Positions 1 to 64,000 of a DNA stretch of 64,000 nt are shown piece after piece. The first letter of the stretch is position 1, and the number at the start of each line of letters is the position of its first letter. The stretch covers positions 3,162,001 to 3,226,000 of the forward strand of contig NZ_CP150144.1 in NCBI RefSeq assembly GCF_037963145.1, in the 5' to 3' direction. Source of the DNA: Oceanobacillus sp. FSL K6-2867. Its GTDB lineage: Bacteria; Bacillota; Bacilli; Bacillales; Amphibacillaceae. Position numbers and translations under genes: made by a program. The notes beneath the pieces are model-generated. The model saw only the letters and a program-made list of their open reading frames with translations, was not told the origin of the DNA and searched no databases.

Positions 1-1
1 T

Positions 2-568
2 GGCTATGATATTGCATTTATTACAATGATAGGTGCTATCCTGGTCATGATACCGAAATACGGGATCATTCGTTGGAAAGAAGGACTAGCGGCGGTATCT
101 TGGAGTTTGATTTTATTTGTTGCTGCTGCAACGGCGCTAGGAAAAGTGTTAGTCGATACAGGTGTAGTCCACTGGATTGAAAACGAAATGCTGCATGTAC
201 TGAATCTGTTTGTAGGAGCTCCAGATTGGCTCATTGTTTTCATTATCTTGGTTGTAACCGTAACGAGCCATTTGTATATTACCTCTCATTCGACACGAGC
301 GATTATCTTTATTCCAAGTTTATTGATGTTTAGCGAGACAATAGGGGTTAATCCTGTTGCAGTTGTTTTCTTGAGTTTAATTGGGATGAACTATTGTGTT
401 ACATTTCCGGTTAGTTCCAAAGCATTGCTGTTTTTTTATGAGGAAGGCGACATATCCTATGATGCTAGTAATCTATTAAAGATGAGTGCTATATTAATGC
501 CCCTCTATATACTTCTTATGATGTTATTTTATTTTTCGTATTGGCAATGGGTAGGGATGGGATTATAG
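2..568 (+). CDS. DASS/SLC13-type anion transporter, C-terminal part
   Basis: The reading frame is open from the left edge of the window, so this is the C-terminal part (about 188 codons) of a larger membrane protein. It shows at least four hydrophobic segments. A polar break, TSHS-TRA, lies between segments at about residues 90-97, followed by an IFIP helix. That resembles the second substrate/Na+ hairpin of divalent anion:Na+ symporters (SLC13/DASS, ion-transporter superfamily), where SNT is usual; here SHS takes its place. The second half of the domain continues with VTFPVSSKA. Substrate cannot be told; di- or tricarboxylates are typical. The gene stops at TAG and is followed by a convergent regulator gene. 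Confidence 0.7.
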   Translation, partial: GYDIAFITMIGAILVMIPKYGIIRWKEGLAAVSWSLILFVAAATALGKVLVDTGVVHWIENEMLHVLNLFVGAPDWLIVFIILVVTVTSHLYITSHSTRAIIFIPSLLMFSETIGVNPVAVVFLSLIGMNYCVTFPVSSKALLFFYEEGDISYDASNLLKMSAILMPLYILLMMLFYFSYWQWVGMGL

Positions 569-616
569 AAGCTTGCAACTGTAAGGATATTCATTTCTAC
601 TAGTATTTAATTGAAA

Positions 617-639
617 AAGGTGGAGAAACACTCCACCTT
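617..639 (-). terminator. Rho-independent terminator
   Basis: AAGGTGGAG and CTCCACCTT form a perfect 9-bp stem with a 5-nt loop. On the minus strand the stem is followed by a T run, so it best fits termination of the RpiR-type gene. It may also stop readthrough from the transporter gene on the plus strand. Confidence 0.75.
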
Positions 640-729
640 GTAAGTCACATTTATCAGAATAAGGCGTTCCAGAGTAACAGCCGTGTTTCTTAGCCGCATG
701 CTAATAACAAATATACACAAGAAAATTAA

Positions 730-1587
730 TCATGTTGTTATGTTCTTTTCTTTCAATAAATCGCCCAATTTTTGCAAATGGTCTATAGAATGAGAGCTCG
801 TTCGTTTGCCTATTTCTATTACAAGTGTTTCAAGCAGTGCCATAGTTGGTACAATGGAGTATTGTTTGTCGCTTGCTTGTGTATGAAAAACAATTTCAGC
901 ATAAGAGGCTACCGGACAGGAGTAATGGTCAGTAATCAAGATAAAAGGATGCCCTTGTTGATAGCAATATTCTGCTACCTTTAAGCTTAATGTTGTAAAT
1001 GGCGACTGAGCTATTAAAATAAGCAGGTCACCTTTTTTAAATTGCAGGATCCGGTCAAAAATAAATTCATGATCATAGCTTAGTTGTCTTGTTTTCGGAT
1101 AAAATTCAGCAAGCAGATTCTCAAAATAAATCGCAGCCACTTTTGATGTGCGCAAACCTAAGACATTGATGGTATCCATGCGAAGTATTAATTGAACTGC
1201 TTTCTCCATGTTTTCAATTAAGTTATCATTCATCGTTTCATTTAATAGATAATTAATTTCATTCCAGGCAGTAGCCATTGCTGGGATTTCGGAATCTGAT
1301 TCATTATCTATAAAAGACCTTTGCAAATGCCACCAAGTAGAATTCCCCGAATTAATCGTAAAATGATGGAATTCCTTTTTAAATTCCTGAAAGCTATCAT
1401 AACCCAATGCTTTTACTACTCGTAATATAGTCGTTGTACCGATACCAACCTTTTCCGCTAGTTCGGTAATAGTTAAGACACCTACAGATTTGTAATTTTC
1501 AATGATGTATTCACAAAGGATTCTTTGTTTTTTCGGCAGGAAGTCCTTTTTGGATAATATGGTATCAAGAATATTGGGGTTGTCCAT
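730..1587 (-). CDS. RpiR/MurR-family transcriptional regulator
   Basis: A 285-aa protein with the two-part layout of RpiR regulators. The N-terminal helix-turn-helix covers about residues 1-78 (recognition segment near IGTTTILRVVKALGY). A SIS sugar-phosphate-binding fold follows at about 130-265 (VLGLRTSKVA, then LLILIAQSPFTT and FILITDHYSCPVA). RpiR proteins usually sense a phosphorylated or small organic ligand and control an adjacent catabolic or transport gene. It converges on the DASS-type transporter and diverges from the decayed cyclodeaminase-symporter-oxidase genes, so either side could be its target. The ATG at 1587 has an AGGGAAT-like purine stretch upstream. The ligand is unknown. 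Confidence 0.85.
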   Translation of the reverse strand: MDNPNILDTILSKKDFLPKKQRILCEYIIENYKSVGVLTITELAEKVGIGTTTILRVVKALGYDSFQEFKKEFHHFTINSGNSTWWHLQRSFIDNESDSEIPAMATAWNEINYLLNETMNDNLIENMEKAVQLILRMDTINVLGLRTSKVAAIYFENLLAEFYPKTRQLSYDHEFIFDRILQFKKGDLLILIAQSPFTTLSLKVAEYCYQQGHPFILITDHYSCPVASYAEIVFHTQASDKQYSIVPTMALLETLVIEIGKRTSSHSIDHLQKLGDLLKEKNITT

Positions 1588-1840
1588 TTCATATTCATTC
1601 CCTCTGTCAACATGGATTTTATACTAATACTTTAATGCTAACTTAATAATAATGAAGTCGTCAAGGGATGGAATTCCAACTTTACAGAATTTTTGGGATT
1701 TAATACTTTCTCTTAAAGAAATGAGACATCTTATAATCCATGTAAATAGGGAGAGCTTTTGATTGTTTATCCAAATTCCCCAGATTTTATAATTTAGTGT
1801 ATGAAAAAGGAAAAAAAGTACCTTTTCAAAATAAAAAGTG

Positions 1841-1869
1841 TTTACAATATTCCAAAACGCTGTTATTAT
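1841..1869 (+). promoter_or_regulatory. Sigma-A-type promoter
   Basis: TTTACA (1841-1846), a 17-base spacer and TATTAT (1864-1869) match a vegetative promoter well. It lies about 40 bases ahead of an AAAGAGGAG ribosome site and ATG at 1911, the start of the decayed gene. It probably still drives the intact symporter gene at 2360. Confidence 0.6.
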
Positions 1870-1910
1870 TAAATTGAAGGTTCAGATTATTTTAAAAGAG
1901 GAGTGAATGT

Positions 1911-2357
1911 ATGAGGGATAAATCATGAAAACGAAGTAAACCACTGATTATCTATTGGTAGGGTGGTTGAACGATAGTTATTGCATTTGCTTTGGGAATC
2001 AGGGTGGCCAGTTTATTGGCGGACATGAAGCTAATCCAATCTATGGATATGAAGGCAGCGCCTGACAAGGGAATACCAAGTAATCTTTCCAATCCAGCAA
2101 AACTTCAAATGTCACGATTTAACGGAATGATTATTTTATAATGAAGGATGGGTTATTCATTTGCTGTTATGGATGACATGATTGTAAGCGCTTTATATGA
2201 GGTGGCTTACAGTGCGCTTGGTGCAAAATATTGTAACCCTGATGCTGTGATTCTTGGATTAATATGCTGCGGAATTGAAGCGCATATACAGGCTGCTGGG
2301 CTGCCTGGCATTATCGCATTTAGGTGTCTCACTTCATTACATTTAAAAGGAGGGTAA
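1911..2357 (+). pseudogene. Decayed ornithine cyclodeaminase / mu-crystallin family gene
   Basis: From 1971 to 2357 one frame, broken only by two adjacent stops at about 2136-2141, reads like the middle of an ornithine-cyclodeaminase-family protein. It has DKGIPSN, then MIIL, then FAVMDDMIVSALYEVAYSAL, then GAKY and ILGLICCGIEAH. These line up with the family pattern GlPs...G.pLAiMDg..isAlRTaA.SalaAKYL...vgiiGcGvqa. An ATG with a ribosome site at 1911 is followed at once by stops, and the C-terminal half (NAD domain) is missing. The family includes ornithine cyclodeaminase, ketimine reductase and alanine dehydrogenase; the original substrate is unknown. An intact relative lies at 37160. The family call comes from motif reading by eye. 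Confidence 0.55.
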
Positions 2358-2359
2358 AA

Positions 2360-3721
2360 ATGGAATTCACACCTTGGACAATTTTTATTGATTTTGGTTT
2401 TATATGTCTGTTGTTGGTAGTAGGAACTTTGTTAAGGGCAAAAATAAAGGCTATTCAATTTCTGTTTTTGCCAGCCAGTTTATTGGCGGGATTAATGGGC
2501 TTGATTCTCGGTCCTAATGGGTTTGGCATTATACCTTTTTCTGATAACTTAAGTACGTATACGAGTATATTAATTGCACTCATCTTTGGTTCACTACCTC
2601 TAAGTGCAGCGAAAATACCTATTAAAGGAATAGCTAATCGAATTGGCAGTATGTGGTCTTTTGCCCAGTCACTGACGATTTTTCAGTGGGGTGGAGGAAT
2701 GCTTTTTGCTCTTCTAGTGTTAAAGCTGTTTTGGACTGATATACCGAACGGGTTTGGATTAGTTCTTGCTGCTGGGTTTGTAGGAGGTCATGGAACTGCG
2801 GCTGCAATTGGTGATGCTTTTTCAGATACGTGGGCAGATGCCGGCACCTTAGCAATGACGTCTGCTACAATGGGGATTATTTGTGCTATTGTTGGTGGTC
2901 TGTTTTTAATTAAAAGAAGCACTATCAAAGGACAAACATCCTATATTAGTGATTTTAAAAGCTTGCCTGGAGAGCTGCGTTCAGGATTAGTGCCTAAGGG
3001 CAGCCGTGGTTCTATTGGAGATGGTACGGTATCTTCCATTTCAATTGATCCGCTTGTATATCATCTTGCCCTTATAGGAGTTATTGCAACAGCCGGCTAT
3101 TACTTAAGTGAATGGGGAACAACTCTTTTTCCGCAAATCTCCATTCCAGTATTCAGTACAGCGTTCATTGCTGGTTTAATAATAAATAGGCTTTTACGTA
3201 CTGTTAAAGCAAGTGATTATGTAGATAAACAGATAATTGACCGAATTAGTGGTGCTGCAACCGATTTATTAGTTGCTTTTGGGATAGCATCCATTAATTT
3301 AGCAGTTGTTGTAAATTATGCTTTGCCGTTAGCATTGCTGCTAGTATTCGGGCTATTGCTAGTAACCATATTCTTTTACTTTATTGCCCCACGACTTTTT
3401 AAAGAAAATTGGTTTGAAAAGGCTATATTCTCATGGGGCTGGGGAACCGGAACTGTAGCAATGGGTATCGCGTTATTGCGCATTGTTGATCCAGAGCTCA
3501 AAAGTAAAACACTTGATGACTATGCACTCGCCTATGTTGGTGTTGGTACAGTAGACATTTTAATTGTTAGTTTAGCTCCTGTACTCATAATGACAGGCCA
3601 ACACTGGCCATTTACACTTGTTGCTCTGGCTATTGGTACTCTGGTTCTAATTCTTTCAAAATGGATGGGGTGGTGGAGCTATTCTGCAGCTAAACAAGAG
3701 AGTAGAAGAAATATAAGTTAA
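2360..3721 (+). CDS. ESS-type (glutamate:Na+-like) symporter
   Basis: A 453-aa integral membrane protein with about 11-12 hydrophobic segments. It carries the GGHGTAAA signature at about residues 141-148 and a second re-entrant-like GWGTGTVAMG near residue 365, both typical of the glutamate:sodium symporter (ESS/GltS) superfamily. An excellent AAAGGAGGG ribosome site lies 5 bases before the ATG at 2360; an upstream in-frame start is less likely. It follows the decayed cyclodeaminase gene and precedes a SolA-type oxidase, so it may import an N-methylated or other amino acid for that oxidase. A close paralogue is at 51388, also beside a SolA-like sequence. The substrate is not known. Confidence 0.8.
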   Translation: MEFTPWTIFIDFGFICLLLVVGTLLRAKIKAIQFLFLPASLLAGLMGLILGPNGFGIIPFSDNLSTYTSILIALIFGSLPLSAAKIPIKGIANRIGSMWSFAQSLTIFQWGGGMLFALLVLKLFWTDIPNGFGLVLAAGFVGGHGTAAAIGDAFSDTWADAGTLAMTSATMGIICAIVGGLFLIKRSTIKGQTSYISDFKSLPGELRSGLVPKGSRGSIGDGTVSSISIDPLVYHLALIGVIATAGYYLSEWGTTLFPQISIPVFSTAFIAGLIINRLLRTVKASDYVDKQIIDRISGAATDLLVAFGIASINLAVVVNYALPLALLLVFGLLLVTIFFYFIAPRLFKENWFEKAIFSWGWGTGTVAMGIALLRIVDPELKSKTLDDYALAYVGVGTVDILIVSLAPVLIMTGQHWPFTLVALAIGTLVLILSKWMGWWSYSAAKQESRRNIS

Positions 3722-3796
3722 ATGCTTAAAGCAAGTAAACTAGATAAATATAATTTGAGTATGATCTGTTAACAGTCCTCCCTTACAATCAACTTA

Positions 3797-3820
3797 AAAG
3801 GGAGAAGGATCTCTCCCTTT
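3797..3820 (+). terminator. Stem-loop terminator after the symporter gene
   Basis: AAAGGGAGA pairs with TCTCCCTTT around a 6-base loop, then GTTCAG follows without a long T run. It is likely a terminator, or a partial one, between the symporter and oxidase genes. The rest of 3722-4042 shows no gene. Confidence 0.6.
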
Positions 3821-4042
3821 GTTCAGAAAGGAGTATGCATTCCAGGTTTTATACAACCATTTACTCTGTAAACATTTTATGGAGGCGCTATCATTATATG
3901 AGAATGGTGTAATGATTAAGGATAGTAATTAAATCTGCCGTTTTATGTGTAATGCAAAAACAACTAATCAAATAAGCTAAGCATAAGGAAAGAGTAAGAG
4001 TATGATGCATTATAAATTTTAAATAGAAAAGGACGTGTATCA

Positions 4043-5164
4043 ATGGATGCAGATGTAGCGGTAATTGGTGTTGGGACAATGGGAAGTGCAGCAGCTTGGC
4101 AGCTTGCTTCACGAGGTGCGAAAGTATTAGGATTTGAACGATATGCTCCAGGTCATGATAAAGGTGCGGGACATGGTGAAACCCGTATATTCCGAACTGC
4201 ATATGGCGAGGGAACCGAATATGTTCCATTTCTTCAGGAAGCTAAAAAGCTGTGGCGACAACTTGAAACCGAGACAGGAAATAATATATATGAAGAAACA
4301 GGGAGAATTATTATTTCCGAAAAAAAGGATTTAGAAACAGAAATCAATGGAGCAAACCTTCATAATTTACCTTATGAGTTATTAGATGCGCAAGAAGCTT
4401 CTGTACGTTTTCCACAACATAAATATGAAGAGAATGATATGGTTTATGTGGATCCGGAAGCAGGCTTTGTTAGACCCGAGCTTGCTATACAAGCTGCATC
4501 GCAACGTGCGATTGAACTGGGTGCCAGAATATATTGCGGTGTATCTGTTACAGCTATTGAGCCTGATGATGCTGGAGTAACAATTTATTGTGGAGAAGAA
4601 AGTTTCCGGGTCGGTCATGTTGTTGTGTCTGCAGGTGCTTGGGCATCTAAGCTACTTCCACAATTATCATTGCCGGTTTGGGTGGAAAGACAGATATTAG
4701 TGTGGTATCGTGCGAAAAATCCAGATGCCTTTACACTGGAAAACTTCCCAACCTTCGCACGCGAGCGAGAAGGGCACAGATGGTATGGTTTCCCATCACT
4801 AGATGGTGATCTCGTTAAAGTTGCTTTTCATCATGGCGGAGATACAGTTGACCCAGATACGATAGATCGAGCTACACATAAAGAAGATACAGAGCTATTA
4901 TCAAACTTTATTGAAAGATACATCCCTGACCTTGATCCTAATCCTGTAAAGGCAAAAGTATGTATGTACACGAATACACCAGATAACCATTTTATTATTG
5001 GTCCTGTTTCGGGGCTGCCTAATGTAACGATGCTTGGACCAATGGCGGGACATGGATTTAAATTTGCACCAATCATGGGCAAATTAGTTGCTGAAGTTGC
5101 CACAGGTGCGACACCAGCATTGAATATAGATATGTTTCGGCCTGATCGGTTAATACGTGTTTGA
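4043..5164 (+). CDS. SolA-type flavin oxidase (sarcosine / N-methyl amino acid oxidase)
   Basis: A 373-aa protein of the monomeric sarcosine oxidase / N-methyltryptophan oxidase family, near the usual length (about 370-390). The N-terminal FAD motif is VIGVGTMGSAAA at residues 6-17, and HGETRIFR at about 48-55 is the family's second signature. Cys307 in KVCMYTNTP corresponds to the cysteine that binds FAD covalently in characterised members. The reaction would be oxidative demethylation of an N-methyl amino acid, giving the amino acid, formaldehyde and H2O2. The ATG at 4043 follows AAAAGGACG. A second family member is at 43260, and a short fragment closely related to this gene is at 51039. 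Preferred substrate is inferred only. Confidence 0.85.
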   Translation: MDADVAVIGVGTMGSAAAWQLASRGAKVLGFERYAPGHDKGAGHGETRIFRTAYGEGTEYVPFLQEAKKLWRQLETETGNNIYEETGRIIISEKKDLETEINGANLHNLPYELLDAQEASVRFPQHKYEENDMVYVDPEAGFVRPELAIQAASQRAIELGARIYCGVSVTAIEPDDAGVTIYCGEESFRVGHVVVSAGAWASKLLPQLSLPVWVERQILVWYRAKNPDAFTLENFPTFAREREGHRWYGFPSLDGDLVKVAFHHGGDTVDPDTIDRATHKEDTELLSNFIERYIPDLDPNPVKAKVCMYTNTPDNHFIIGPVSGLPNVTMLGPMAGHGFKFAPIMGKLVAEVATGATPALNIDMFRPDRLIRV

Positions 5165-5183
5165 CTTGCCTTTTATGTAGATA

Positions 5184-5231
5184 ATGCAGTACTTTGTGTT
5201 TAATCCCGCAAAGTACTGCATTTTTATTTTG
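5184..5231 (+). terminator. Strong Rho-independent terminator
   Basis: ATGCAGTACTTTG and CAAAGTACTGCAT form a perfect 13-bp stem with a 12-base loop, followed by TTTTATTTTG. It ends the oxidase transcript. Confidence 0.9.
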
Positions 5232-5374
5232 CTATTTTAATATGACTTTTTCTATGTTCTTATAAAAAGTTATATTTTTCTTCTAATCTATTGGAATTAC
5301 ATACAAGTATGACTCATACATGTTTGGTGCATTCAAGTATAAATCTGCATTTGCTGCATAAAGTCGTCACTCTA

Positions 5375-5420
5375 TTGACACTTTTATATTAATATATTAG
5401 GCTGTCTGTAACGGGTTACA
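5375..5420 (+). promoter_or_regulatory. Promoter and LacI-type operator ahead of the permease gene
   Basis: TTGACA at 5375-5380 is a good -35; the -10 (TAGGCT at 5398, 17-base spacing) is weak. Immediately downstream, TGTAACGGGTTACA at 5407-5420 is a palindrome with 6-bp arms. A near-identical site sits before the LacI-family gene at 6883-6896, which points to shared control by that regulator. Confidence 0.65.
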
Positions 5421-5469
5421 TATGGGTTTCAAATTACTCAGCATATATTTAATAGGAAGGAGGAATAAA

Positions 5470-6837
5470 ATGAAAGAGTGGATATACCAGCGACTTTACC
5501 TTTTTTATTCAGGGATTCTTCTACTTTATATTATAAATGTGTTTTGGGATAATTCTGTTTTAGCGTATATTGTTGGCCTATTAGCAATACCAATGTTGGT
5601 AATTTCTTTCCTATGGGCAACAAAACTATTTAGAGTGCTTGGTAGTGCTTTTATTATAATCGGATTTATTATGTATAGTTCAGCTGAACTCCCAATTACT
5701 GACATTCCGCTATATCTAACATCTAATATGTCTATGTTAGCATTTTTAATGATTTTGCCTTGGATAAATAGTGTTGTCCATGTGGGGCGCTATGATGAAC
5801 AGATTAACCAGCTAATGAAGGAAAACGTAGATAATTTAGGGAGTTTGTACGTCAGAAGTACGGTCACAACGTACATATTAATGACCTTTCTTAATTTATC
5901 AGCAATAAATCTTGCGCAAGGTGTTCTGATTGAAAATATGAAAGGTGTTAAAAAGGTAATCCGGGATACCTTTATAAGTAAAACAACAATAAGGGCATTT
6001 GCCTTAGCTTTAATATGGAGCCCTATGGAAATTATTGTTGCTATAACGGTTGATGCTACAGGTATCAGTTACCTTGTATACTTGCCATGGCTTCTGCTCG
6101 TTTCTGTCATTGCTGTAGCGATTGACTTATTTTTAGGAAGAAAACGTTATGAGAAAATCCCTTATGTACAGACGAATAAAAGTGAAAAAGAAGTTTCCTT
6201 AAATGAAATTTTACAACAAATATTAAAGTTGCTTTTTGCTTTAACTTTATTTTTAATAACCATTCTAGTCGTAAGTAATGTATTTAATTTGAATTTTATT
6301 CTTACGGTAACCTTAGTAATTTTACCATTCTCTAGCATATGGGCAATAATCATCAAGAGATGGAATCAGTTTAGAATTCTGGGTTATAAAATATGGAAGG
6401 AACAAACGAATCGGATGCAAAATTTCGTTATTCTTTTTCTATCTTTAGCATTCTTTTCCAATAGTTTAAGTGCCACACCTATATTGGAAATCGTACAAGG
6501 CCCTTTCTTGAAATTTGAAGATTATCCTATTATTATTTTATCTCTCATTTTAGTTACTTATTTTGTTATGGCATTGATAGGCGTACATCCTATTGCTACG
6601 ATTGGTATTTTATTAGAGGTGCTGTCACCGTTATTTACAGTCTTTAATCCAGTGAGTATTGGTATCGTATTAATCGTTGCTGCATTGGCAACATCCAGTT
6701 CAGGCACATATGGCATAACAGTTACGATGACATCATTAAATACGCAGCAAAATCCATATCGAATCACGCTTCATAACCTGCCATTTACATTGCTGTTTGG
6801 AATGATTGGAATCGTTGTAGCGTTATTCATGATATAA
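5470..6837 (+). CDS. Unrecognised polytopic membrane protein, permease-like
   Basis: A 455-aa protein with roughly 11-12 hydrophobic segments and no soluble domain. I do not recognise the family. The arrangement, with polar breaks SATPIL, IGVHPIATIG and ATSSSGTYG inside the C-terminal half, is reminiscent of ion-transporter-superfamily permeases, but that is weak. The ATG at 5470 follows AAGGAGGAATAAA, better than the upstream in-frame start at 5422. It has its own promoter with a LacI-type operator and lies directly upstream of the nucleoside operon regulator. It is therefore probably a second transporter for a nucleoside, ribose or purine-related compound in the same regulon. Confidence 0.6.
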   Translation: MKEWIYQRLYLFYSGILLLYIINVFWDNSVLAYIVGLLAIPMLVISFLWATKLFRVLGSAFIIIGFIMYSSAELPITDIPLYLTSNMSMLAFLMILPWINSVVHVGRYDEQINQLMKENVDNLGSLYVRSTVTTYILMTFLNLSAINLAQGVLIENMKGVKKVIRDTFISKTTIRAFALALIWSPMEIIVAITVDATGISYLVYLPWLLLVSVIAVAIDLFLGRKRYEKIPYVQTNKSEKEVSLNEILQQILKLLFALTLFLITILVVSNVFNLNFILTVTLVILPFSSIWAIIIKRWNQFRILGYKIWKEQTNRMQNFVILFLSLAFFSNSLSATPILEIVQGPFLKFEDYPIIILSLILVTYFVMALIGVHPIATIGILLEVLSPLFTVFNPVSIGIVLIVAALATSSSGTYGITVTMTSLNTQQNPYRITLHNLPFTLLFGMIGIVVALFMI

Positions 6838-6845
6838 ATTTGTTA

Positions 6846-6896
6846 TTGACAATTTATATCACATACATTATTGTTAACAATGTGTAATCGGTTACA
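6846..6896 (+). promoter_or_regulatory. Promoter with LacI-type operator before the regulator gene
   Basis: TTGACA (6846-6851), a 17-base spacer and TATTGT (6869-6874) form a good vegetative promoter. TGTAATCGGTTACA (6883-6896), just downstream, matches the operator at 5407-5420 at 12 of 14 positions. Binding here would block transcription start, giving autoregulation of the regulator and the operon behind it. Confidence 0.7.
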
Positions 6897-6914
6897 GGTT
6901 AGGTGGGGGATTGT

Positions 6915-7886
6915 ATGGCGACAATTAAAGAAGTGGCGAAAGAAGCTGGTGTATCAGTTGCTACTGTATCTAGAGTATTGAATAAAAGTGGTTATGTTAG
7001 TAAAGAATCAGCAGCCAGTGTCAAAAAAGCTATTGAAAAATTAAATTATCAACCTAATTCTGTAGCGAGATCACTCTATCATAAAACTTCTAATATGATT
7101 GGTCTTATTATTCCGGATATTACAAATCCCTTTTTTCCAGAATTGGCAAGGGCTGTAGAGGATGTAGCTATGATTTACGGTTATACAGTCGTATTATGTA
7201 ATTCGGATCAAGACCCGGATAAAGAAAAAAAATATATCGATTTGTTTAAACAGAAATATGTAGATGGCATCATCATAACTGCACATGGATCTAATTCAGA
7301 ATTATATATAGACTCAAAAATCCCTATAGTTGCCTTGGACCGTATTAGTGATTCAAGTTTACCGACAGTAGTATCGAATAATTATGATGGAGCCCGAAAC
7401 GCCACTAAATTATTATTACAAAAAGGGGCAAAGAATTTAGCTCATATTCGGGGCCCGCAAGGTATTACGCCTGCTGATGATCGTTATCAAGGATTTATTG
7501 ATGAAATGAAAGAACAGCACTTTGACTATATTATAGAGGAATCAGCATTTGAATTGAAAGCTGCTGAAAAGCTGGCAGAGAACTTTTTCAATACACATGC
7601 TCAAGTAGATGGCATCTTTTGCAGTAGTGATGCGATTGCAGTGGGATTTTTGAAGGTAGCATTAAAAAGAGGAATTAAAATCCCACAAGATGTACAGATT
7701 ATTGGATTTGATGGTGTTGCCTTTGGTGAAATGATCTATCCGGAACTAACAACAGTGGCACAACCAATTTATGATATGGGAGCTTTAGCTACAAGGTTGT
7801 TGATAAAAATTATAAATGGAAAAGAAACCGAGCAATTAAAGTATGAAATACCAACGAAAATGATAGAACGTGGCACTACTAAATAA
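6915..7886 (+). CDS. LacI-family repressor, RbsR-like
   Basis: A 323-aa protein with the LacI/GalR plan. The N-terminal helix-turn-helix is ATIKEVAKEAGVSVATVSRV, and the hinge helix ends near NYQPNSVARSL. A periplasmic-binding-like effector domain fills about residues 60-320 (IGLIIPDITNPFFPELA; IIGFDGVAFGE). The ATG at 6915 is preceded by AGGTGGGGG; the GTG at 6903 overlaps that site and is unlikely. Its closest type is the ribose operon repressor. With ribokinase, a nucleoside transporter and two nucleoside hydrolases downstream, the effector is probably ribose or a nucleoside-derived sugar. It likely binds the two TGTAAYSGGTTACA sites. Confidence 0.88.
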   Translation: MATIKEVAKEAGVSVATVSRVLNKSGYVSKESAASVKKAIEKLNYQPNSVARSLYHKTSNMIGLIIPDITNPFFPELARAVEDVAMIYGYTVVLCNSDQDPDKEKKYIDLFKQKYVDGIIITAHGSNSELYIDSKIPIVALDRISDSSLPTVVSNNYDGARNATKLLLQKGAKNLAHIRGPQGITPADDRYQGFIDEMKEQHFDYIIEESAFELKAAEKLAENFFNTHAQVDGIFCSSDAIAVGFLKVALKRGIKIPQDVQIIGFDGVAFGEMIYPELTTVAQPIYDMGALATRLLIKIINGKETEQLKYEIPTKMIERGTTK

Positions 7887-7902
7887 CATGGAGGAGAAAC
7901 CA

Positions 7903-8814
7903 TTGACGAAACCAATTATTACAGTAATCGGAAGCATTAACATGGACTTAGTTGTCTCAGCTTTAAGACGCCCTAAAGCTGGGGAAACCATATTAGGAAA
8001 TGATTTTCAAACAAGCCCGGGAGGAAAGGGAGCAAATCAAGCTGTCGCAGCCGCCCGATTAGGGGCAGAAGTTCATATGATAGGGTGTATAGGTAACGAT
8101 GAATTTGGATCAGAGTTAAAGACATTCCTTGAAAGGGAAACTATTTTTTTGAATGGTGTGGAACCGGTTACAGGTATTTCCTCAGGAGTTGCTTTAATTA
8201 CGATTGCCGAAGCCGATAACAGTATTATCGTAGTTCCTGGAACCAATAAGCTGGTTACTCCAGAATATGTGAGAAAATATGAAGAACAAATTGCCACGAG
8301 TGATATTGTTCTTACACAATTAGAAATCCCTATTGAATCTGTAGAGGAAATTGCAAGGTTATGTTATAAACACCAGACACCATTGATTTTAAACCCGGCG
8401 CCTGCTATGGAATTAAATGAGAATCTCATCAAACTTGCCAGTTATATTACACCCAATGAAATAGAACTTGCCTATTTAGAAAAAACAGAAATAGAGTTGA
8501 GCAATTACCCGGAGAAGTTAATCGTAACTCAAGGAAAAGACGGTGTTATCTATCATGACGGCGATGGTATTTGTAAGGTACCTAGTTTTATAGTGCCAAC
8601 AGTTGATACAACAGGGGCAGGCGATACATTTAATGGTGCTTTCGCCTACGCTATTAGTAAAAATAAAAATGTGAAAGCAGCATGTAATTTTGCGAATGCA
8701 GCAGCAGCTCTATCCGTTCAGAAAATGGGAGCTCAGGGAGGAATGCCGACAAAAGATGAAGTAAATAAATTTTTACGTGCTCAAGGGATTGCAAATGCAG
8801 AGATTAGGGATTAA
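7903..8814 (+). CDS. rbsK: Ribokinase
   Basis: A 303-aa PfkB-family sugar kinase of normal ribokinase length. It has GSINMDLV near the N-terminus, the ribose-binding GGKGANQAVAAARLG segment at about residues 40-54, and the ATP-site signature DTTGAGDTFNGAF with the catalytic aspartate at about residue 246. It would phosphorylate ribose freed by the two nucleoside hydrolases, using ATP to give ribose 5-phosphate for the pentose phosphate pathway. The TTG at 7903 is chosen because GGAGGAG lies 6 bases before it; an upstream in-frame start would overlap the repressor gene. It is co-transcribed with its neighbours. Confidence 0.88.
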   Translation: MTKPIITVIGSINMDLVVSALRRPKAGETILGNDFQTSPGGKGANQAVAAARLGAEVHMIGCIGNDEFGSELKTFLERETIFLNGVEPVTGISSGVALITIAEADNSIIVVPGTNKLVTPEYVRKYEEQIATSDIVLTQLEIPIESVEEIARLCYKHQTPLILNPAPAMELNENLIKLASYITPNEIELAYLEKTEIELSNYPEKLIVTQGKDGVIYHDGDGICKVPSFIVPTVDTTGAGDTFNGAFAYAISKNKNVKAACNFANAAAALSVQKMGAQGGMPTKDEVNKFLRAQGIANAEIRD

Positions 8815-8853
8815 GTATTAGCTACAGTACAACAGTCAAAGGAGGATTAAAAA

Positions 8854-10089
8854 ATGATTAATATCTTGTGGGGATTAATGGGATGTGCGGGTATTATTTT
8901 GATCTCGTACTTGCTCTCTGAAAATAAAAAAGCGATTAATATATGGACTGTCAGCATGGGGTTTATTTCCCAAATTATTTTAGGATTTATCGTTTTGCAA
9001 TGGGATATTGGAATCAAGATTGTTGAGGTTGTTTCGAATGGAGTTTCGAAAGTAATGGATTATGGTGTAGAAGGGTTAGCCTTTGTATTTGGCTCTTTAG
9101 CAGATAAAGAAGGTCCAGCCGGTCCCATTTTTGCCATTAATGTTCTGGCAATCATGATATTCCTGTCCGCTCTCATCTCGTTGCTTTACTATTTTGGGAT
9201 CATGCAGTGGGGAGTCCGTGTGATTGGAGGAACCATATCAAAATTTATGAAGACGGGTTACGTAGAATCTACAAACGCAGCGTCCAATATATTCTTAGGT
9301 ATGACACAATCGTTTTTAACGGTAAAACCTTATATAAAAAATATGTCTAGATCACAAATATTTGCCATCATGGTAGGAGGGTTAGCCTCTGTTTCAGGTG
9401 CCGTTTTACTAGGTTTGGCTGCTATGGGGATTCCAATTAACTATTTATTATCAGCAGCAATTATGTCAGCACCTGCAGGTTTAATGATTGCCAAATTTAT
9501 GATACCGGAGACAGAACCCTTAAATCAAAATGAGTGGAATGAGGCGGATGAATTCTCAGGAGACTCTAAAAAAGATACCAGTATGATGGAAGTTATTGTA
9601 GAAGGATCCAACGATGGTTTGAAATTTGCTGTTAATGCTGTCATTATATTAATCTCTATCATTGGGCTTGTTGCTTTGCTTAATGGAATTCTAGGTGGAG
9701 TTGGATCATTAATTGGATTACCAAGTCTATCATTTGAGCTCATACTCGGATATATTTTTGCCCCTTTTGCTTTTATTATTGGAATACCATGGAATGAAGC
9801 AATCATGGCAGGGAATTTACTTGGGCAAAAAATTATTATCAATGAATTTGTCGCATTTGCATCTTTTTCATCGATTATCGAACAATTTTCCGAAAAGTCA
9901 ACTGCTGTTTTAACATTTGCACTTTCTGGTTTTGCAAATATCGGTTCAATCGGTATTATTTTAGGTGTTATGTTGGGAATCGCACCTAATCGAAAAAAGG
10001 AAATTCAAGATATGGCATTTAAGGCTTTAATAGCTGCTACATTAGCTAATTTATTAAATGGAGCAATCGCAGGTATATTCTTCTTTTAA
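8854..10089 (+). CDS. Concentrative nucleoside transporter (CNT/NupC family)
   Basis: A 411-aa membrane protein, the usual length for bacterial NupC-type transporters. The order is a helical N-terminus, the first re-entrant region (FGSLADKEGPAGPIFAINVL, about residues 80-99), the central SNIFLGMTQS motif at about 147-156 and the GGLASVSGAVL hairpin at about 175-185. These are hallmarks of H+/Na+-coupled nucleoside uptake. AAAGGAGG lies 8 bases before the ATG. The place between ribokinase and two nucleoside hydrolases supports import of ribonucleosides. A cytoplasmic insert at about residues 220-250 is rich in acidic residues. Confidence 0.9.
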   Translation: MINILWGLMGCAGIILISYLLSENKKAINIWTVSMGFISQIILGFIVLQWDIGIKIVEVVSNGVSKVMDYGVEGLAFVFGSLADKEGPAGPIFAINVLAIMIFLSALISLLYYFGIMQWGVRVIGGTISKFMKTGYVESTNAASNIFLGMTQSFLTVKPYIKNMSRSQIFAIMVGGLASVSGAVLLGLAAMGIPINYLLSAAIMSAPAGLMIAKFMIPETEPLNQNEWNEADEFSGDSKKDTSMMEVIVEGSNDGLKFAVNAVIILISIIGLVALLNGILGGVGSLIGLPSLSFELILGYIFAPFAFIIGIPWNEAIMAGNLLGQKIIINEFVAFASFSSIIEQFSEKSTAVLTFALSGFANIGSIGIILGVMLGIAPNRKKEIQDMAFKALIAATLANLLNGAIAGIFFF

Positions 10090-10094
10090 TTCTA

Positions 10095-10109
10095 ATGTAA
10101 GCGTATTAA
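10095..10109 (+). promoter_or_regulatory. Candidate cre (CcpA) site
   Basis: ATGTAAGCGTATTAA matches the consensus WTGNAANCGNWNNCW at all but one position. It lies just before the first nucleoside hydrolase gene. Catabolite repression of nucleoside use is plausible, but a single near-match is weak evidence. Confidence 0.3.
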
Positions 10110-10142
10110 AGATTGAAAATAATAATAAAGGGGAGATTTATG

Positions 10143-11081
10143 ATGGAAAAAGTAATTTTAGATGTAGATACTGGGATAGATGATGCATTAGCCATTCTGT
10201 ATGCAGCTGAAAGTAAGAAACTTGATATTTTGGGGATTACTGCTGTTAATGGGAATGTTCCGCTTGAATATGTGATGGAAAACAGTAAAAAGGTATTAAA
10301 ATTTTTAGGGAATAACGAGATCAAAGTGTATAAAGGAGCAAGCCGTCCCATTTTGACAGAACCACATCATGAATTTCGAGTGCATGGGGAGGATGGAATT
10401 GGCGGCGCATTAAATGATATCCATGTTGATGAGGAAGATCCTAATCTGTTTGCACCGGATTTCATTATTGAACAGGCATACAAACATCAAGGTGATTTGA
10501 CATTAATTATGGTTGGCCCGTTGACAAATCTTGCTTTAGCACTTCGTAAGGAACCAAACTTGGAACATTGGGTTAAAAATGTCGTGGTGATGGGTGGACT
10601 TGTTTCTGAAAGTGGGAAAGGAAATAAACTTCCAAACTCAGAGTTTAATATTTATGCCGATGCTGAAGCTGCTAAAATGGTGTTTCACTCTGGTATCCCG
10701 GTCAAACTAGTAAGCTTGGACGTGACGTTAAAAACATTCTTAACTAGAGAACGGATGGAAGAGTTACAGGGGAGCAAATATTACGATTTTGTGATTAAAA
10801 GTACCGAAGTCTTTCGGGGGTTCAGCAAGAAAAGATATGGAATAGATGGTTGCGCACTTCATGATCCATTAACTGTTGGTGTTGTATTAGACCCAACGCT
10901 CGTAAAAACTGCAAAGTATTTTGTAGATGTCGAGACGAAGAGTGATTTAAGCTATGGACAAACGATATGTGATTTTAGAAACATTTGGGAGAAGGAGCCA
11001 AATGTCGAAATTTGTCTTGATGTTGATCACGAAAGATTTATTACCTTGTTTATTGATGCTTTAAAAAGCGTAAAAGCATAG
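10143..11081 (+). CDS. Ribonucleoside hydrolase (inosine-uridine preferring family)
   Basis: A 312-aa protein of the IunH/Rih family. The N-terminal Ca2+ and catalytic motif is DVDTGIDDA at about residues 6-14, followed by VHGEDGIGG. MVGPLTNLALAL lies near 123 and EFNIYADAEAA near 165, all typical. The reaction is nucleoside plus water to base plus ribose in the cytoplasm. Two adjacent ATGs exist at 10140 and 10143; AAGGGGAG favours the second by spacing. A second, different family member follows 73 bases later, so the two may split purine and pyrimidine nucleosides. Ribose would go to the ribokinase upstream. Confidence 0.9.
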   Translation: MEKVILDVDTGIDDALAILYAAESKKLDILGITAVNGNVPLEYVMENSKKVLKFLGNNEIKVYKGASRPILTEPHHEFRVHGEDGIGGALNDIHVDEEDPNLFAPDFIIEQAYKHQGDLTLIMVGPLTNLALALRKEPNLEHWVKNVVVMGGLVSESGKGNKLPNSEFNIYADAEAAKMVFHSGIPVKLVSLDVTLKTFLTRERMEELQGSKYYDFVIKSTEVFRGFSKKRYGIDGCALHDPLTVGVVLDPTLVKTAKYFVDVETKSDLSYGQTICDFRNIWEKEPNVEICLDVDHERFITLFIDALKSVKA

Positions 11082-11153
11082 AGGAACAGAAAATTGTTTG
11101 AATTACTAGTTTGTGATGATTAACATAAAACGTAAATGCAGGGGGATTTTATT

Positions 11154-12071
11154 ATGAAACCAATTATTATTGATACAGATCCTGGGATTGATGATATTGT
11201 TGCATTAACTGCAGCGTTATTTTCTGAGAAACTTGATGTGAAATTAATAACAACGGTTGGTGGTAACGTTGGTATTGAAAACACAACAAAAAATGCTATT
11301 GATCTTGTAACCTTTTTAGAAAAGGATACGCGGGTTGCAAAGGGATTTGGTGAACCACTATTAAGATCAGCAAAAACGGCAACTCAGGTGCATGGAAACA
11401 GTGGTATCGGCGAATATAAATTTGAAGCAGAACCGAATCCTGCTATACTTTCTAATGAGAATGCCGTTATAGAATTGAGAAATACGATTATGAATGCTGC
11501 TGAACCTGTAACGCTTGTACCAATTGGGCCACTTACGAATATTGCACTTCTGTTTAAAACATTCCCAGAAGTTAAAGCGAATATTGCTGAGGTTGTGTTG
11601 ATGGGTGGAGCGGTTGAAGGTGGTAATGCAACACCTGTAGCGGAATTCAATATTTATGCAGATCCACATGCAGCGAAGATTGTTTTCGATACCGATATTA
11701 AAATTGTCATGTGCGGACTTGATGTCACTCGTCTGACAAGTGTCACCATGGGGGATGTTATGAAGGTGAAGGACCATGGCAGTATCGGCAAAATGATTTA
11801 TGAGATGCTGCATTATTATAAAAACGCCTATTCAAATGAAGCTATTGCAATACATGATTTATGTACCATTTTTTACCTGACAAAACCTGAATTCTTTACT
11901 GTTAAACAGGCAAAAGTAGATGTGGTGACAGAAGGTCCAGCAGCAGGATGTACGGTAACGAATTATATAGATGGTGGCAATGTTTCCGTTTGTGTGGACG
12001 CAAATGTGAAAGCGTTTCGGGAGGAATTTGTAAACGTATTTCAAGAGATTAATAGTAATGTAATGTGCTAA
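11154..12071 (+). CDS. Ribonucleoside hydrolase, second family member
   Basis: A 305-aa nucleoside hydrolase with IDTDPGIDDIVAL at about residues 6-18, VHGNSGIGE, LVPIGPLTNIALL near 120 and EFNIYADPHAA near 160. The canonical DTDPGxDD start is better kept than in the preceding paralogue. It lacks close similarity to that paralogue outside the motifs, so this is an old divergence rather than a fresh duplication. The ATG at 11154 follows AGGGGGATTTT. It is the last gene of the nucleoside operon. Exact base preference cannot be read from sequence. Confidence 0.9.
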   Translation: MKPIIIDTDPGIDDIVALTAALFSEKLDVKLITTVGGNVGIENTTKNAIDLVTFLEKDTRVAKGFGEPLLRSAKTATQVHGNSGIGEYKFEAEPNPAILSNENAVIELRNTIMNAAEPVTLVPIGPLTNIALLFKTFPEVKANIAEVVLMGGAVEGGNATPVAEFNIYADPHAAKIVFDTDIKIVMCGLDVTRLTSVTMGDVMKVKDHGSIGKMIYEMLHYYKNAYSNEAIAIHDLCTIFYLTKPEFFTVKQAKVDVVTEGPAAGCTVTNYIDGGNVSVCVDANVKAFREEFVNVFQEINSNVMC

Positions 12072-12254
12072 AGTTTGCGATTTGTTTGGGGCAAATCTAT
12101 AGAAGAATCCAAAGGCATTAGAATATCAAGAGGATTAGATTTTTCCCTATTCGAATTAGTCCCAAACAATGTTAGTTTTAACTGAATAGATGGGGTTACA
12201 TTTGATCATGTTATTGTCGATAACAAGGCACACCTGCACAAACAAATAATATGG

Positions 12255-12323
12255 ACAAGCCGATTCTAAGTATTAGCTGGCAGGACTTAACCTTTTCCAG
12301 CTTCTGCAAAGTATCGGCTTGTT
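12255..12323. repeat. Long imperfect hairpin, related to the one at 15188
   Basis: ACAAGCCGAT (12255-12264) pairs with ATCGGCTTGT (12314-12323), and inside it AGCTGG (12275-12280) pairs with CCAGCT (12297-12302). A hairpin sharing the AAGCCGATTC arm lies at 15188-15233. Each sits just before the 3' end of a copy, remnant or intact, of the same small minus-strand gene. They look like part of the duplicated unit and may act as bidirectional terminators. The rest of 12072-12729 holds no gene apart from the remnant at 12338. Confidence 0.55.
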
Positions 12324-12337
12324 CTTTCGATGTTCTG

Positions 12338-12411
12338 TTATGAGCTTCTCCAGGCTAATGTATCTTGAATGATCTTCAAGTGCACACCAACCCATGCTTT
12401 TTCTCGATAAA
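12338..12411 (-). pseudogene. 3'-end remnant of the small membrane-protein gene at 15336
   Basis: On the minus strand this stretch reads KAWVGVHLKIIQDTLAWRSS-stop. The intact gene at 15336-15734 ends KAWAGVHTKIIQDILARRSS-stop. The DNA match continues in the same order on both sides of the stop codon (GAGCTTCT, CTTGAATGATCTTC, GTGCACACC). Only the last 20 or so codons survive. The remnant marks the start of the first copy of a duplicated unit. Confidence 0.75.
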
Positions 12412-12729
12412 AACAATCAAGAGCCCACCTCTGTCCAGATGCAATATCTATCTTCAGTACTATCTTTTACTCTTTCATACCTTCACACTGAAATACATCT
12501 CTCCTATTCAAACCCTATCGCTACAACTACCAACTAAGTTTTTTACTGCTTTTCTACACAAAACGACATGGGTACTCTGTCTTAAGATAATAGAAATAAT
12601 AAGCTAGTGTTAAGATTCATGGGTCATGGGAATGATTTCCCCCATCCACCCTAGTAAACTCCATTATAATTTGGAAGAATATAAATAAATAAATAAAATA
12701 AAGTCGTTTTTTAGGGAGTGGAATCGGTT

Positions 12730-14088
12730 TTGGAAATCTATTTAATGATCCTATTCTACTTATGTTTGCTTTTTCCGGTACTCCATCTATTCCATTGCTT
12801 ACCATGGTTTAGTTTAAAGGGAGAAAACGATAAACATAAGTTGGCGTCAGAAAAAGGGATAAGTATTTTAGTCCCTTGCTATAATGAGGAAAGAATTATT
12901 GAAACATCGATCAACAGTATGAAATCATTAGCATATGAAAATTTTGAAGTGATTTATATCAATGATGGTTCATCCGATCATACATTTCATCTCTTGCAAA
13001 AATATTTAGAGTTGGAGACATTGTGGAAAACACCATTAAATCAACTCTCATCTCAAGAGGTAGTGGGTACATATCAATCAAAGCGTTACCCGAATATTTA
13101 TGTTGTCGATAAATTAAATGGTGGAAAAGCGGATGCGTTAAATGCGGGAGTAGAATATTCCAGAAAAGAATTGGTTGTCACATTAGATGCGGATACTGTG
13201 TTAACAGAGCAAGCCTTAACTGCAGTCAACGATAAATTTGAAGATGAGAATGTCGTTGCGGCAGGTGGGATGGTGCATGTTTTGCAAACCAAAACAGCTA
13301 ATCCCCTAAATAAGCTTTCTCTTTCTAAAGCAAATATGCTGCTGCGCGTGCAAATGCTAGATTTTATAAAAGCATTTTATATTACGAAAATATCGCTTGC
13401 ACGTTTTCAAGGGCTAGCTATTATATCGGGAGCATTTGGCATCTTTAAGAAGGATCTACTGATTGAAGTCGGTGGCTATCGATCATCGGTGGGCGAAGAC
13501 ATTGACATTACATTAAAAATCCAGCGATACATTTCCAAAAAGAAGAACAGGAAAAAGAAAGTCGTACTCATATCAGATGCCATTAGCTACACGGAATTAC
13601 CGGAAACGTGGAAAGACTTATTTAAGCAGCGTATACGCTGGCAAAAAGGATATATGGATTGCTTTGTTCACTTTCTGCCTTTCCTTTTGAAGACATTATT
13701 TACAAAGTCTGTTTCTTTTTTCTATATCGTTGAATCATTTGTAGTAGCAATACTAGCAGCTTATATCACAGCAGGAGTATTTATTTATACAGCAATAACA
13801 GGTTATTCTCCTGCACTGATTAGCTTTATTCTTCTCTATTTAGTGTATATATTTTTATTTAACCTTATTTACACTACAATGGCAATTAGACAAGTAAAAC
13901 GGTATGGATTCTCATTTGAAAAGGGGGACCGGTTTCGCTTATTGCTAACGGTTCTCTATGATATTTTTGTGCATCGATTTGTTACGATGTACTTCGTTAT
14001 GTACGGAAGCGTTGCTTATTTCTTTAATCGAGACTGGAAAAAGGTTGCTCGAACCGGAAGAAATTATGAAACAGATGTGGCTTCATAG
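12730..14088 (+). CDS. Processive family-2 glycosyltransferase (PgaC/IcaA or hyaluronan-synthase type)
   Basis: A 452-aa membrane glycosyltransferase. An N-terminal membrane segment (about 5-27) is followed by a GT-A domain with NDGSSD at 78-83, LDADT at 152-156 (Asp153/Asp155), GED with the catalytic-base Asp257 and the processivity motif QRIRW at 300-304. At least three C-terminal membrane helices follow. Enzymes of this plan polymerise a UDP-sugar into an exported polysaccharide. The TTG at 12730 has GGGAGTGG at good spacing; GTG at 12718 overlaps that site. An LCP gene follows 70 bases later, suggesting the polymer is attached to the wall. A deleted copy of this gene lies at 18477. Confidence 0.85.
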   Translation: MEIYLMILFYLCLLFPVLHLFHCLPWFSLKGENDKHKLASEKGISILVPCYNEERIIETSINSMKSLAYENFEVIYINDGSSDHTFHLLQKYLELETLWKTPLNQLSSQEVVGTYQSKRYPNIYVVDKLNGGKADALNAGVEYSRKELVVTLDADTVLTEQALTAVNDKFEDENVVAAGGMVHVLQTKTANPLNKLSLSKANMLLRVQMLDFIKAFYITKISLARFQGLAIISGAFGIFKKDLLIEVGGYRSSVGEDIDITLKIQRYISKKKNRKKKVVLISDAISYTELPETWKDLFKQRIRWQKGYMDCFVHFLPFLLKTLFTKSVSFFYIVESFVVAILAAYITAGVFIYTAITGYSPALISFILLYLVYIFLFNLIYTTMAIRQVKRYGFSFEKGDRFRLLLTVLYDIFVHRFVTMYFVMYGSVAYFFNRDWKKVARTGRNYETDVAS

Positions 14089-14158
14089 GAAGCAACTTGA
14101 ACTACAGTTGTTGTGTAACCAACCAGAATAAAGTGAAGCGATAGGCGAGGATAAAATA

Positions 14159-15097
14159 ATGAATAGAGATATGTTAAAGAAAATTGTACTAATTGTAGTC
14201 ACTGTTTTAGTTGTTGGGATTGTAACAACTGGCAGCTATGCCTGGAATTTATTTACGTCTGCCATGACAGATATTCAGGAAGAAATAGATTACAAGAAAA
14301 CAGAAAAACGACTGCAAAACATCGATCTTGCAGAGGGCGATCCCATATCTGTTTTGCTGATGGGAATTGACGAACCTGAAGGAAAGAAAGACATTTATCG
14401 TCGTTCCGATACACTTATTTACTTAACGTTAAACCCGGATACTAAATCAACCCATATGGTAAGTATACCCCGTGACACACTGACTGAAATAGTTGGACAT
14501 GGAAAGAAAGATAAAATCAACCATTCTTATGCGTTTGGAGGCACAGCAATGACATTAAGAACGGTGGAAAAATTCCTAAATGCTCCGGTTGACTATTTCG
14601 TGAAAGTAGACATGAAAGGATTCCAAGACATTGTGGATGCGGTAGACGGTATTGAAGTAACGAACTCATTTGAGTTTACACAGGATGACTTTACCTTTGA
14701 AAAAGGACCAATTCATCTAGGAGGAGAAGAAGCCTTATCCTATATTCGGATGCGGAAAGAGGATCCAAAAGGAGATTTCGGTCGCCAGAAAAGACAGCGA
14801 CAAGTTATCCAAGCCCTTTTAGAAAAAGGGAGTACCTTACCAGGCTTAACATCTTCTATTACGAACCTTGAGGAGATTATCACCTCTGTTTCAGGCAGTG
14901 TCAGAACAAACTTAGGCTTAAAGGAAATGTGGGATATCCAATCGAATTACGTTGATGCTCTTCGTCATATTAAAGAGCACGAAATAGAAGGAAAAGAAAC
15001 GAAAGAAAGTAAAGTTTTTTACTATATACCTGATGATGAGAAAATGAAGCAGCTTTCTAAGGATTTAAATGAGCAGTTGGGGAGAAGTGGGGAATAA
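14159..15097 (+). CDS. LCP-family wall-polymer ligase (copy A)
   Basis: A 312-aa LytR-CpsA-Psr protein. One N-terminal membrane segment (about 8-30) is followed by an extracellular LCP domain at about 60-225. It has LLMGID, RRSDTLIY, SIPRDT and DKINHSYAFGG, then YIRMRKEDPKGDFGRQKRQRQ. Arg197, Arg199 and Arg209 fall in the conserved motifs that hold the lipid pyrophosphate in characterised LCP proteins. Such enzymes move undecaprenyl-linked polymers onto peptidoglycan. It probably works with the glycosyltransferase just upstream. The paralogue at 18667 keeps most of the sequence but loses two of these arginines. The C-terminus is a short charged tail. Confidence 0.9.
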   Translation: MNRDMLKKIVLIVVTVLVVGIVTTGSYAWNLFTSAMTDIQEEIDYKKTEKRLQNIDLAEGDPISVLLMGIDEPEGKKDIYRRSDTLIYLTLNPDTKSTHMVSIPRDTLTEIVGHGKKDKINHSYAFGGTAMTLRTVEKFLNAPVDYFVKVDMKGFQDIVDAVDGIEVTNSFEFTQDDFTFEKGPIHLGGEEALSYIRMRKEDPKGDFGRQKRQRQVIQALLEKGSTLPGLTSSITNLEEIITSVSGSVRTNLGLKEMWDIQSNYVDALRHIKEHEIEGKETKESKVFYYIPDDEKMKQLSKDLNEQLGRSGE

Positions 15098-15187
15098 GTT
15101 TTTTCGAGAGAAATATATGCAATTAGTGCTTTTTTAAACAAACTTTTCTTGAACGAAAAAAACCAAGGCAAGGCTTCAACTCGCAAT

Positions 15188-15233
15188 AACAATAAGCCGA
15201 TTCAAGTTATTGTCTTGTTTCCGGCTTATTGTT
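15188..15233 (+). terminator. Stem-loop after LCP copy A
   Basis: AACAATAAGCCG and CGGCTTATTGTT form a perfect 12-bp stem with a 22-base loop, followed by AATTAAT. It is probably a two-way terminator between the LCP gene and the converging small membrane-protein gene. It resembles the hairpin at 12255. Confidence 0.65.
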
Positions 15234-15335
15234 AATTAATGGTCCAATTACTGACGTTTCAACCCTGTTAGTGGAATCCGATTGTATATGAAAAAGAACT
15301 CCCGCAAAGAATCGCGATGTTCCTTCGATGTTCTG

Positions 15336-15734
15336 CTAGGAGCTTCTTCTCGCTAAAATATCTTGAATGATCTTCGTGTGCACACCAGCCCATGCTTTTT
15401 CTTTAAAATGCAGAATCAAGCTAATCGTGAGTAAAATTAAGTAAATGATGGAGAAAATCACCCAATTTGTACTTCCATCGTGAAAGAGGAAATTTTCCAA
15501 TGGATTCGCAAAGAGAAAGAGCAGCCATGGTATAGCAGTTGCAAAAATTGGAATGATTCCAATCCCGCTTTTTTCTTTTACTATTTGGTAATAAATTAAT
15601 TGTAATGTTTCACTGTCGAGTGATTGATAAAATTCTTTAATGGTTGCCGCTTCCTTTAAATATGGGCTTTTCTTTATGTCTTCACTTGGCATCTCTCTTA
15701 GTCGAAGATAGAGTTTATGTGCATCTCCACGCAT
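15336..15734 (-). CDS. Small two-helix membrane protein, function unknown
   Basis: About 132 aa. A soluble N-terminal part contains LYLRLREMPSEDIKKSPYL, then two hydrophobic helices follow (IIPIFATAIPWLLFLFA and WVIFSIIYLILLTISLIL), then a short basic end. I do not recognise the family. The start is uncertain: ATG at 15734 has GAGG 6 bases upstream, while an earlier in-frame ATG at 15764 precedes a GAGGAGGAG stretch that would otherwise serve as ribosome site. A 3' remnant of a second copy is at 12338, so the gene was duplicated together with the glycosyltransferase and LCP genes. Confidence 0.55.
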   Translation of the reverse strand: MRGDAHKLYLRLREMPSEDIKKSPYLKEAATIKEFYQSLDSETLQLIYYQIVKEKSGIGIIPIFATAIPWLLFLFANPLENFLFHDGSTNWVIFSIIYLILLTISLILHFKEKAWAGVHTKIIQDILARRSS

Positions 15735-15981
15735 CGAAAACCTCAGGTAAACTCCTCCTCTCATATAGAACTGACATTACTACCATTTGTAAAATAGCTA
15801 AAATAATACATGCATTGGAATACTTGCCTGTTTTTGCTGCATTATTGAATTACATTTAACGTTTAATTACGCGCGATGTAAGGATTCATTGCGTTTTTCA
15901 TGTCATAAGAGTTTACTGAAGGTATTTTTTAGCAGAATTACATTATCAATTAAATTATCACCTCGCTCTGACAGAGTATGA

Positions 15982-16524
15982 TTACCTGTTATTTATCCCG
16001 TGCTGCAAATAAACAATTTCTTCCGCAAGCGCTTGAATCCTTTCCGAAACACGTTCATCTATAATTTCATCGCTGTCTTCATTAAAGGAATTATTGTGGA
16101 CGAAGACATTGCCTGTCGGAACTAATCCTTTGAAGTAGGATAAGATGGATCTTAAATGATATTCCATTACAAGAAAGTGTTTGTTTGACCACCCAGTCGC
16201 AACCATGCCTGTCACTTTATGTTTAAATACATATTCGGGTAAGTGATCTAACAGATTTTTTAAAGCTCCTGAAATAGATGCTTGATAAATCGGTGTCCCA
16301 AACACGAGGAAATCTGCAGAGGTAATTTTTTGAACCACATTCCAAGTATCTTCGTTATATGCTATTAATGGGGATCCATTAAATAATTCAATTTCATAGT
16401 CCCTTAAATCGATTAATTCAGTCTGTATGCTTGAATCGAAATGCTGTGCCGCGACTAAAACATCATTTACAACGATGGATGTCTTTTCACCAGCAAGTGC
16501 TCCTGATAGGCCAACAAGTTTCAT
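15982..16524 (-). CDS. NADPH-dependent FMN reductase family protein
   Basis: A 180-aa flavodoxin-fold protein. The N-terminal phosphate-binding segment is LSGALAGEKTS at about residues 5-15, and FGTPIYQASISGALKNLLDH at about 75-94 is the family's second flavin-binding signature. SsuE/azoreductase-like members reduce FMN or small electrophiles with NAD(P)H. It stands alone, so its partner is unknown. The ATG at 16524 has no strong Shine-Dalgarno; GAGGTAGAAAT lies just upstream. The gene lies inside the second copy of the duplicated wall-polymer unit and is not part of the first copy. Confidence 0.8.
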   Translation of the reverse strand: MKLVGLSGALAGEKTSIVVNDVLVAAQHFDSSIQTELIDLRDYEIELFNGSPLIAYNEDTWNVVQKITSADFLVFGTPIYQASISGALKNLLDHLPEYVFKHKVTGMVATGWSNKHFLVMEYHLRSILSYFKGLVPTGNVFVHNNSFNEDSDEIIDERVSERIQALAEEIVYLQHGINNR

Positions 16525-16838
16525 TATTTCTACCTCATTTCAATTATTATTTATTAAATCTGCTCTAGCATAGTACGAGTTTATCATTTAAGGTGGAAAG
16601 GTTCTATTTTCGGGATTATGCTGGAGATGTTGCTGGTTTATAATATCCTCATTGCGATATTAAATGAAGACAGCTGAATAAAGCACGGCTAAAAATCCCA
16701 TTTTAGGTTGATTACATACTTTATACCCATAAAACGGAAATTAAGGTACTAACGATTCATTCTTCGGATTTTGTATATAAATTTACCTAAAACTTATATA
16801 TCATAAGTAATAAATACATTGGAGGGATGAAAAGAAAA
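16525..16838. other. Intergenic stretch between divergent genes
   Basis: About 310 bases lie between the FMN reductase gene and the next membrane-protein gene. It is AT-rich and must hold both promoters, but no clear -35/-10 pair stands out. No gene or repeat was seen. Confidence 0.4.
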
Positions 16839-17435
16839 ATGGATAGTCAAAACCAAAATGAAGTAGCAGCAGATAATAAAGGAAAGGAAGGACAGCTTGG
16901 TAACTACTTTCAATATGTAGTGCAGGTCATAAAGAATCCAGATTATATTCTTTCAGATGAGACGCAAGGCAAGCAGCAATTTGGACTTATAACATTAATA
17001 GCTTTTCTCGGCCTCATTTTACTAAGTAATATTGTTGGTATCTTTACTTATTTAGATGCATTGCGTTACTTAGGATTCAGTGATTACTTTGATTATTTTG
17101 AACGCACTCTTGCTTACGGGGCAGCACTAGCTTTATTGATTTTTGTTTTTAAAAATGTCGCTAATAAAAACGGAAAAGCATATGATCTGAACTTTTTCTT
17201 TGAAAAACTGGGGGCTATGCTTGTTGTTCCAGCCATATTATTAATCGTATCCATTCCGTTAGAGCTAGTAGATATCACTATTTATTCATGGTTCAGCTCA
17301 TTAGCATATACATTTTTGTATTTATCTATATTTTTGATTTCTTATTTCTTTGTTGCTAAAAACAACTTAAAGACAGCGGTATTGTTCGTCGCTGGTTTCT
17401 ATTTTGTTTACCGGGTTATTTATTTAATTCTTTGA
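16839..17435 (+). CDS. Five-helix membrane protein, function unknown
   Basis: About 198 aa. A charged N-terminal tail of about 45 residues ends in a VIKNPDYIL segment and is followed by roughly five membrane helices. The layout resembles Yip1-like and related small Bacillus membrane proteins, but I cannot name the family. GGAGGG directly abuts an upstream in-frame ATG at 16827, so the ATG at 16839 is the more likely start, though its spacing is long. It converges on the secreted-protein gene at 17546, with a strong shared terminator between. No functional link to neighbours is evident. Confidence 0.6.
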   Translation: MDSQNQNEVAADNKGKEGQLGNYFQYVVQVIKNPDYILSDETQGKQQFGLITLIAFLGLILLSNIVGIFTYLDALRYLGFSDYFDYFERTLAYGAALALLIFVFKNVANKNGKAYDLNFFFEKLGAMLVVPAILLIVSIPLELVDITIYSWFSSLAYTFLYLSIFLISYFFVAKNNLKTAVLFVAGFYFVYRVIYLIL

Positions 17436-17463
17436 GTGTGAAAGGCATTTATTACTTCAGTGG

Positions 17464-17520
17464 TGAACTGCCCCCCAATTGTTTATCAATCTCTAACAAT
17501 TGGAGGTGCAGTTCAGTTTT
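17464..17520. terminator. Bidirectional terminator between convergent genes
   Basis: TGAACTGC pairs with GCAGTTCA and the inner CCAATTGTT pairs with AACAATTGG, followed by GTTTT. It separates the five-helix membrane protein gene from the secreted-protein gene. Confidence 0.85.
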
Positions 17521-17545
17521 AGAGCACTTTTTCATCAAACTGGAA

Positions 17546-17953
17546 TTAATCATAGGCATATACAATCGAATTTCCACCTGAATATTTTTTTAAATAAAAC
17601 TCGGCTTGATCACCATCGACATATCCACCGATGTTTCTAAAGACATGACAGCCATTCTCATCAAAATCATCACTGCCGGCTGTTTTAAAGTAGAGACCTC
17701 TAGTACCATTAGAATATACTGCATCATCTCTATTATATGGATCTTCTTCATACAGCTGATAAAAACCTGGTTGACTATCAGAACTGAGGCAAATTTTAAA
17801 ATCGCCTCCACCTGATAGAAAGATTTCACTTTGGTTGGTAAATTCATCGCTCCCTTGAGGATCCCAATCCCCAGTTCCATATGCATATGAAGTGGCTGGG
17901 ATACTTGCCAATGAAAGTGCGAAAAAAGCCAAAAGCAGACCTATACGCTTCAT
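17546..17953 (-). CDS. Small secreted protein, function unknown
   Basis: A 135-aa protein with a clear signal peptide: MKRIG, a hydrophobic core and a probable cleavage after ATSYA at about residue 24. The mature part is acidic and rich in Gly, Asp, Tyr and aromatic residues (GTGDWDPQGSDEF; FLSGGGDF), and contains two cysteines that could pair. It reads like a small beta-rich exported protein. I do not recognise a domain. The ATG at 17953 has GGGAGGG upstream; the earlier in-frame ATG at 17968 overlaps that site. It is monocistronic and ends at a shared terminator. Confidence 0.65.
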   Translation of the reverse strand: MKRIGLLLAFFALSLASIPATSYAYGTGDWDPQGSDEFTNQSEIFLSGGGDFKICLSSDSQPGFYQLYEEDPYNRDDAVYSNGTRGLYFKTAGSDDFDENGCHVFRNIGGYVDGDQAEFYLKKYSGGNSIVYAYD

Positions 17954-18195
17954 TATTTTCCCTCCCATTTTGATTAAAAAGGTTAATAATTAACAACAAA
18001 AATTGTTATAGAAAATAATAACATTCCTTAACCTGTCCTTTAATGAGTCAATATCCCTGTTTTCTGTAAATGGGTTTTTGAATGAAAAACTGCTTTATAC
18101 GCCAATGAAATGGATGATAGTTAATTATTACTGCCTGTTTTTTAATAGAAAACACCATATCTGCTCAATTACTCAAAACGCAAATGAATCATCTG

Positions 18196-18476
18196 TCTAT
18201 TTATGCAATATCTATCTTGGGCACTAGCTTTCACCCCTTTACGCAGAAATATGTCACTTATGCCCAAACCCTATCACTTCAACTTCCAGCTGAATTTTTT
18301 ACTAGTTTTTTGTACAAACGACATGGGTATTCCTGCCTTAAATTAACAAAAACCATATGCAAGTGTTAAGATTCATAGGTCAGGAGAATGATATCGTCCA
18401 TCCACCCTTGAAAACGCTAGCTTATTTTGGAAGAGTATATTAAATGAAGTCGTTTTTTTAGGAAGTGAACACTGTT
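18196..18476 (+). repeat. Duplicated intergenic DNA (second copy of 12437-12729)
   Basis: This stretch follows 12437-12729 segment by segment: GCAATATCTATCTT, AAACCCTATC, CGACATGGGTA, GTGTTAAGATTCAT, CATCCACCC and AAGTCGTTTTTTAGG occur in the same order with small indels. Short open frames in both copies are not under a ribosome site and look non-coding. The match shows that the promoter region of the glycosyltransferase gene was duplicated along with the LCP gene. Confidence 0.8.
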
Positions 18477-18596
18477 TTGGAAATCTATTTTGATTTTATT
18501 TTATTTATGTTTGCTTTTTCCGATACTCCACCTGTTCCATTACTTACCATGGATTAGTAAGAGGAGAGAAAACGATAAACAGATGTTGCTTCATAG
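18477..18596 (+). pseudogene. Internally deleted glycosyltransferase remnant
   Basis: The first 100 bases match the start of the gene at 12730 (TTGGAAATCTATTT, TTTATGTTTGCTTTTTCCG, TACTCCA, CCATGG, AAAACGATAAAC). They then jump directly to its last bases (AGATGTTGCTTCATAG against AGATGTGGCTTCATAG). About 1.2 kb of coding sequence is missing. What follows (AACCAGCCAGAATAAA) matches the gap before the first LCP gene. This is the relic of a second glycosyltransferase, lost after duplication. Confidence 0.85.
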
Positions 18597-18666
18597 TAAG
18601 TGTGGCAGAGCCAATTGCTGTCTGTAACCAGCCAGAATAAATGAAGCCAAAGGTGAGGGGGAAAGA

Positions 18667-19596
18667 ATGAATAAAAGTATGCTAAAGAAAACTGTATTAA
18701 TAGTAGTCATTGTTTTAATTGTTGGTGCAGCAGCAATAGGGAGCTATGCATGGAAATTATTTTCGTCTGCCATGACAAATATTCAGGAAGAAATTGATTA
18801 CAAAAGATCAGATGAACAACTGCAAGGCACCGATTTAGCAGAGGGACATCCGATATCTGTTTTACTGATGGGGATTGATGAACCGGAAAGAAAGGATGAC
18901 ATTTATCGTCGTTCAGACACACTCATTTACTTAACATTAAACCCACAAACTAAATCAACCCATATGGTCAGCATACCTCGTGACACATTGACTGAAATTG
19001 TTGGACATGGAACGGAAGATAAAATCAATCATTCTTATGCTTTTGGAGGCACAGCAATGGCACTAAGAACTGTGGAAAAATTCCTGGGCGCTCCGATTGA
19101 CTACTATGTAAAAGTAGACATGAGAGGGTTTCAGGACATTGTTGATACGGTTAATGGCATAGATGTAACAAACCCTTTTGAATTTACGCAAGGAAACTTT
19201 ACTTTTGAAGAAGGCCCTATTCATTTAGGAGGGGAAGAAGCTTTATCTTATATACGTATGATAAAGGAAGATCCAAAAGGAGACTTCGGACCTCAGAAAA
19301 GACAGCGACAAGTAATCCAAGCACTGCTAGAAAAAGGGACAACCATTCCAGGTTTAACATCTTCCATTTCTAATCTTGAAGAAATTATTACAACTGTTGA
19401 AGATAACGTCCGAACAAACCTGGATCTAAAGGAAATGTGGGACATCCAAAAGAATTACAGCGATGCGCTTAATCATATTGAAGAGCATGAAATAGTAGGG
19501 GAAGAAATAGAAAAAAATAAAACCTTTTATTATGTACCTGATGAAAGTGAGATGGAGCGGCTTTCTGAGGAGCTGAATGGGCAGTTGTGGAGATAA
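18667..19596 (+). CDS. LCP-family protein (copy B) lacking two conserved arginines
   Basis: A 309-aa paralogue of the protein at 14159, similar along its whole length. A membrane anchor (about 8-30) is followed by an LCP domain with LLMGID, RRSDTLIY, SIPRDT and DKINHSYAFGG. The motif that reads RMRK and GDFGR in copy A reads RMIK and GDFGP here, so Arg199 is Ile and Arg209 is Pro at identical positions. Other motif residues stay intact, and there is no frameshift. Either the protein is losing activity or its substrate has changed. Its glycosyltransferase partner is deleted. The start at 18667 follows GGTGAGGGGGAAAGA. Confidence 0.85.
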   Translation: MNKSMLKKTVLIVVIVLIVGAAAIGSYAWKLFSSAMTNIQEEIDYKRSDEQLQGTDLAEGHPISVLLMGIDEPERKDDIYRRSDTLIYLTLNPQTKSTHMVSIPRDTLTEIVGHGTEDKINHSYAFGGTAMALRTVEKFLGAPIDYYVKVDMRGFQDIVDTVNGIDVTNPFEFTQGNFTFEEGPIHLGGEEALSYIRMIKEDPKGDFGPQKRQRQVIQALLEKGTTIPGLTSSISNLEEIITTVEDNVRTNLDLKEMWDIQKNYSDALNHIEEHEIVGEEIEKNKTFYYVPDESEMERLSEELNGQLWR

Positions 19597-19670
19597 AAGA
19601 ACTTTTCTTAAAACTAAACCACTCGGCTGGAACAAATAGAGTTGTCCCAACTTTATCATAAATAACCTTG

Positions 19671-19723
19671 TAATCGTCAAATATCCCCCATCTACAATGC
19701 AGGTGAAGATTATTTGACGATTA
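19671..19723. terminator. Long inverted repeat between convergent genes
   Basis: TAATCGTCAAATA (19671-19683) and TATTTGACGATTA (19711-19723) form a perfect 13-bp stem with a 27-base loop. No T run follows on either side, so it is an atypical two-way terminator for the LCP and GltS genes, or a protein site. Confidence 0.45.
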
Positions 19724-19837
19724 CGAACATCATGTCATACAAAAGACGAATTCCTGATCAGCCAAGCAAAACTTTCATTTTTAATGCTCACCATTCCAGC
19801 CTTTTATGAAACGATAGACTCTTTCCAAATAAGTTTT

Positions 19838-21043
19838 TTAAGAAACTAAATTCATAAAGAAGGTGATTAAAAAGCTATTACTGATATCTATAACTAATGA
19901 TCCTATTGCTGTAATTACAAAGAATACACTTGGTGAAGCAGGGTGTTCTTTCATAAGAGTTTGCATATTAGCTACCGCAACGGGCATTGCTCCTAATCCA
20001 AAACCAACCACACCACTTACCATTACAGCAGAATCATAGTCTTTACCTAATAGTCTGAAGGCGATATATATTGTAAAGAAGATTATTAGAATAACTTGTA
20101 CTGTTAATATAAGTAGCATTGGAAGAGCTAAATCTTTTAATTCCCATAGTTTTAAAGTCATAAGAGCCATTGATATAAACAATGAAAGAGAGATTTCACC
20201 TATGGTATCTATTTCTTTTTTAGGTATACTGAATTTGTTGGTATAGTCGCCTAAATTTCTAATAATTAGCCCCATAAGCAAACCACCTAAATAACCAGGG
20301 AATATCAAACCAATATTCTCTAAAAACATCGATATGATAGTACCAATACCCATAGCAATTATTATTTGATAAGCAGCTGTAAACATTTTATTAGTAGACA
20401 ATACTTCATCCGCTTCAGACTCTTTAGTAGAGCTAATTTCACTTTTAGTAGATTTTGTCCTATCAGTAGTTGCCATCAAGTTATGTTTTTTTACAAGAAA
20501 ACGTGCAATAGGTCCGCCCAAAATACCTCCGGATACTAGACCAAATGTTGCTGCTGAAAGAGCCACTGTGGTTGCACCGACTGCATTAAGGTCCTCGAAT
20601 ACAGGTCCAAATGCAGCAGAAGTTCCATGTCCTCCAGTCAGAGCAACTGAAGAGTTAGATAAACCAATAAGTAAATTTATATCTAATAACTTAGCCAATG
20701 AAACTCCAAGTATATTTTGAAAGGTAATTAATAATACAATTACGATGGCCAATCTGAATCCAAGTTTGCCACCTCGCGCAAAAGCCTTAAGATCACAAGA
20801 AAAACCAACTGAAGTAAAAAATGCTGTCATGAAAATGGTTTGGAGAGTTGTATCAAACTCGAAGAAGAAACTCCCTGTACTATAACCAATTAGAGCAACC
20901 AGGGCAATTATTATACCTCCAATAACTGGGTTAGGAATAAAGAACTTCTCTAATAACCTAATTCTGCCCTTTATAAATCCCCCGATGAATAAAACGACAG
21001 TTGCGATTGTTAGCGTTTGCAAAATGTCAAATTCAAATGTCAT
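19838..21043 (-). CDS. gltS: Sodium/glutamate symporter GltS
   Basis: A 401-aa membrane protein of the ESS family and of the normal GltS length (about 400). It has about ten helices, the re-entrant GGHGTSAAFGP signature at about residues 138-148 and a second-half counterpart VVGFGLGAMPVAVANM near 345. It moves glutamate with Na+. It follows the opine-dehydrogenase-family gene on the same strand with about 300 bases between. That suggests glutamate, or an opine-related amino acid, moves together with that enzyme's reaction. A GGAGGTACATCT ribosome site precedes the ATG. It is more similar to true GltS than the two longer ESS proteins at 2360 and 51388. Confidence 0.9.
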   Translation of the reverse strand: MTFEFDILQTLTIATVVLFIGGFIKGRIRLLEKFFIPNPVIGGIIIALVALIGYSTGSFFFEFDTTLQTIFMTAFFTSVGFSCDLKAFARGGKLGFRLAIVIVLLITFQNILGVSLAKLLDINLLIGLSNSSVALTGGHGTSAAFGPVFEDLNAVGATTVALSAATFGLVSGGILGGPIARFLVKKHNLMATTDRTKSTKSEISSTKESEADEVLSTNKMFTAAYQIIIAMGIGTIISMFLENIGLIFPGYLGGLLMGLIIRNLGDYTNKFSIPKKEIDTIGEISLSLFISMALMTLKLWELKDLALPMLLILTVQVILIIFFTIYIAFRLLGKDYDSAVMVSGVVGFGLGAMPVAVANMQTLMKEHPASPSVFFVITAIGSLVIDISNSFLITFFMNLVS

Positions 21044-21343
21044 AGATGTACCTCCTAAATTAATAGATTTTCCATTTACGTAATTAGATGGGATGAAGAT
21101 TTCTTAAACATTGAATAATTTAAAGGTTGTGCATTACTAAATTGTTTAGCTTAAAAATATGAACATATACGAAATTGGCGTAGGAAATACATGTAGATTC
21201 TGATTCTACTGGAGGAAAGGTCTAGGTGAGTCACCATCATGCAATAGCACAAGGAGGCTCACCAGCTGTTTTCTAGGTGTGCGAAATATATTTCCAGAGT
21301 GGTTCATTCAAATTCCTAAATGTTAAAACACTTTTGTACCAGT
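21044..21343. other. Gap between opine dehydrogenase and gltS genes
   Basis: About 300 bases. It contains GGTGAG (about 21225) pairing with CTCACC (about 21257) around a 26-base loop that holds an AAGGAGG stretch. I see no open frame. The hairpin could be a leader or processing element for gltS on the minus strand; no known riboswitch class is recognised. Confidence 0.3.
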
Positions 21344-22567
21344 CTAGTTGTTATAAACTCCTTCATTAAGATAAAGCAGCAATTCCTCTTTTGCCATATT
21401 ATCAATGCCGATATAGTCAAGCGTATATCCTTCTTCAAAGTAATTTTTCTTCACCATTACGGATGCTAGCACAATCATAGAATCGATGATAGGTGTTTTT
21501 ACGCCATAAGAGACACCTAAGTCATGATATATTTTACAACCAACAGGTACATCTTCTGTTATATATCTGTGATAAATACTATTTGGACCTACATTAGCCT
21601 CAGTCGTTGGCTCGTCAAGAGAAAGATGCATGTTTCCTCTTCCCATATATTCGAGAGTTAATACACTTCTTCTTGAAAAGAAATCGTCTTTTTCGTATCT
21701 TTCAAGATCAACACCTATTGCATCAGCCAGGAAGACCTCTTCATTATAAAAATTATACTGTACTTCACAGATAGACGGGCTAAGTGCATGAGCATACATG
21801 GAGTATCCTGATTTGTCAAAGTCCCCAAATATTTTCCCCCAGTTTTCCATTGTAGAAACTCCAAGTATAGTAGCTGGAACGTGTATAACGGGATTAATAT
21901 TACTAAAACCTATATCCAATACAGTATTTCCTTTTACAGGTCCACTACCGGTAGTTACTGCATCAAGGCATCCCAAATATTTTGTTGTTTCCATAAAATC
22001 ATCAATATCACGCATCGGCAAAGTTGCACCTCTCAATGTGATAGCTCTATATTTTATAGAGCAATGAGGGAACATAAATCCACCAACTGTCTCTATTCTG
22101 GTTCCGAATGGAGCACTAGACCATCCGCCAACAATAACTTTCTTAGTACAATTTAATTCTCTCATCAATTTCCGCAATAGAAGCGTCCCGAAGTTATCAG
22201 TAAATATATGTATAACTTGACCATCTTCCAAATGAGGAATTAAGTTAATAAAAGTTTTCTCGTGAGCTACTGCTGGCATAGCAATAACAATAATTCCAGC
22301 ACCTGAAACAGCTTCGGCCATATTAGTTGTTACCATATCCAACTTGGCAACTCCAGATCTTTTAAAGTTGTATAAATTTCTCTGTACTCCATCAATTTCA
22401 ATTCCTGTTCTTGCTACATTAAATAGTGATTTTTCAGCAAAAGGCGGAGCATCGTACAATCTAACTTCTTGGCCAGCAAGTTTACAATCCGCAGCAATTG
22501 TTTTGCCTACTGCACCTGCTCCAATAACTGTGAAAGGCATATTTTTTAAATAGTCCATTTTATTCAC
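21344..22567 (-). CDS. Opine (octopine/nopaline) dehydrogenase family protein
   Basis: About 407 aa. An N-terminal Rossmann domain starts FTVIGAGAVGKTIAADCKL and continues to AGQEVRLYD. It is followed by the helical dehydrogenase domain with GNTVLDIGFSNINPVIHVP, where Asn-Pro-x-x-His is the family's catalytic histidine segment, and a later YMYAHALSPS-like stretch (SMYAHALSP). The family joins an amino acid to a keto acid by NAD(P)H-dependent reductive amination, or runs in reverse on opines. The GTG at 22567 has GGAGG 8 bases upstream; the in-frame ATG at 22582 overlaps that site. It lies with gltS and a GntR regulator. No metallophore genes (CntK/CntL type) are near, so staphylopine-like synthesis is not supported. 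Confidence 0.8.
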   Translation of the reverse strand: MNKMDYLKNMPFTVIGAGAVGKTIAADCKLAGQEVRLYDAPPFAEKSLFNVARTGIEIDGVQRNLYNFKRSGVAKLDMVTTNMAEAVSGAGIIVIAMPAVAHEKTFINLIPHLEDGQVIHIFTDNFGTLLLRKLMRELNCTKKVIVGGWSSAPFGTRIETVGGFMFPHCSIKYRAITLRGATLPMRDIDDFMETTKYLGCLDAVTTGSGPVKGNTVLDIGFSNINPVIHVPATILGVSTMENWGKIFGDFDKSGYSMYAHALSPSICEVQYNFYNEEVFLADAIGVDLERYEKDDFFSRRSVLTLEYMGRGNMHLSLDEPTTEANVGPNSIYHRYITEDVPVGCKIYHDLGVSYGVKTPIIDSMIVLASVMVKKNYFEEGYTLDYIGIDNMAKEELLLYLNEGVYNN

Positions 22568-22816
22568 TATGTTTTCCTCCATTTTTGGTAATAGTATACT
22601 TACTTAAAAAACTTTCAATGAATTTATGCAGAGTATGAAAATAAAGTCCAAATCTGAAAAACTATTTAGTTAATTAATTGAAATTGAAACTTACATTCTC
22701 TAAATTTTCATCTGTACTTATCCTTTATTAAGGATTGATTTTTTCAATGGATGTTGTTCATGCTTTATGACTTATGTGAAATATATTTTAATTTATTATT
22801 TACTATCCTGATTTGA

Positions 22817-23479
22817 TCAATCGGTGATCATTTTTTCCATGGACTTTACTGCATCAGACAACGACTCCACTGTAATTTGGGAAGCAAGTTCACCATCATG
22901 CTGTTTAGCCGCTTTCAATATCTTAGGTTTATTTTTCCAGCTGAATAATCCAGATTGAAGTGAAGAACGTGCCCAAAGTACTTTGTATGGTTGTACCCGA
23001 TTCCAAAGAGAATGAATTTGATCTACTAAAACATTATTGCCACATGAATTATATAGCGTGGTTAAAAATTCAGAGTCTATATTAAGCGCTTTCAAGCTGT
23101 CGCCAGTTGCTATTGCTTGTTCGAGTTCCAACCAATATTTATCCATAATATCCAAGTCTTTTGATGAAATATTCTCTGCGCCTAAACGTGCTGCTTCTGC
23201 CTCCAGCAGTATACGTACTTTATAAAAATCATGAAGTTCCTGAAGAGATAACCTCGTCACCACAGCACCTCTGTGGGGGCGATGTATTGCTAATCCATGT
23301 TCGACTAACATTCTAACTGCTTCTCGAACAGGCATCTCGCTCGTATTCAACAATTTAGCTGTATCCCTAATTTTGATGCTTTTTCCTGGTTCCCATGTGC
23401 CATTAAAAATATAATCACTCATGATTTGATAAGCGTGTTCAGACATCGTTCGTTGACTTACAGTTATTTTCTTTTCCAA
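22817..23479 (-). CDS. GntR-family regulator, FCD subgroup
   Basis: A 220-aa protein. The winged helix at about residues 10-75 (GKSIKIRDTAKLLNTSEMPVREAVRMLVEHG in two runs) is followed by a helical FCD effector domain at about 85-215. The FCD metal/ligand residues near LLEAEAARLGAENIS and the DSEFLTTLYNSCGN region are recognisable. The TTG at 23479 follows AGGAGGGG by 6 bases. It is transcribed in the same direction as the opine dehydrogenase and gltS and probably controls them. Palindromes at 23567-23597 and 23692-23703, upstream of its own start, are candidate sites. The effector is likely a small organic or amino acid. Confidence 0.85.
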   Translation of the reverse strand: MEKKITVSQRTMSEHAYQIMSDYIFNGTWEPGKSIKIRDTAKLLNTSEMPVREAVRMLVEHGLAIHRPHRGAVVTRLSLQELHDFYKVRILLEAEAARLGAENISSKDLDIMDKYWLELEQAIATGDSLKALNIDSEFLTTLYNSCGNNVLVDQIHSLWNRVQPYKVLWARSSLQSGLFSWKNKPKILKAAKQHDGELASQITVESLSDAVKSMEKMITD

Positions 23480-23566
23480 ATCGATCCCCTCCTAGACTTA
23501 ATTTATAATTAAATTGACAACTGATCAACTCACAATTGTACGGATAAGAGCCTTGTAGCAGGGGAT

Positions 23567-23597
23567 AAATGATAATCTTTATCAAAAATTATCATTT
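23567..23597. promoter_or_regulatory. Inverted repeat upstream of the GntR gene
   Basis: AAATGATAAT and ATTATCATTT form a perfect 10-bp inverted repeat around 11 bases. There is no T run, so an operator is more likely than a terminator. It lies in the 418-base divergent region between the GntR and sigma-54 activator genes. Confidence 0.45.
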
Positions 23598-23691
23598 GAA
23601 CTTGTTTATCCTGTAGCCAAGAAGTATTTGTTCACCAATTGTTAATTTAATAGATAGGTGAGACCTCCTTTTCTTATTTATGATATTTGAT

Positions 23692-23703
23692 ATGTGATCA
23701 CAT
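23692..23703. promoter_or_regulatory. Palindrome ATGTGATCACAT
   Basis: A perfect 12-bp palindrome with no spacer, in the same divergent region. Its form suits a dimeric regulator such as the neighbouring GntR protein. Which gene it controls is open. Confidence 0.4.
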
Positions 23704-23897
23704 TTTGATGATAGAATTATTTATTAATTTTGTCAACTGTTAAAAGTAAAAAAAGTATTGATAAAGAAATTGAGAAAGATTTTGGAGAAAGTTAAAATTC
23801 GTATTGAATTGCGCGATAAATACAATTATTATCAACCTAATATAATAAATAGAATTTACTTGGGATTAATCAACAAGTTTCAAAGGAGGCAACATCA

Positions 23898-25307
23898 GTG
23901 AGCAATGAATTAGAACTGATCAATATCGAATTAGAAGGTATTTTAAATACTTCGAATGATAATATCGTTGTAACGGATGGAGATGGAATTGTACTGAGAG
24001 TTAGTTCAAACTGTACAAGTATTTATGGGAAAGCACAAAATGAATTAATTGGGAAAACGGTGCACCAATTGGAAAAGGAGAAGATTTTTTACCCTTCTGT
24101 AACGGTGACAGTTTTGAAAGAAAAGAAAGAAGTTCAAGTAATGCAGGAAACACCGACCGGAAAGGTTATTATGGCTACTGGTATCCCTATTTTTGACAGA
24201 ATGGGAGACATTGTTCGGGTTATCAGTTTTTCCCATGATTTGACAGAAATTCAGCGTCTGAAAGAAGATTATGAGCAACTGCGGAAGAAAATGATGAAAT
24301 ATGAATCTGAAATTGAAGAATTACGGGGACAAGAAACCAAGCAGAATCAGGTTGTAATTAAAAGTAAGATTATGCAGGAAATTCATGAACTAATAAACCG
24401 AGTAGCGAAGTCTGATGCAAATGTGGTCCTTCTTGGAGAATCAGGTGTAGGAAAAAATGTATTTGCACGTGCTTTGCATGATGGAAGTGATAGACGTGAT
24501 AGAGATTTTATTGAATTAAACTGTGGTGCGATACCGGAGACGCTTTTTGAATCGGAAATTTTTGGTTATGAACCAGGTTCTTTCACAGGTGCAAGCAAAA
24601 AGGGAAAAGCAGGAATGATAGAGCTTGCAGAAGGAGGAACTTTATTTCTTGATGAAGTTGCCGAACTTCCACTTTCCATACAAGTAAAATTATTAAAAGC
24701 GCTGCAGGAGAAAAGAGTAACCCGCATCGGGGCTTCAAAGGCAAAGAAAGTCGACTTCCGGCTTATTACCGCAACCAATCAAAATTTAGAGGTAATGGTA
24801 AGGGAAGGGAGATTTAGGAAAGATTTATATTACCGATTAAATGTAATTCCTATTACTATCCCGCCGCTGCGTGAGCGCGTGGATGATATATATTTTCTTG
24901 CACAACACTATTTAGCTATCTTTAATAAAAAGTATAAAATGAATAAGTCTTTCCATTCATCTACTGTTCATGCATTTTTGGAGTACGATTGGCCTGGAAA
25001 TGTCCGTGAACTTGAAAACCTTATTGAACGTATAGTTATCACGTCACCTACAGCTATCATTTACCCTGCAAGTATCCCATTTATTAAAAAAGTAAAAGAG
25101 ATGGAATCAGGGATAGAAGATTGGCCGTTAGAAACCTTTGAGCAAAAAGGGTTGACACTTCAAGAATCGTTGGAAGAAGTAGAAAAAAGCTGGCTAAAAC
25201 GTGCTTACCGGCAATATAAAACGACTTATGAAATGGCTGAGTATCTCGGAATAAGCCAGCCAACTGTAGTTCGCAGACTGAAGAAATACCATATTAATTC
25301 AAAATGA
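23898..25307 (+). CDS. Sigma-54-dependent transcriptional activator with PAS domain
   Basis: A 469-aa enhancer-binding protein. A PAS sensor domain (about 10-115, with IVVTDGDGIVLRVS) and a short coiled region (about 115-148) are followed by the AAA+ domain at about 155-385. Walker A is GESGVGKN at 180-187 and Walker B ends in Asp252-Glu253. The sigma-54 contact loop reads GSFTGA at 227-232 instead of GAFTGA. A helix-turn-helix lies near 440-463 (MAEYLGISQPTVVRRLKK). The GTG start at 23898 follows AAAGGAGG. A perfect sigma-54 promoter lies 95 bases after its stop, before a ureohydrolase gene, so that gene is its likely target. The PAS ligand is unknown. Confidence 0.9.
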   Translation: MSNELELINIELEGILNTSNDNIVVTDGDGIVLRVSSNCTSIYGKAQNELIGKTVHQLEKEKIFYPSVTVTVLKEKKEVQVMQETPTGKVIMATGIPIFDRMGDIVRVISFSHDLTEIQRLKEDYEQLRKKMMKYESEIEELRGQETKQNQVVIKSKIMQEIHELINRVAKSDANVVLLGESGVGKNVFARALHDGSDRRDRDFIELNCGAIPETLFESEIFGYEPGSFTGASKKGKAGMIELAEGGTLFLDEVAELPLSIQVKLLKALQEKRVTRIGASKAKKVDFRLITATNQNLEVMVREGRFRKDLYYRLNVIPITIPPLRERVDDIYFLAQHYLAIFNKKYKMNKSFHSSTVHAFLEYDWPGNVRELENLIERIVITSPTAIIYPASIPFIKKVKEMESGIEDWPLETFEQKGLTLQESLEEVEKSWLKRAYRQYKTTYEMAEYLGISQPTVVRRLKKYHINSK

Positions 25308-25360
25308 ATCAATTGATTCAATCATGAATTAATATGGTCCGTTAAATTCATAATTGAATT
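25305..25360. promoter_or_regulatory. Candidate upstream activator sites for the sigma-54 promoter
   Basis: TGAATCAATTGATTCA (25305-25320) is a perfect 16-bp palindrome that overlaps the activator's stop codon. AATTCA and TGAATT (25345-25360) form a second, spaced inverted repeat with the same half-site, TGAATY. Both lie 40-100 bases upstream of the -24 element, where enhancer-binding proteins often bind. Confidence 0.65.
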
Positions 25361-25402
25361 AAATTAGCTGCAATCCAATTGTTAGATTCCTATTTTAAGA
25401 GT

Positions 25403-25418
25403 TGGCACGAAATTTGCT
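25403..25418 (+). promoter_or_regulatory. Sigma-54 (-24/-12) promoter
   Basis: TGGCAC, 4 bases, then TTTGCT. The GG (25404) and GC (25416) are exactly 12 bases apart, matching the consensus TGGCACN5TTGCW. It drives the ureohydrolase gene at 25456 and needs an enhancer-binding activator, which is encoded directly upstream. Confidence 0.9.
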
Positions 25419-25455
25419 TATATATTAACAAATACATATATAGGGGGAAATTTTC

Positions 25456-26421
25456 ATGTATCGTCCGAAAGATTCATCAAGATCACCACGGTTTACAGGT
25501 CCACGTACATTTATGAGACTGGAACATATCCAGACAACAGAAGATGTTGATTTTGCAGTAATAGGAGTTCCATTTGATACAGCTGCATCAAACCGAACTG
25601 GACAACGATACGGTCCGCAGCATATTCGAAACTTTTCTGTTTTATTGAGGCCGTATAACCCAGATCAGGATATTAATATTTTTGATTATTGCTCTGGAAT
25701 TGATTACGGGGATGTTGATGTCGTTCCAGGAAATATCCACGCAACCTATGATAATATTGTAAGCGGTTTAGAACCAGTGTTAAACAAAGAGATTATTCCA
25801 ATTATGATGGGCGGAGACCATTCTATTTCACTAGGTCACTTACGTGCATTTGCTAAAAAGTACGGACCGATTGCTCTTGTGCATTTTGATTCACATGGGG
25901 ATACATGGGACCACTACTTTGGAGAAAAATACATGCATGGTACGCCTTTCCGCCGTGCAGTGGAGGAAGGCCTGGTTGATGTGGACCATTCCATTCAAAT
26001 TGGGATGCGCGGTCCGCTTTATGGTCCAGAAGATATAGAAGATGCTAGAGAGCTAGGCTATGAAGTAATTCCAATGAAGGAAGTAAGAGAAATTGGCTAT
26101 GACAGGGTGATGGAAAGAATTCATACTCGTGTTGGTGAAAAACCCGTATTTGTTTCATATGACATTGACTTTCTTGATCCAGCATATGCACCGGGAACGG
26201 GCACACCAGAAGTTGGCGGTCCAACAAGCTACGAAGGTCTGGAATATGTTCGCGGTTTAGATGGTCTTGATATTAAGGGCTTTGATTTAGTTGAGGTCCT
26301 TCCAACTTATGATAGTGGAGAGATTACTGCTGTTGCAGCATCCTCGATTATTTTTGAAATGATTACTTTAGTTGCGATGAAAAAACGGACAGAGCTGAAA
26401 CTGAAAGAACTGAAAATCTAA
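25456..26421 (+). CDS. Ureohydrolase: agmatinase or guanidinobutyrase
   Basis: A 321-aa protein of the arginase/agmatinase family with the Mn2+ ligands in place: GGDHS at 119-123, DSHGD at 145-149 and DIDFLDP at 236-242. The N-terminal part (FIGVPFD-like VIGVPFDTAASNRTGQRYGP) is typical of the agmatinase branch and of guanidino-acid hydrolases, not of arginases. The reaction is hydrolysis of a guanidino group to urea plus an amine. The genes downstream fit two routes: agmatine to putrescine, then transamination; or 4-guanidinobutyrate to GABA. Both end at GabT/GabD. The gene is under a sigma-54 promoter. AGGGGGAAA precedes the ATG. Confidence 0.85.
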   Translation: MYRPKDSSRSPRFTGPRTFMRLEHIQTTEDVDFAVIGVPFDTAASNRTGQRYGPQHIRNFSVLLRPYNPDQDINIFDYCSGIDYGDVDVVPGNIHATYDNIVSGLEPVLNKEIIPIMMGGDHSISLGHLRAFAKKYGPIALVHFDSHGDTWDHYFGEKYMHGTPFRRAVEEGLVDVDHSIQIGMRGPLYGPEDIEDARELGYEVIPMKEVREIGYDRVMERIHTRVGEKPVFVSYDIDFLDPAYAPGTGTPEVGGPTSYEGLEYVRGLDGLDIKGFDLVEVLPTYDSGEITAVAASSIIFEMITLVAMKKRTELKLKELKI

Positions 26422-26459
26422 TTAGACATTTAAATGCAGGGAGGAACAAAGTTTCCCTG

Positions 26460-26731
26460 GATGATGGTGCTGTTTCCTTGAGGGTGGTGCTGTTACTCTG
26501 GATGATGGTGCTGTTTCCTAGGATGATGGTGCTGTTTCCTAGGATGATGGTGCTGTTTCCTAGGATGATGGTGCTGTTTCCTAGGATGATGGTGCTGTTT
26601 CCCTTGATGATGGTGCTGTTTCCTAGGAGGGTGGTGCTGTTTCCTAGGAGGGTAGTGCTATTTCCCTGGCGGATGGTGCTGTTTCCCTTGATGATGGTGC
26701 TGTTTCCTAGGAGGGTGGTGCTGTTTTTCCG
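26460..26731 (+). repeat. 21-bp tandem repeat array, about 13 units
   Basis: The unit GATGATGGTGCTGTTTCCTAG is repeated head to tail. Units 3-6 are identical to each other. Others carry GAGGGTGG in place of GATGATGG or CCCTT in place of CCTAG, and the first unit is one base short. Because 21 is a multiple of 3 the array keeps open frames (repeating MMVLFPR), but no ribosome site precedes them and I do not treat it as a gene. It fills most of the space between the ureohydrolase and SSS transporter genes. Its role could be structural, regulatory or neutral. Confidence 0.9.
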
Positions 26732-26747
26732 CGGAAGATTTGTCTCC

Positions 26748-26781
26748 CTGCTTTAAAGCTAATGAATCACTTTTAAAGCAG
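26748..26781 (+). terminator. Hairpin after the repeat array
   Basis: CTGCTTTAAA and TTTAAAGCAG form a perfect 10-bp stem around 14 bases, followed by GTGTAATAC without T run. It may be a weak terminator or an mRNA-stabilising element before the SSS gene. Confidence 0.45.
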
Positions 26782-26843
26782 GTGTAATACAGTCGAGAAT
26801 TCGGCTATCAGGTTAGTTATAAAACATTGAAGGGTGGTAGGAA

Positions 26844-28256
26844 ATGTCTTCGCTTGATTTTATTATCATTTTTATTTATTTCTTTATACTTGTCGGCGTT
26901 GGTATTATTGGAACGTTAAAAGCTAAAACATCTGAAGTTTATCTATTGGCGGGTCGTAATCTGGGGATATTTATGGTATTTGGTTGCCTTACAGCCGTTT
27001 TTCTTGGCGGTTCATCAACAATTGGTTCAGCCCAGCTTGGATATGAAAACGGTTTCTCGGGAATTTGGTTCGTATTTTCAATGGGGCTTGGGATTACTCT
27101 TTTTGGCTTGCTTTTGCTAAAACGAGTGATGGGCTTAAATTTAATGACAATAAGTGAATTACTTGGAAAGCTTTTTAATGTGGAATCCAAAATAATTGGT
27201 GCTGTTATTTCAGCAATTTATGCATTAATGGTGAGTGTGACCCAGGTTATTGCCATCGGTGCTTTACTTAGTGCGATTTTTGACTGGAATTTAATAGTAT
27301 CTATGTTAATTGGGGGAGGGGTTGTATTTTTCTATACGATCCTTGGTGGAATGTGGTCTGTCACCATGACCGATATCATTCAATTTACTATTATGACTGC
27401 TGGTATTTTTCTGATTATGCTTCCAAACAGTTTAACGGCAGTAGGTGGCTTTGATGGTTTGACATCACAATTACCAAGTTCCTATTTTGACTTCTCGGCA
27501 ATTGGCTTCAAGGAAATTTTCCAGTATTTAGTAACATTTACGTTAGGAATGATGGTTGGACAAGATATTTGGCAGCGATTCTTTACTGCCAAAAATTTAA
27601 AAACTGCCCGAACAGGGGGAATCCTTGTCGGCATTTATAGCCTTTTATATTCCATGGCAATGGTTATTATTGGAATGTGTGCACTTATTGTCCTGCCTAA
27701 TATTGAGAATACCCAAAATGTGTTTTCAAGTATGGCATTTGAAACGTTGCCTACAGGACTTCTTGGCATTGTTTTTGCCGCAGTTGCCGCAGCAATTATG
27801 TCAACTGCATCTGGAACAATACTTGCTTCTTCAACTTTAATTGTAAAGGATATTTTAAAAGACCATTTCTTTAAGGAAATTACAGATCGGCAATTTTTAC
27901 TTCTGTCACGTATTACGACAATGATTATCAGCATTATTGCTATTGTTATTGCATTATGGATACAAGAGCTGCTTGTAGCGATGGACGTTGCTTATGCATT
28001 ACTTGCCGGTGCCATTTTTATTCCGATCGTATTTGGGCTATTTTGGAAAAGGGCTACAGCAAAGGCTGCTTTTTACTCCATTTTGATTAGCTCGTTAGTT
28101 GTCTTAGGTGGTCTCGCTATTGAAGGTTTATCCTCAAGCAATCCGATATTATACGGAATCTTTGTTAATATCGTAGTGATGATTGTCATATCCTTAACGG
28201 ATAAAACAAATAAAGGCAATCGAGGAGAAAGTGAAAAAATTGAAGCTAGTGGTTAA
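26844..28256 (+). CDS. Sodium:solute symporter (SSS family)
   Basis: A 470-aa protein with about 13 hydrophobic segments, the SSS norm. VYLLAGRNLG at about residues 32-41, GGSSTIGSAQLGYENG at about 56-71 and ILGGMWSVTMTDIIQF at about 167-182 are family signatures, as is the later FAAVAAAIMSTASGTILASS segment (about 312-331). It imports a solute with Na+. AGGGTGGTAGGAA precedes the ATG. It sits between the ureohydrolase and an aminotransferase that starts 36 bases after its stop, so the substrate is probably a guanidino compound, agmatine, putrescine or GABA. Family membership is certain; substrate is inference. Confidence 0.88.
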   Translation: MSSLDFIIIFIYFFILVGVGIIGTLKAKTSEVYLLAGRNLGIFMVFGCLTAVFLGGSSTIGSAQLGYENGFSGIWFVFSMGLGITLFGLLLLKRVMGLNLMTISELLGKLFNVESKIIGAVISAIYALMVSVTQVIAIGALLSAIFDWNLIVSMLIGGGVVFFYTILGGMWSVTMTDIIQFTIMTAGIFLIMLPNSLTAVGGFDGLTSQLPSSYFDFSAIGFKEIFQYLVTFTLGMMVGQDIWQRFFTAKNLKTARTGGILVGIYSLLYSMAMVIIGMCALIVLPNIENTQNVFSSMAFETLPTGLLGIVFAAVAAAIMSTASGTILASSTLIVKDILKDHFFKEITDRQFLLLSRITTMIISIIAIVIALWIQELLVAMDVAYALLAGAIFIPIVFGLFWKRATAKAAFYSILISSLVVLGGLAIEGLSSSNPILYGIFVNIVVMIVISLTDKTNKGNRGESEKIEASG

Positions 28257-28292
28257 GGTTCATTGATTAATAGAATAAAGGGGCAGATAACA

Positions 28293-29633
28293 TTGGATAA
28301 ATTAATTGAATTGGATAAAAAACATTTTATTCATCCGACATCTTCTATTCAACAGCAACAGGAAAAGGGAGCAAAACTCATTGTAGACAAGGGAGAGGGG
28401 ATTTATTTAACCGATAAATATGGAAAAACTTTTATCGATGCGATGTCGTCTCTATGGAACGTAAATGTTGGCCATGGAAGAGAGGAACTTGCTGAAGCAG
28501 CTGCAGAGCAAATGAAAAAACTTGCATTCAGCTCTGCTTTTTCTACGTTTACCCATGAGCCAGCAATAAAATTAGCGGAAAAAATAGCTTCGCTTGCTCC
28601 AAATGGATTAAATGCAGTATTTTTCACATCTGGTGGTTCAGAATCAAATGATACGGCGATTAAACTGGTTCGTCATTATTGGAGAATACAGAATAAATCT
28701 GAGCGCAATAAAATTATTGCATTAAAACGTGGGTATCATGGTGTTGCTGCTGCTTCAACAAGTGCGACCGGTATCCCTGAATTTTGGAATATGGCAGGAA
28801 ATATGATGGCCGATTTTAGGCATGCAAATACACCATATGAAAATGGTACAGATAAAGCAATTGCTTCCCTTCGTCAAGTAATCGAAGAAGAGGGTCCAGA
28901 AACAATTGCTGCCTTTATTGCTGAACCTGTACAAGGGGCAGGGGGCGTTTTAATACCTCCCTCAAATTTTTTTAAGGAAGTTAGAAATGTTTGTAATGAA
29001 TATGGAATTCTCCTTATTGCCGATGAAGTCATCACTGGATTCGGCCGAACTGGAAAAATGTTTGGTGTTGAAAATTGGGGTATCACTCCAGATTTAATCA
29101 CATTTGCTAAAGGAGTATCAAGTGGATATGTACCACTTGGTGGTGTGATTGTATCCGATCATATCCATGAAGTATTGAAAGAAAAGTCGGAAGGTACCCT
29201 ATTCCACGGATACACCTATAGTGGACACCCAACTGCAGCCGCTGTTGCTTTGAAAAATATTGAAATTATCGAACGTGAAGAGTTAGTTGAGAACTCCAGA
29301 AAAATGGGAGAGGAATTATTAAAGGGATTTATAAAGATCAAAGAGGAATTCAATATTATAGGTGATGTTCGGGCAATTGGTCTGTTAGGTGCTATCGAAT
29401 TAGTAGAAGACCCTAAAACAAATAAACGATTCTCTCCAGACTTGCAAATTGCGGCAAAAGTAATCGAGGCACTTCACGAGAGAGGAGTAATTTGCAGAGC
29501 TGTAACGTATGAAGGTACAGATATTATTTGTTTTGCACCGCCGTTGATTATGAATCAATCACAGGTAGATTCATTGATTGTGCGAGTAAGAAGTGCGATT
29601 GAAGAAGTAAAAGAGGGAGTTGCAATGGTTTAA
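28293..29633 (+). CDS. Class III omega-aminotransferase
   Basis: About 446 aa, PLP fold type I class III. The N-terminal DKKHFIHPTSS pattern resembles putrescine:pyruvate and beta-alanine:pyruvate aminotransferases (SpuC group) more than GabT. The cofactor segments are FTSGGSESNDTAIKLVRHYW in part at about 111-130, ADEVITGFGRTGK and the lysine in TFAKGVSSGYVPLG near 285. It would transaminate a terminal amine such as putrescine or a beta/omega-amino acid. The TTG at 28293 is chosen because AAAGGGG lies 9 bases upstream; the in-frame TTG at 28263 has none. It lies directly downstream of the SSS gene, likely co-transcribed. Confidence 0.8.
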   Translation: MDKLIELDKKHFIHPTSSIQQQQEKGAKLIVDKGEGIYLTDKYGKTFIDAMSSLWNVNVGHGREELAEAAAEQMKKLAFSSAFSTFTHEPAIKLAEKIASLAPNGLNAVFFTSGGSESNDTAIKLVRHYWRIQNKSERNKIIALKRGYHGVAAASTSATGIPEFWNMAGNMMADFRHANTPYENGTDKAIASLRQVIEEEGPETIAAFIAEPVQGAGGVLIPPSNFFKEVRNVCNEYGILLIADEVITGFGRTGKMFGVENWGITPDLITFAKGVSSGYVPLGGVIVSDHIHEVLKEKSEGTLFHGYTYSGHPTAAAVALKNIEIIEREELVENSRKMGEELLKGFIKIKEEFNIIGDVRAIGLLGAIELVEDPKTNKRFSPDLQIAAKVIEALHERGVICRAVTYEGTDIICFAPPLIMNQSQVDSLIVRVRSAIEEVKEGVAMV

Positions 29634-29717
29634 ACAGCTTCTATTTGATACTCTCCAACTTAATATAAATTTTAGCAAAGCTGAGAAAAAAGAATCGGAA
29701 AGACTTCAAAAAGTAAC

Positions 29718-29774
29718 AAACTAACATTAGCAACATGAAACGATGCTGTTAATGTTAGTTTGTTTGTTTTGTTT
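29718..29774. terminator. Bidirectional terminator
   Basis: AAACTAACATTA and TAATGTTAGTTT form a perfect 12-bp stem around a 20-base loop, followed by GTTTGTTTTGTTT. It lies between the converging aminotransferase and gabD genes. Confidence 0.9.
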
Positions 29775-29793
29775 ACTCTAATCCTGGTATATC

Positions 29794-31185
29794 TTACAAA
29801 TTCCCAATCGACAAATACTTCGTTTCCAAATACGGTTCAATCCCTTCCAGTCCACCTTCTCGTCCAAGTCCGCTTTCCTTCATACCGCCAAATGGTGCAT
29901 GGGCAGCAGACGGAGCCCCATCATTCCAGCCGACAATACCAAAGTCTAGATTCTCATGTAAATATGTTCCAGTCTGATAGTTATTCGTAAAGAAATAGGC
30001 AGCCAATCCATATGGAGTAGAGTTGGCAATTTCAACAGCTTCTTCGATCGTTTTAAAGCTTGTGATTGGCGCAACTGGTCCAAAGGTTTCCTCATGCATA
30101 ATGTCCATTTCAGCAGTGACGTTTTTTAATACAGTTGGATGGATAAAGAAATATCCTTTTTCTTTATCTACATCGAATTTATTACCAACAAGAACCTGTG
30201 CACCTTTTTCAATTGCATTATTTATTTGAGAAACAATTTTGTCAAAGCCCTTTTCATTGATAATTGGGCCGATATCTGTTTCTGAATCTAATCCGTTACC
30301 AACCTTTAGCTTTTCAGCCTCAGCAACAAACTTTTCTGTAAATGCATCGACAATACTTTCATGTACAAGAATTCGGTTTGCACATACACATGTTTGTCCA
30401 GCATTTCTGAACTTAGTTGCAATCGTTTGTTTTGCTGCAAAATCAAGATCTGCGTCTTCTGCTATGATAAGTGGAGCATGACCGCCTAATTCCATTGAGA
30501 CGTGTTTAATGGTGCTCGCACTGTCTTGTATTAATGTTTTTCCTACAGGAGTTGATCCAGTAAACGTAATTTTTCTCACATATTCACTTTCTGTGAACAG
30601 CTCACCGATTTGTTTGCCAGAGCCATTTACGTATTGAATTACATGTTCGGGAATCCCAGCTTCGTGTGCCAGCTCAATTAACTTTATTGCTGTTAATGGT
30701 GTTTCTGCGGCAGGTTTAATGATAAATGTGCAGCCAGCTGCTAAAGCTGGAGCGGCTTTTCTTGCCATCATCGCACCTGGGAAGTTCCAAGGTGTAATGG
30801 CGGCAACAAGTCCAACCGGTTGTTGGGTGACAATGATTCGTTTCGATTCTGTATGAGCCGGAATGGTTCTGCCATATACACGTTTTCCCTCTTCTGCATA
30901 CCAATCAAGATAACTAGCAGAGTAATCGACCTCTCCTAAAGCTTCTTTAAGTGGTTTACCATTTTCCAATGTCATGATATGAGCTAGTTCTTCTTTATTT
31001 TCCTTTATCTTTTGTGACCATGCATCAATTAATCTTGAACGTTCGTGAGCATTAATCTTAGACCATGATTTAAAACTTTCATGACCATTCTTTAATGCTT
31101 GCTTAATTTCGTCCTCAGAATTTACTTTAACTTCTTGGATTAATTCTCCAGTTGCCGGATTTGTTACTTTAATTGAATTAGTCAT
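29794..31185 (-). CDS. gabD: Succinate-semialdehyde dehydrogenase
   Basis: A 463-aa aldehyde dehydrogenase. It has [14 protein letters not shown] (about 137-150), GSTPVGK near 216, the catalytic glutamate in SMELGGHAP (about 240) and the nucleophile in [11 protein letters not shown] (about 272-282). The length and the CVCANR form of the cysteine motif fit succinate-semialdehyde dehydrogenases. It lies 48 bases downstream of gabT on the same strand, opposite gabR, the arrangement seen for GABA use in B. subtilis. It oxidises succinate semialdehyde to succinate with NAD(P)+. AGGAGCTGATACAA precedes the ATG. Confidence 0.88.
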
Positions 31186-31233
31186 TTGTATCAGCTCCTA
31201 TTATATTAATTGGGATTCTATCAGGTATAAATT

Positions 31234-32547
31234 CTAGAGATTTGTTTGTTCAAATGCACGTTCAATAATTGCTAACCCTTTTGCTAATTCCTCATCTGTA
31301 ATAACAAGAGGTGTTAAAAAGCGAAGGACATTTCCATTAATACCAGCTGAAAGCAATAATAAACCATTATTATTTGCAAATGCAGTAATTTCTGCGGTTC
31401 TCTTCTTATTCGGTAATTTACTTGCTCGATTTTCTACAATTTCAGCTGCAACCATTGATCCTGAACGGCGAATATCGCCTATACAATCATGTTTCACAGC
31501 AAGCTCTTTTAATTTGCATTCAATTTTCTCACCGATCATTTCAGATTTAGCTAATAAATTCTCTTCATCTATTATATCAATAACGGCTAAGGCCGCAGCA
31601 CAGGCAACTGGACTTCCTGCATACGTTCCACCGATTTCTCCAGCATCAGCAGCATCCAATATTTCACTTCTGCCAACAACTCCGCTTAATGGCAATCCAG
31701 CGGCAAGTGATTTGGATACAGTTATTAAATCAGGAATAATATCAAAATGCTCGATAGCAAATAATTTTCCAGTACGTCCAAATCCAGTTTGAATTTCATC
31801 TGCAACAAAAATAATTCCATGTTTTCGACAGAATTCACTTACAAATTGAACAAATTCTTTTGGTGGTATGATAAAACCGCCTTCCCCTTGAATGGGTTCC
31901 ATCACAACACATGCAACTGTTTCCGGTGCAACAGTAGAGATAAAGAAATCCTCGAACTCTCTGATTACGAGGTTAATATACGCTTTTTCTGACATTTCGT
32001 CTGGTTTATGGTACATGTAAGGGAATGGTGCTTGATATACTTCTGGTGCAAATGGACCAAAACCGAACTTATAAGGCTTTACTTTACTTGTCATGCTCAT
32101 TGTCATATTTGTTCTTCCGTGGAAGCCGCGGGTAAATGAAACAACACCTTGTCGACCCGTGAAGCGGCGAGCAACTTTTACAGCATTTTCAACAGCTTCT
32201 GCACCAGAATTAAATAGAGCGGCTTTTTTAGCAAAGTCTCCTGGTGTAATTTCGCAAAGTTTCTCAGCAAGATTAATATAGCCTTCATACATCATGACAT
32301 TAAATCCAGGATGTAAAAATTTCTCTACTTGCTTGTTAACAGCGGCTGTTACTTTGGGATGACTATGACCAACATTTAAAGTCCCAATTGCCCCAGCAAA
32401 ATCGATCCATTCATTTTGATCGATATCTATGATTGTTGCCCCGGAAGCTCTCTCAGCTACATTTAAGTTGCCATTACTGATGCCTTTTGGAATGTACTTT
32501 ATTCTTTTTGCTTGTAGCTCTTCGCTTGTTAAAAAGGATACTGTCAT
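31234..32547 (-). CDS. gabT: 4-aminobutyrate aminotransferase
   Basis: A 437-aa class III aminotransferase of GabT length. GISNGNLNVAERASGATIID near the N-terminus, ALFNSGAEAVENAVK (about 105-119), RGFHGRT, ADEIQTGFGRTGK (about 237-249) and the PLP lysine in TVSKSLAAGLPLSG (about 266) are all present. It converts GABA and 2-oxoglutarate to succinate semialdehyde and glutamate. The start at 32547 follows GGAGG by 9 bases; the ATG at 32556 is less well placed. It forms an operon with gabD and is divergent from the GabR-type regulator. Confidence 0.88.
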   Translation of the reverse strand: MTVSFLTSEELQAKRIKYIPKGISNGNLNVAERASGATIIDIDQNEWIDFAGAIGTLNVGHSHPKVTAAVNKQVEKFLHPGFNVMMYEGYINLAEKLCEITPGDFAKKAALFNSGAEAVENAVKVARRFTGRQGVVSFTRGFHGRTNMTMSMTSKVKPYKFGFGPFAPEVYQAPFPYMYHKPDEMSEKAYINLVIREFEDFFISTVAPETVACVVMEPIQGEGGFIIPPKEFVQFVSEFCRKHGIIFVADEIQTGFGRTGKLFAIEHFDIIPDLITVSKSLAAGLPLSGVVGRSEILDAADAGEIGGTYAGSPVACAAALAVIDIIDEENLLAKSEMIGEKIECKLKELAVKHDCIGDIRRSGSMVAAEIVENRASKLPNKKRTAEITAFANNNGLLLLSAGINGNVLRFLTPLVITDEELAKGLAIIERAFEQTNL

Positions 32548-32594
32548 CGTAATCAACCTCCAAGTTTGAATATACTAATAAGTATGCCAACTAT

Positions 32595-32637
32595 CTGGTA
32601 TAATTAAAAGAACCAGAAGTGAATTATTTTTAGTACC
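32595..32637. promoter_or_regulatory. Candidate GabR sites and -10 box between gabT and gabR
   Basis: CTGGTATAAT (32595-32604) contains the reverse complement of ATACCA, the half-site known for B. subtilis GabR, and a TATAAT -10 for the plus strand. AACCAG (32611) and TACCAG (32634) repeat similar half-sites. No good -35 is seen. The pattern suits control by the regulator encoded at 32654 but is only suggestive. Confidence 0.4.
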
Positions 32638-32653
32638 AGTTAGGAGGAGTTTG

Positions 32654-34063
32654 ATGGATTTCCGTGTAGATAAAAAGAGAAAAAGTAAGTTTATTTATCA
32701 GCAAGTGTATGAAGGACTTCGCGAAAAAATACTAAAAGGGCAGGTCCATGCTCATGAAAAATTGCCTTCTAAACGTGAATTAGCGGATCAATTACTAGTT
32801 AGCCTTAATACCATTACGAATGCATACGAACAATTGCAAACAGAAGGATACATATATACGGTTGAAAGAAAAGGATATTATATTGAAAATATAGATCATA
32901 TTATTGGGATAGAAAAAGGCATACATAATAAACTGCCTAAAGATTTAAAAGAAAAAGCGACAGATGATAAAGATGGATGGCTGTCCCTATCACATATGAC
33001 ATCAGATTTGTCTATTTTTCCATTCAATGAATGGTTAAAATGCCAGCAAAAGGCAATAAAAAATCATATAAAAGAACTTTCAGAGCTAGCTCATCCCCAA
33101 GGGCCATACCAGGTAAGGAAAACAATCTCTAAAATGATTGGTTTAACACGTGGTGTGACGTGTGAAGCCGAACAGATTGTAATTAGTGCAGGTACCCAAT
33201 TACTAGTAAGTCAATTAATGGAACTGCAAAACCAGGACAGTGTCATAGCAGTTGAAAATCCTGGTTATTTACGCTTTTATTCTCTATTGAAAAAAATGGG
33301 TTTTAAAGTGAAACCGATTCCTTTAGATGAGAAGGGAATAGAAATAGAAAAAGTGATATCATCTGGAGCGAGTTTTTTGTTTGTCACGCCATCACATCAA
33401 TTCCCGACAGGAATAATCATGCCAGTATCAAGGCGGATTGAACTATTGAACTGGGCTGTAGAATCAGGTGATCGATATATTGTGGAAGATGATTATGACA
33501 GTGAATTTAAATATGAAACAGACAGTATTCCTTCCTTACAAAGCTTAGATAGGAATAACCGTGTCATTTATACTGGAACATTTTCTAAAACATTATTCCC
33601 GGGAATTAGAATCAGTTATATGGTTTTACCGCCAAAACTTTTAAAGGAATATCGTAAGCAATCTGCTAATTGGATGCAAAACAGTAATTCGATGGCCCTT
33701 TATACGCTGCATTATTTTATTGAGAGCGGAGCATATGGCAAGCATATTAAACGCATGAGCCATCATTATGAGCATAAAAGAAAGTTACTAATTAAACAGC
33801 TCAAAAAAAGGTTTAAAACGAATATAGAAATAGTCGATATACCAGCTGGCTTACATTTTCAAGTAAGTTTTAAAACGAAAAAGACCTATGAAGAAATTTT
33901 AGACAAAGCAACACAAGTGAAGTTAGAGATTTATTCAATGACGCGTTTTATGCTTAAAGATAAAATGAAGGAAAATGACAAGGTTGATATGATTTTGGGC
34001 TTCGCTAGTATAAAAGAAGAGGATATCGAAGAAGCAGTTGACCGATTATATCAGTGTGTTTAA
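32654..34063 (+). CDS. gabR: MocR-family regulator, GabR-like
   Basis: About 469 aa. A GntR-type winged helix (about 10-78, with KLPSKRELADQLLVSLNTITN) is linked to an aminotransferase-like fold type I domain (about 105-465). The PLP lysine should be in TGTFSKTLFPGIRISY (about 308-323), and the DDYDSEF segment is typical. In B. subtilis GabR, PLP and GABA bound in this domain switch on gabT-gabD. The divergent position next to gabT and gabD supports the same role. The ATG at 32654 follows AGGAGGAG; a TTG directly before it is an alternative. PdxR is the other possibility in this family but context favours GabR. Confidence 0.88.
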   Translation: MDFRVDKKRKSKFIYQQVYEGLREKILKGQVHAHEKLPSKRELADQLLVSLNTITNAYEQLQTEGYIYTVERKGYYIENIDHIIGIEKGIHNKLPKDLKEKATDDKDGWLSLSHMTSDLSIFPFNEWLKCQQKAIKNHIKELSELAHPQGPYQVRKTISKMIGLTRGVTCEAEQIVISAGTQLLVSQLMELQNQDSVIAVENPGYLRFYSLLKKMGFKVKPIPLDEKGIEIEKVISSGASFLFVTPSHQFPTGIIMPVSRRIELLNWAVESGDRYIVEDDYDSEFKYETDSIPSLQSLDRNNRVIYTGTFSKTLFPGIRISYMVLPPKLLKEYRKQSANWMQNSNSMALYTLHYFIESGAYGKHIKRMSHHYEHKRKLLIKQLKKRFKTNIEIVDIPAGLHFQVSFKTKKTYEEILDKATQVKLEIYSMTRFMLKDKMKENDKVDMILGFASIKEEDIEEAVDRLYQCV

Positions 34064-34334
34064 ATGTTAAAACGAAGGAGCGTTCCATACAGAAGTTTAT
34101 ATTTCAGTAAATAAACCTACAGCGCAGCAAAATTAACAATATTCAAACACACTTAAAATTTTAACTATTCTCGACCATATGCCCCCTGTACAAACCTAAG
34201 CAATCAGAATGGCTGAGAATCGCCATTTAAGCGCTTTGCGATAAAATTTGTTCTATTTTATAATTGCTTAATGTCATTCATAAAAGTTTGTCGAATTTAA
34301 ATTTACTGAATTTGGGAGGGGGATTGCTAAAATT

Positions 34335-35231
34335 ATGAGCTCGATATTAAAGAAAGGCATTGTTTTCCTGAGTACAAGTATTTTAATGATACTAGCAGCA
34401 TGCCAGGGGGAGACTGGCGATTCGAATGAAGAAAATAATGCAGCAGCTGATATTTCAGAAATTGTGGGGATTGAACCGGGATCAGGTACCATGAACATCG
34501 CAGAAGAAACAGTTGAAGCATACAATCTGGATCTGGATTTATTACCAAGCACAGAACCGGCGATGATTACGGAATTGCAGCGAGCGATTGAAAATGAAGA
34601 ACCAATTGTTGTTACACTCTGGCAGCCGCATTGGATGTTCAGTGAATATGATTTGAAATTCCTGGAGGACCCACAAGGAACATTGGGGGAGTCGGAAAAT
34701 ATTCACACAATGGTCCGGCAAGGTCTTGAGGATGAGCATCCATCAGCATACAAGCTTTTAGACAACTTCTATTGGGAAGTACCCGACATGAATGAAGTGA
34801 TGGCGAAATTTGGACAGAATGATGATGTTGAGCCACGAGAAGCGGCAGAGGAATGGATTGCTGACAACCGGGATAAAGTGGAAGCATGGACAGAGGGGAT
34901 TGAGCCAGTTGAAAATGAAACGATTGAATTGGCCTATGTTAACTGGGATACAGAACTTTCATCCACAAATGTGGTTGCCCTTATATTGGAAGAACTTGGT
35001 TATACCGTGGAATTAACTCCTCTTGATATGGGGATTGCATTTGAAAGTCTTGCTGTTGGTGAAATTGATGGGATGTTAATTGCCTGGCTTCCTGTAGGTG
35101 CGGCATCTTATGCTGAGCAATATAAAGACGAAATTGTTGATTTAGGCCCAAGTCTGGAAGGTGCGCAACAAGGTTTTGTAGTTCCGGAATATATGGATAT
35201 TGACAGTATTGAGGATTTGCCAACAAAATAA
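34335..35231 (+). CDS. Glycine betaine-binding lipoprotein OpuAC-like, without transporter partners
   Basis: A 298-aa lipoprotein: the signal peptide ends in the lipobox LAAC (Cys23). The two OpuAC subdomains come in the order known for B. subtilis OpuAC, reversed relative to the usual ProX-type order: first IGIEPGSGTM-like VGIEPGSGT and TLWQPHWMF, then LAYVNWDTE and MLIAWLP. The three tryptophans that form the betaine cage in OpuAC have counterparts in WQPHWMF, VNWD and IAWLP. It would bind glycine betaine or a similar quaternary compound outside the membrane. No ATPase or permease gene is next to it, so it must pair with a transporter elsewhere. The ATG follows GGGAGGGGGA at rather long spacing. 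Confidence 0.85.
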   Translation: MSSILKKGIVFLSTSILMILAACQGETGDSNEENNAAADISEIVGIEPGSGTMNIAEETVEAYNLDLDLLPSTEPAMITELQRAIENEEPIVVTLWQPHWMFSEYDLKFLEDPQGTLGESENIHTMVRQGLEDEHPSAYKLLDNFYWEVPDMNEVMAKFGQNDDVEPREAAEEWIADNRDKVEAWTEGIEPVENETIELAYVNWDTELSSTNVVALILEELGYTVELTPLDMGIAFESLAVGEIDGMLIAWLPVGAASYAEQYKDEIVDLGPSLEGAQQGFVVPEYMDIDSIEDLPTK

Positions 35232-35236
35232 AACAT

Positions 35237-35266
35237 AAAGGTTAGGTAGCGATACCTGGCCTTTTT
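35237..35266 (+). terminator. Rho-independent terminator of the OpuAC-like gene
   Basis: AAAGGTTAGGTA and TACCTGGCCTTT pair over 12 bp, with two G-U pairs in RNA, around a GCGA tetraloop, followed by TT. Confidence 0.85.
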
Positions 35267-35300
35267 GGTTAGAGAATATAAATAGCGATCTCTTTGCCAT

Positions 35301-35340
35301 ACAGCCCACACTAGGGGATAAGCCGTAGTGTGAGCTGTTT
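35301..35340. terminator. Second stem-loop, probably for the small minus-strand gene
   Basis: ACAGCCCACACTA and TAGTGTGAGCTGT pair with one mismatch. On the plus strand TT follows. It lies between the OpuAC-like gene and the converging 57-aa gene and could end either transcript. Confidence 0.6.
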
Positions 35341-35385
35341 AATTATGTTCGGTAGGCCCCTGTATTCATTTGCAATTAATAGGAA

Positions 35386-35559
35386 TCACATATCCTCATT
35401 ATCTTTGTCATTATTTTTACTGCTTTCATTAAGAACTAAAGCAATATTATTATTGTTTATTAACGGATCGAGATCTGGCTCTTTTTCTTCTTCCCCATAA
35501 AATGCTTTGTTCAAGTTTATATTTGCTTCTTCTGTTTTAGTTGGTTTATTTTTCTTCAT
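35386..35559 (-). CDS. 57-aa acidic, asparagine-rich protein, unknown
   Basis: A short gene with a strong AGGAGGG ribosome site 6 bases before its ATG. The product is 57 aa, very hydrophilic, with a lysine-rich start (MKKNKPTKTEE), an acidic centre (YGEEEKEPDLDP), a run of four Asn and an acidic end (NNDKDNEDM). It has no cysteine and no membrane segment and looks disordered. I do not recognise it. It is divergent from the kinase-like gene at 35772. The combination of ribosome site, 58 uninterrupted codons and a hairpin after the stop supports a real gene. Confidence 0.6.
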   Translation of the reverse strand: MKKNKPTKTEEANINLNKAFYGEEEKEPDLDPLINNNNIALVLNESSKNNDKDNEDM

Positions 35560-35771
35560 ATAAATCCCTCCTGATCGTATTATTTCCGGAGTTATTTTAG
35601 TTATGTACAGCTGTTTAGGTGCACAGTATTTCTAAGGGTAAAAATTACAACTTGATTACACACGGTTTTACTTTTGCAATTTTTATCTAAAACAGTTAAT
35701 TTATTATTATTAACTTTATGTTTTGCTTGAACGAAATGTTTTTAGGCATGTCACTGAAGGGAGAAAGTTAT

Positions 35772-36446
35772 ATGGAAAACGACTGGGATATAGCAAGGGA
35801 TTCACTTTCGAAAATTACTGTTTCTTCAAATCCAAATAACGAACCTGTAACGATGAGCGGTGTTGCTGATAATTTGAGATGTGTTGGTGTCGGGACTGAT
35901 GCAGCAGTTTTCCAATCCGTACATGCTCCTGCCTTTGTGTTTAAAAAATATGCTAAGGACAAAATAGATAAAGCTAACGCTGAAGCAAAGGTTTATGGAA
36001 TATTAGGCGATTCTCCTTTCTTTTCCACATGTTTTGCTTCTTTTGACGAATACTTGGTTTTAAACTATGAGGAAGGGATTACGCTCTTTGACTGTATTCT
36101 GCAAGGGATACACATTCCGGAACAGGTTATAAATGATGTGGAGGCTGGCAGGGAATATGTTCGTAAAAAAGGTCTTAATCCACGTGATATTCATCTGAAA
36201 AACATTTTGCTTCAAAATGGAAGAGCAAAAATACTTGATGTCTCTGAATACATTCAGCCTGGTAATGATTTCAGATGGGAGCATTTAAAGAAAGGATACG
36301 AACAATTTTATCACTTAATTGATGGGCATTCTGTGCCATTTTGGTTAGTTAATACCGTACGAAAATGGTATAACCAGCGTGATAAATATTTTGTTTCCTA
36401 TGAAGACTTTATTCATTCGATTGCAAATTTCTTGAATAAAAAATAG
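35772..36446 (+). CDS. Protein-kinase-like protein (minimal Hanks-type fold)
   Basis: About 224 aa. It keeps the order of a protein kinase domain in shortened form: a glycine-containing loop (VGVGTDAAVFQS), a lysine in AFVFKKYAK, an acidic alpha-C region, a hinge (YLVLNYEEG), the catalytic loop as RDIHLKNILL (Asp in RDI, Asn in KNI), and DVSEY in place of DFG. B. subtilis has similar small kinase-like proteins of unclear role (YrzF type). Whether it phosphorylates protein or small molecules cannot be told. The ATG at 35772 follows AAGGGAG; an earlier in-frame start at 35718 has no ribosome site. The next sequence is a putP fragment. Confidence 0.65.
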   Translation: MENDWDIARDSLSKITVSSNPNNEPVTMSGVADNLRCVGVGTDAAVFQSVHAPAFVFKKYAKDKIDKANAEAKVYGILGDSPFFSTCFASFDEYLVLNYEEGITLFDCILQGIHIPEQVINDVEAGREYVRKKGLNPRDIHLKNILLQNGRAKILDVSEYIQPGNDFRWEHLKKGYEQFYHLIDGHSVPFWLVNTVRKWYNQRDKYFVSYEDFIHSIANFLNKK

Positions 36447-36458
36447 TTTTTTTCTTAG

Positions 36459-37067
36459 GAAGCCGATTTAATTAGGGAAGAAAGTTACCATTACCCTTTA
36501 AGTAATCCGGAGGTTGTATTTATTCAGCTAGCTCGAGCGTTGTTCAGTCCCTGGGTCACAAGTGTTTTGTTAGTTGCTATATTAGCTGCGGTTATGAGTA
36601 CAGTAAGTACACAATTAGTAGTTTCAGCTACAGATTTGACCGAATATTTGTATAAACGTTGGTTTAGGAAGAATGCTTCAGAACGTGAGCTTATGGGGGT
36701 TATTCGATTGTCTATTATAGTGGTTATTGGTATTGCTGTAATGATAGAATTGAATCCCGAGTCCTCTATTTTAGATTTAGTGGCCTACGCATGGGCTAGT
36801 TTTGGTACTGCTTTTGGGCCAGCTGTTTTGTTTTCTCTATATTGTACAGGTACTACAAGAAATGGAATACTGGCTGGTATTATTGTGGGTGGTCTAACCG
36901 TAATATTTTGGAGCATACTTACCTCGAATGGAATTATTCCATTATATGAAATTGTACCAGGATTCATTTTTTTTACGATAGCTATTATCATATTTTCGAA
37001 AATTGGTTCACGGCCAACTAAAGAAATGAATGAGGAATTTGAGTTGGTGCAAAAAAGTGCAATATAA
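36459..37067 (+). pseudogene. C-terminal fragment of a PutP-type Na+/proline symporter
   Basis: The open frame starts just after an in-frame stop at 36456 and matches the last third of PutP. It has LSNPEVVFIQLARALF, then AILAAVMSTVSTQL, SATDLTEYLYKRW and WASFGTAFGPAVLFSLY, ending EFELVQKSAI. A complete PutP has about 490 residues; some 300 N-terminal residues are missing and no good start exists. It begins 13 bases after the kinase-like gene, so a deletion joined the two. An even smaller putP tail remnant is at about 38455. It lies directly before an ornithine-cyclodeaminase-family gene, a fitting partner in proline or ornithine metabolism. Confidence 0.85.
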
Positions 37068-37159
37068 CAAAGTGATGGATATACGGTAGGGGATATTTGG
37101 GCGAAAAACTAAATGTAATTGTAAACTATTCAAATCTACCTATTCTGGAGGGAATCGAA

Positions 37160-38131
37160 ATGTTAATTTTATCGGAGAATGATGTCAATCAATCTCTATC
37201 CATGAAAGAAGCGATTGATGTCATGCAACAAGCTTTCGTTACTTATGCGAAGCAAGACTATATTATGCCTGAGCGGATGTTCTCACAAGTAAAAGAGGAA
37301 GATACATTTTTACTGATGCCTTGCTATGTGGATGATTGTATCGGTTTGAAAGTGGTCACTTCTTTTCCTTCAAACAATGGGCGTGATGAACCTGTAACAC
37401 AAGGGGTTATTATGATTAATGACAGAGAAACGGGGAAAAATTTGTCCTTGATGAACGGCACTTTATTAACTGCGATAAAAACGGCAGCGGTCTCTGGAGT
37501 GGCGATGCGTTATTTTAAGAAAGAAGCAAAGACAATCGGTTTAATCGGTACAGGCTTACAAGGGTTATATCAACTTCTTGCAGCAATTGAATCAACGAAC
37601 GTAGAACAAATTTACGTATACAACCGTACGCCTGAAAAAATAGAATCGTTTAAAAAGGATTTTTATAAATTAACAAATCAAACTGTTGAAGTGGTTGCAG
37701 TCAATTCTGTAGAACAATTGATTCAAAACTCCGAGATTATAATCACTGCGACAACATCCTTATCGCCAGTTATTCCGAATGATGCATCGCTTTATACTGG
37801 AAAACTTGTTGTTGGTGTTGGCTCTTATAAGGAAAACATGCGCGAATTACCGGAGGAATTATTTAAGTGCACTCCCTATTACGTTATTGATTCGGAAGAC
37901 GGCAAGAAAGAATGTGGTGATATTATCGATCCCATTCAAAATGGATGGATCGATCAAAATAACGTTGTTTTACTATCAGACTTAATCATCGGAAATAAAA
38001 AATATGATGCCTCAAGTGATAAACCGATTGTATTTAAAACGGTAAGTATGGCATTGTTTGATGCACTAATTGGTAATTATGTTTATAAAAAAGCTCAAGA
38101 GCAAAATATCGGTGTAGTTGTAGAAATATAA
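37160..38131 (+). CDS. Ornithine cyclodeaminase / mu-crystallin family protein
   Basis: A 323-aa protein of normal family length. The substrate domain has the signature LSLMNGTLLTAIKTAAVSG at about 115-133; Lys replaces the usual Arg of the ALRT motif. The NAD(P) motif is TIGLIGTGLQGLYQL at about 143-157, and D in VVGVGSYKENMREL matches the family. Members include ornithine cyclodeaminase (proline formation), pyrroline-2-carboxylate reductase and alanine dehydrogenase. The ATG at 37160 has GGAGGG 8 bases upstream; the in-frame start at 37097 lacks a ribosome site. It sits between two putP remnants, hinting at proline-related metabolism. A decayed relative is at 1911. Confidence 0.82.
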   Translation: MLILSENDVNQSLSMKEAIDVMQQAFVTYAKQDYIMPERMFSQVKEEDTFLLMPCYVDDCIGLKVVTSFPSNNGRDEPVTQGVIMINDRETGKNLSLMNGTLLTAIKTAAVSGVAMRYFKKEAKTIGLIGTGLQGLYQLLAAIESTNVEQIYVYNRTPEKIESFKKDFYKLTNQTVEVVAVNSVEQLIQNSEIIITATTSLSPVIPNDASLYTGKLVVGVGSYKENMRELPEELFKCTPYYVIDSEDGKKECGDIIDPIQNGWIDQNNVVLLSDLIIGNKKYDASSDKPIVFKTVSMALFDALIGNYVYKKAQEQNIGVVVEI

Positions 38132-38399
38132 ATAATTATTACTATACGTAAAGGAATGCTGATTTGGTTAGAGAAAGCCCCTTTTTTGATTAGGGGCTAC
38201 TCTATGGGACGCCACGGTATTTATCCAAGAGACGTTGAAAGAGTTATCTTGAATTCGCTTGGATAACAGAAAATTATAGTAAAAGTTGTTATTGCTGGAA
38301 ATTCTTTTAATGAGCCGCTCGGAACATTGGCGAAATTTAGTTTTTGGGGAAGTTACAAATTTATAGTATAAGTAGAAGGGATTCATTGGTAAAGCAAAT

Positions 38400-38530
38400 T
38401 TTAAATGTACGAATAACTGGGATGATTTTGTTAGTTCTGTTTTGTTTCTTTTATTTTGGCATTCATAAACCACAAATGTTAAAGAAATGAATGGATAAAT
38501 GAGTCTGTACAAAAAAAGTGCAATATCATG
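38400..38530 (+). pseudogene. Second putP 3'-end remnant
   Basis: AAAGAAATGAATG, GAGTCTGTACAAAAAA and AGTGCAATAT (about 38470-38530) follow the last codons of the putP fragment (AAAGAAATGAATG, GAGTTGGTGCAAAAA, AGTGCAATAT at 37020-37066), with small indels that break the frame. The left limit is uncertain. It implies a second, nearly erased copy of the gene downstream of the cyclodeaminase gene. The remainder of 38132-38806 contains an AGCCCC/GGGGCT hairpin near 38180 but no convincing gene. Confidence 0.55.
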
Positions 38531-38806
38531 ATGAGCTATATATGTGGATTATATAATATCACGTGAGAGTAGTAAGGATTAAGAATTTTTTATTGTTTAA
38601 ATTTTAATAACAGCTGGATTCGGGTAATTGTTTTTAAATCCAGTTGTTTTCTTGTTATGTGGATGATTTCTAAGTCTTTAATGCCTTATTCAGTTGTTTA
38701 TTTTAGGATATCTGGATATAGTGGAATAAAAGAAATAGAAAATGCACGGAAATCTGTTAATTTGTTACTACTGAATTAATAAATCCAAACGACAGGAATG
38801 ATTCCA

Positions 38807-39487
38807 ATGAGCTTAGAGAGAAAGAATCCATACTATGTACAGTTCTATCAGATGATTAAACAAATGATTTTTGAGGGAAAAATTAAACCTGGTGAGCGCA
38901 TCAATGAAACACAATTTGCCAAAGAGTATAATGTAAGCAAGAGTCCGATAAGAGAAGCGATAAGGATCCTGGAAAAGGAAGGTCTGTTAGTAGTTGATCG
39001 ATCTAAAGTGATGGTTTATAAGCCTACGTTAAAAGATGTCGAGGATATTTACTATTGCCGAATGGCATTAGAATCATTTGCAGTCAAACGAACAACCAGC
39101 ATAGCAAGTGATCAAGAGCTGCAGCAAATTGAAGCAAATCTTGATGAAACGGAAGCTGCAATTAATGCCAATAAGGATGCGAATGAAATTATCGCTCTGA
39201 ATGAACAATTTCATCACTTTATTCTTACCTTTTCTCAAAATCCTCGCTTGCTGAAACAAGTCAATGATTTAAAAGGGCTGATTAATTACTACCGAATTTT
39301 GAATTTTAAAGGTGAATGGCGAGCGAAAGAGATATTAAATCAGCATCGGCAAGTATTTCGTTATATCAAAGATAGAAATGAATCGAAAGCTGCTGAAGAA
39401 ATGATTAAGCATTTGAAAATGGATGTGGAGCATCTTCTGGAGATTTTCTCAGATTCAATAGAGGTAGCAAATCTACTAGAACAATAA
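38807..39487 (+). CDS. GntR-family regulator, FCD subgroup
   Basis: About 226 aa. The winged helix lies at about 8-72 (GERINETQFAKEYNVSKSPI and REAIRILEKEG) and the FCD domain at about 78-220 (DIYYCRMALESFAVKRT; NEQFHHFILTFSQNPRL). The effector pocket residues look intact. Two in-frame ATGs occur; the one at 38807 has AGGA at workable spacing, while 38798 overlaps it. It is followed by a tartrate/D-malate dehydrogenase gene 145 bases later on the same strand, which it likely controls in response to a hydroxy- or keto-acid. A similar FCD regulator is at 60592. Confidence 0.85.
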   Translation: MSLERKNPYYVQFYQMIKQMIFEGKIKPGERINETQFAKEYNVSKSPIREAIRILEKEGLLVVDRSKVMVYKPTLKDVEDIYYCRMALESFAVKRTTSIASDQELQQIEANLDETEAAINANKDANEIIALNEQFHHFILTFSQNPRLLKQVNDLKGLINYYRILNFKGEWRAKEILNQHRQVFRYIKDRNESKAAEEMIKHLKMDVEHLLEIFSDSIEVANLLEQ

Positions 39488-39632
39488 TAATAGGAAACTA
39501 AAACTGTATTCTTTAAGAATGCGGTTTTTTAAAATACTATTGCTAAAAGACAGAATTTATTATATAGTTTGTTTAGCATAAAGAGTCGACCGACGACTAA
39601 AATCATTCATTTTCATTAAGGAGACAGATTAA

Positions 39633-40694
39633 ATGAAGAAATTTCAGATCGCTTCCATTCCAGGAGATGGGATTGGTAAAGAAGTTGTTCCTGCTGCTAT
39701 CAATGTTTTGGAAACGGTGTCAGAATTGCATGGTGGGCTTTCCTTTGAATTTACAGATTTCCCATATAGCTGTGAATACTATTTAGAGCATGGAGTCATG
39801 ATGCCTGAAGATGGGCTGGAGAGATTAAAAGATTTTGACTCTATCTTTTTGGGGGCTGTAGGAAATATTAAACTTGTTCCGGATCATGTCTCATTATGGG
39901 GTCTTTTGATTAAGCTTCGACGTGAATTTGAACAAGTAATTAATATGAGGCCAGCCAAAATTATGCGTGGCATCCAATCTCCACTGGTTAACCCAAAGGA
40001 CTTTGATTTAATGGTTGTTCGGGAAAATAGTGAAGGAGAATATAGTGAGGTTGGCGGAAGGATCTTTCGCGGAGAGGATGAGGTTTCTATTCAGAATAAT
40101 ATTTTCTCCCGCAAAGGTACAGAACGTGCAATGCGCTATGCATTTGAGTTGGCATCTAAACGAAATAAACATGTAACGAGTGCCACAAAGTCAAACGGAA
40201 TTGTTCATACAATGCCATTTTGGGATGAAGTTTTCCAGGATGTGGCCAAAGATTATCCAGATATTCAAACAGACTCCCAGCATATCGATGCCCTGGCCGC
40301 TTTTTTTGTAACACATCCAGAAAAATTTGATGTAATTGTCGCCAGTAATTTATTCGGTGATATTCTAACCGATATTGGTGCTGCCATTATGGGAAGTGTT
40401 GGAATTGCACCAGCTGCAAATATTAATGTAAATGGAAAATACCCATCCATGTTTGAACCTGTACATGGCTCAGCACCAGATATTATTGGAAAGGGCGTTG
40501 CTAATCCGATTGGCCAAATCTGGACAGCTAAAATGATGCTTGACCATATGGGGGAAGAAGAAATTGGGACGGTTGTTTTAGATGTGGTCGAGAGTGTTAC
40601 GAATGACGGAATTACGACCCCTGATATAGGTGGGAAACATACTACAAGGGAAGTTACAGAGGAAATTATTAGTCGTTTGAAGGCTAAAGCATAA
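39633..40694 (+). CDS. Tartrate / D-malate dehydrogenase (decarboxylating, isopropylmalate dehydrogenase family)
   Basis: A 353-aa beta-decarboxylating dehydrogenase. It has IPGDGIGKEVVPAA at about 8-21, LRREFEQVINMRPAK at about 94-108, VRENSEGEY (about 130-138), the catalytic lysine in ATKSNGI (about 187), the Mg2+ ligands in SNLFGDILTDIGAA (about 238-251) and FEPVHGSAPDI. Its closest named type is the YcsA/TtuC group acting on tartrate or D-malate; leucine-pathway LeuB differs in the VRE region and in context. It oxidises the hydroxy-acid with NAD+, often releasing CO2. It is monocistronic, between a GntR regulator and a perfect terminator. AAGGAGA precedes the ATG. Confidence 0.85.
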   Translation: MKKFQIASIPGDGIGKEVVPAAINVLETVSELHGGLSFEFTDFPYSCEYYLEHGVMMPEDGLERLKDFDSIFLGAVGNIKLVPDHVSLWGLLIKLRREFEQVINMRPAKIMRGIQSPLVNPKDFDLMVVRENSEGEYSEVGGRIFRGEDEVSIQNNIFSRKGTERAMRYAFELASKRNKHVTSATKSNGIVHTMPFWDEVFQDVAKDYPDIQTDSQHIDALAAFFVTHPEKFDVIVASNLFGDILTDIGAAIMGSVGIAPAANINVNGKYPSMFEPVHGSAPDIIGKGVANPIGQIWTAKMMLDHMGEEEIGTVVLDVVESVTNDGITTPDIGGKHTTREVTEEIISRLKAKA

Positions 40695-40710
40695 TACAAT
40701 AGGAAAGTTT

Positions 40711-40758
40711 AAATAGGGATCTATCAGGTATCTGATAGATCCCTATTTTTAATTTTTG
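40711..40758 (+). terminator. Strong Rho-independent terminator
   Basis: AAATAGGGATCTATCAG and CTGATAGATCCCTATTT form a perfect 17-bp stem with a GTAT loop, followed by TTAATTTTT. Confidence 0.95.
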
Positions 40759-40877
40759 CGTCCTTGCTGATTCAGGGAGTAGGGCGTTTCCAACTAGGTA
40801 AATTAGTGCCACATGGAATAGACTTGATAGAAAAATGGGCTCCAATTACCAGCAAAAACATCTTACTTTTATCTTAG

Positions 40878-40927
40878 TTTTCGAAAAGCAGTGAACCTGA
40901 ACGGTTGTTTTAATCATTTTCAACGAT
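40878..40927. repeat. Intergenic repeat shared with 54244-54291
   Basis: TTTTCGAAAA, AGT-AACCTG, CG-TTGTTTTAAT and then TT-CA occur in the same order and spacing at 40878 and 54244. The two sites lie 13 kb apart, each 140-190 bases ahead of a gene (RpiR at 41063; protease at 54337 is closer). No matching protein frame was seen, so a shared promoter or regulatory element is possible. Confidence 0.5.
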
Positions 40928-41062
40928 GCAGTTTTGCGTCTGATTCATCAGACTAAATAAATATTTTAGAAAATTACTAAAAAATATTGAATTCTGATTT
41001 GAGTGGTGGTACTATATAAAATAACAAAATGAATGAATATATTCATTAAAGGAGTATATGAA

Positions 41063-41971
41063 TTGAATAATACAATTAACTCTTCAAAAAAACTAAAGGA
41101 AACGCTTACAAATTTTATAATGAATGAAAACATTACTCCTAATAACCGTCGAATTGCAGAATATATTTTATTGAATTATAAGTCGGTTGCCTTTATGACG
41201 GCATCAGAATTAGCAGAAAAAATAGGAGTCAGTCAGCCTACTATTACTAGATTTGTTGCAATCCATTTAAAGATTGACAGGTTTAGTAAATTCATTAAAG
41301 AAATTCAAAACATTATACGATTGGAAGTTACTACCCTTGATCGCCATCAAATGAAAAAGGAAAATCAGGATTCTGATTTTTATTACTTTATTGATCAGGA
41401 AATTGACAGTTTAAAAAGTATTGGTGATTACATCTCGGAAGAAAAGCTAGATTATATTGCTAAGAAAATAGCTGGTAAGAAAAAAATTTTAATCCTTGGG
41501 TTTCGTTCAGCAAAGCCATTAGCCGATTATTTTTACTTTTTTTTAAGAAAAATACATCCAAATGTTCAAGTTTGTTTCCGTGCTGATAGTGAAGTGCTTG
41601 ATACACTCCATTCTATAAATGTTCAAGAATCACTCATTTTGCTGTTTGCTTTTCCTAGGTATCCAAATGAAATGATTAATGTAATCAAGTATTTAAAAGA
41701 AAAAAAGTACCCATGTATTACTATTTCAGACAGTTATAAATTGCAAGAAATCGGAGTCTGCAATGTTGATTTAGTCACTCCAATTACCCTAAATAACTTA
41801 TTTGATTCTTATACATCGACATTCAGTGTTTTAAGTATTCTTTTAGATAAAATCGGTAGGGTTGATTTTGAGCAGTCTCAAACCATGCTTAACAATTTAG
41901 AAGATCTATACCGAAAGAATCAGGTTTTTTTCACTGAACAAAATGCAGCCCAGAAAGGAAATAATAAATGA
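41063..41971 (+). CDS. RpiR-family transcriptional regulator
   Basis: About 302 aa. The RpiR helix-turn-helix lies at about 12-90 (MTASELAEKIGVSQPTITRF) and the SIS domain at about 125-270 (ILILGFRSAKPLADYF; ESLILLFAFPRYPNEM). The TTG at 41063 has AAAGGAG 8 bases upstream; the in-frame ATG at 41033 has no ribosome site. Its stop overlaps the start of the M20 hydrolase gene by 4 bases (ATGA), so the regulator and the first pathway gene are translationally coupled. That strongly suggests it controls the hydrolase, oxidase and hydantoinase genes behind it. The ligand is unknown; a hydantoin or carbamoyl amino acid is a guess. Confidence 0.87.
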   Translation: MNNTINSSKKLKETLTNFIMNENITPNNRRIAEYILLNYKSVAFMTASELAEKIGVSQPTITRFVAIHLKIDRFSKFIKEIQNIIRLEVTTLDRHQMKKENQDSDFYYFIDQEIDSLKSIGDYISEEKLDYIAKKIAGKKKILILGFRSAKPLADYFYFFLRKIHPNVQVCFRADSEVLDTLHSINVQESLILLFAFPRYPNEMINVIKYLKEKKYPCITISDSYKLQEIGVCNVDLVTPITLNNLFDSYTSTFSVLSILLDKIGRVDFEQSQTMLNNLEDLYRKNQVFFTEQNAAQKGNNK

Positions 41972-43242
41972 TAAAAATAAATATGGATCGACTGGTAAGT
42001 AATTTACAAACCCTTGGAAAAATAGGGCTAAATGAATCAGGTGGGTTGGACCGAACGGCATTTACTGATGCAGAGCTACAAGCCAGAAATTGGCTGTTCG
42101 AAAAATTAAATGCAATAAATTTGACGGTTAAAGTAGACGAAATAGCAAATATATGGGCTAAAAGGGAAGGTTCGAACCCAAAGTATCCATCCATTGTATT
42201 TGGTTCTCATATTGATTCGGTGCCAAATGGAGGGAAATATGATGGAGCCTTAGGTGTTTTAATGGCATTAGAAGTAATGCAAACACTAGAAGAGAACGGA
42301 ATCCAAACAACTTATCCATTGGAATTGGTGTCCTTTAGTGCAGAAGAAGCAAATCCATTTGGGGTTTCTACTTTAGGAAGCAGAGCAGCAGCTGGAAAAT
42401 TGAAGCAGCAGGACATTTTTAATGCGATAAATGACGAAGGTATGACGTTAACTCAGGCACTACAAAAAGCAGGAGGTGACCCGGTTCATTTTGAAAAGGC
42501 AAAAAGGAATCCAAATGAACTGGCCGCCTATCTAGAAGTCCATATTGAACAAGGCAAAAGACTCTTAAACAGAGAGATTCCAGTTGGAATTGTGACCGGG
42601 ATAACGGGAATATACCGAGAGCAAGTGACCGTATCTGGTGAAGCTAATCATGCAGGAACAACATTGATGAAAGACAGGACAGATGCTCTCATGCAGGCTT
42701 CTGAAATGATGCTCGCCTTTGAGACAGCGGTTAAGGATTATCCAGATGAAGAATTGGTAGGGACGATTGGAAAAATTGAGAATTACCCAAATGCCGCCAA
42801 TGTAATACCAGGCCAGGTTGAACTACATATTGAGATTAGAGGAGGGTCAAGGGATGCTATCCAAGACGTCATAAACAAATGGGAAAAAAAGCTAGAAGAA
42901 ATAAGGCAACGTAGAAACGGAAAGGTACACCGCCATGTCACAAAGGATCAATTACCAGTGACAATGGATCCAATTCTGATGGACACTTCTGAACAAGCAG
43001 CAACAAAGTTTGGCTATGCAACAATGAGGCTTGGCAGTATGGCAGGTCATGATGCGGCACATATGGCAACCCTTACGAAAGCGGGGATGTTATTTGTCCC
43101 AAGTATAGACGGAAAAAGTCATTGTCCTGAAGAAGAAAGTAGAAAGTCAGATATTGAAATCGTTTGTAACACACTACTTCATTCCATTTTATTGTTAGAT
43201 CAACAGTTAAGTAAACAATTTCAACTTATTTATTCCAAATAA
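41968..43242 (+). CDS. M20-family N-carbamoyl-amino-acid hydrolase / allantoate amidohydrolase type
   Basis: A 424-aa dinuclear metallo-amidohydrolase of the AmaB/HyuC/AllC group. FGSHIDSVPNGGKYDGALG (about 72-90) holds the first metal ligands, SAEEANPFG at about 128-136 the catalytic and bridging acids, YLEVHIEQG at about 189-197 the next ligand, and GHDAAHMA near 355 the last. The lid/dimer domain fills about 210-330. It cleaves an N-carbamoyl group to CO2, NH3 and the free amino acid. With a sarcosine-oxidase-type enzyme and HyuAB behind it, N-carbamoylsarcosine is the best-fitting substrate. Allantoate is the main alternative, but no other allantoin genes are here. Confidence 0.85.
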   Translation: MIKINMDRLVSNLQTLGKIGLNESGGLDRTAFTDAELQARNWLFEKLNAINLTVKVDEIANIWAKREGSNPKYPSIVFGSHIDSVPNGGKYDGALGVLMALEVMQTLEENGIQTTYPLELVSFSAEEANPFGVSTLGSRAAAGKLKQQDIFNAINDEGMTLTQALQKAGGDPVHFEKAKRNPNELAAYLEVHIEQGKRLLNREIPVGIVTGITGIYREQVTVSGEANHAGTTLMKDRTDALMQASEMMLAFETAVKDYPDEELVGTIGKIENYPNAANVIPGQVELHIEIRGGSRDAIQDVINKWEKKLEEIRQRRNGKVHRHVTKDQLPVTMDPILMDTSEQAATKFGYATMRLGSMAGHDAAHMATLTKAGMLFVPSIDGKSHCPEEESRKSDIEIVCNTLLHSILLLDQQLSKQFQLIYSK

Positions 43243-43259
43243 AGAAAGAGGGAAAAAAG

Positions 43260-44405
43260 GTGAATTACCATTTTGATACCATTGTTATTGGCGGAGGAAC
43301 CATGGGAACCGCAGCAGCTTATTATTTGTCAAAAAAAGGACAGCGGGTATTAGTACTGGAGCAGTTTTCCATTCCTAATGATAAGGCAAGTCATCATGGG
43401 GATACACGCATGTTTCGATTAGCAAATGGAGATGGAGAAAAATATGTGCCATTGGGGAAAGCAGCACTTCGTCTGTGGGAAGAGCTAGAAGCAGATACAG
43501 GAAAAACACTATTTCAAAAATCGGGTGCGCTATCGATAGGTTATTCGGGGTCAGATTTTATAAAAAAAGCGATAGAAAGCTCTGTAACACATCAATTAGA
43601 ATATGAAAAATTGACAGCAGATGAAATCAAGGATCGCTGGCCAGGGATCACTATTCCAGATGATTATTATGGCTGTTTAGATCCGAATGCTGGATTTCTA
43701 TTTAGTGAGGAATGCATTAGAACATATAAAGAGGAAGCAGAGAAATTAGGTGCTGTTTTAAAAGAATACGAGCCGGCAACAGAGATAATCCGAATGCGAA
43801 ATGAAGTAAAAGTGATAACAGGTAAAGAGCAGTATTCGGCTAATCATTTAATTATTACAGCTGGAGCGTGGACACACAAACTAGTAAAAAATATCAATCT
43901 GCCAATAACGATCATACGAAAGACCATCGGCTGGTTTGAACCAATGAAAAAGGGAATGTACGATCATCATTTTCCTTGTTTTGTCTTTAAAACAGAATCG
44001 GACGGGAATTATTATGGATTTCCAAATTTTAACGGTTCTGGTGTGAAATTAGGAAGAATGGATGAAGGGCATTTGTCAGATCCTGACAAGCTGAACCGTG
44101 AATTTGGCTCTTTTGAAAACGATGAAGGAGATTTAAGGAGATTTTTGGAAAAATATATGTCAAATGCAAGCGGTACTATGCTGAATGGAAAGGTTTGTAT
44201 GTTTTCTATGACACCGAATGAGGATTTTATTGTGGACAGGGATCCAGAATTTGACAATATAATTATTGCTGGAGGATTTTCCGGTCGCGGATTTAAATTT
44301 GCCAGTGTTATAGGAAGTATTCTTTCCGATTTAGTTGTCGAGGGCGAAACTACTCATGATATCTCTTCTTTTCAGATTAAGCGATTTATGGAACAGCAGG
44401 CTTAG
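43260..44405 (+). CDS. Sarcosine oxidase-type flavin oxidase (SolA family)
   Basis: A 381-aa monomeric sarcosine oxidase / N-methyltryptophan oxidase family protein. It has VIGGGTMGTAAAYYLSKKG at about 8-26, HHGDTRMFR at about 46-54 and Cys313 in KVCMFSMTPNEDF, the covalent FAD cysteine position. The C-terminal GGFSGRGFKFASVIG is typical. It would oxidise sarcosine, or another N-methyl amino acid, to glycine, formaldehyde and H2O2. The GTG start at 43260 follows AGAGGGAAAAAAG. It lies 17 bases after the M20 hydrolase gene and 136 bases before hyuA. It is clearly distinct from the relative at 4043. Confidence 0.87.
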   Translation: MNYHFDTIVIGGGTMGTAAAYYLSKKGQRVLVLEQFSIPNDKASHHGDTRMFRLANGDGEKYVPLGKAALRLWEELEADTGKTLFQKSGALSIGYSGSDFIKKAIESSVTHQLEYEKLTADEIKDRWPGITIPDDYYGCLDPNAGFLFSEECIRTYKEEAEKLGAVLKEYEPATEIIRMRNEVKVITGKEQYSANHLIITAGAWTHKLVKNINLPITIIRKTIGWFEPMKKGMYDHHFPCFVFKTESDGNYYGFPNFNGSGVKLGRMDEGHLSDPDKLNREFGSFENDEGDLRRFLEKYMSNASGTMLNGKVCMFSMTPNEDFIVDRDPEFDNIIIAGGFSGRGFKFASVIGSILSDLVVEGETTHDISSFQIKRFMEQQA

Positions 44406-44438
44406 TGAATAGTTTTTAGGATTTTATAAAACCAGTGA

Positions 44439-44453
44439 TTGTAAACGTTTTTA
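44439..44453 (+). promoter_or_regulatory. Candidate cre (CcpA) site ahead of hyuA
   Basis: TTGTAAACGTTTTTA matches the cre consensus WTGNAANCGNWNNCW at 14 of 15 positions. It lies about 90 bases ahead of the hyuA start, where CcpA could repress. Confidence 0.4.
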
Positions 44454-44541
44454 TGAATCGATTGCTGATAGTCTAGCTTAAAAAATGCATTAGCAGCAAA
44501 AAACAATAAACATTGAGACTAAACGAAAAGGGGTAAGGTAA

Positions 44542-46635
44542 ATGCAATATCGAATTGGAATAGATACTGGTGGAACATTTACAGATGTATCCTTGGTGGA
44601 GGAAAGTACAGGAAAATCCTTTATTACGAAGGTACCTTCTACTCCGAGTAATCCTTCATTAGCCGTTATTAATGGAGTAAAGCAAATCGTACAAGAAACT
44701 GGTATTGACTATCAGGATATATCCTTTTTTATTCATGGAACTACAGTAGGGACAAATGCCTTACTTGAACAAAAAGGAGAAAAAACAGCTTTATTAACAA
44801 CAAAGGGCTTCAAAGATATTCTTCAAATTGGGAGGCAGACGCGACCAAAGCTCTATGATTTCAAGGCACGCAGATCAGAACCTCTAGTACCTCGTAATTT
44901 ACGGTTAGAATTGGATGAGCGGATTGATACACAAGGTAATATTTTAAAAGGGATTGATAGAGGTGAGGTTATTGAATTATCAAAAACACTAAAAAAATAT
45001 AACATAAAATCACTTGCTGTATGTTTTATAAATTCATATGCAAACCCATCCCATGAAACGGAAGTTAAAAAAATACTTAATGAGCTGATACCGGAAACCT
45101 TTATTACTCTATCTTGTGAGGTTCTCCCAGAATTTAAGGAATATGAACGTACAAGTACAGTAGTAGGAAATGCGTATGTCTTGCCAAAAATGAAATATTA
45201 CCTTGAGCACTTGAACGATAATTTAAAGGAAATGCAAATATCTAGCAATCTTTATATCATGCAATCAAATGGTGGAGTTATTGGTGCTGAAACAGCGATT
45301 ACTATGCCAATCCGTACAATTTTATCTGGACCAGCGGGAGGGGTATTAGCTGGGACTATTGTGGCTAAGAATACATCCTATAAGAATATTATTACGATTG
45401 ATATGGGGGGAACTAGTTTAGATACTGCCCTCATTGAAAATGGAGAGGCTCAATTCACAACCATGAGTGAAATTGATGGAAGGCCAGTAAAAGTACCGAT
45501 GGTTGAAATGCATACAATTGGATCTGGTGGTGGTAGTATCGCTTGGATAGACGCTGGCGGCGCATTACGAGTTGGACCACATAGTGCAGGGGCAGATCCA
45601 GGACCTGTTTGCTATGGCAATGGTGGGGAAGAACCGACTGTTAGTGATGCTAATGTGATACTTGGCCGGTTAAATCCGAATTCCATTCTGGGCGGGAAAA
45701 TGAAGATGGATGTGGAATCGGCAAGGAAAGTCATAAAAGAAAAAATTGCTGATCCACTAGGATTAACGATAGAGGAGGCTGCAGAAGGAATATTAAAGGT
45801 TATTAATACTAATATGATGCGCGGAATTAGGGTCATTTCAATTGAAAAGGGACATGATACGCGTGATTTTTCATTAATGGCATTTGGTGGAGCGGGACCA
45901 CTTCATGCTGTAGATATTGCTAACGAACTTGGTTCCAAAGAGGTAATAATTCCACCAAATCCTGGTATTACTTGTGCGGAGGGAATGCTTAAGGCCGATG
46001 TAAGACATGATTATGTACAAACATATACCTCGACTCTTTCAGTCTTGGATTTTAATCAAACAAATAATATTTTAGCAGCGTTATCACAAGAGGCGATTGA
46101 CGAGCTTAGTAATGAAGGCTTTGAAAATCAGGATATTGAATTACAAGCTAGTCTTGATCTCCGTTATGTGCGTCAAGCGTATGAAATTAACATCCCACTA
46201 GTGGATGGCAGTACAGTAACAGAAGCATCTCTAAGTGAAGCAGTTAAGACATTTCATGAAATGCATGAAAAAATCTATGGATTTAATCGCCAATCTGAAG
46301 AACTGGAATTAGTTAATATCCGTTTAATTGGTATAGGGAAAATTAAAGAATTACAAAATACAAAACAAGAAATTGCTTTAAAAAATAATATTGAACCTGT
46401 GAGCGAACGTAACGTATATTTCGATGGTTCATTTATTCAAACTCCAATCTATCAACGGACTGATTTGCACAGCGAAGTGACAATTGCAGGACCAGCTATT
46501 ATTGAACAACTTGACTCCACAATTGTTATTTATCCAAAGCAAAAGGCGGTCACAGATAAAAGCGGAAATTTAATCATCAATCTTACGAATACGGATGCAA
46601 AGGAGGAAGCGGAATATGAGTACTCAGCAAATTGA
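44542..46635 (+). CDS. hyuA: Hydantoinase / N-methylhydantoinase subunit A (ATP-dependent family)
   Basis: A 697-aa HyuA protein of the usual length. The N-terminal phosphate-binding motif is GIDTGGTFTDVSLV at residues 5-18, then FIHGTTVGTNALLEQKG at about 68-84, the ASKHA-fold core with TILSGPAGGVLAGT (about 256-269) and IDMGGTSLDTALIENG (about 285-300), and MAFGGAGPLHA near 450. With the B subunit this family splits 5-oxoproline, N-methylhydantoin or related rings, or carboxylates ketones, using ATP. The neighbours (carbamoylase and sarcosine-oxidase type) favour N-methylhydantoin. AAAAGGGGTAAGGT precedes the ATG. The 3' end overlaps hyuB by 20 bases. Confidence 0.87.
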   Translation: MQYRIGIDTGGTFTDVSLVEESTGKSFITKVPSTPSNPSLAVINGVKQIVQETGIDYQDISFFIHGTTVGTNALLEQKGEKTALLTTKGFKDILQIGRQTRPKLYDFKARRSEPLVPRNLRLELDERIDTQGNILKGIDRGEVIELSKTLKKYNIKSLAVCFINSYANPSHETEVKKILNELIPETFITLSCEVLPEFKEYERTSTVVGNAYVLPKMKYYLEHLNDNLKEMQISSNLYIMQSNGGVIGAETAITMPIRTILSGPAGGVLAGTIVAKNTSYKNIITIDMGGTSLDTALIENGEAQFTTMSEIDGRPVKVPMVEMHTIGSGGGSIAWIDAGGALRVGPHSAGADPGPVCYGNGGEEPTVSDANVILGRLNPNSILGGKMKMDVESARKVIKEKIADPLGLTIEEAAEGILKVINTNMMRGIRVISIEKGHDTRDFSLMAFGGAGPLHAVDIANELGSKEVIIPPNPGITCAEGMLKADVRHDYVQTYTSTLSVLDFNQTNNILAALSQEAIDELSNEGFENQDIELQASLDLRYVRQAYEINIPLVDGSTVTEASLSEAVKTFHEMHEKIYGFNRQSEELELVNIRLIGIGKIKELQNTKQEIALKNNIEPVSERNVYFDGSFIQTPIYQRTDLHSEVTIAGPAIIEQLDSTIVIYPKQKAVTDKSGNLIINLTNTDAKEEAEYEYSAN

Positions 46636-48349
46636 TGGAATTACACTTGAGATAATGAAAAATGCTTTTCATACAATTGCGGAGGAAATGGGTGTAACAC
46701 TTATACGAACAGCTCTTTCTACAAACATTAAGGATCGAATGGATGGTTCAACAGCCATTTATACAAAAGATGGGGAATTAGTAGCACAGGCAGAGCATGT
46801 TCCCCTCCATCTTGGTTTAATGCCCTCTGTAGTAAAGGAAGTATTAAAGATATTTCCTCCGAATCAATTAAAACCTGGGGATGCCATTTTAATTAATGAT
46901 CCGTATATAAGCGGGTCCCATCTTCCTGACATCTTTATGATAAGTCCAATTTTTTACCACGGAGAGCTTGTAGCACTAGCAGCGAATGTTGCCCATCATG
47001 TCGATGTTGGTGGAATGGCTCCGGGGAGTATGTCGTCAAAGGCGACTGAAATCTATCAAGAGGGTTTACGACTTCCAGGGATACGGATTCGCAGGGAGGG
47101 TGTTCTTGATGATGATATGATCAGACTGCTTGAAACGAACGTCCGTACAGGGAAGGAAGTACTTGGTGATTTATATGCACAGCTTGCAGCAAATAAATTA
47201 GCTGAAACAAGGATAGTTGAGTTATTTGAAAAGTACTCCGTTGAATTTGTTTTCAATTGTATGGAAGAAATTATGAATTATTCTGACCGCAGGATGCGAG
47301 CAGCAATCCAAAATGTTCCAAACGGCAGCTATGAATTCAATGATTTTCTAGAAGGTGATGGAATTACAGACGATTTAATTGAAATAAAGGTCAAGGTTGT
47401 TATTAAAGATGATGAAGTGGAAGTCGACTTTACAGGTACATCAAAGCAAGGGAAGGGACCAATTAATTCGACACAAGGTGTCGTAAATGCATGTGCGTAT
47501 TATACGCTTAAATCTGTTTTAGACTCTGAGGTACCGCCGAATGCAGGTGCCTATCGAAGCATAAAAGTTATTGCGCCTAAAGGCACGATTGTTAACCCGA
47601 ATTTTCCAGCGTCTGTTTCCAACGCCAACCTGAATACCGCTCAACGAATTGCAGATACGATTTTCGGTGCAATTTCACAAATTCTGCCTGAAGAGTCGAT
47701 GGCAGCATGTTCAGGAACAATGAATGGATTTGCGATTGGTGGATTTGATGAAGAAAACAGCGAGTATTTTTCATATGTAGAAACATATGGTGGAGGTCAA
47801 GGTGGATTAATAGACTTGGATGGTATGGATGGAGTTCATACAAATATGACAAATACACTGAATACTCCTGTGGAAGTAATGGAACAAACGTTTCCGTTTC
47901 TTGTAAAAAAATATGGATTGGTTGATGGAAGTGGAGGACCGGGAAAGCATCGTGGTGGATTAGGTTTAATGCGTGAGATAGATGTGTTAGTCGATGATTC
48001 CACGCTTACCCTAATGTCTGATCGTCAAAAAATTTCACCATGGGGATTATTTGGTGGAGAAGGTGCCAAAACCTCATCATGTACACTTGTCACTCCAGAG
48101 GGGCAACGGAAAAATTTGTCCTCAAAAGTAACAATTACTGTTCCAAAAGGAAGTTCGATCATCCTTTCAACTGCTGGAGGTGGAGGCTACGGTTTGCCGA
48201 GTGAACGGGATACAAAAGCAGTCCTGCAGGATGTAGTTCATGGAAATATCAGTGTAGAACAAGCACGTGATCAATACGGTGTTGTGATTAATGAAGAGAC
48301 ATTAATGGTTGATGAGTTGGAAACGGAAAATTTACGTAAAAGAATGTAA
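46616..48349 (+). CDS. hyuB: Hydantoinase / N-methylhydantoinase subunit B
   Basis: About 577 aa, the normal HyuB length. ITLEIMKNAF at about 8-17, TALSTNIKDRMDGSTAIY (about 31-48), INDPYISGSHLPDIFM (about 97-112), VAHHVDVGGMAPGSM (about 128-142) and SGGPGKHRGGLG in the C-terminal part are all family signatures; the His and Asp residues of the metal site lie in the second and third. It is the catalytic metal-bearing partner of HyuA. The ATG at 46616 has AAAGGAGGAAGCGGAAT upstream inside the end of hyuA, so the two are coupled. It is probably the last gene of the RpiR-M20-oxidase-HyuAB operon. Confidence 0.87.
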   Translation: MSTQQIDGITLEIMKNAFHTIAEEMGVTLIRTALSTNIKDRMDGSTAIYTKDGELVAQAEHVPLHLGLMPSVVKEVLKIFPPNQLKPGDAILINDPYISGSHLPDIFMISPIFYHGELVALAANVAHHVDVGGMAPGSMSSKATEIYQEGLRLPGIRIRREGVLDDDMIRLLETNVRTGKEVLGDLYAQLAANKLAETRIVELFEKYSVEFVFNCMEEIMNYSDRRMRAAIQNVPNGSYEFNDFLEGDGITDDLIEIKVKVVIKDDEVEVDFTGTSKQGKGPINSTQGVVNACAYYTLKSVLDSEVPPNAGAYRSIKVIAPKGTIVNPNFPASVSNANLNTAQRIADTIFGAISQILPEESMAACSGTMNGFAIGGFDEENSEYFSYVETYGGGQGGLIDLDGMDGVHTNMTNTLNTPVEVMEQTFPFLVKKYGLVDGSGGPGKHRGGLGLMREIDVLVDDSTLTLMSDRQKISPWGLFGGEGAKTSSCTLVTPEGQRKNLSSKVTITVPKGSSIILSTAGGGGYGLPSERDTKAVLQDVVHGNISVEQARDQYGVVINEETLMVDELETENLRKRM

Positions 48350-48458
48350 ATGCATCAAACATATATGGAAGGAATTTTAAGTTTTAAATGAAGAAAGGGG
48401 ATAATTATATAAAACTAATAAGATATTTAACGGAATGAAACAAATTTAGGAGGATTCT

Positions 48459-49244
48459 ATGAGGTTAGAAGGAGAAGTCGCAATCGTAACAGGTGGCAGT
48501 CAAGGTATCGGGAGAGGAATTACGGAATTATTCGGACGTGAAGGAGCAAAAGTTGTTTTTGCAGATATAAATGAAGAAGTTGGACAACAAACAGTAAGAG
48601 ATTTTGATCAGCAAGGGATTCAAGCGTTTTTTAAGAAAACAGACGTTAGTAACGAAGAGAGTGTTATCAATCTGGTAGATTATGTAGTTGAGGAATTTGG
48701 TAAACTGGACATTTTGGTTAATAATGCTGGAATCACCTACCGTAAAGCAGTACATGAAACTACCTTAGATGAATGGAAGAAGTTAATAGATATTAACTTA
48801 ACCGGTGCTTTTCTATGTAGTAAATATGCAATTCCAGAAATGCAAAAACGAAATTATGGATCCATTATAAATATGGCATCAACACATGCAAATACAACTA
48901 TAACTAGGCTTGCAGCATATGCAACTGCCAAAGGCGGCCTGACTGCGTTAACACGTCAAATGGCACTGGATTACGGCAAAAATCAAATTAGAGTGAATGC
49001 AGTGGCACCAGGGTCTGTAGAATCTCCAATGTTACAAAAAACTTATGAGGACTTAGGGGATCCTGAAGAAGCGTTTAAACACACTTTAGAATTTAATCCT
49101 ATGGGACGTCTGGGAAAAGTTGAGGATATTGCGAAAGTATGTTTATTCCTGGCCTCAAAAGACTCTGAATATGTAAGTGGTCAAACGATTTTTGTGGATG
49201 GTGGACAAATCAATAAATTTGCAAGACCAATAGCTTTTGATTGA
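48459..49244 (+). CDS. Short-chain dehydrogenase/reductase (SDR)
   Basis: A 261-aa classical SDR. The NAD(P) motif is TGGSQGIG at about 11-18, an acidic residue in FADINEE suggests NAD(H) preference, NNAG at about 88-91, the catalytic Ser in NMASTHAN (about 141) and Tyr-Lys in AAYATAKGG (about 155-159), then PGSVESPM. It reduces or oxidises a secondary alcohol/ketone. The substrate is unknown. It lies 109 bases after hyuB and before the SSS symporter set, so it may be part of the same catabolic programme; a TTAGGAGGA ribosome site precedes the ATG. Confidence 0.85.
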   Translation: MRLEGEVAIVTGGSQGIGRGITELFGREGAKVVFADINEEVGQQTVRDFDQQGIQAFFKKTDVSNEESVINLVDYVVEEFGKLDILVNNAGITYRKAVHETTLDEWKKLIDINLTGAFLCSKYAIPEMQKRNYGSIINMASTHANTTITRLAAYATAKGGLTALTRQMALDYGKNQIRVNAVAPGSVESPMLQKTYEDLGDPEEAFKHTLEFNPMGRLGKVEDIAKVCLFLASKDSEYVSGQTIFVDGGQINKFARPIAFD

Positions 49245-49371
49245 AAGATTATGAAGTTGTTTTAAATGCCAATCAGCACTCCATCGAGTAAAAATGAGTA
49301 AATATAAAGTTCATATATTGGATTATTTTTGATATGAAGGACGCTAGATTAAATAAAGGGAGGTCATACAA

Positions 49372-49515
49372 GTGGAAAAACAAATAAATGAAAAACAATA
49401 TGATGGATCCGAAATGGATGAGGTGAAATCACCTCCGTTTAAGATGATTGGTGCGTTTTTATTATTAACTGTAATAGGTGTTCTATATGCATATAGTTGG
49501 AGTCTGCTACTTTAA
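49372..49515 (+). CDS. 47-aa single-pass membrane peptide, likely SSS transporter partner
   Basis: A short gene starting at GTG 49372 with AAAGGGAGG 7 bases upstream. The product is 47 aa: an acidic N-terminal half (EKQINEKQYDGSEMDEVKSP) and one membrane helix (MIGAFLLLTVIGVLYAYSWS) near the C-terminus. It ends 24 bases before the SSS symporter gene. Several SSS members are preceded by small hydrophobic companion proteins, so a stabilising or regulatory role for the transporter is reasonable but unproven. It belongs to no family I recognise. Confidence 0.65.
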   Translation: MEKQINEKQYDGSEMDEVKSPPFKMIGAFLLLTVIGVLYAYSWSLLL

Positions 49516-49539
49516 AATTAATAAGAGTGGGGTGTTTAT

Positions 49540-50988
49540 ATGGCAATCACTTTATTCGTCATCTACTTTGGAATAATGATTATTATCGGTCCACTTGCAG
49601 CAAAAATGATGAAAAAGAAGGATGCAGGGGATTTTATTTTAGCAGGTAGGTCCGTACCTCTTTTCCTTGTAGTTGGAGGTATTATCGCAACATTAATTAA
49701 TGCTACTACATTGCTTGGATATGGTGGTTCAGGTTATTCACTAGGATTAACTGCTTACTTTTCAAGTATGGGATATATGGTAGCTCTAGCATGGATGGGA
49801 TACTGGTTTATTCCACGGCTGCGAAGAGCAAACTTAACAACGATCCCAGAGTTATTTAATCGTTTATTTGGAGTACCACATAAACTAGCAGCAGTTATTC
49901 TAGTAATGTGCCGTGACATTGGGGTAACTGCAGGTTCAGCTCTAGGAATGGCAATCGTTTTTGCATCTGTATTTGATATATCACTCGACATGGGGCTTAT
50001 AATTACACTTGGAGTCACCATAATTTTCATGGTAATTGGTGGAATGTGGGCTGTAATGATAACCGATACTATACAAACTGTTATCATTTTAGTTGGAACA
50101 ACAATTATGATTCCATTGGGGATAGCTTACATTGGTGGTTGGTCGGAATTTATCAATAACATACCAGCGACTCACATCGATATTTTTAGTGCAGGTGGAT
50201 CCCAGACTTTTGCTTGGTTTATTGCGGGGACACTTACCTTTATAGGATATCAAACGTTAATTCAAAGAGGATTATCTGCTGATAGTGATGAAACGGCAAA
50301 GAAATCATTTGTTTATGGTGGTTTTATTGCGCTTGCTTGGTACATGGTTCCATTTGTAATAGGTATTATAGCTTTAGTTATTTTCCCGGAAATAAATGCA
50401 TCAGATGCATTTATTAGCCTAACCCAGCTTTTTGGATCAGTTGGAAGTATTATATTTGCAATAATAATTGTTGCATCAAGTATTTCTACACTAAGCTCAA
50501 CAGTTTTAACTACTGCTTCAAATATCTCAATAGATATTTATAAACAATGGATAAAACCACAAGCTTCTGAAAGACAGGTTGTTTTGGTCACACGAATTTC
50601 AGTTGTAGCAGTAGCAATAATTGGTACATTAATAGGGCGATCATTACCTTATATTCTTGAATTACTCCTTACTGGTGGAAGAATTATGGCTGCATCTCTG
50701 GCGCCAGTATTCATTGCTCTTGTGTTCTGGAAAGCAGCGCGTAAGGCATATTATACAACACTTGCAGCAATGTTTTTAGGTGCATCTGGAACGATTTTTG
50801 GGGTTGTTTTAGGTAACCGAGCGGCAAGTAATTCAGAAGGAGATGTAGTATTTGTGTGGGGGCTGGACCCTGTTTTAATTGGTCTGCCAATAACCCTATC
50901 TGTCCTTATATTAGGAACGTTGCTTGAAAACAAAATTAAACGAAATAAATTAGCGAAGGACATTAGTTCAGATTCCAATATTTCATAA
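49540..50988 (+). CDS. Sodium:solute symporter (SSS family)
   Basis: A 482-aa SSS symporter with about 13 helices. It has FILAGRSVPLFLVVGGIIAT near residues 31-50, LLGYGGSGYSLG (about 57-68), VIGGMWAVMITDTIQ (about 166-180) and IIIVASSISTLSSTVLTTAS in the Na2-site region (about 308-327). GTGGGGTGT precedes the ATG. With the 47-aa peptide it forms a pair downstream of the hydantoinase and SDR genes, so it may import a hydantoin, creatinine-like compound or sarcosine. That substrate link is by neighbourhood only. It differs clearly from the SSS protein at 26844. Confidence 0.87.
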   Translation: MAITLFVIYFGIMIIIGPLAAKMMKKKDAGDFILAGRSVPLFLVVGGIIATLINATTLLGYGGSGYSLGLTAYFSSMGYMVALAWMGYWFIPRLRRANLTTIPELFNRLFGVPHKLAAVILVMCRDIGVTAGSALGMAIVFASVFDISLDMGLIITLGVTIIFMVIGGMWAVMITDTIQTVIILVGTTIMIPLGIAYIGGWSEFINNIPATHIDIFSAGGSQTFAWFIAGTLTFIGYQTLIQRGLSADSDETAKKSFVYGGFIALAWYMVPFVIGIIALVIFPEINASDAFISLTQLFGSVGSIIFAIIIVASSISTLSSTVLTTASNISIDIYKQWIKPQASERQVVLVTRISVVAVAIIGTLIGRSLPYILELLLTGGRIMAASLAPVFIALVFWKAARKAYYTTLAAMFLGASGTIFGVVLGNRAASNSEGDVVFVWGLDPVLIGLPITLSVLILGTLLENKIKRNKLAKDISSDSNIS

Positions 50989-51038
50989 AGGAAAATCATA
51001 AAATTCCGTTACCTTTTATTAGAAAAGGGAGTGTACGG

Positions 51039-51158
51039 TTGAATGCAGATGAAGCGGAAATTGGTGTTGGGGGAATGGGAAGTGCAGCAGCATGCTTCTC
51101 GAGTGCGAAAGTATTAGGATTTGAACGATATTCCCCATTTCCTCAGGAAATGCTATGA
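51039..51158 (+). pseudogene. Shrunken copy of the SolA-type oxidase gene start
   Basis: The DNA repeats the start of the gene at 4043 with a few changes: AATTGGTGTTGGG, ATGGGAAGTGCAGCAGC and GTGCGAAAGTATTAGGATTT then GAACGATAT. It then skips about 75 bases to match CCATTTCTTCAGGAA. All gaps keep the frame, so a 39-codon frame with a TTG start and an AAAAGGGAG ribosome site survives, reading GVGGMGSAAACFSS at its centre. The FAD motif is broken and the rest of the enzyme is absent. It is best read as a relic of a second symporter-oxidase locus, since an ESS symporter follows at 51388. Confidence 0.8.
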
Positions 51159-51387
51159 CTGTCTCTTATCCAATAGATAATTGTTGATTACTCTTGTAAA
51201 AAAAGAAGAATTTACCTATGGTTATGTTTCATTCTGCTCATTCATCTTTCGGCTGTTAACTGAGATTTTGCAAATATTCACTGGACAATTTTCATATTAG
51301 TAGAATGAAATGGAAAAAACAGCGACTATTTAAGAAAAACGAATTTTGCTAAGGAAAGGAAGTAATAAAAAATAAGGGGTTGATTAG

Positions 51388-52749
51388 ATGACTTTGTGGG
51401 ATGTATTAACAGACGTTGGATTTATTTCTTTATTGCTGCTAATTGGTGCATTTTTAAGGGCAAAGATAAAATTTATACAAATGCTGTTTTTGCCTGCAAG
51501 TTTAATAGCGGGTGTTTTAGGTTTAATATTAGGTCCAAGTGGTTTATCGATTATACCTTTTTCAGATAATTTGCCAGTTTACTCAGCTGTTTTAATAGCA
51601 ATAATATGGGCATCCTTGCCTTTTACTTCAAAACTGGAATCCTTTACAAGAATAATAAAAAATGCGAAAAACATGTGGGCTTTTTCTCAAGTACTTACCA
51701 TATTGCAGTGGGCAGCAGGAATGCTGTTTGCCTTGTTAATTTTAAATTCCTTTTGGAATGGATTACCAAATGGTTTTGGTTTAATGTTTGCGGCAGGTTT
51801 TTTTGGAGGTCATGGAACAGCTGCAGCTCTTGCTGATGGTTTTGGAACGAATTGGCCAGAAGCACATTCTCTTGGAATGACTTCAGCAACAATAGGTATC
51901 ATAACAGCCATTGTTGGAGGTATAATAATAACGAAATTTGAAACACAGCGGGGTAAAACATCGTTTATAACTAGCTTTAAAGAACTTCCAAATGAATTAA
52001 GAACAGGCTTAATAGAAAAAAATGACAGAAAGCCATTTGGATATAATACAGTTTCCGCAATGTCAATTGATCCATTAATTTATCATAGTGGATTACTTAT
52101 CCTTATAGCTATGATAGGTTACTATTTAAGTGAATTAGCTAATGCAATATTTCCACAGATAACCGTTCCAGTATTTTCTTTAGCCTTTATTCTAGGCTAT
52201 ATTATCGTACTTATTTTAAAAGCTTTAAAGGCAGATTCTTATTTTGATAAACAGATTTTTGAACGTACAAGTGGTGCTTCAACTGATCTGTTAGTTGCCT
52301 TTGGAGTCGCATCTATAAACATCTCTGTAGTATCAAGTTATGCAGTTCCGTTATCTCTTTTATTACTATTTGGTATTGCGTTCTGTTTATTTCTGTATTT
52401 CTATTTGGCACCTAAGTTCTTCCATCAATACACTGTTGAAAAATCACTCTTCTGTTGGGGATGGGGTACAGGAACTGTTGCAATGGGAATGGCATTGTTG
52501 CGAATAGTCGATCCTGAACTCAAAAGCAAAGCTTTAGATGAATATGGATTGGCCTATATCCCAATAGGATTTATGGATATTATTACGATTGCATTACTGC
52601 CTACATTAATAATATCTGGTCATCATTGGTTTTTCACATTCACCGCTCTTGCTATAGGTATATTGATATTAGTCGTAACTAAATTATTAGGCTGGTGGGG
52701 AAAAGCACCAACAAACATACAGCCAACAGAACGAAAAATAGGTAGCTAA
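51388..52749 (+). CDS. ESS-type symporter, paralogue of the one at 2360
   Basis: A 453-aa membrane protein, exactly the length of its paralogue at 2360 and similar throughout: LLRAKIK-type LRAKIKFIQMLFLPASL at about 23-39, GGHGTAAALADGFGTNWPEA near 141, SIDPLIYHSGL near 227, GASTDLLVAFGVASIN near 295 and CWGWGTGTVAMGMALLRIV near 363. It should share a Na+-coupled mechanism and perhaps substrate. AAGGGGTTGATTAG precedes the ATG. It lies after an SSS symporter and the SolA remnant, whereas the 2360 copy lies before an intact SolA-type gene. It is distinct from the shorter GltS at 19838. Confidence 0.82.
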   Translation: MTLWDVLTDVGFISLLLLIGAFLRAKIKFIQMLFLPASLIAGVLGLILGPSGLSIIPFSDNLPVYSAVLIAIIWASLPFTSKLESFTRIIKNAKNMWAFSQVLTILQWAAGMLFALLILNSFWNGLPNGFGLMFAAGFFGGHGTAAALADGFGTNWPEAHSLGMTSATIGIITAIVGGIIITKFETQRGKTSFITSFKELPNELRTGLIEKNDRKPFGYNTVSAMSIDPLIYHSGLLILIAMIGYYLSELANAIFPQITVPVFSLAFILGYIIVLILKALKADSYFDKQIFERTSGASTDLLVAFGVASINISVVSSYAVPLSLLLLFGIAFCLFLYFYLAPKFFHQYTVEKSLFCWGWGTGTVAMGMALLRIVDPELKSKALDEYGLAYIPIGFMDIITIALLPTLIISGHHWFFTFTALAIGILILVVTKLLGWWGKAPTNIQPTERKIGS

Positions 52750-53022
52750 AAGGAAGGAACAATTAAACTAAGAAGAACGGATGCCGTAGATGCATTATAT
52801 ACGGGCTAAATGACAAAAAAGGATGAATATATCTAACCACAGGGAAAGGTGATTACTTACTGGGAGCCAGAATTGCCACTAACAATTTTGAACAAACTTT
52901 CAGATCATCCTTTCCCTATATTCGTTGTTTATCAAGCACCTAATTGTATTTTATAAAGCAATACCGGTAATTAGGAGTTATTGAGTGTAAATAGACTAAC
53001 TTCAGCAGAGGAGAAATAATGA
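52750..53022 (+). other. Gap with a possible decayed reading frame
   Basis: Between 52840 and 52955 a frame reads QGKVITYWEPELPLTILN, then KLSDHPFPIFVVYQAPNCIL-stop. It has a natural amino-acid mix but no start or ribosome site, and stops lie just upstream. It may be the end of a lost gene; I do not recognise it. Nothing else is seen here. Confidence 0.3.
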
Positions 53023-53994
53023 ATGTATGAGAAAATATTAAAGGCAGCCGAACGACTAGAGGGTATTGTGCATAAAACACCGGTTATGACTTCAACGCTT
53101 CTAAATGAAATAACTGGCAACCAGATTTATTTAAAATGTGAAAACTTTCAGCGTGTGGGAGCGTTTAAATTTCGTGGTGCTTATAATGCGATCAGTTCAC
53201 TCTCACCGGAAATAAGAAAAAAGGGTATAGTAGTATTTTCTTCAGGCAACCATGCTATGGCTACAGCCTTGACCTGTAAAATTCTTAATGTACCAGCTAC
53301 TGTTATTATGCCTGAGGATGCCCCAATGGTAAAGGTTGCAGCAACGAAAGGCTATGGAGCTACTGTGATATCCTATAACCGTAACAGTGAATCTCGGGAA
53401 AAAATAGCGGAGGAACTTGTTGAACAATACGGCTATACGCTTATTCCACCTTTTGATGCTGAAGAAATACTTGCTGGCCAGGGGACAGTTGCCAAGGAAC
53501 TGATTGAAGAAGCAGGGGAACTTGATTACCTTTTTGTTCCATGTGGGGGTGGAGGACTATTGAGTGGCTGTGCAGTTAGCACAAAGCATTTGCTTCCTAA
53601 GTGCAAGGTGATAGGAGTAGAACCGTGCCTATCAGACGATGCCACTATATCATTTAAAACTGGTGTATTACATAGGGCTGAGTCTGCAAATTCAATCGCG
53701 GACGGTCTGAATACCCCTTCATTAGGAAAAATCACTTTTCCGCTGATTCGTGAATATGCTGATGATTTTGTAACTGTTTCTGAAAATGAGATTCTGACTA
53801 CTATGTACTATTTATGGACAAGACTAAAAATTGTAGCTGAACCTTCAGGAGTGGTTGGTCTAGCAGCAGCGTTTCATCAAAAACTATCACTGGAAAATAA
53901 GAAAATTGGCGTAGTAATAAGTGGTGGCAATGTTGATGTCAAAGAAGTTGGGAATCTGTTTGATAGTATTCCCGATCTGCATTCGAAAACATAA
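53023..53994 (+). CDS. PLP-dependent threonine/serine dehydratase family protein
   Basis: A 323-aa fold type II PLP enzyme without a C-terminal ACT regulatory domain, so it is the catabolic or racemase-like short form. The PLP lysine is Lys49 in GAFKFRGAYNA, with SSGNHAMATA (about 76-85) and the phosphate-binding loop CGGGGLLSG (about 171-179). Members deaminate L-threonine, L-serine or 3-hydroxyaspartate, or racemise serine. GAGGAGAAATAATGA precedes the ATG at 53023; a nearby ATG at 53019 is out of frame and stops at once. It stands alone. If glycine is made by the sarcosine route, serine dehydration would be a possible later step, but this is speculation. Confidence 0.82.
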   Translation: MYEKILKAAERLEGIVHKTPVMTSTLLNEITGNQIYLKCENFQRVGAFKFRGAYNAISSLSPEIRKKGIVVFSSGNHAMATALTCKILNVPATVIMPEDAPMVKVAATKGYGATVISYNRNSESREKIAEELVEQYGYTLIPPFDAEEILAGQGTVAKELIEEAGELDYLFVPCGGGGLLSGCAVSTKHLLPKCKVIGVEPCLSDDATISFKTGVLHRAESANSIADGLNTPSLGKITFPLIREYADDFVTVSENEILTTMYYLWTRLKIVAEPSGVVGLAAAFHQKLSLENKKIGVVISGGNVDVKEVGNLFDSIPDLHSKT

Positions 53995-54336
53995 TGTTTT
54001 TAGGACTATTTATGGACAATAAAAGAGTAGAATTGATTGAAAATGATATTACGATTAAACCGTCAGAAATCCTATTAACCTGGGATTTCTCTCTGCAGTG
54101 TGTGCATGCTCAAGATGGATAACCGCCTATTATTACCATTATACCAGCAACAGAACAAGTTCAATAAACACGGTAACTTCATTACATCGGTATGAAAAAA
54201 ATTGTATAAAACTACCAACAAAACTACTATTTATTTAATGGAATTTTCGAAAAATAGTAAACCTGTCCGATTGTTTTAATTCCTTATCATTGATAATCTA
54301 TTATTGAGTTACAATAATTTTACGAGGAGGAGTAAA
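53995..54336. other. Intergenic region before the protease gene
   Basis: It contains an AGAAATCC/GGATTTCT hairpin (54065-54090) and a 36-codon frame at 54013-54123 that has no ribosome site and is not recognised. The repeat shared with 40878 lies at 54244. No supported gene. Confidence 0.35.
54244..54291. repeat. Second copy of the intergenic repeat at 40878
   Basis: TTTTCGAAAAATAGTAAACC continues TGTCCGATTGTTTTAATTCC and follows the 40878 copy base for base except at scattered positions. It ends about 45 bases before the protease start, a position that fits a promoter region. Confidence 0.5.
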
Positions 54337-55635
54337 ATGACTGACAGGAAAAAAGTATGGTTTGAAAATGCCGAACGTAAACTTGACCCTGGCTTAGTGG
54401 AACAATTACGACATTCTCGAAAAGTAACCAATCAGGAATCCAACAACAAGGAAATCCCCATTATCGTTTATTTGAAAAAGAATTGTGATCAAGGCAAAAA
54501 AGACGACCTCTTAAAAGTATGCAATGCAGACTCCTGCAACAAGCTAGGCAGAGAACTCCGAAGTATAAATGCGATGCAAGGACACCTAACACCAGATCGA
54601 ATAAAGGAAATTAAAGACCATGAAGCAGTAGATCGGATTTTTTATGATCGGATTGTAACTTCCTTTTTGGATATTGCCTGTGAGCAAACAGGTGCTGTGA
54701 AAGTTAAAGAAGAGCTTGGATTAACGGGCAAAGGAGTTACGATTGCGGTAATAGATACAGGTATCCACCCACATGAAGATTTAACGAATCCTGAAAATCG
54801 AATTATCGCTTTCCAAGACTTGATAAACGGGGAAAGTGAGGCCTATGATGATAATGGACACGGGACACATTGTGCTGGTGATGCAGCAGGAAATGGAAGC
54901 CTCTCTAATGGAAAGTATGTGGGGACAGCCCCAGAAGCTTCTCTTATTGGAATAAAGGTTTTAGATGAACAAGGAAGCGGGAGGTTATCCGCTATTATTG
55001 AAGGCTTGGAATGGTGCATCGATCATAAAGAAGAGCATAATATCCGCATCATCTCACTTTCACTAGGAGCACCTGCTTATGAATCGTTCAGGGATGATCC
55101 ATTATCATTAGCTGCTCAAGCTGCGTGGCATGAAGGGATTGTTGTATGTGCTGCTGCTGGAAACAGTGGACCTTCTGCAGCAACAATCAGCACTCCTGCA
55201 ATCGACCCATTTATTATTACAGTTGGGTCAACGGATGATCAGAACACATTAGAGCGCGCGGATGATGTTATAGCAGATTACTCCAGCAGGGGCCCTACAA
55301 TTGATACGTTCGTAAAGCCAGATATTTATGCACCGGGTACAAATATTATTTCTCTACTGGCTCCAGGATCAGCGATTGAATCCGAATTGCCGGAGATGGT
55401 TATCGATGAAAATTATCTCCAATTATCTGGTACATCTATGGCAACTCCGATTTGTGCGGGGATCATTGCTTTAATGCTGGAAGCCAATCCGAATCTCAGT
55501 CCGAATGATGTTAAGAGCATTCTAAAAGCGACATCTCATCCAACACTTGATGATATATGGGGGCATATCGAAGCTGAAGGTGCTGTCCGTATGGCACAGA
55601 ATTATCAGCTGCCCGCTTCAACGGAAGCAGTTTAA
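54337..55635 (+). CDS. Subtilisin-like serine protease, AprX type
   Basis: A 432-aa S8 protease with no signal peptide. An N-terminal region of about 115 residues resembling an inhibitor-like prodomain precedes the catalytic domain. Asp140 lies in AVIDTGIHP, His175 in NGHGTHCAGD and Ser367 in SGTSMATPICAG; the oxyanion Asn is in AAAGNSGPS. Size and layout match B. subtilis AprX, an intracellular or late-growth serine protease. The ATG at 54337 follows GAGGAGGAG; an upstream in-frame start at 54304 lacks a ribosome site. It is monocistronic, with a palindromic terminator after it. Physiological substrate is unknown. Confidence 0.88.
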   Translation: MTDRKKVWFENAERKLDPGLVEQLRHSRKVTNQESNNKEIPIIVYLKKNCDQGKKDDLLKVCNADSCNKLGRELRSINAMQGHLTPDRIKEIKDHEAVDRIFYDRIVTSFLDIACEQTGAVKVKEELGLTGKGVTIAVIDTGIHPHEDLTNPENRIIAFQDLINGESEAYDDNGHGTHCAGDAAGNGSLSNGKYVGTAPEASLIGIKVLDEQGSGRLSAIIEGLEWCIDHKEEHNIRIISLSLGAPAYESFRDDPLSLAAQAAWHEGIVVCAAAGNSGPSAATISTPAIDPFIITVGSTDDQNTLERADDVIADYSSRGPTIDTFVKPDIYAPGTNIISLLAPGSAIESELPEMVIDENYLQLSGTSMATPICAGIIALMLEANPNLSPNDVKSILKATSHPTLDDIWGHIEAEGAVRMAQNYQLPASTEAV

Positions 55636-55648
55636 GGAAGCTTAACAG

Positions 55649-55676
55649 GGGAGAACACTAGTGTTCTCCCTTTTCC
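55649..55676 (+). terminator. Rho-independent terminator
   Basis: GGGAGAACAC and GTGTTCTCCC form a perfect stem (with TA between) followed by TTTTCC. It ends the protease transcript. Confidence 0.85.
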
Positions 55677-55855
55677 TATTTCATCAATAACTGACTAGCA
55701 GATTTATAGACAATAAAACTGTCCCTCCTTCATTGTATGTCTATACCAAAAACAGCCGTAAAAGGTAACCTGATAATATTTCTTTTAATAAAAATATTAT
55801 CTGATTATTATCTTGAAAAGCTTACTGAATTGTATTAAGGTTAGATAATAAAAAA

Positions 55856-55882
55856 CTAGTTAAAAAACAAACTTTTAACTAG
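55856..55882. promoter_or_regulatory. Inverted repeat just before the TRAP permease gene
   Basis: CTAGTTAAAA and TTTTAACTAG form a perfect 10-bp inverted repeat around 7 bases, followed by AATTTTTTAA, about 40 bases before the TRAP permease start. It could be an operator or an attenuator-like hairpin. A second AT-rich inverted repeat (GATAATATTT/AAATATTATC) lies near 55770-55800. The rest of 55677-55924 shows no gene. Confidence 0.45.
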
Positions 55883-55924
55883 AATTTTTTAACTATTCTT
55901 AAAGTGGTAAAAGGAGGGGAAACT

Positions 55925-57874
55925 TTGAATGCTGTGGAGGCAACAGAGTTGGATTCAAAGTACGAAAGTAAAGGATTGGCAAGGGAGTATATAGGAAAAA
56001 CAGCTTTTTTTATATCCGTTTTAGCTGTTATTTGGTCAATATTCCAGTTATACGCAACAGGAACTGGGGCACTTGATGCGATTCGCCTTCGAGCATGGCA
56101 TATTATCTTTTTGCTGATGATGGCTTTTTTATTATATCCGGCTCGTAAGAGAAAAAAGGAAGTTATGAAATATCCGAAAGTCTTGGATATCATATGCATT
56201 ATTTTATCGCTCGTTTCTTTTGGCTATTTTCTATTAAATTATAATCATATTGCTTTAAGAGGCGGCTTTCTTCTAACGCAGGATTACATATTTGGTGGAA
56301 TTGGAATATTAATGGTATTTGAAGCGGCGAGGAGAGTAGTAGGAAACTTAGCGATACTTGCGTTAATCTTTCTGCTTTATAATTTCCTTGGCCATATGAT
56401 ACCTGGGGTTTTCGGTCACGGTGGCTTTAGCTTTAATAGAGTGATTGATCATATGTTTTGGGGAAGCCAGGGAGTCTTTGGTATAGCTATTGGTGTTTCG
56501 GCTACTTTCGTTTTTTTGTTTATTTTATTTGGAGCATTTCTCCGAATAAGTGGATTTAGCCAATTTATTAATGATCTTGCGCTGACCATTGCCGGACGTT
56601 CTCCAGGAGGACCGGCTAAGGTAGCTGTACTTGCCAGCAGCTTAATGGGGATGATTAACGGAAGCGCGATTGCCAATGTTGCAACCACAGGTACGATCAC
56701 CATTCCGATGATGAAGAAAAATGGGTATAAAGCGCGATTTGCAGCAGCTGTAGAAGCTGTTGCATCTACTGGTGGTCAGTTCGCCCCGCCGATTATGGGA
56801 GCAGCCGGTTTTGTGATGGCAGAATATTTAGGGGTTTCTTATACAGTTGTTATGGTCGCAGCTATTGTCCCCGCTTTTCTTTACTATTTAACACTTATTT
56901 TTGTAGTGCATTTTGAAGCAAAACGATTGGGTCTGAAAGGGATATCTAAAGAAAATCTTCCGAAAATTCTTCACGTTTTAAAAAAGCAAGGACATCTCTC
57001 CATCCCGCTTATTGTTTTGATGGCTTTATTATTTATGGGATATACACCGCTTTATGCAGCAGTGTTTTCTATTCTTGCCTGTGTTGTCGCAAGCTGGATC
57101 CGTCCTGAGACAAGAATGGGAATAAAAAAGATTCTTGCAGCATTGGAAGAAGGCGCAAAAGGTGCTATTGGTGTAGGGATGGCCTGTGCGGTTATTGGGA
57201 TTATTATTGGGACGGTTTCTTTGACAGGACTCGGACTATCTTTTGGTTATAGCATTATGGAATATACAAATGAAAGTATTCTCATTGCAGCATTTCTAGT
57301 TATGATCATGAGTATTATTCTTGGAATGGGTGTTCCAGGAGTGGCTGCTTATGTTATTGTCTCAACCGTTGCAGCACCAGTACTTATTGAACTGGGAGCT
57401 GAGCCGCTGGCCGCGCATATGTTTGTGCTGATCTATGCTTGTTTGTCTAATGTTACTCCTCCTGTAGCACTTGCTTCATTTGTTGCAGCAGGTATAGCAG
57501 ATACGAACCAGAATAAAGTATCTTTAACAGCGATGAAGCTAGCATTGGCCGGGTTTATTCTGCCATTCTTTTTCATATTTGAACCAGATTTACTGATTAA
57601 TATGGAAACGCCGATGGAGAGCATTATTCCAACAATCACTGCTTCAATTGGAGTAATCGCATTTGCTTCCGGTTTGCAAGGCTGGCTGATTACATTTGCA
57701 TCACCACTTGAGAGACTATTACTTATCATTGCGGGGATTTTCATGATTGAACCTAGTCTTATGCTTGATCTTGTTGGGGTGGGAATAATCATTATATGTA
57801 TTGTTTGGCAATTCGCGAAGGATAAGAAAAATAAACAGGATGATTTCTCTGAAACGATCAAACTCACAAAATAA
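55925..57874 (+). CDS. TRAP transporter fused permease (DctQM type)
   Basis: About 649 aa. An N-terminal four-helix DctQ-like part (about 25-130) is fused to a 12-helix DctM-like part (about 140-600). Conserved DctM features are FGAFLRISG, SSLMGMINGSAIANVATTG at about 238-256, STGGQFAPPIMGAAGFVMAE (about 282-301) and IMGMGVPGVAAYVIV-like ILGMGVPGVAAYV near 470. Fused permeases of this kind pair with TAXI-type binding proteins, and one follows 32 bases later. Transport is Na+- or H+-driven uptake, often of organic acids. The TTG at 55925 follows AAAGGAGGGG; the GTG at 55904 is less likely. Confidence 0.88.
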   Translation: MNAVEATELDSKYESKGLAREYIGKTAFFISVLAVIWSIFQLYATGTGALDAIRLRAWHIIFLLMMAFLLYPARKRKKEVMKYPKVLDIICIILSLVSFGYFLLNYNHIALRGGFLLTQDYIFGGIGILMVFEAARRVVGNLAILALIFLLYNFLGHMIPGVFGHGGFSFNRVIDHMFWGSQGVFGIAIGVSATFVFLFILFGAFLRISGFSQFINDLALTIAGRSPGGPAKVAVLASSLMGMINGSAIANVATTGTITIPMMKKNGYKARFAAAVEAVASTGGQFAPPIMGAAGFVMAEYLGVSYTVVMVAAIVPAFLYYLTLIFVVHFEAKRLGLKGISKENLPKILHVLKKQGHLSIPLIVLMALLFMGYTPLYAAVFSILACVVASWIRPETRMGIKKILAALEEGAKGAIGVGMACAVIGIIIGTVSLTGLGLSFGYSIMEYTNESILIAAFLVMIMSIILGMGVPGVAAYVIVSTVAAPVLIELGAEPLAAHMFVLIYACLSNVTPPVALASFVAAGIADTNQNKVSLTAMKLALAGFILPFFFIFEPDLLINMETPMESIIPTITASIGVIAFASGLQGWLITFASPLERLLLIIAGIFMIEPSLMLDLVGVGIIIICIVWQFAKDKKNKQDDFSETIKLTK

Positions 57875-57906
57875 CATGAAACATTATCGGAAAGGGAGCA
57901 AATTGG

Positions 57907-58911
57907 ATGAAAAAGTCATTAAAAAAGCTGTGGAAAATTGGAATAGTAATCGGGATAGCTCTAATTATAACTGCTTGTGGAAGTAATAACGAAGGGGAGG
58001 GAGGTTCTTCCTCTGGAAATACAACATTAAATTTCCCAACGGCAAGTACAACTGGCACCATTTATCCATTAGGTGCTGCTATGGCAAATATATGGAACAA
58101 TGAAGTGGAAGGTATTCGCGTCAGTGCTCAAGGATCAAATGGCGGCGTGGAGAACTTGAATCTATTAAAAGAAGGAGAAGGTAAGATCACCTTCGCTACT
58201 GCAGGTATTGCTTGGGAAGCATATAACGGTGAACGTGGTTTCGAGGGCCGTGCATACGAGGATGTTCGTGTCTTGGCTGGGCTATATTATAATCCGAACC
58301 AGTTCGTTATTCGAGAGGATTCCGGTGTTGAGTCTATCGCAGATCTGGAAGGGCGTAAATTTGCACCAGGAGCTGTGGGGAGTACACCAGAAGTAGAATC
58401 AAGCATTATTCTTCCTGCCTATGGGATTGACTATCCTGAAGGTATTGAGGAAAACTTCATTGGATTTACGGAAGCGATTGATTTAATGAGAAATAAACAA
58501 ATCGACGGGGCTTTAATTCAAGCTGGACTTCCGACCGCTGCAGTGACAGAAATGACGGCCACTGCTGGTGGCAAGCTAATTGGTATTGATGAGGAAATAC
58601 GTGAATCCTTAATAGAAGAATATCCTTGGTATTCCAATGTAACAATTCCGGCTGGTACATATGAAAACCAGGAGGAAGATGTGGATACGCTTGGTATTAA
58701 AATGTTGCTGTTAGTTGATGCATCAGTCGATGATGAACAAGTCTATGAAATGACAAAGGTTTTCTGGGAAAATCTTGATCAATTAGAAGAAACACATCCG
58801 ATTGTAGGACAGATTGATATTGATGAAGCAACAGCAGACCTTTCGGGGATACCGCTCCATGATGGGGCAAAACAATATTATAAAGAAGAGAATGTGTTTA
58901 CAGAGGAATAA
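57907..58911 (+). CDS. TAXI-family TRAP solute-binding lipoprotein
   Basis: A 334-aa lipoprotein with lipobox ITAC (Cys24) and a Gly/Ser-rich linker. The mature part is a TAXI-type binding protein: TASTTGTIYPLGAAMANIWN at about 50-69 is the family's N-terminal signature, and FATAGIAWEAYNG and IQAGLPTAAV follow. It captures substrate outside the cell for the fused permease encoded 32 bases upstream. TAXI substrates described include glutamate-like and other organic acids; the actual ligand is unknown. GGAAAGGGAGCAAATTGG precedes the ATG. A terminator follows directly. Confidence 0.88.
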   Translation: MKKSLKKLWKIGIVIGIALIITACGSNNEGEGGSSSGNTTLNFPTASTTGTIYPLGAAMANIWNNEVEGIRVSAQGSNGGVENLNLLKEGEGKITFATAGIAWEAYNGERGFEGRAYEDVRVLAGLYYNPNQFVIREDSGVESIADLEGRKFAPGAVGSTPEVESSIILPAYGIDYPEGIEENFIGFTEAIDLMRNKQIDGALIQAGLPTAAVTEMTATAGGKLIGIDEEIRESLIEEYPWYSNVTIPAGTYENQEEDVDTLGIKMLLLVDASVDDEQVYEMTKVFWENLDQLEETHPIVGQIDIDEATADLSGIPLHDGAKQYYKEENVFTEE

Positions 58912-58915
58912 AATA

Positions 58916-58952
58916 AAAACAGGTGATTCGTCTGTGGGCGTTCACCTGTTTT
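58916..58952 (+). terminator. Rho-independent terminator of the TRAP-TAXI operon
   Basis: AAAACAGGTGA pairs with TTCACCTGTTTT around a 14-base loop, ending in TTTT. Confidence 0.88.
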
Positions 58953-59015
58953 GGTATGTGTTTGTTATCAGGTGGTCTTTGTTAGTTGATTTCTGTTCAA
59001 TTATTGTAAGTTATA

Positions 59016-59030
59016 TTGAAAGCGATTTCG
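59016..59030 (+). promoter_or_regulatory. Candidate cre (CcpA) site before the DUF819 gene
   Basis: TTGAAAGCGATTTCG matches WTGNAANCGNWNNCW at 14 of 15 positions and lies 45 bases before the start codon. Confidence 0.4.
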
Positions 59031-59074
59031 TATTAATGCAGAAAATAGATTACTAAACCAAAGGAGGAAGCAGG

Positions 59075-60292
59075 ATGATTTTTTCTATAGTAAATCCAAA
59101 TGATACATGGATACTTTGGGGTTTTTTAGCAGGCTGGGCTGCTGTAAGCATCTATTTAGAACAACAATATAAATGGGCATCAAAGCTTTCCGGAGCGATT
59201 ATCGCACTGATTGGTGCTATGTTATTAGCAAATTTTAATGTCATCCCAACTGAGTCCCCGGTTTATGACACGGTTTGGTCTTATGTAGTACCTCTTTCTA
59301 TTCCGTTATTATTATTCCGTTCAAACATCTTCAAAATATGGAATGAAAGTGGCAGGTTACTGATTATGTTCCTTTTAAGTTCAATTGGAACAGTAGCAGG
59401 TGCCATTGTTGGCTTTTTCCTCTTAAAGGATATTATTCCTGGTCTTAATAAGATTGCAGGAATGATGACAGGATCATACATTGGTGGTGGTGTAAACTTC
59501 GCAGCATTATCGGGACGATTCGATGTTCCAGGTGAAACGGTTTCCGCTACTGTTGTGGCAGACAATATGCTGATGGCTTTGTATTTTCTCGTTTTAATTC
59601 TCATACCATCACTGTCATTCTTTAGAAACCGATTCAAAACCCCATATATGGATGAACTGCAAAAAGGAGCTGATAAAGAAGAAAATCCTGCAGAAACCTA
59701 TTGGAAAAGAAAAGATATGTCTTTAAAGGACATCGCACTGGCAGTTGGTACTGCTTTCGTTATAGTAGCTGTATCATTTAAGCTTGCTGAAATATTGGCG
59801 GGAATCATCCCTTCTGGTGAGAATGTGAATTTTGTCTGGAATGTATTAAATGGAATCTTAGGTGACCCTTACTTAATGTTGACTACAATTACGATGCTTC
59901 TCGTAACGTTCATTCCACGTTATTTCGAAAATATAAATGGTGCACAGGAAATTGGAACTTATTTAATTTATATTTTCTTTGTTGTTATTGGTGTTCCAGC
60001 ATCACTTCCATTAATTTTACAGCATGCCCCACTCATTCTAGTCTTTGTAACGATTATGGTGTTTATTAATATGTTATTATCTTTTACGTTTGGTAAACTG
60101 TTTAAATTCTCATTAGAAGAAGTTATCCTTACAAGCAATGCGAATATTGGCGGACCAACTACTGCAGCAGCAATGGCAATATCCAAGGGATGGACAAAAT
60201 TAGTTGGCCCCATCCTGCTTGTAGGCACGTTAGGCTATATCATCGGGAACTATGCCGGTGTCGCTATCGGTTCCTGGTTTGGTGGATTTTAA
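59075..60292 (+). CDS. DUF819 family membrane protein (YjcL-like)
   Basis: A 405-aa protein with about 10-11 helices. It has VVPLSIPLLLFRSN at about 69-82, MTGSYIGGGVNFAALS (about 131-146), ATVVADNMLMALYF and the C-terminal SNANIGGPTTAAAMAISKGW (about 351-370), followed by PILLVGTLGYIIGNY. These match the DUF819 (YjcL) family. The paired GG-containing re-entrant motifs in each half suggest a secondary transporter fold like other elevator carriers, but no substrate is known. AAAGGAGGAAGCAGG precedes the ATG. It is monocistronic, between a terminator and the GntR-TRAP operon. Confidence 0.85.
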   Translation: MIFSIVNPNDTWILWGFLAGWAAVSIYLEQQYKWASKLSGAIIALIGAMLLANFNVIPTESPVYDTVWSYVVPLSIPLLLFRSNIFKIWNESGRLLIMFLLSSIGTVAGAIVGFFLLKDIIPGLNKIAGMMTGSYIGGGVNFAALSGRFDVPGETVSATVVADNMLMALYFLVLILIPSLSFFRNRFKTPYMDELQKGADKEENPAETYWKRKDMSLKDIALAVGTAFVIVAVSFKLAEILAGIIPSGENVNFVWNVLNGILGDPYLMLTTITMLLVTFIPRYFENINGAQEIGTYLIYIFFVVIGVPASLPLILQHAPLILVFVTIMVFINMLLSFTFGKLFKFSLEEVILTSNANIGGPTTAAAMAISKGWTKLVGPILLVGTLGYIIGNYAGVAIGSWFGGF

Positions 60293-60388
60293 TAGACAAA
60301 GGCGCAGTCTGCATTCACCTGTTATAACGGGTCAATGCAGAAATTGAGCGCGGTATTCTTCCAGTTGGTTGTGAATATATCTGACTAG

Positions 60389-60411
60389 ACCTTAATCCTG
60401 CCGATTAAGGT
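60389..60411 (+). terminator. Stem-loop after the DUF819 gene
   Basis: ACCTTAATC and GATTAAGGT form a 9-bp stem with a 5-base loop, followed by TATCGCCTTTA. A second hairpin (TCTGCATT/AATGCAGA) lies just upstream near 60308-60341. Either may end the transcript. The rest of the gap carries the next promoter. Confidence 0.6.
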
Positions 60412-60508
60412 TATCGCCTTTAACTGACCATTTTTTCAACGTTCAATTTCATTTAAGAGAGATTAATAAACGCGCTCAAAAAAATTCTGATACTTTACAA
60501 AACTCTTA

Positions 60509-60576
60509 TTTACTAAATTATCGCACTATGGTATACTCTTATAAATTTACAATTGTCGACAGGCGACAATCGACAA
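60509..60576 (+). promoter_or_regulatory. Promoter and GntR-type operator for the TRAP operon
   Basis: TTTACT (60509-60514), a 17-base spacer and TATACT (60532-60537) form a vegetative promoter. Downstream, ATTGTCG (60552-60558) and CGACAAT (60564-60570) form an inverted repeat, and TCGACAA follows as a third half-site. The position between promoter and gene suits autorepression by the FCD-type GntR protein encoded at 60592. Confidence 0.7.
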
Positions 60577-60591
60577 AGATAGGAGCTGCCT

Positions 60592-61278
60592 ATGTTAAAA
60601 ATTGATAGAAAGGATCCATTATATCTCCAAGTATATGAACAGTTGAAGCAACATATTTTGAGCCAAAATTGGAAACCTGGTGAAAAAGTAATCGAGTCGA
60701 AAATTGCTGCAGAGCTTAAATTGAGCAGAAGCCCGGTAAGGGAAGCATTACGTATTTTGGAACATGAAGGTCTTCTTACTAAGAAGGATCAAAATCTATA
60801 CATATACCATCCCTCTGTAGAAGATATTATTGAGCTTTATCAGCTGCGTTACAGCTTGGAGGCGCTTTCCTGCTATTTAGCTGCCGAAGCTGCAAATGAA
60901 GAAGAGCTAGCTTATCTAAAAGAAATCATTTTGATGACAGAATCAGCTTTAGAAAAAGGTAATAAGCAGGAAATATACGAGTGGAACACGCTGTTTCATG
61001 AAACAATCATTGGTGCCTCGAAAAATAAACATTTAATAACAGTCATGGATAGTTTACAAGCTAAAGTTCTTTATTGCAGAAATGTGTTAGTCCAGTTTGA
61101 TTATATGCGTGTGGATAGTTTTATCCAAGAACATATAGCGATTTATGAATCGATCCGTGAGCAAAAAAAGGAGGAGGCCAAACGTTTAATGGAAACACAT
61201 ATACAGAAGGATTTGGATCGAATAATAGCTTTATTTCCTAATCAAACACTAACAGGAGGCTTGCGACATGAAAATTAA
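60592..61278 (+). CDS. GntR-family regulator (FCD subgroup) of the TRAP operon
   Basis: A 228-aa protein. The winged helix lies at about 5-70 (KVIESKIAAELKLSRSPVREALRIL split over the turn) and the FCD domain at about 78-215 (IIELYQLRYSLEALSCYLAA; EWNTLFHETIIGASKNKHL). It overlaps the downstream DctP gene by 11 bases, so regulator and transporter are one transcript. The operator-like repeat before it implies autoregulation, released by the transported acid or a catabolite. ATAGGAGCTGCCT precedes the ATG. Related FCD regulators are at 38807 and 22817. Confidence 0.88.
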   Translation: MLKIDRKDPLYLQVYEQLKQHILSQNWKPGEKVIESKIAAELKLSRSPVREALRILEHEGLLTKKDQNLYIYHPSVEDIIELYQLRYSLEALSCYLAAEAANEEELAYLKEIILMTESALEKGNKQEIYEWNTLFHETIIGASKNKHLITVMDSLQAKVLYCRNVLVQFDYMRVDSFIQEHIAIYESIREQKKEEAKRLMETHIQKDLDRIIALFPNQTLTGGLRHEN

Positions 61279-62266
61279 GTTAATACTGATGTTATCTGTG
61301 ATTACGCTGGTAATCTCGGCTTGCGATAGTCCTACAGCAAGTTCAAAGGAAGATAAATTATCGCTTGTTTTCGCAACAACGATGGATGATTCAGGTATTG
61401 ATAAAAAGATAAAGGACTTTTTCGGTGATAAAATAACTGAATTGAGTGACGACTCGATCGAAATTGAATTTTACATGAATGGTCAATTAGGTGGAGAGCG
61501 AGAGGCTTTGGAACAAATGAATATGGGCGAGATTGATATCGGCTATAGTGTATTGCAGGCCGAACTGTATTTCCCAGAGTATAATGCAATTTCTATCCCA
61601 TTTTTGTTTGAGGATCTTGATTCCATGAGAGAATTTATGGACGGCAAGGTAGGGGATGAAATCAAAGAAATTGCAAGGGAATCAGGTGGTATCATTCCAA
61701 TGGGGCTGCACGGTTATGGGGCACGTTGGACAACATCGAATGTTCCATTCTCGAGCATCGAGGAATTAAAAGGATTGAAAATCAGAATGCCTGAAATTGA
61801 ATGGTGGGTCGATGTATGGGCAGAATTAGGAGCACTTCCGACACCGATTGCCGCTACAGAAATTGTATCTGCATTACAGACAGGGACTGTGGATGCGCAG
61901 GAGAATTTCCTTACAAACATCGCCGGTCGGCAAATGTGGGATTATCAGAAATACCTGATGAAGACAGAACATATCCAACTGTTTCAGCAATGGGTTGTCA
62001 GTGAGGAAACATGGGAGAATAAGCTAAATCCAGAGCAGCAAGAAATCGTCTCCCAGGCAATCGATGAAACGCTCGCATATGCAGATGAAATTGTTGCCGA
62101 AAGTAATGCGGCTTTTCTTGAAGAAATTGAAGCTAATGGCATGGAGATTATTTATCCGGACCAAGAAGAACTGCGGGAAAAAGCACAGCCGGCAATTCAA
62201 GAGATAATTGAGAATGAATTAGCTCCCGGTGTATATGAAGAAGTTCAGAGAATAATAGAGAAATAG
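61268..62266 (+). CDS. TRAP transporter solute-binding lipoprotein (DctP family)
   Basis: A 332-aa lipoprotein with lipobox ISAC (Cys19). The mature domain is DctP-type: LVFATTMDDSGIDKKIKDFF, then IEFYMNGQLGGEREALEQMN (about 77-96), and LKGLKIRMPEIEWWVDVWAELG at about 164-185 with the arginine of KIRMPE that usually binds the substrate carboxylate. AQENFLTNI follows. It delivers a carboxylate to the DctQM permease encoded next. AGGAGGCTTGCGAC inside the end of the GntR gene provides the ribosome site. It is different in family from the TAXI protein at 57907. Confidence 0.9.
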   Translation: MKIKLILMLSVITLVISACDSPTASSKEDKLSLVFATTMDDSGIDKKIKDFFGDKITELSDDSIEIEFYMNGQLGGEREALEQMNMGEIDIGYSVLQAELYFPEYNAISIPFLFEDLDSMREFMDGKVGDEIKEIARESGGIIPMGLHGYGARWTTSNVPFSSIEELKGLKIRMPEIEWWVDVWAELGALPTPIAATEIVSALQTGTVDAQENFLTNIAGRQMWDYQKYLMKTEHIQLFQQWVVSEETWENKLNPEQQEIVSQAIDETLAYADEIVAESNAAFLEEIEANGMEIIYPDQEELREKAQPAIQEIIENELAPGVYEEVQRIIEK

Positions 62267-62293
62267 AATGGTAGATTGTGAGGAGGGGAATAC

Positions 62294-62806
62294 ATGCTAC
62301 AACTTTATAGGAGAGCAATGGCAGGCATTGCATTTGTGATTGAACATTTAGCAACAATCTTATTTATCTTGTTTTTTATTGTCGTAATCTTGCAAGTGTT
62401 CTTTCGTTTTGTTTTGAACATGCCATTAACATGGAGTGAAGAAGCTTCCAGATATTTAAATCTATGGTCGGTATTGCTTGGTGCTGCACTTGCAGTAAAA
62501 TACAAAGATCATTTAAGAGTAGATTTAATCGACGGATTGGTAAAAAAATGGCCATATAGGGCACAGATAGGGTTTTATATGTTTACCACAGTTATTTCAG
62601 TGCTGGTGGTGCTGAGTTTTCTGACGGGCAGTATAAAAATGACGATTGATCGCTGGCATATCCCATTAACGATGGTACCGATATCGCAGGGCATCCTGTA
62701 CCTGGCTCTATTCGTTAGTTCGTTATTTATGTTAGGTTTCTTTGCATATCACCTCGTTCGTTATTTCATCGATTTTAAAAGAAATGAAGGCGGTGATGTT
62801 AAATGA
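62294..62806 (+). CDS. TRAP transporter small permease (DctQ)
   Basis: A 170-aa protein with four membrane helices, the DctQ norm. FRFVLNMPLTWSEEASRYLN at about 36-55 and the following LLGAALAVKYKDHLRVDLID (about 60-79) are the family signatures. It forms the membrane complex with DctM. GTGAGGAGGGGAATAC precedes the ATG. Its stop overlaps the dctM start (ATGA), so the two are coupled. Confidence 0.9.
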   Translation: MLQLYRRAMAGIAFVIEHLATILFILFFIVVILQVFFRFVLNMPLTWSEEASRYLNLWSVLLGAALAVKYKDHLRVDLIDGLVKKWPYRAQIGFYMFTTVISVLVVLSFLTGSIKMTIDRWHIPLTMVPISQGILYLALFVSSLFMLGFFAYHLVRYFIDFKRNEGGDVK

Positions 62807-64000
62807 TAATGTTGATTATGCTGCTCACTTTAGTAATCGCATTGATCATTGGTATTCCAGCTGTTTTTTCAATGGGTATCGCTACTCTTATCTATTTTCT
62901 GCTGGATAGAGGGTTATTTGCAATTCCAGATATCCTGATCGCTCAACGGACAGTCTTTGGGCTAGATAGTTTTACATTGCTGGCAATTCCGTTATTCCTG
63001 TTGGTCGGAAAGGTCATGAACGAATCCAATGTGACGACGCGCTTATTTGATTTTGCAAAAGCATTGGTAGGTCATCTGAAGGGCGGAATGGGACAGGTAA
63101 ATATTTTGGCAAGTGTCATTTTTGCTGGTATGAGTGGATCTGCAACAGCTGATGCTGCAGGACTTGGTGCAGTCGAAATCAAGGCAATGACAGATGCTAA
63201 ATATCCGAAACGATTTTCTGCAAGTATTACAGCAGCATCTTCTTTAATCGGACCAATCATACCACCTAGTATTCCTGTTGTGCTTTATGCAATTATTGCA
63301 AGTGTATCCGTAAATAAGCTGTTAATTGCGGGGATTATTCCAGGGATATTGATGGCTGCTTCTTTAAGTATTTTTGTAGCAATTCAAGCAACCCGCAATA
63401 ATTTTCCTACAGAAGCGAGAGCATCTTTAAAGAGAATAGCAATTACTGCTAAAAGGGCATTTCTGCCAGTATTAACACCTGTTATTTTAATTGGTGGCGT
63501 GCTGACAGGTGTATTTACTGCAACAGAAGCGGCAGCGGTTGGAGCATTGTATGCCATTATTTTATCAACTGTCATTTACAGAACGATTACACTGCCGCAT
63601 TTATACCGTATTTTCAAACATACGATGCGTGATAGTGCGGTAATTATGATTATTCTTGGGGTAGCGAATATATTTGCATGGATTCTCATTCGTGAGCGCG
63701 TTCCAGTTACGTTTGCAAGTGCAATTACAGCTATCACAGATAACTATTATTTTGTAATGGGTCTGTGTCTTGTGTTTCTGCTTTTATTAGGGATGTTTCT
63801 GTCATCCATCGTCTCTATTACGATTGCAACGCCTGTGTTAGTTCCGCTGATTATGGAAGTGGGAGGAGACCCGCTTCACTTTGGAATTATCATGATTGTT
63901 GCGCTGATGATTGGTGAAATTACACCGCCTTTTGGTATGGTGCTGTTTGCTATTACAAGGGTCGGAAATATACCGTTTATTGAATTGGTCCGGGGTGTCG
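62803..64000 (+). CDS. TRAP transporter large permease (DctM), cut by the window end
   Basis: The frame is open from the ATG at 62803 to the right edge, giving about 399 of the usual 425-430 residues. It has TLLAIPLFLLVGKVMNES (about 58-75), FAGMSGSATADAAGLGAVEI (about 107-126), SSLIGPIIPPSIPVVLYA (about 146-163) and TPPFGMVLFAITRVG near the end, all DctM hallmarks. It is the main membrane subunit of the Na+-driven carboxylate transporter with DctP and DctQ. The stop codon lies beyond the window. Confidence 0.9.
   Translation, partial: MIMLIMLLTLVIALIIGIPAVFSMGIATLIYFLLDRGLFAIPDILIAQRTVFGLDSFTLLAIPLFLLVGKVMNESNVTTRLFDFAKALVGHLKGGMGQVNILASVIFAGMSGSATADAAGLGAVEIKAMTDAKYPKRFSASITAASSLIGPIIPPSIPVVLYAIIASVSVNKLLIAGIIPGILMAASLSIFVAIQATRNNFPTEARASLKRIAITAKRAFLPVLTPVILIGGVLTGVFTATEAAAVGALYAIILSTVIYRTITLPHLYRIFKHTMRDSAVIMIILGVANIFAWILIRERVPVTFASAITAITDNYYFVMGLCLVFLLLLGMFLSSIVSITIATPVLVPLIMEVGGDPLHFGIIMIVALMIGEITPPFGMVLFAITRVGNIPFIELVRGV

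Follow-up and report, generated by a model that had tools for sequence, protein, structure and literature searches.

A gene cluster in Oceanobacillus that may serve the catabolism of an N-methylated glutamate-type compound

Gene organisation of the locus

The window, the whole stretch of 64,000 nucleotides from Oceanobacillus sp. FSL K6-2867 that was analysed, contains five intact genes on the plus strand, coding for an RpiR-family regulator (41063-41971), an M20 amidohydrolase (41968-43242), a monomeric sarcosine-oxidase-like flavoenzyme (SOX, 43260-44405) and the two subunits of a hydantoinase/oxoprolinase-family lactamase, the ATP-binding HyuA (44542-46635) and the metal-site subunit HyuB (46616-48349). 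The regulator carries HTH_6 and SIS domains (Pfam PF01418 and PF01380), starts with TTG and is preceded by AGGAG. Its gene overlaps that of the M20 enzyme by 4 nt (ATGA) and HyuA overlaps HyuB by 20 nt; the gap of 136 nt between SOX and HyuA is the loosest joint among the five. Coordinates and Pfam and NCBIfam matches, the latter far above chance, agree with the preliminary description of five tightly packed genes on one strand, and the covalent-FAD cysteine reported there for the oxidase is indeed present at the position of Cys315 of monomeric sarcosine oxidase (MSOX).

On the same strand follow genes for an SDR oxidoreductase identified by Pfam (48459-49244), a 47-codon ORF with one hydrophobic stretch (49372-49515; GTG start, GGGAGG upstream) just 5' of an SSF sodium:solute symporter (PF00474, 49540-50988), which is a candidate importer, and a Glt_symporter-family transporter (PF03616, 51388-52749). 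A terminator scan placed a terminator-like hairpin 5' of the RpiR gene (40711-40748, plus strand) and listed none in the intergenic gaps of the cluster or in the one before the SDR gene, which is possibly co-transcribed; the scan returned 7 sites versus a mean of 8.1 in shuffled sequence, which is no excess over chance. The cluster may extend through the SDR gene, the 47-codon ORF and the SSF symporter. A relative of the regulator (50-51% identity) was found in a locus with the order RpiR-ABC-SOX-M20 (L034), and a relative of the Glt_symporter protein (43%) directly follows M20-SOX in L072 and L074.

The M20 enzyme belongs to a clade found in histidine operons

Fifty M20 relatives were collected from genome_contigs via exact peptide patterns of the window enzyme, and Hut neighbours were scored by tblastn (E <= 1e-25). 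HutU was matched in 41 of these loci, four of the 41 at 37-38% identity, and a HutF-like gene in 42. M20s of this clade mostly lie in histidine operons, beside HutHUI and the HutF-like gene; in a sample locus (L037) HutH, HutI and HutU pass the NCBIfam cut-offs, and the HutF-like gene scores below the curated ones. The frequency of HutU suggests an N-formylglutamate-type role for the M20 enzyme, and, judging from operon position, N-formylglutamate is the likely substrate of the clade members in histidine operons.

In a tree built without L044, L055 and L057 (no single ORF) and five loci of extreme length, the window M20 fell inside a 42-row clade with a support of 100/100. It is about 60% identical to the histidine-operon M20s, whereas four further M20 enzymes of this kind encoded in its own genome are only 33-37% identical to it. 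Most clade-diagnostic residues are retained, including E218, M358, H365, K383, C386 and E390, which are fixed in 31 histidine-type rows and absent from six comparison M20s. Tree placement and clade residues therefore assign it to the histidine-operon clade, with departures at 12 listed positions, six of them fully fixed in the 31 histidine-type rows (I59, Y116, A128, L136, V279 and K326). Since its branch is also long (0.66) and Arg345 is peculiar to the window SOX, the window cluster may have another substrate than the related clusters do. We consider it probable that the substrate of the window M20 is an N-acyl compound of the glutamate type.

The histidine utilisation operons of Paenibacillus, Cohnella and others, in which the M20 gene lies beside HutI and a HutF-like deiminase, share the M20 clade with the window cluster, but the latter has no Hut genes. 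HutU gave no match in the host genome in a search that finds it in a Bacillus subtilis control, and the best HutF relative of the host reaches only 26%; histidine catabolism in the host was therefore rejected. Methylhistidine was considered as a substrate because genes for SOX, M20 and a HutF-like protein occur together in L034.

The active site of SOX departs from sarcosine oxidase

The window SOX is 44% identical to MSOX (PDB 1zov), with which it shares the fold family and Arg49, Arg52, Phe100, Tyr254, Lys265, Cys315 and Lys348, so that both the site of flavin attachment and Lys265 are kept. It differs from MSOX by Asn for Tyr55, Val for Met245, Met for His269, Phe for Tyr317 and Arg for His345. 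Three of the seven sarcosine-site residues (Tyr55, Met245 and His269) are thus altered: of the set Arg52, Tyr55 and Lys348, described as conserved in canonical monomeric sarcosine oxidase in the portion of PMC12582975 available, only Tyr55 is replaced, and the canonical pocket pair His269/Met245 is replaced by Met269/Val245. The host genome encodes another SOX with a canonical site. Tyr55 is retained in most homologues with Met269/Phe317 (M/F), and position 245 is variable in many with His269/Tyr317 (H/Y), so that both changes are less telling than those at 269 and 317. The substrate of the window SOX would quite probably be larger than sarcosine and similar to N-methylglutamate.

Sequence identity to the SOX proteins of methylamine clusters is higher (56-57%), and the nearest relatives with known context (57%; L035, L045 and L047) lie in clusters making N-methylglutamate. 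Their operon has the order IclR-M20-GATase-GXGXG-Glu_synthase-type III glutamine synthetase-SOX, with 4.4-4.6 kb between M20 and SOX, which matches the genes of the methylamine N-methylglutamate route, as given in an excerpt of PMC3160333. An ammonium-transporter gene lies alongside in L045 and L047 and a PF11927 oxidative N-demethylase gene in L035; in all three SOX proteins, Cys315 is replaced by Ser. In the methylamine operons of L121 and L122, with H/Y SOX, no M20 was found within 18.7 and 19.9 kb of sequence, respectively. Although the closest relatives of its SOX with known context sit in operons of the N-methylglutamate pathway (GMAS/Mgs/Mgd), the window cluster has no gene for Mgs or type III glutamine synthetase, and its oxidase is monomeric, whereas that pathway uses a four-subunit Mgd according to the consulted parts of PMC3160333 and PMC5023230. 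MgsC has no close relative in the host genome (best matches 31% and 38%), so the host would not make N-methylglutamate in that way, and methylamine use by the Mgs route was rejected for it.

Residues 269 and 317 are coupled and associated with deacylase genes

All seven SOX paired with a clade M20 carried a residue other than His at 269 together with Phe317 (non-H/F). The other 55 SOX rows comprised 53 H/Y, one S/Y and one F/F, most of them seen with flanks of 1.5 kb per side, too short to reveal an M20 at the distance found in L035, L045 and L047; the longer-flank H/Y rows number only seven (L092, L093, L121, L122, L123, L125 and L126). A scan for neighbouring M20 genes covered 80 SOX rows, which held several locus duplicates (L074/L124, L031/L093, L028/L092, L171/L172 and L014/L175) and from which the window's own copies and the misaligned L027 row were left out. 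No M20 was present within 20 kb of sequence for the F/F SOX of L173, nor in the scanned flanks of L176 (N/I) and L175 (S/Y).

Among 94 SOX homologues, the two positions were fully coupled (61 M/F, 31 H/Y, one N/F and one R/F), and their state requires six changes on a 60-row tree, at least four of these on well-supported branches. Next to this stands the linkage to clade M20s, judged by equal size of contigs as a mere proxy for a shared contig. On contigs of 7-300 kb, a range picked after the data had been seen, a clade M20 was linked to 13 of 23 non-H/F SOX versus none of 16 H/Y SOX (Fisher p 2.8e-4), and over all sizes to 16 of 63 versus one of 31 (p 0.009). The 17 coincidences in all compare with a mean of 0.18 at shifted offsets. 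The M20s entering this comparison were the best 120 of 474 (118 contig values, one standing for three rows), and against this set 10 of the 23 non-H/F SOX on 7-300 kb contigs had no linked M20, as had all 35 on shorter contigs. A test on independent pairs yielded three pairs, on average 1.8 in the same direction and 0 in the opposite one (median p 0.5), which are too few contrasts.

The pairing spans three deacylase types, as, besides the histidine-operon type, a Staphylococcus equorum plasmid carries a Y269/F317 SOX gene and, 3 nt downstream of it, the gene for an ArgE/DapE-type deacylase, and L172 and L174 have an F269/F317 SOX with an M20D amidohydrolase 2.7 kb off on the same strand. Tentatively, the non-His269/Phe317 branch may carry out a four-electron oxidation that turns an N-methyl amino acid into its N-formyl counterpart, and may be evolutionarily paired with formate-releasing deacylases of the M20 superfamily.

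HyuAB and its relatives

The best PDB matches of HyuA are 7hk5, an N-methylhydantoinase, and 6yra, a caprolactamase, and that of HyuB is also named N-methylhydantoinase; Hyu domains were found in both subunits (PF05378, PF01968, PF19278 and PF02538). The metal ligands of CapB given in the accessible part of PMC8453981 (D41, H99, D101 and H124) seem to be kept in HyuB, as read by eye from an alignment. In a class-level search for HyuA (E <= 1e-160), 54 of 398 genomes were returned and the best other match had 44% identity; an order-wide search at E <= 1e-200, which was too strict a threshold, returned the window alone. The relatives of HyuA reach 81% identity, and, by the equal-size proxy, one of its 120 best homologues lies on a contig with a SOX, while no listed M20 occurs on a contig with any of them. 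One other contig, of 15,952 nt, seems to carry an M/F SOX and HyuA; at 600 shifted offsets, coincidences averaged 0.04 for contigs >= 7 kb and 0.18 overall. Because HyuAB relatives and such SOX genes are seldom on one contig, the link of HyuAB to the SOX pathway is weak, and we regard it as rather doubtful that they act together with SOX and M20.

The preliminary description had proposed a genome search for conserved M20-SolA-HyuAB neighbourhoods. Of 13 other HyuA loci, 6 have an M20 gene close to HyuAB, but it belongs to a subfamily with only 32-40% identity to the window M20; conversely, HyuA was matched in 0 of the 50 M20 loci. HyuC is an M20 enzyme, and in NmpABC (N-methylpyrrolidone degradation) a HyuAB-type lactamase is followed by an amine oxidase; the NmpABC and CapAB systems are not known to include an M20, and their products differ from those proposed below. 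In Pseudomonas NS671, HyuAB is accompanied by HyuC, a distinct enzyme that hydrolyses N-carbamyl amino acids (PMC8453981, in the part consulted), a set like that of the window, so that an M20 carbamoylase beside HyuAB would not be new in itself; the window differs by the order M20-SOX-HyuA-HyuB and by the added oxidase. A HyuAB-type lactamase is also common to the window cluster and CapAB caprolactam degradation (same part of PMC8453981).

Proposed pathway and alternatives

From the observed gene order, families, clade, residue changes and recurrent pairing we infer every substrate and product named here. The cluster may serve the catabolism of an N-methylated glutamate-type compound, with SOX acting first and M20 second (probability about 0.45); this order was preferred because it best fits the comparative data. 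HyuAB, if a member, would open an N-methyl ring with ATP, for example N-methyl-5-oxoproline or 1-methylhydantoin-5-propionate, and supply the methylated amino acid to SOX. The predicted N-methylglutamate-type oxidase would oxidise N-methylglutamate, or a closely similar dicarboxylic compound, at its N-methyl group, and the imine or carbinolamine in the altered site could give N-formylglutamate by a second oxidation or by trapping. Within the sarcosine oxidase family, FsqB offers a precedent for an imine that escapes hydrolysis (PMC6222107, in the portion available). The M20 enzyme, as a predicted N-formylglutamate-type amidohydrolase, would then release glutamate and formate with no escape of formaldehyde, and RpiR would regulate the pathway. 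Passage through N-formylglutamate in particular is conceivable but somewhat less probable than the overall reading.

If this is true, a set of Bacillaceae and Paenibacillaceae genes annotated as N-methyl-L-tryptophan oxidase or sarcosine oxidase would encode enzymes that act on a different substrate and may also form a different product. A group of M20s annotated as allantoate amidohydrolase or carbamoylase would then be N-formylglutamate amidohydrolases for histidine and methylamine catabolism. The two-residue signature at 269/317 would predict oxidases that need a deacylase partner. Amino acids and, via N-methylglutamate, methylamine would be demethylated free of formaldehyde, and an aerobic methylamine route that sets no formaldehyde free would matter to the study of methylotrophy.

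The locus had been described as an operon leading from N-methylhydantoin over N-carbamoylsarcosine and sarcosine to glycine. The gene families of that description stand, and it draws on the names of the PDB matches of both Hyu subunits and on the family of SOX. Its substrates are not borne out: the amidohydrolase assigned to N-carbamoylsarcosine is an M20 enzyme of the histidine-operon clade and not of the isochorismatase fold, and the oxidase has lost residues of the sarcosine site as listed in part of PMC12582975, in a genome that has a canonical SOX elsewhere. On account of the SOX residues and the M20 clade, this creatinine-like reading was set aside as very improbable.

A route like HyuABC, in which HyuAB opens 1-methylhydantoin-5-propionate, M20 decarbamoylates N-carbamoyl-N-methylglutamate and SOX converts N-methylglutamate to glutamate and formaldehyde, would account for the adjacency of the three enzymes and agrees with the frequency of M20 near HyuAB and with a good score of the window M20 against ErtE, an N-carbamyl-L-glutamate amidohydrolase (424 bits, below the cut-off of 520). 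We consider it unlikely, as the M20 subfamily usual near HyuAB is a different one, the 50 M20 loci include SOX in six cases and HyuA in none, and both the M20 genes of methylamine operons and the residue coupling are left unexplained. A little less improbable than the HyuABC-like route is that two modules are neighbours by chance. RpiR-M20-SOX would then handle an amino acid with an N-methyl or N-acyl-N-methyl group, the amidase acting before the oxidase and the oxidase releasing formaldehyde, and HyuAB-SDR-SSF would process a lactam or hydantoin unrelated to it. The SOX-HyuA gap and the rare sharing of contigs by HyuA relatives with SOX or M20 speak for this, but an amidase-first order again does not explain M20 in methylamine operons, the gap has no listed terminator-like site, and the 15,952-nt contig seems to join an M/F SOX to HyuA a second time.

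Organisation of the gene cluster

As had been described, the five genes are intact and tightly packed on a single strand. By Pfam they encode an RpiR regulator (HTH_6, SIS; 41063-41971), a Peptidase_M20 protein (41968-43242), a sarcosine-oxidase-like flavoenzyme of the DAO family (SOX; 43260-44405), Hydantoinase A (HyuA; 44542-46635) and Hydantoinase B (HyuB; 46616-48349). The 4-nt RpiR/M20 overlap was confirmed; HyuA and HyuB overlap by 20 nt, and gaps of 17 nt and 136 nt separate M20 from SOX and SOX from HyuA, respectively. The one terminator-like hairpin listed around these genes lies upstream of RpiR, outside the intergenic gaps, in a scan where hairpins of the region were not above those of shuffled sequence. 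HyuB is followed by an SDR gene, a 47-codon ORF and an SSF symporter. The host genome, a single contig of 4.40 Mb, contains four SOX-like genes (E <= 1e-60), five M20s of the broad family (E <= 1e-30) and two HyuA genes. Tartrate dehydrogenase (39633-40694) and threo-3-hydroxy-L-aspartate ammonia-lyase (53023-53994) genes, both above curated cut-offs, flank the cluster.

The M20 enzyme belongs to a clade found in histidine operons

The top PDB match of the window M20 is an L-carbamoylase, and NCBIfam assigns it to the subfamily 'allantoate amidohydrolase', with ErtE N-carbamyl-L-glutamate amidohydrolase below cut-off. When GTDB genomes were scanned with exact peptide patterns of this protein, 50 relatives were obtained, whose loci contained a HutU match in 41 cases (4 of them just 37-38% identical) and a HutF-like amidohydrolase in 42; two held none of HutU, HutF-like, SOX, HyuA or Mgs-type genes (the N-methylglutamate synthesis set of methylamine clusters). 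Histidine operons combining the M20 with HutHUI and a HutF-like gene occur in Paenibacillus, Cohnella and others (among loci L033-L082); in a sample locus, L037, HutH, HutU and HutI scored above curated cut-offs and the HutF-like protein under its own. Names such as allantoate amidohydrolase and N-carbamoyl-L-amino-acid hydrolase are attached to the M20s of such operons. The simplest role for an M20 encoded between HutI and a formimidoylglutamate deiminase would be hydrolysis of N-formylglutamate; a literature search gave, judged by titles and the beginnings of abstracts, no paper relevant to this role.

In the tree, the window M20 falls inside this histidine-operon clade (42 rows, support 100/100), on a long branch. 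Diagnostic positions were listed where 31 histidine-type rows show conservation of 90% or more and the residue is either rare among six comparison M20s or altered in the window M20, which retains most of them and differs at 12, including 6 that are fully fixed. M20 and SOX occur together in 6 of the 50 M20 loci, 3 of which also carry Mgs-type genes, and HyuA in none. Linkage to SOX is dispersed across the M20 tree (4 changes).

Altered residues of the SOX active site and their association with M20 partners

The top PDB match of the window SOX is monomeric sarcosine oxidase (44%). PMC12582975 gives Arg52, Tyr55, Phe100, Met245, Tyr254, His269 and Lys348 as sarcosine-site residues. The window SOX has Arg52, Asn55, Phe100, Val245, Tyr254, Met269 and Lys348, together with Phe317 and Arg345; another SOX of the host genome (2841446-2842588) retains all seven residues and Tyr317. 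Since position 245 is variable in many His/Tyr rows (residues 269/317) and Tyr55 is retained in most Met/Phe homologues, positions 269 and 317 bear the weight. Elsewhere in the window, at 2324-5164, a second Glt_symporter-family transporter, 55% identical to that at 51388-52749, is paired with a SOX-like gene that retains His269/Tyr317 and is 31% identical to the cluster SOX.

Among 62 aligned SOX rows, all seven that have a clade M20 as partner (the window, L034, L035, L045, L047, L072 and L074) combine a non-His residue at 269 with Phe317, while 53 of the remaining 55 are His/Tyr (L014 is Ser/Tyr and L171 Phe/Phe), most of these 55 being viewed with 1.5 kb per side and 1zov without context. 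A search of 5.8 billion proteins with the window SOX gave 94 homologues (E <= 1e-110), of which 61 are Met/Phe, 31 His/Tyr, one Asn/Phe and one Arg/Phe. On a 60-row tree built without both columns, the state requires 6 changes, at least 4 of them on supported branches; significance was out of reach of an independent-pairs test. Linkage was approximated by taking contigs of identical size as shared, for the best 120 of 474 M20s. Within this set, 17 coincidences were observed, where shifted offsets gave 0.18 on average, and a clade M20 was linked to 16/63 non-His/Phe versus 1/31 His/Tyr SOX (p 0.009). When contig size was restricted to 7-300 kb, limits picked after the data had been seen, the figures were 13/23 versus 0/16 (p 2.8e-4); below 7 kb they were 0/35 versus 0/11, and above 300 kb 3/5 versus 1/4, the single His/Tyr case being P0075 (895,751 nt).

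In a scan of 80 SOX rows with seven M20 queries, none of the 64 His/Tyr rows had a same-strand M20-superfamily neighbour, the flanks covered being roughly 7 kb or longer for 7 rows and 1.5 kb for the others; four (3 loci) had a weak opposite-strand match 159-190 nt away. These matches are M20D-like and lie in L031/L093 (G000:C1:3319949-3321064), L017 and L030. Counting against the pattern, no M20-superfamily neighbour was found in the scan for L173 (Phe/Phe), L176 (Asn/Ile) or L175 (Ser/Tyr). Other deacylases also accompany altered oxidases: on Staphylococcus equorum plasmid NZ_CP013982.1 (L177 6001-8322), an ArgE/DapE-type deacylase lies 3 nt downstream of a Tyr269/Phe317 SOX, and in L172/L174 an M20D lies 2.7 kb from a Phe269/Phe317 SOX; in L174 the two genes are separated by one for an AbgT-family transporter.

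Methylamine operons and the proposed chemistry

The nearest relatives of the window SOX with known context (57%) are those of L035, L045 and L047, in operons ordered IclR-M20-GATase-GXGXG-Glu_synthase-glutamine synthetase III-SOX. This gene set corresponds to N-methylglutamate synthesis from methylamine (compare PMC3160333 and PMC5023230). An ammonium-transporter gene accompanies the L045 and L047 operons, and a PF11927 oxidative N-demethylase gene that of L035. In these three oxidases the flavin-attachment residue Cys315 is replaced by serine, so that the cofactor is probably not covalently attached at this position. The methylamine operons L121 and L122, with a monomeric His/Tyr SOX, contain PF11927-type oxidative N-demethylase relatives, Mgs genes, glutamine synthetase III and an ammonium transporter, and M20 was absent within the stretch scanned.

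Altered oxidase and deacylase co-occur, even in cases with N-methylglutamate as the evident substrate. The simplest chemistry for this co-occurrence would be an altered SOX yielding an N-formyl product, and oxidation of N-methyl to N-formyl by SOX is possible. NikD performs a four-electron oxidation. A member of the sarcosine oxidase family, FsqB, can divert the imine (PMC6222107). The preliminary reading, from N-methylhydantoin via N-carbamoylsarcosine and sarcosine to glycine with M20 as carbamoylase, is unlikely; we favour a glutamate-type N-methyl amino acid as substrate. A literature search found no paper treating N-methylglutamate and N-formylglutamate together. The possible conversion of the N-methyl into an N-formyl group is the aspect that merits experimental attention.

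The closest solved relatives of HyuAB are N-methylhydantoinase 7hk5 and caprolactamase 6yra. By the identical-size proxy, the best 120 HyuA homologues gave one apparent shared contig with the 94 SOX and none with the best 120 of 474 M20s; the homologues listed thus seldom appear to share a contig with SOX or the listed M20s, and HyuAB is a plausible candidate for feeding the pathway. HyuA relatives reach 81% identity. Six of 13 other HyuA loci (L127-L139) have a nearby M20 that belongs to another subfamily.
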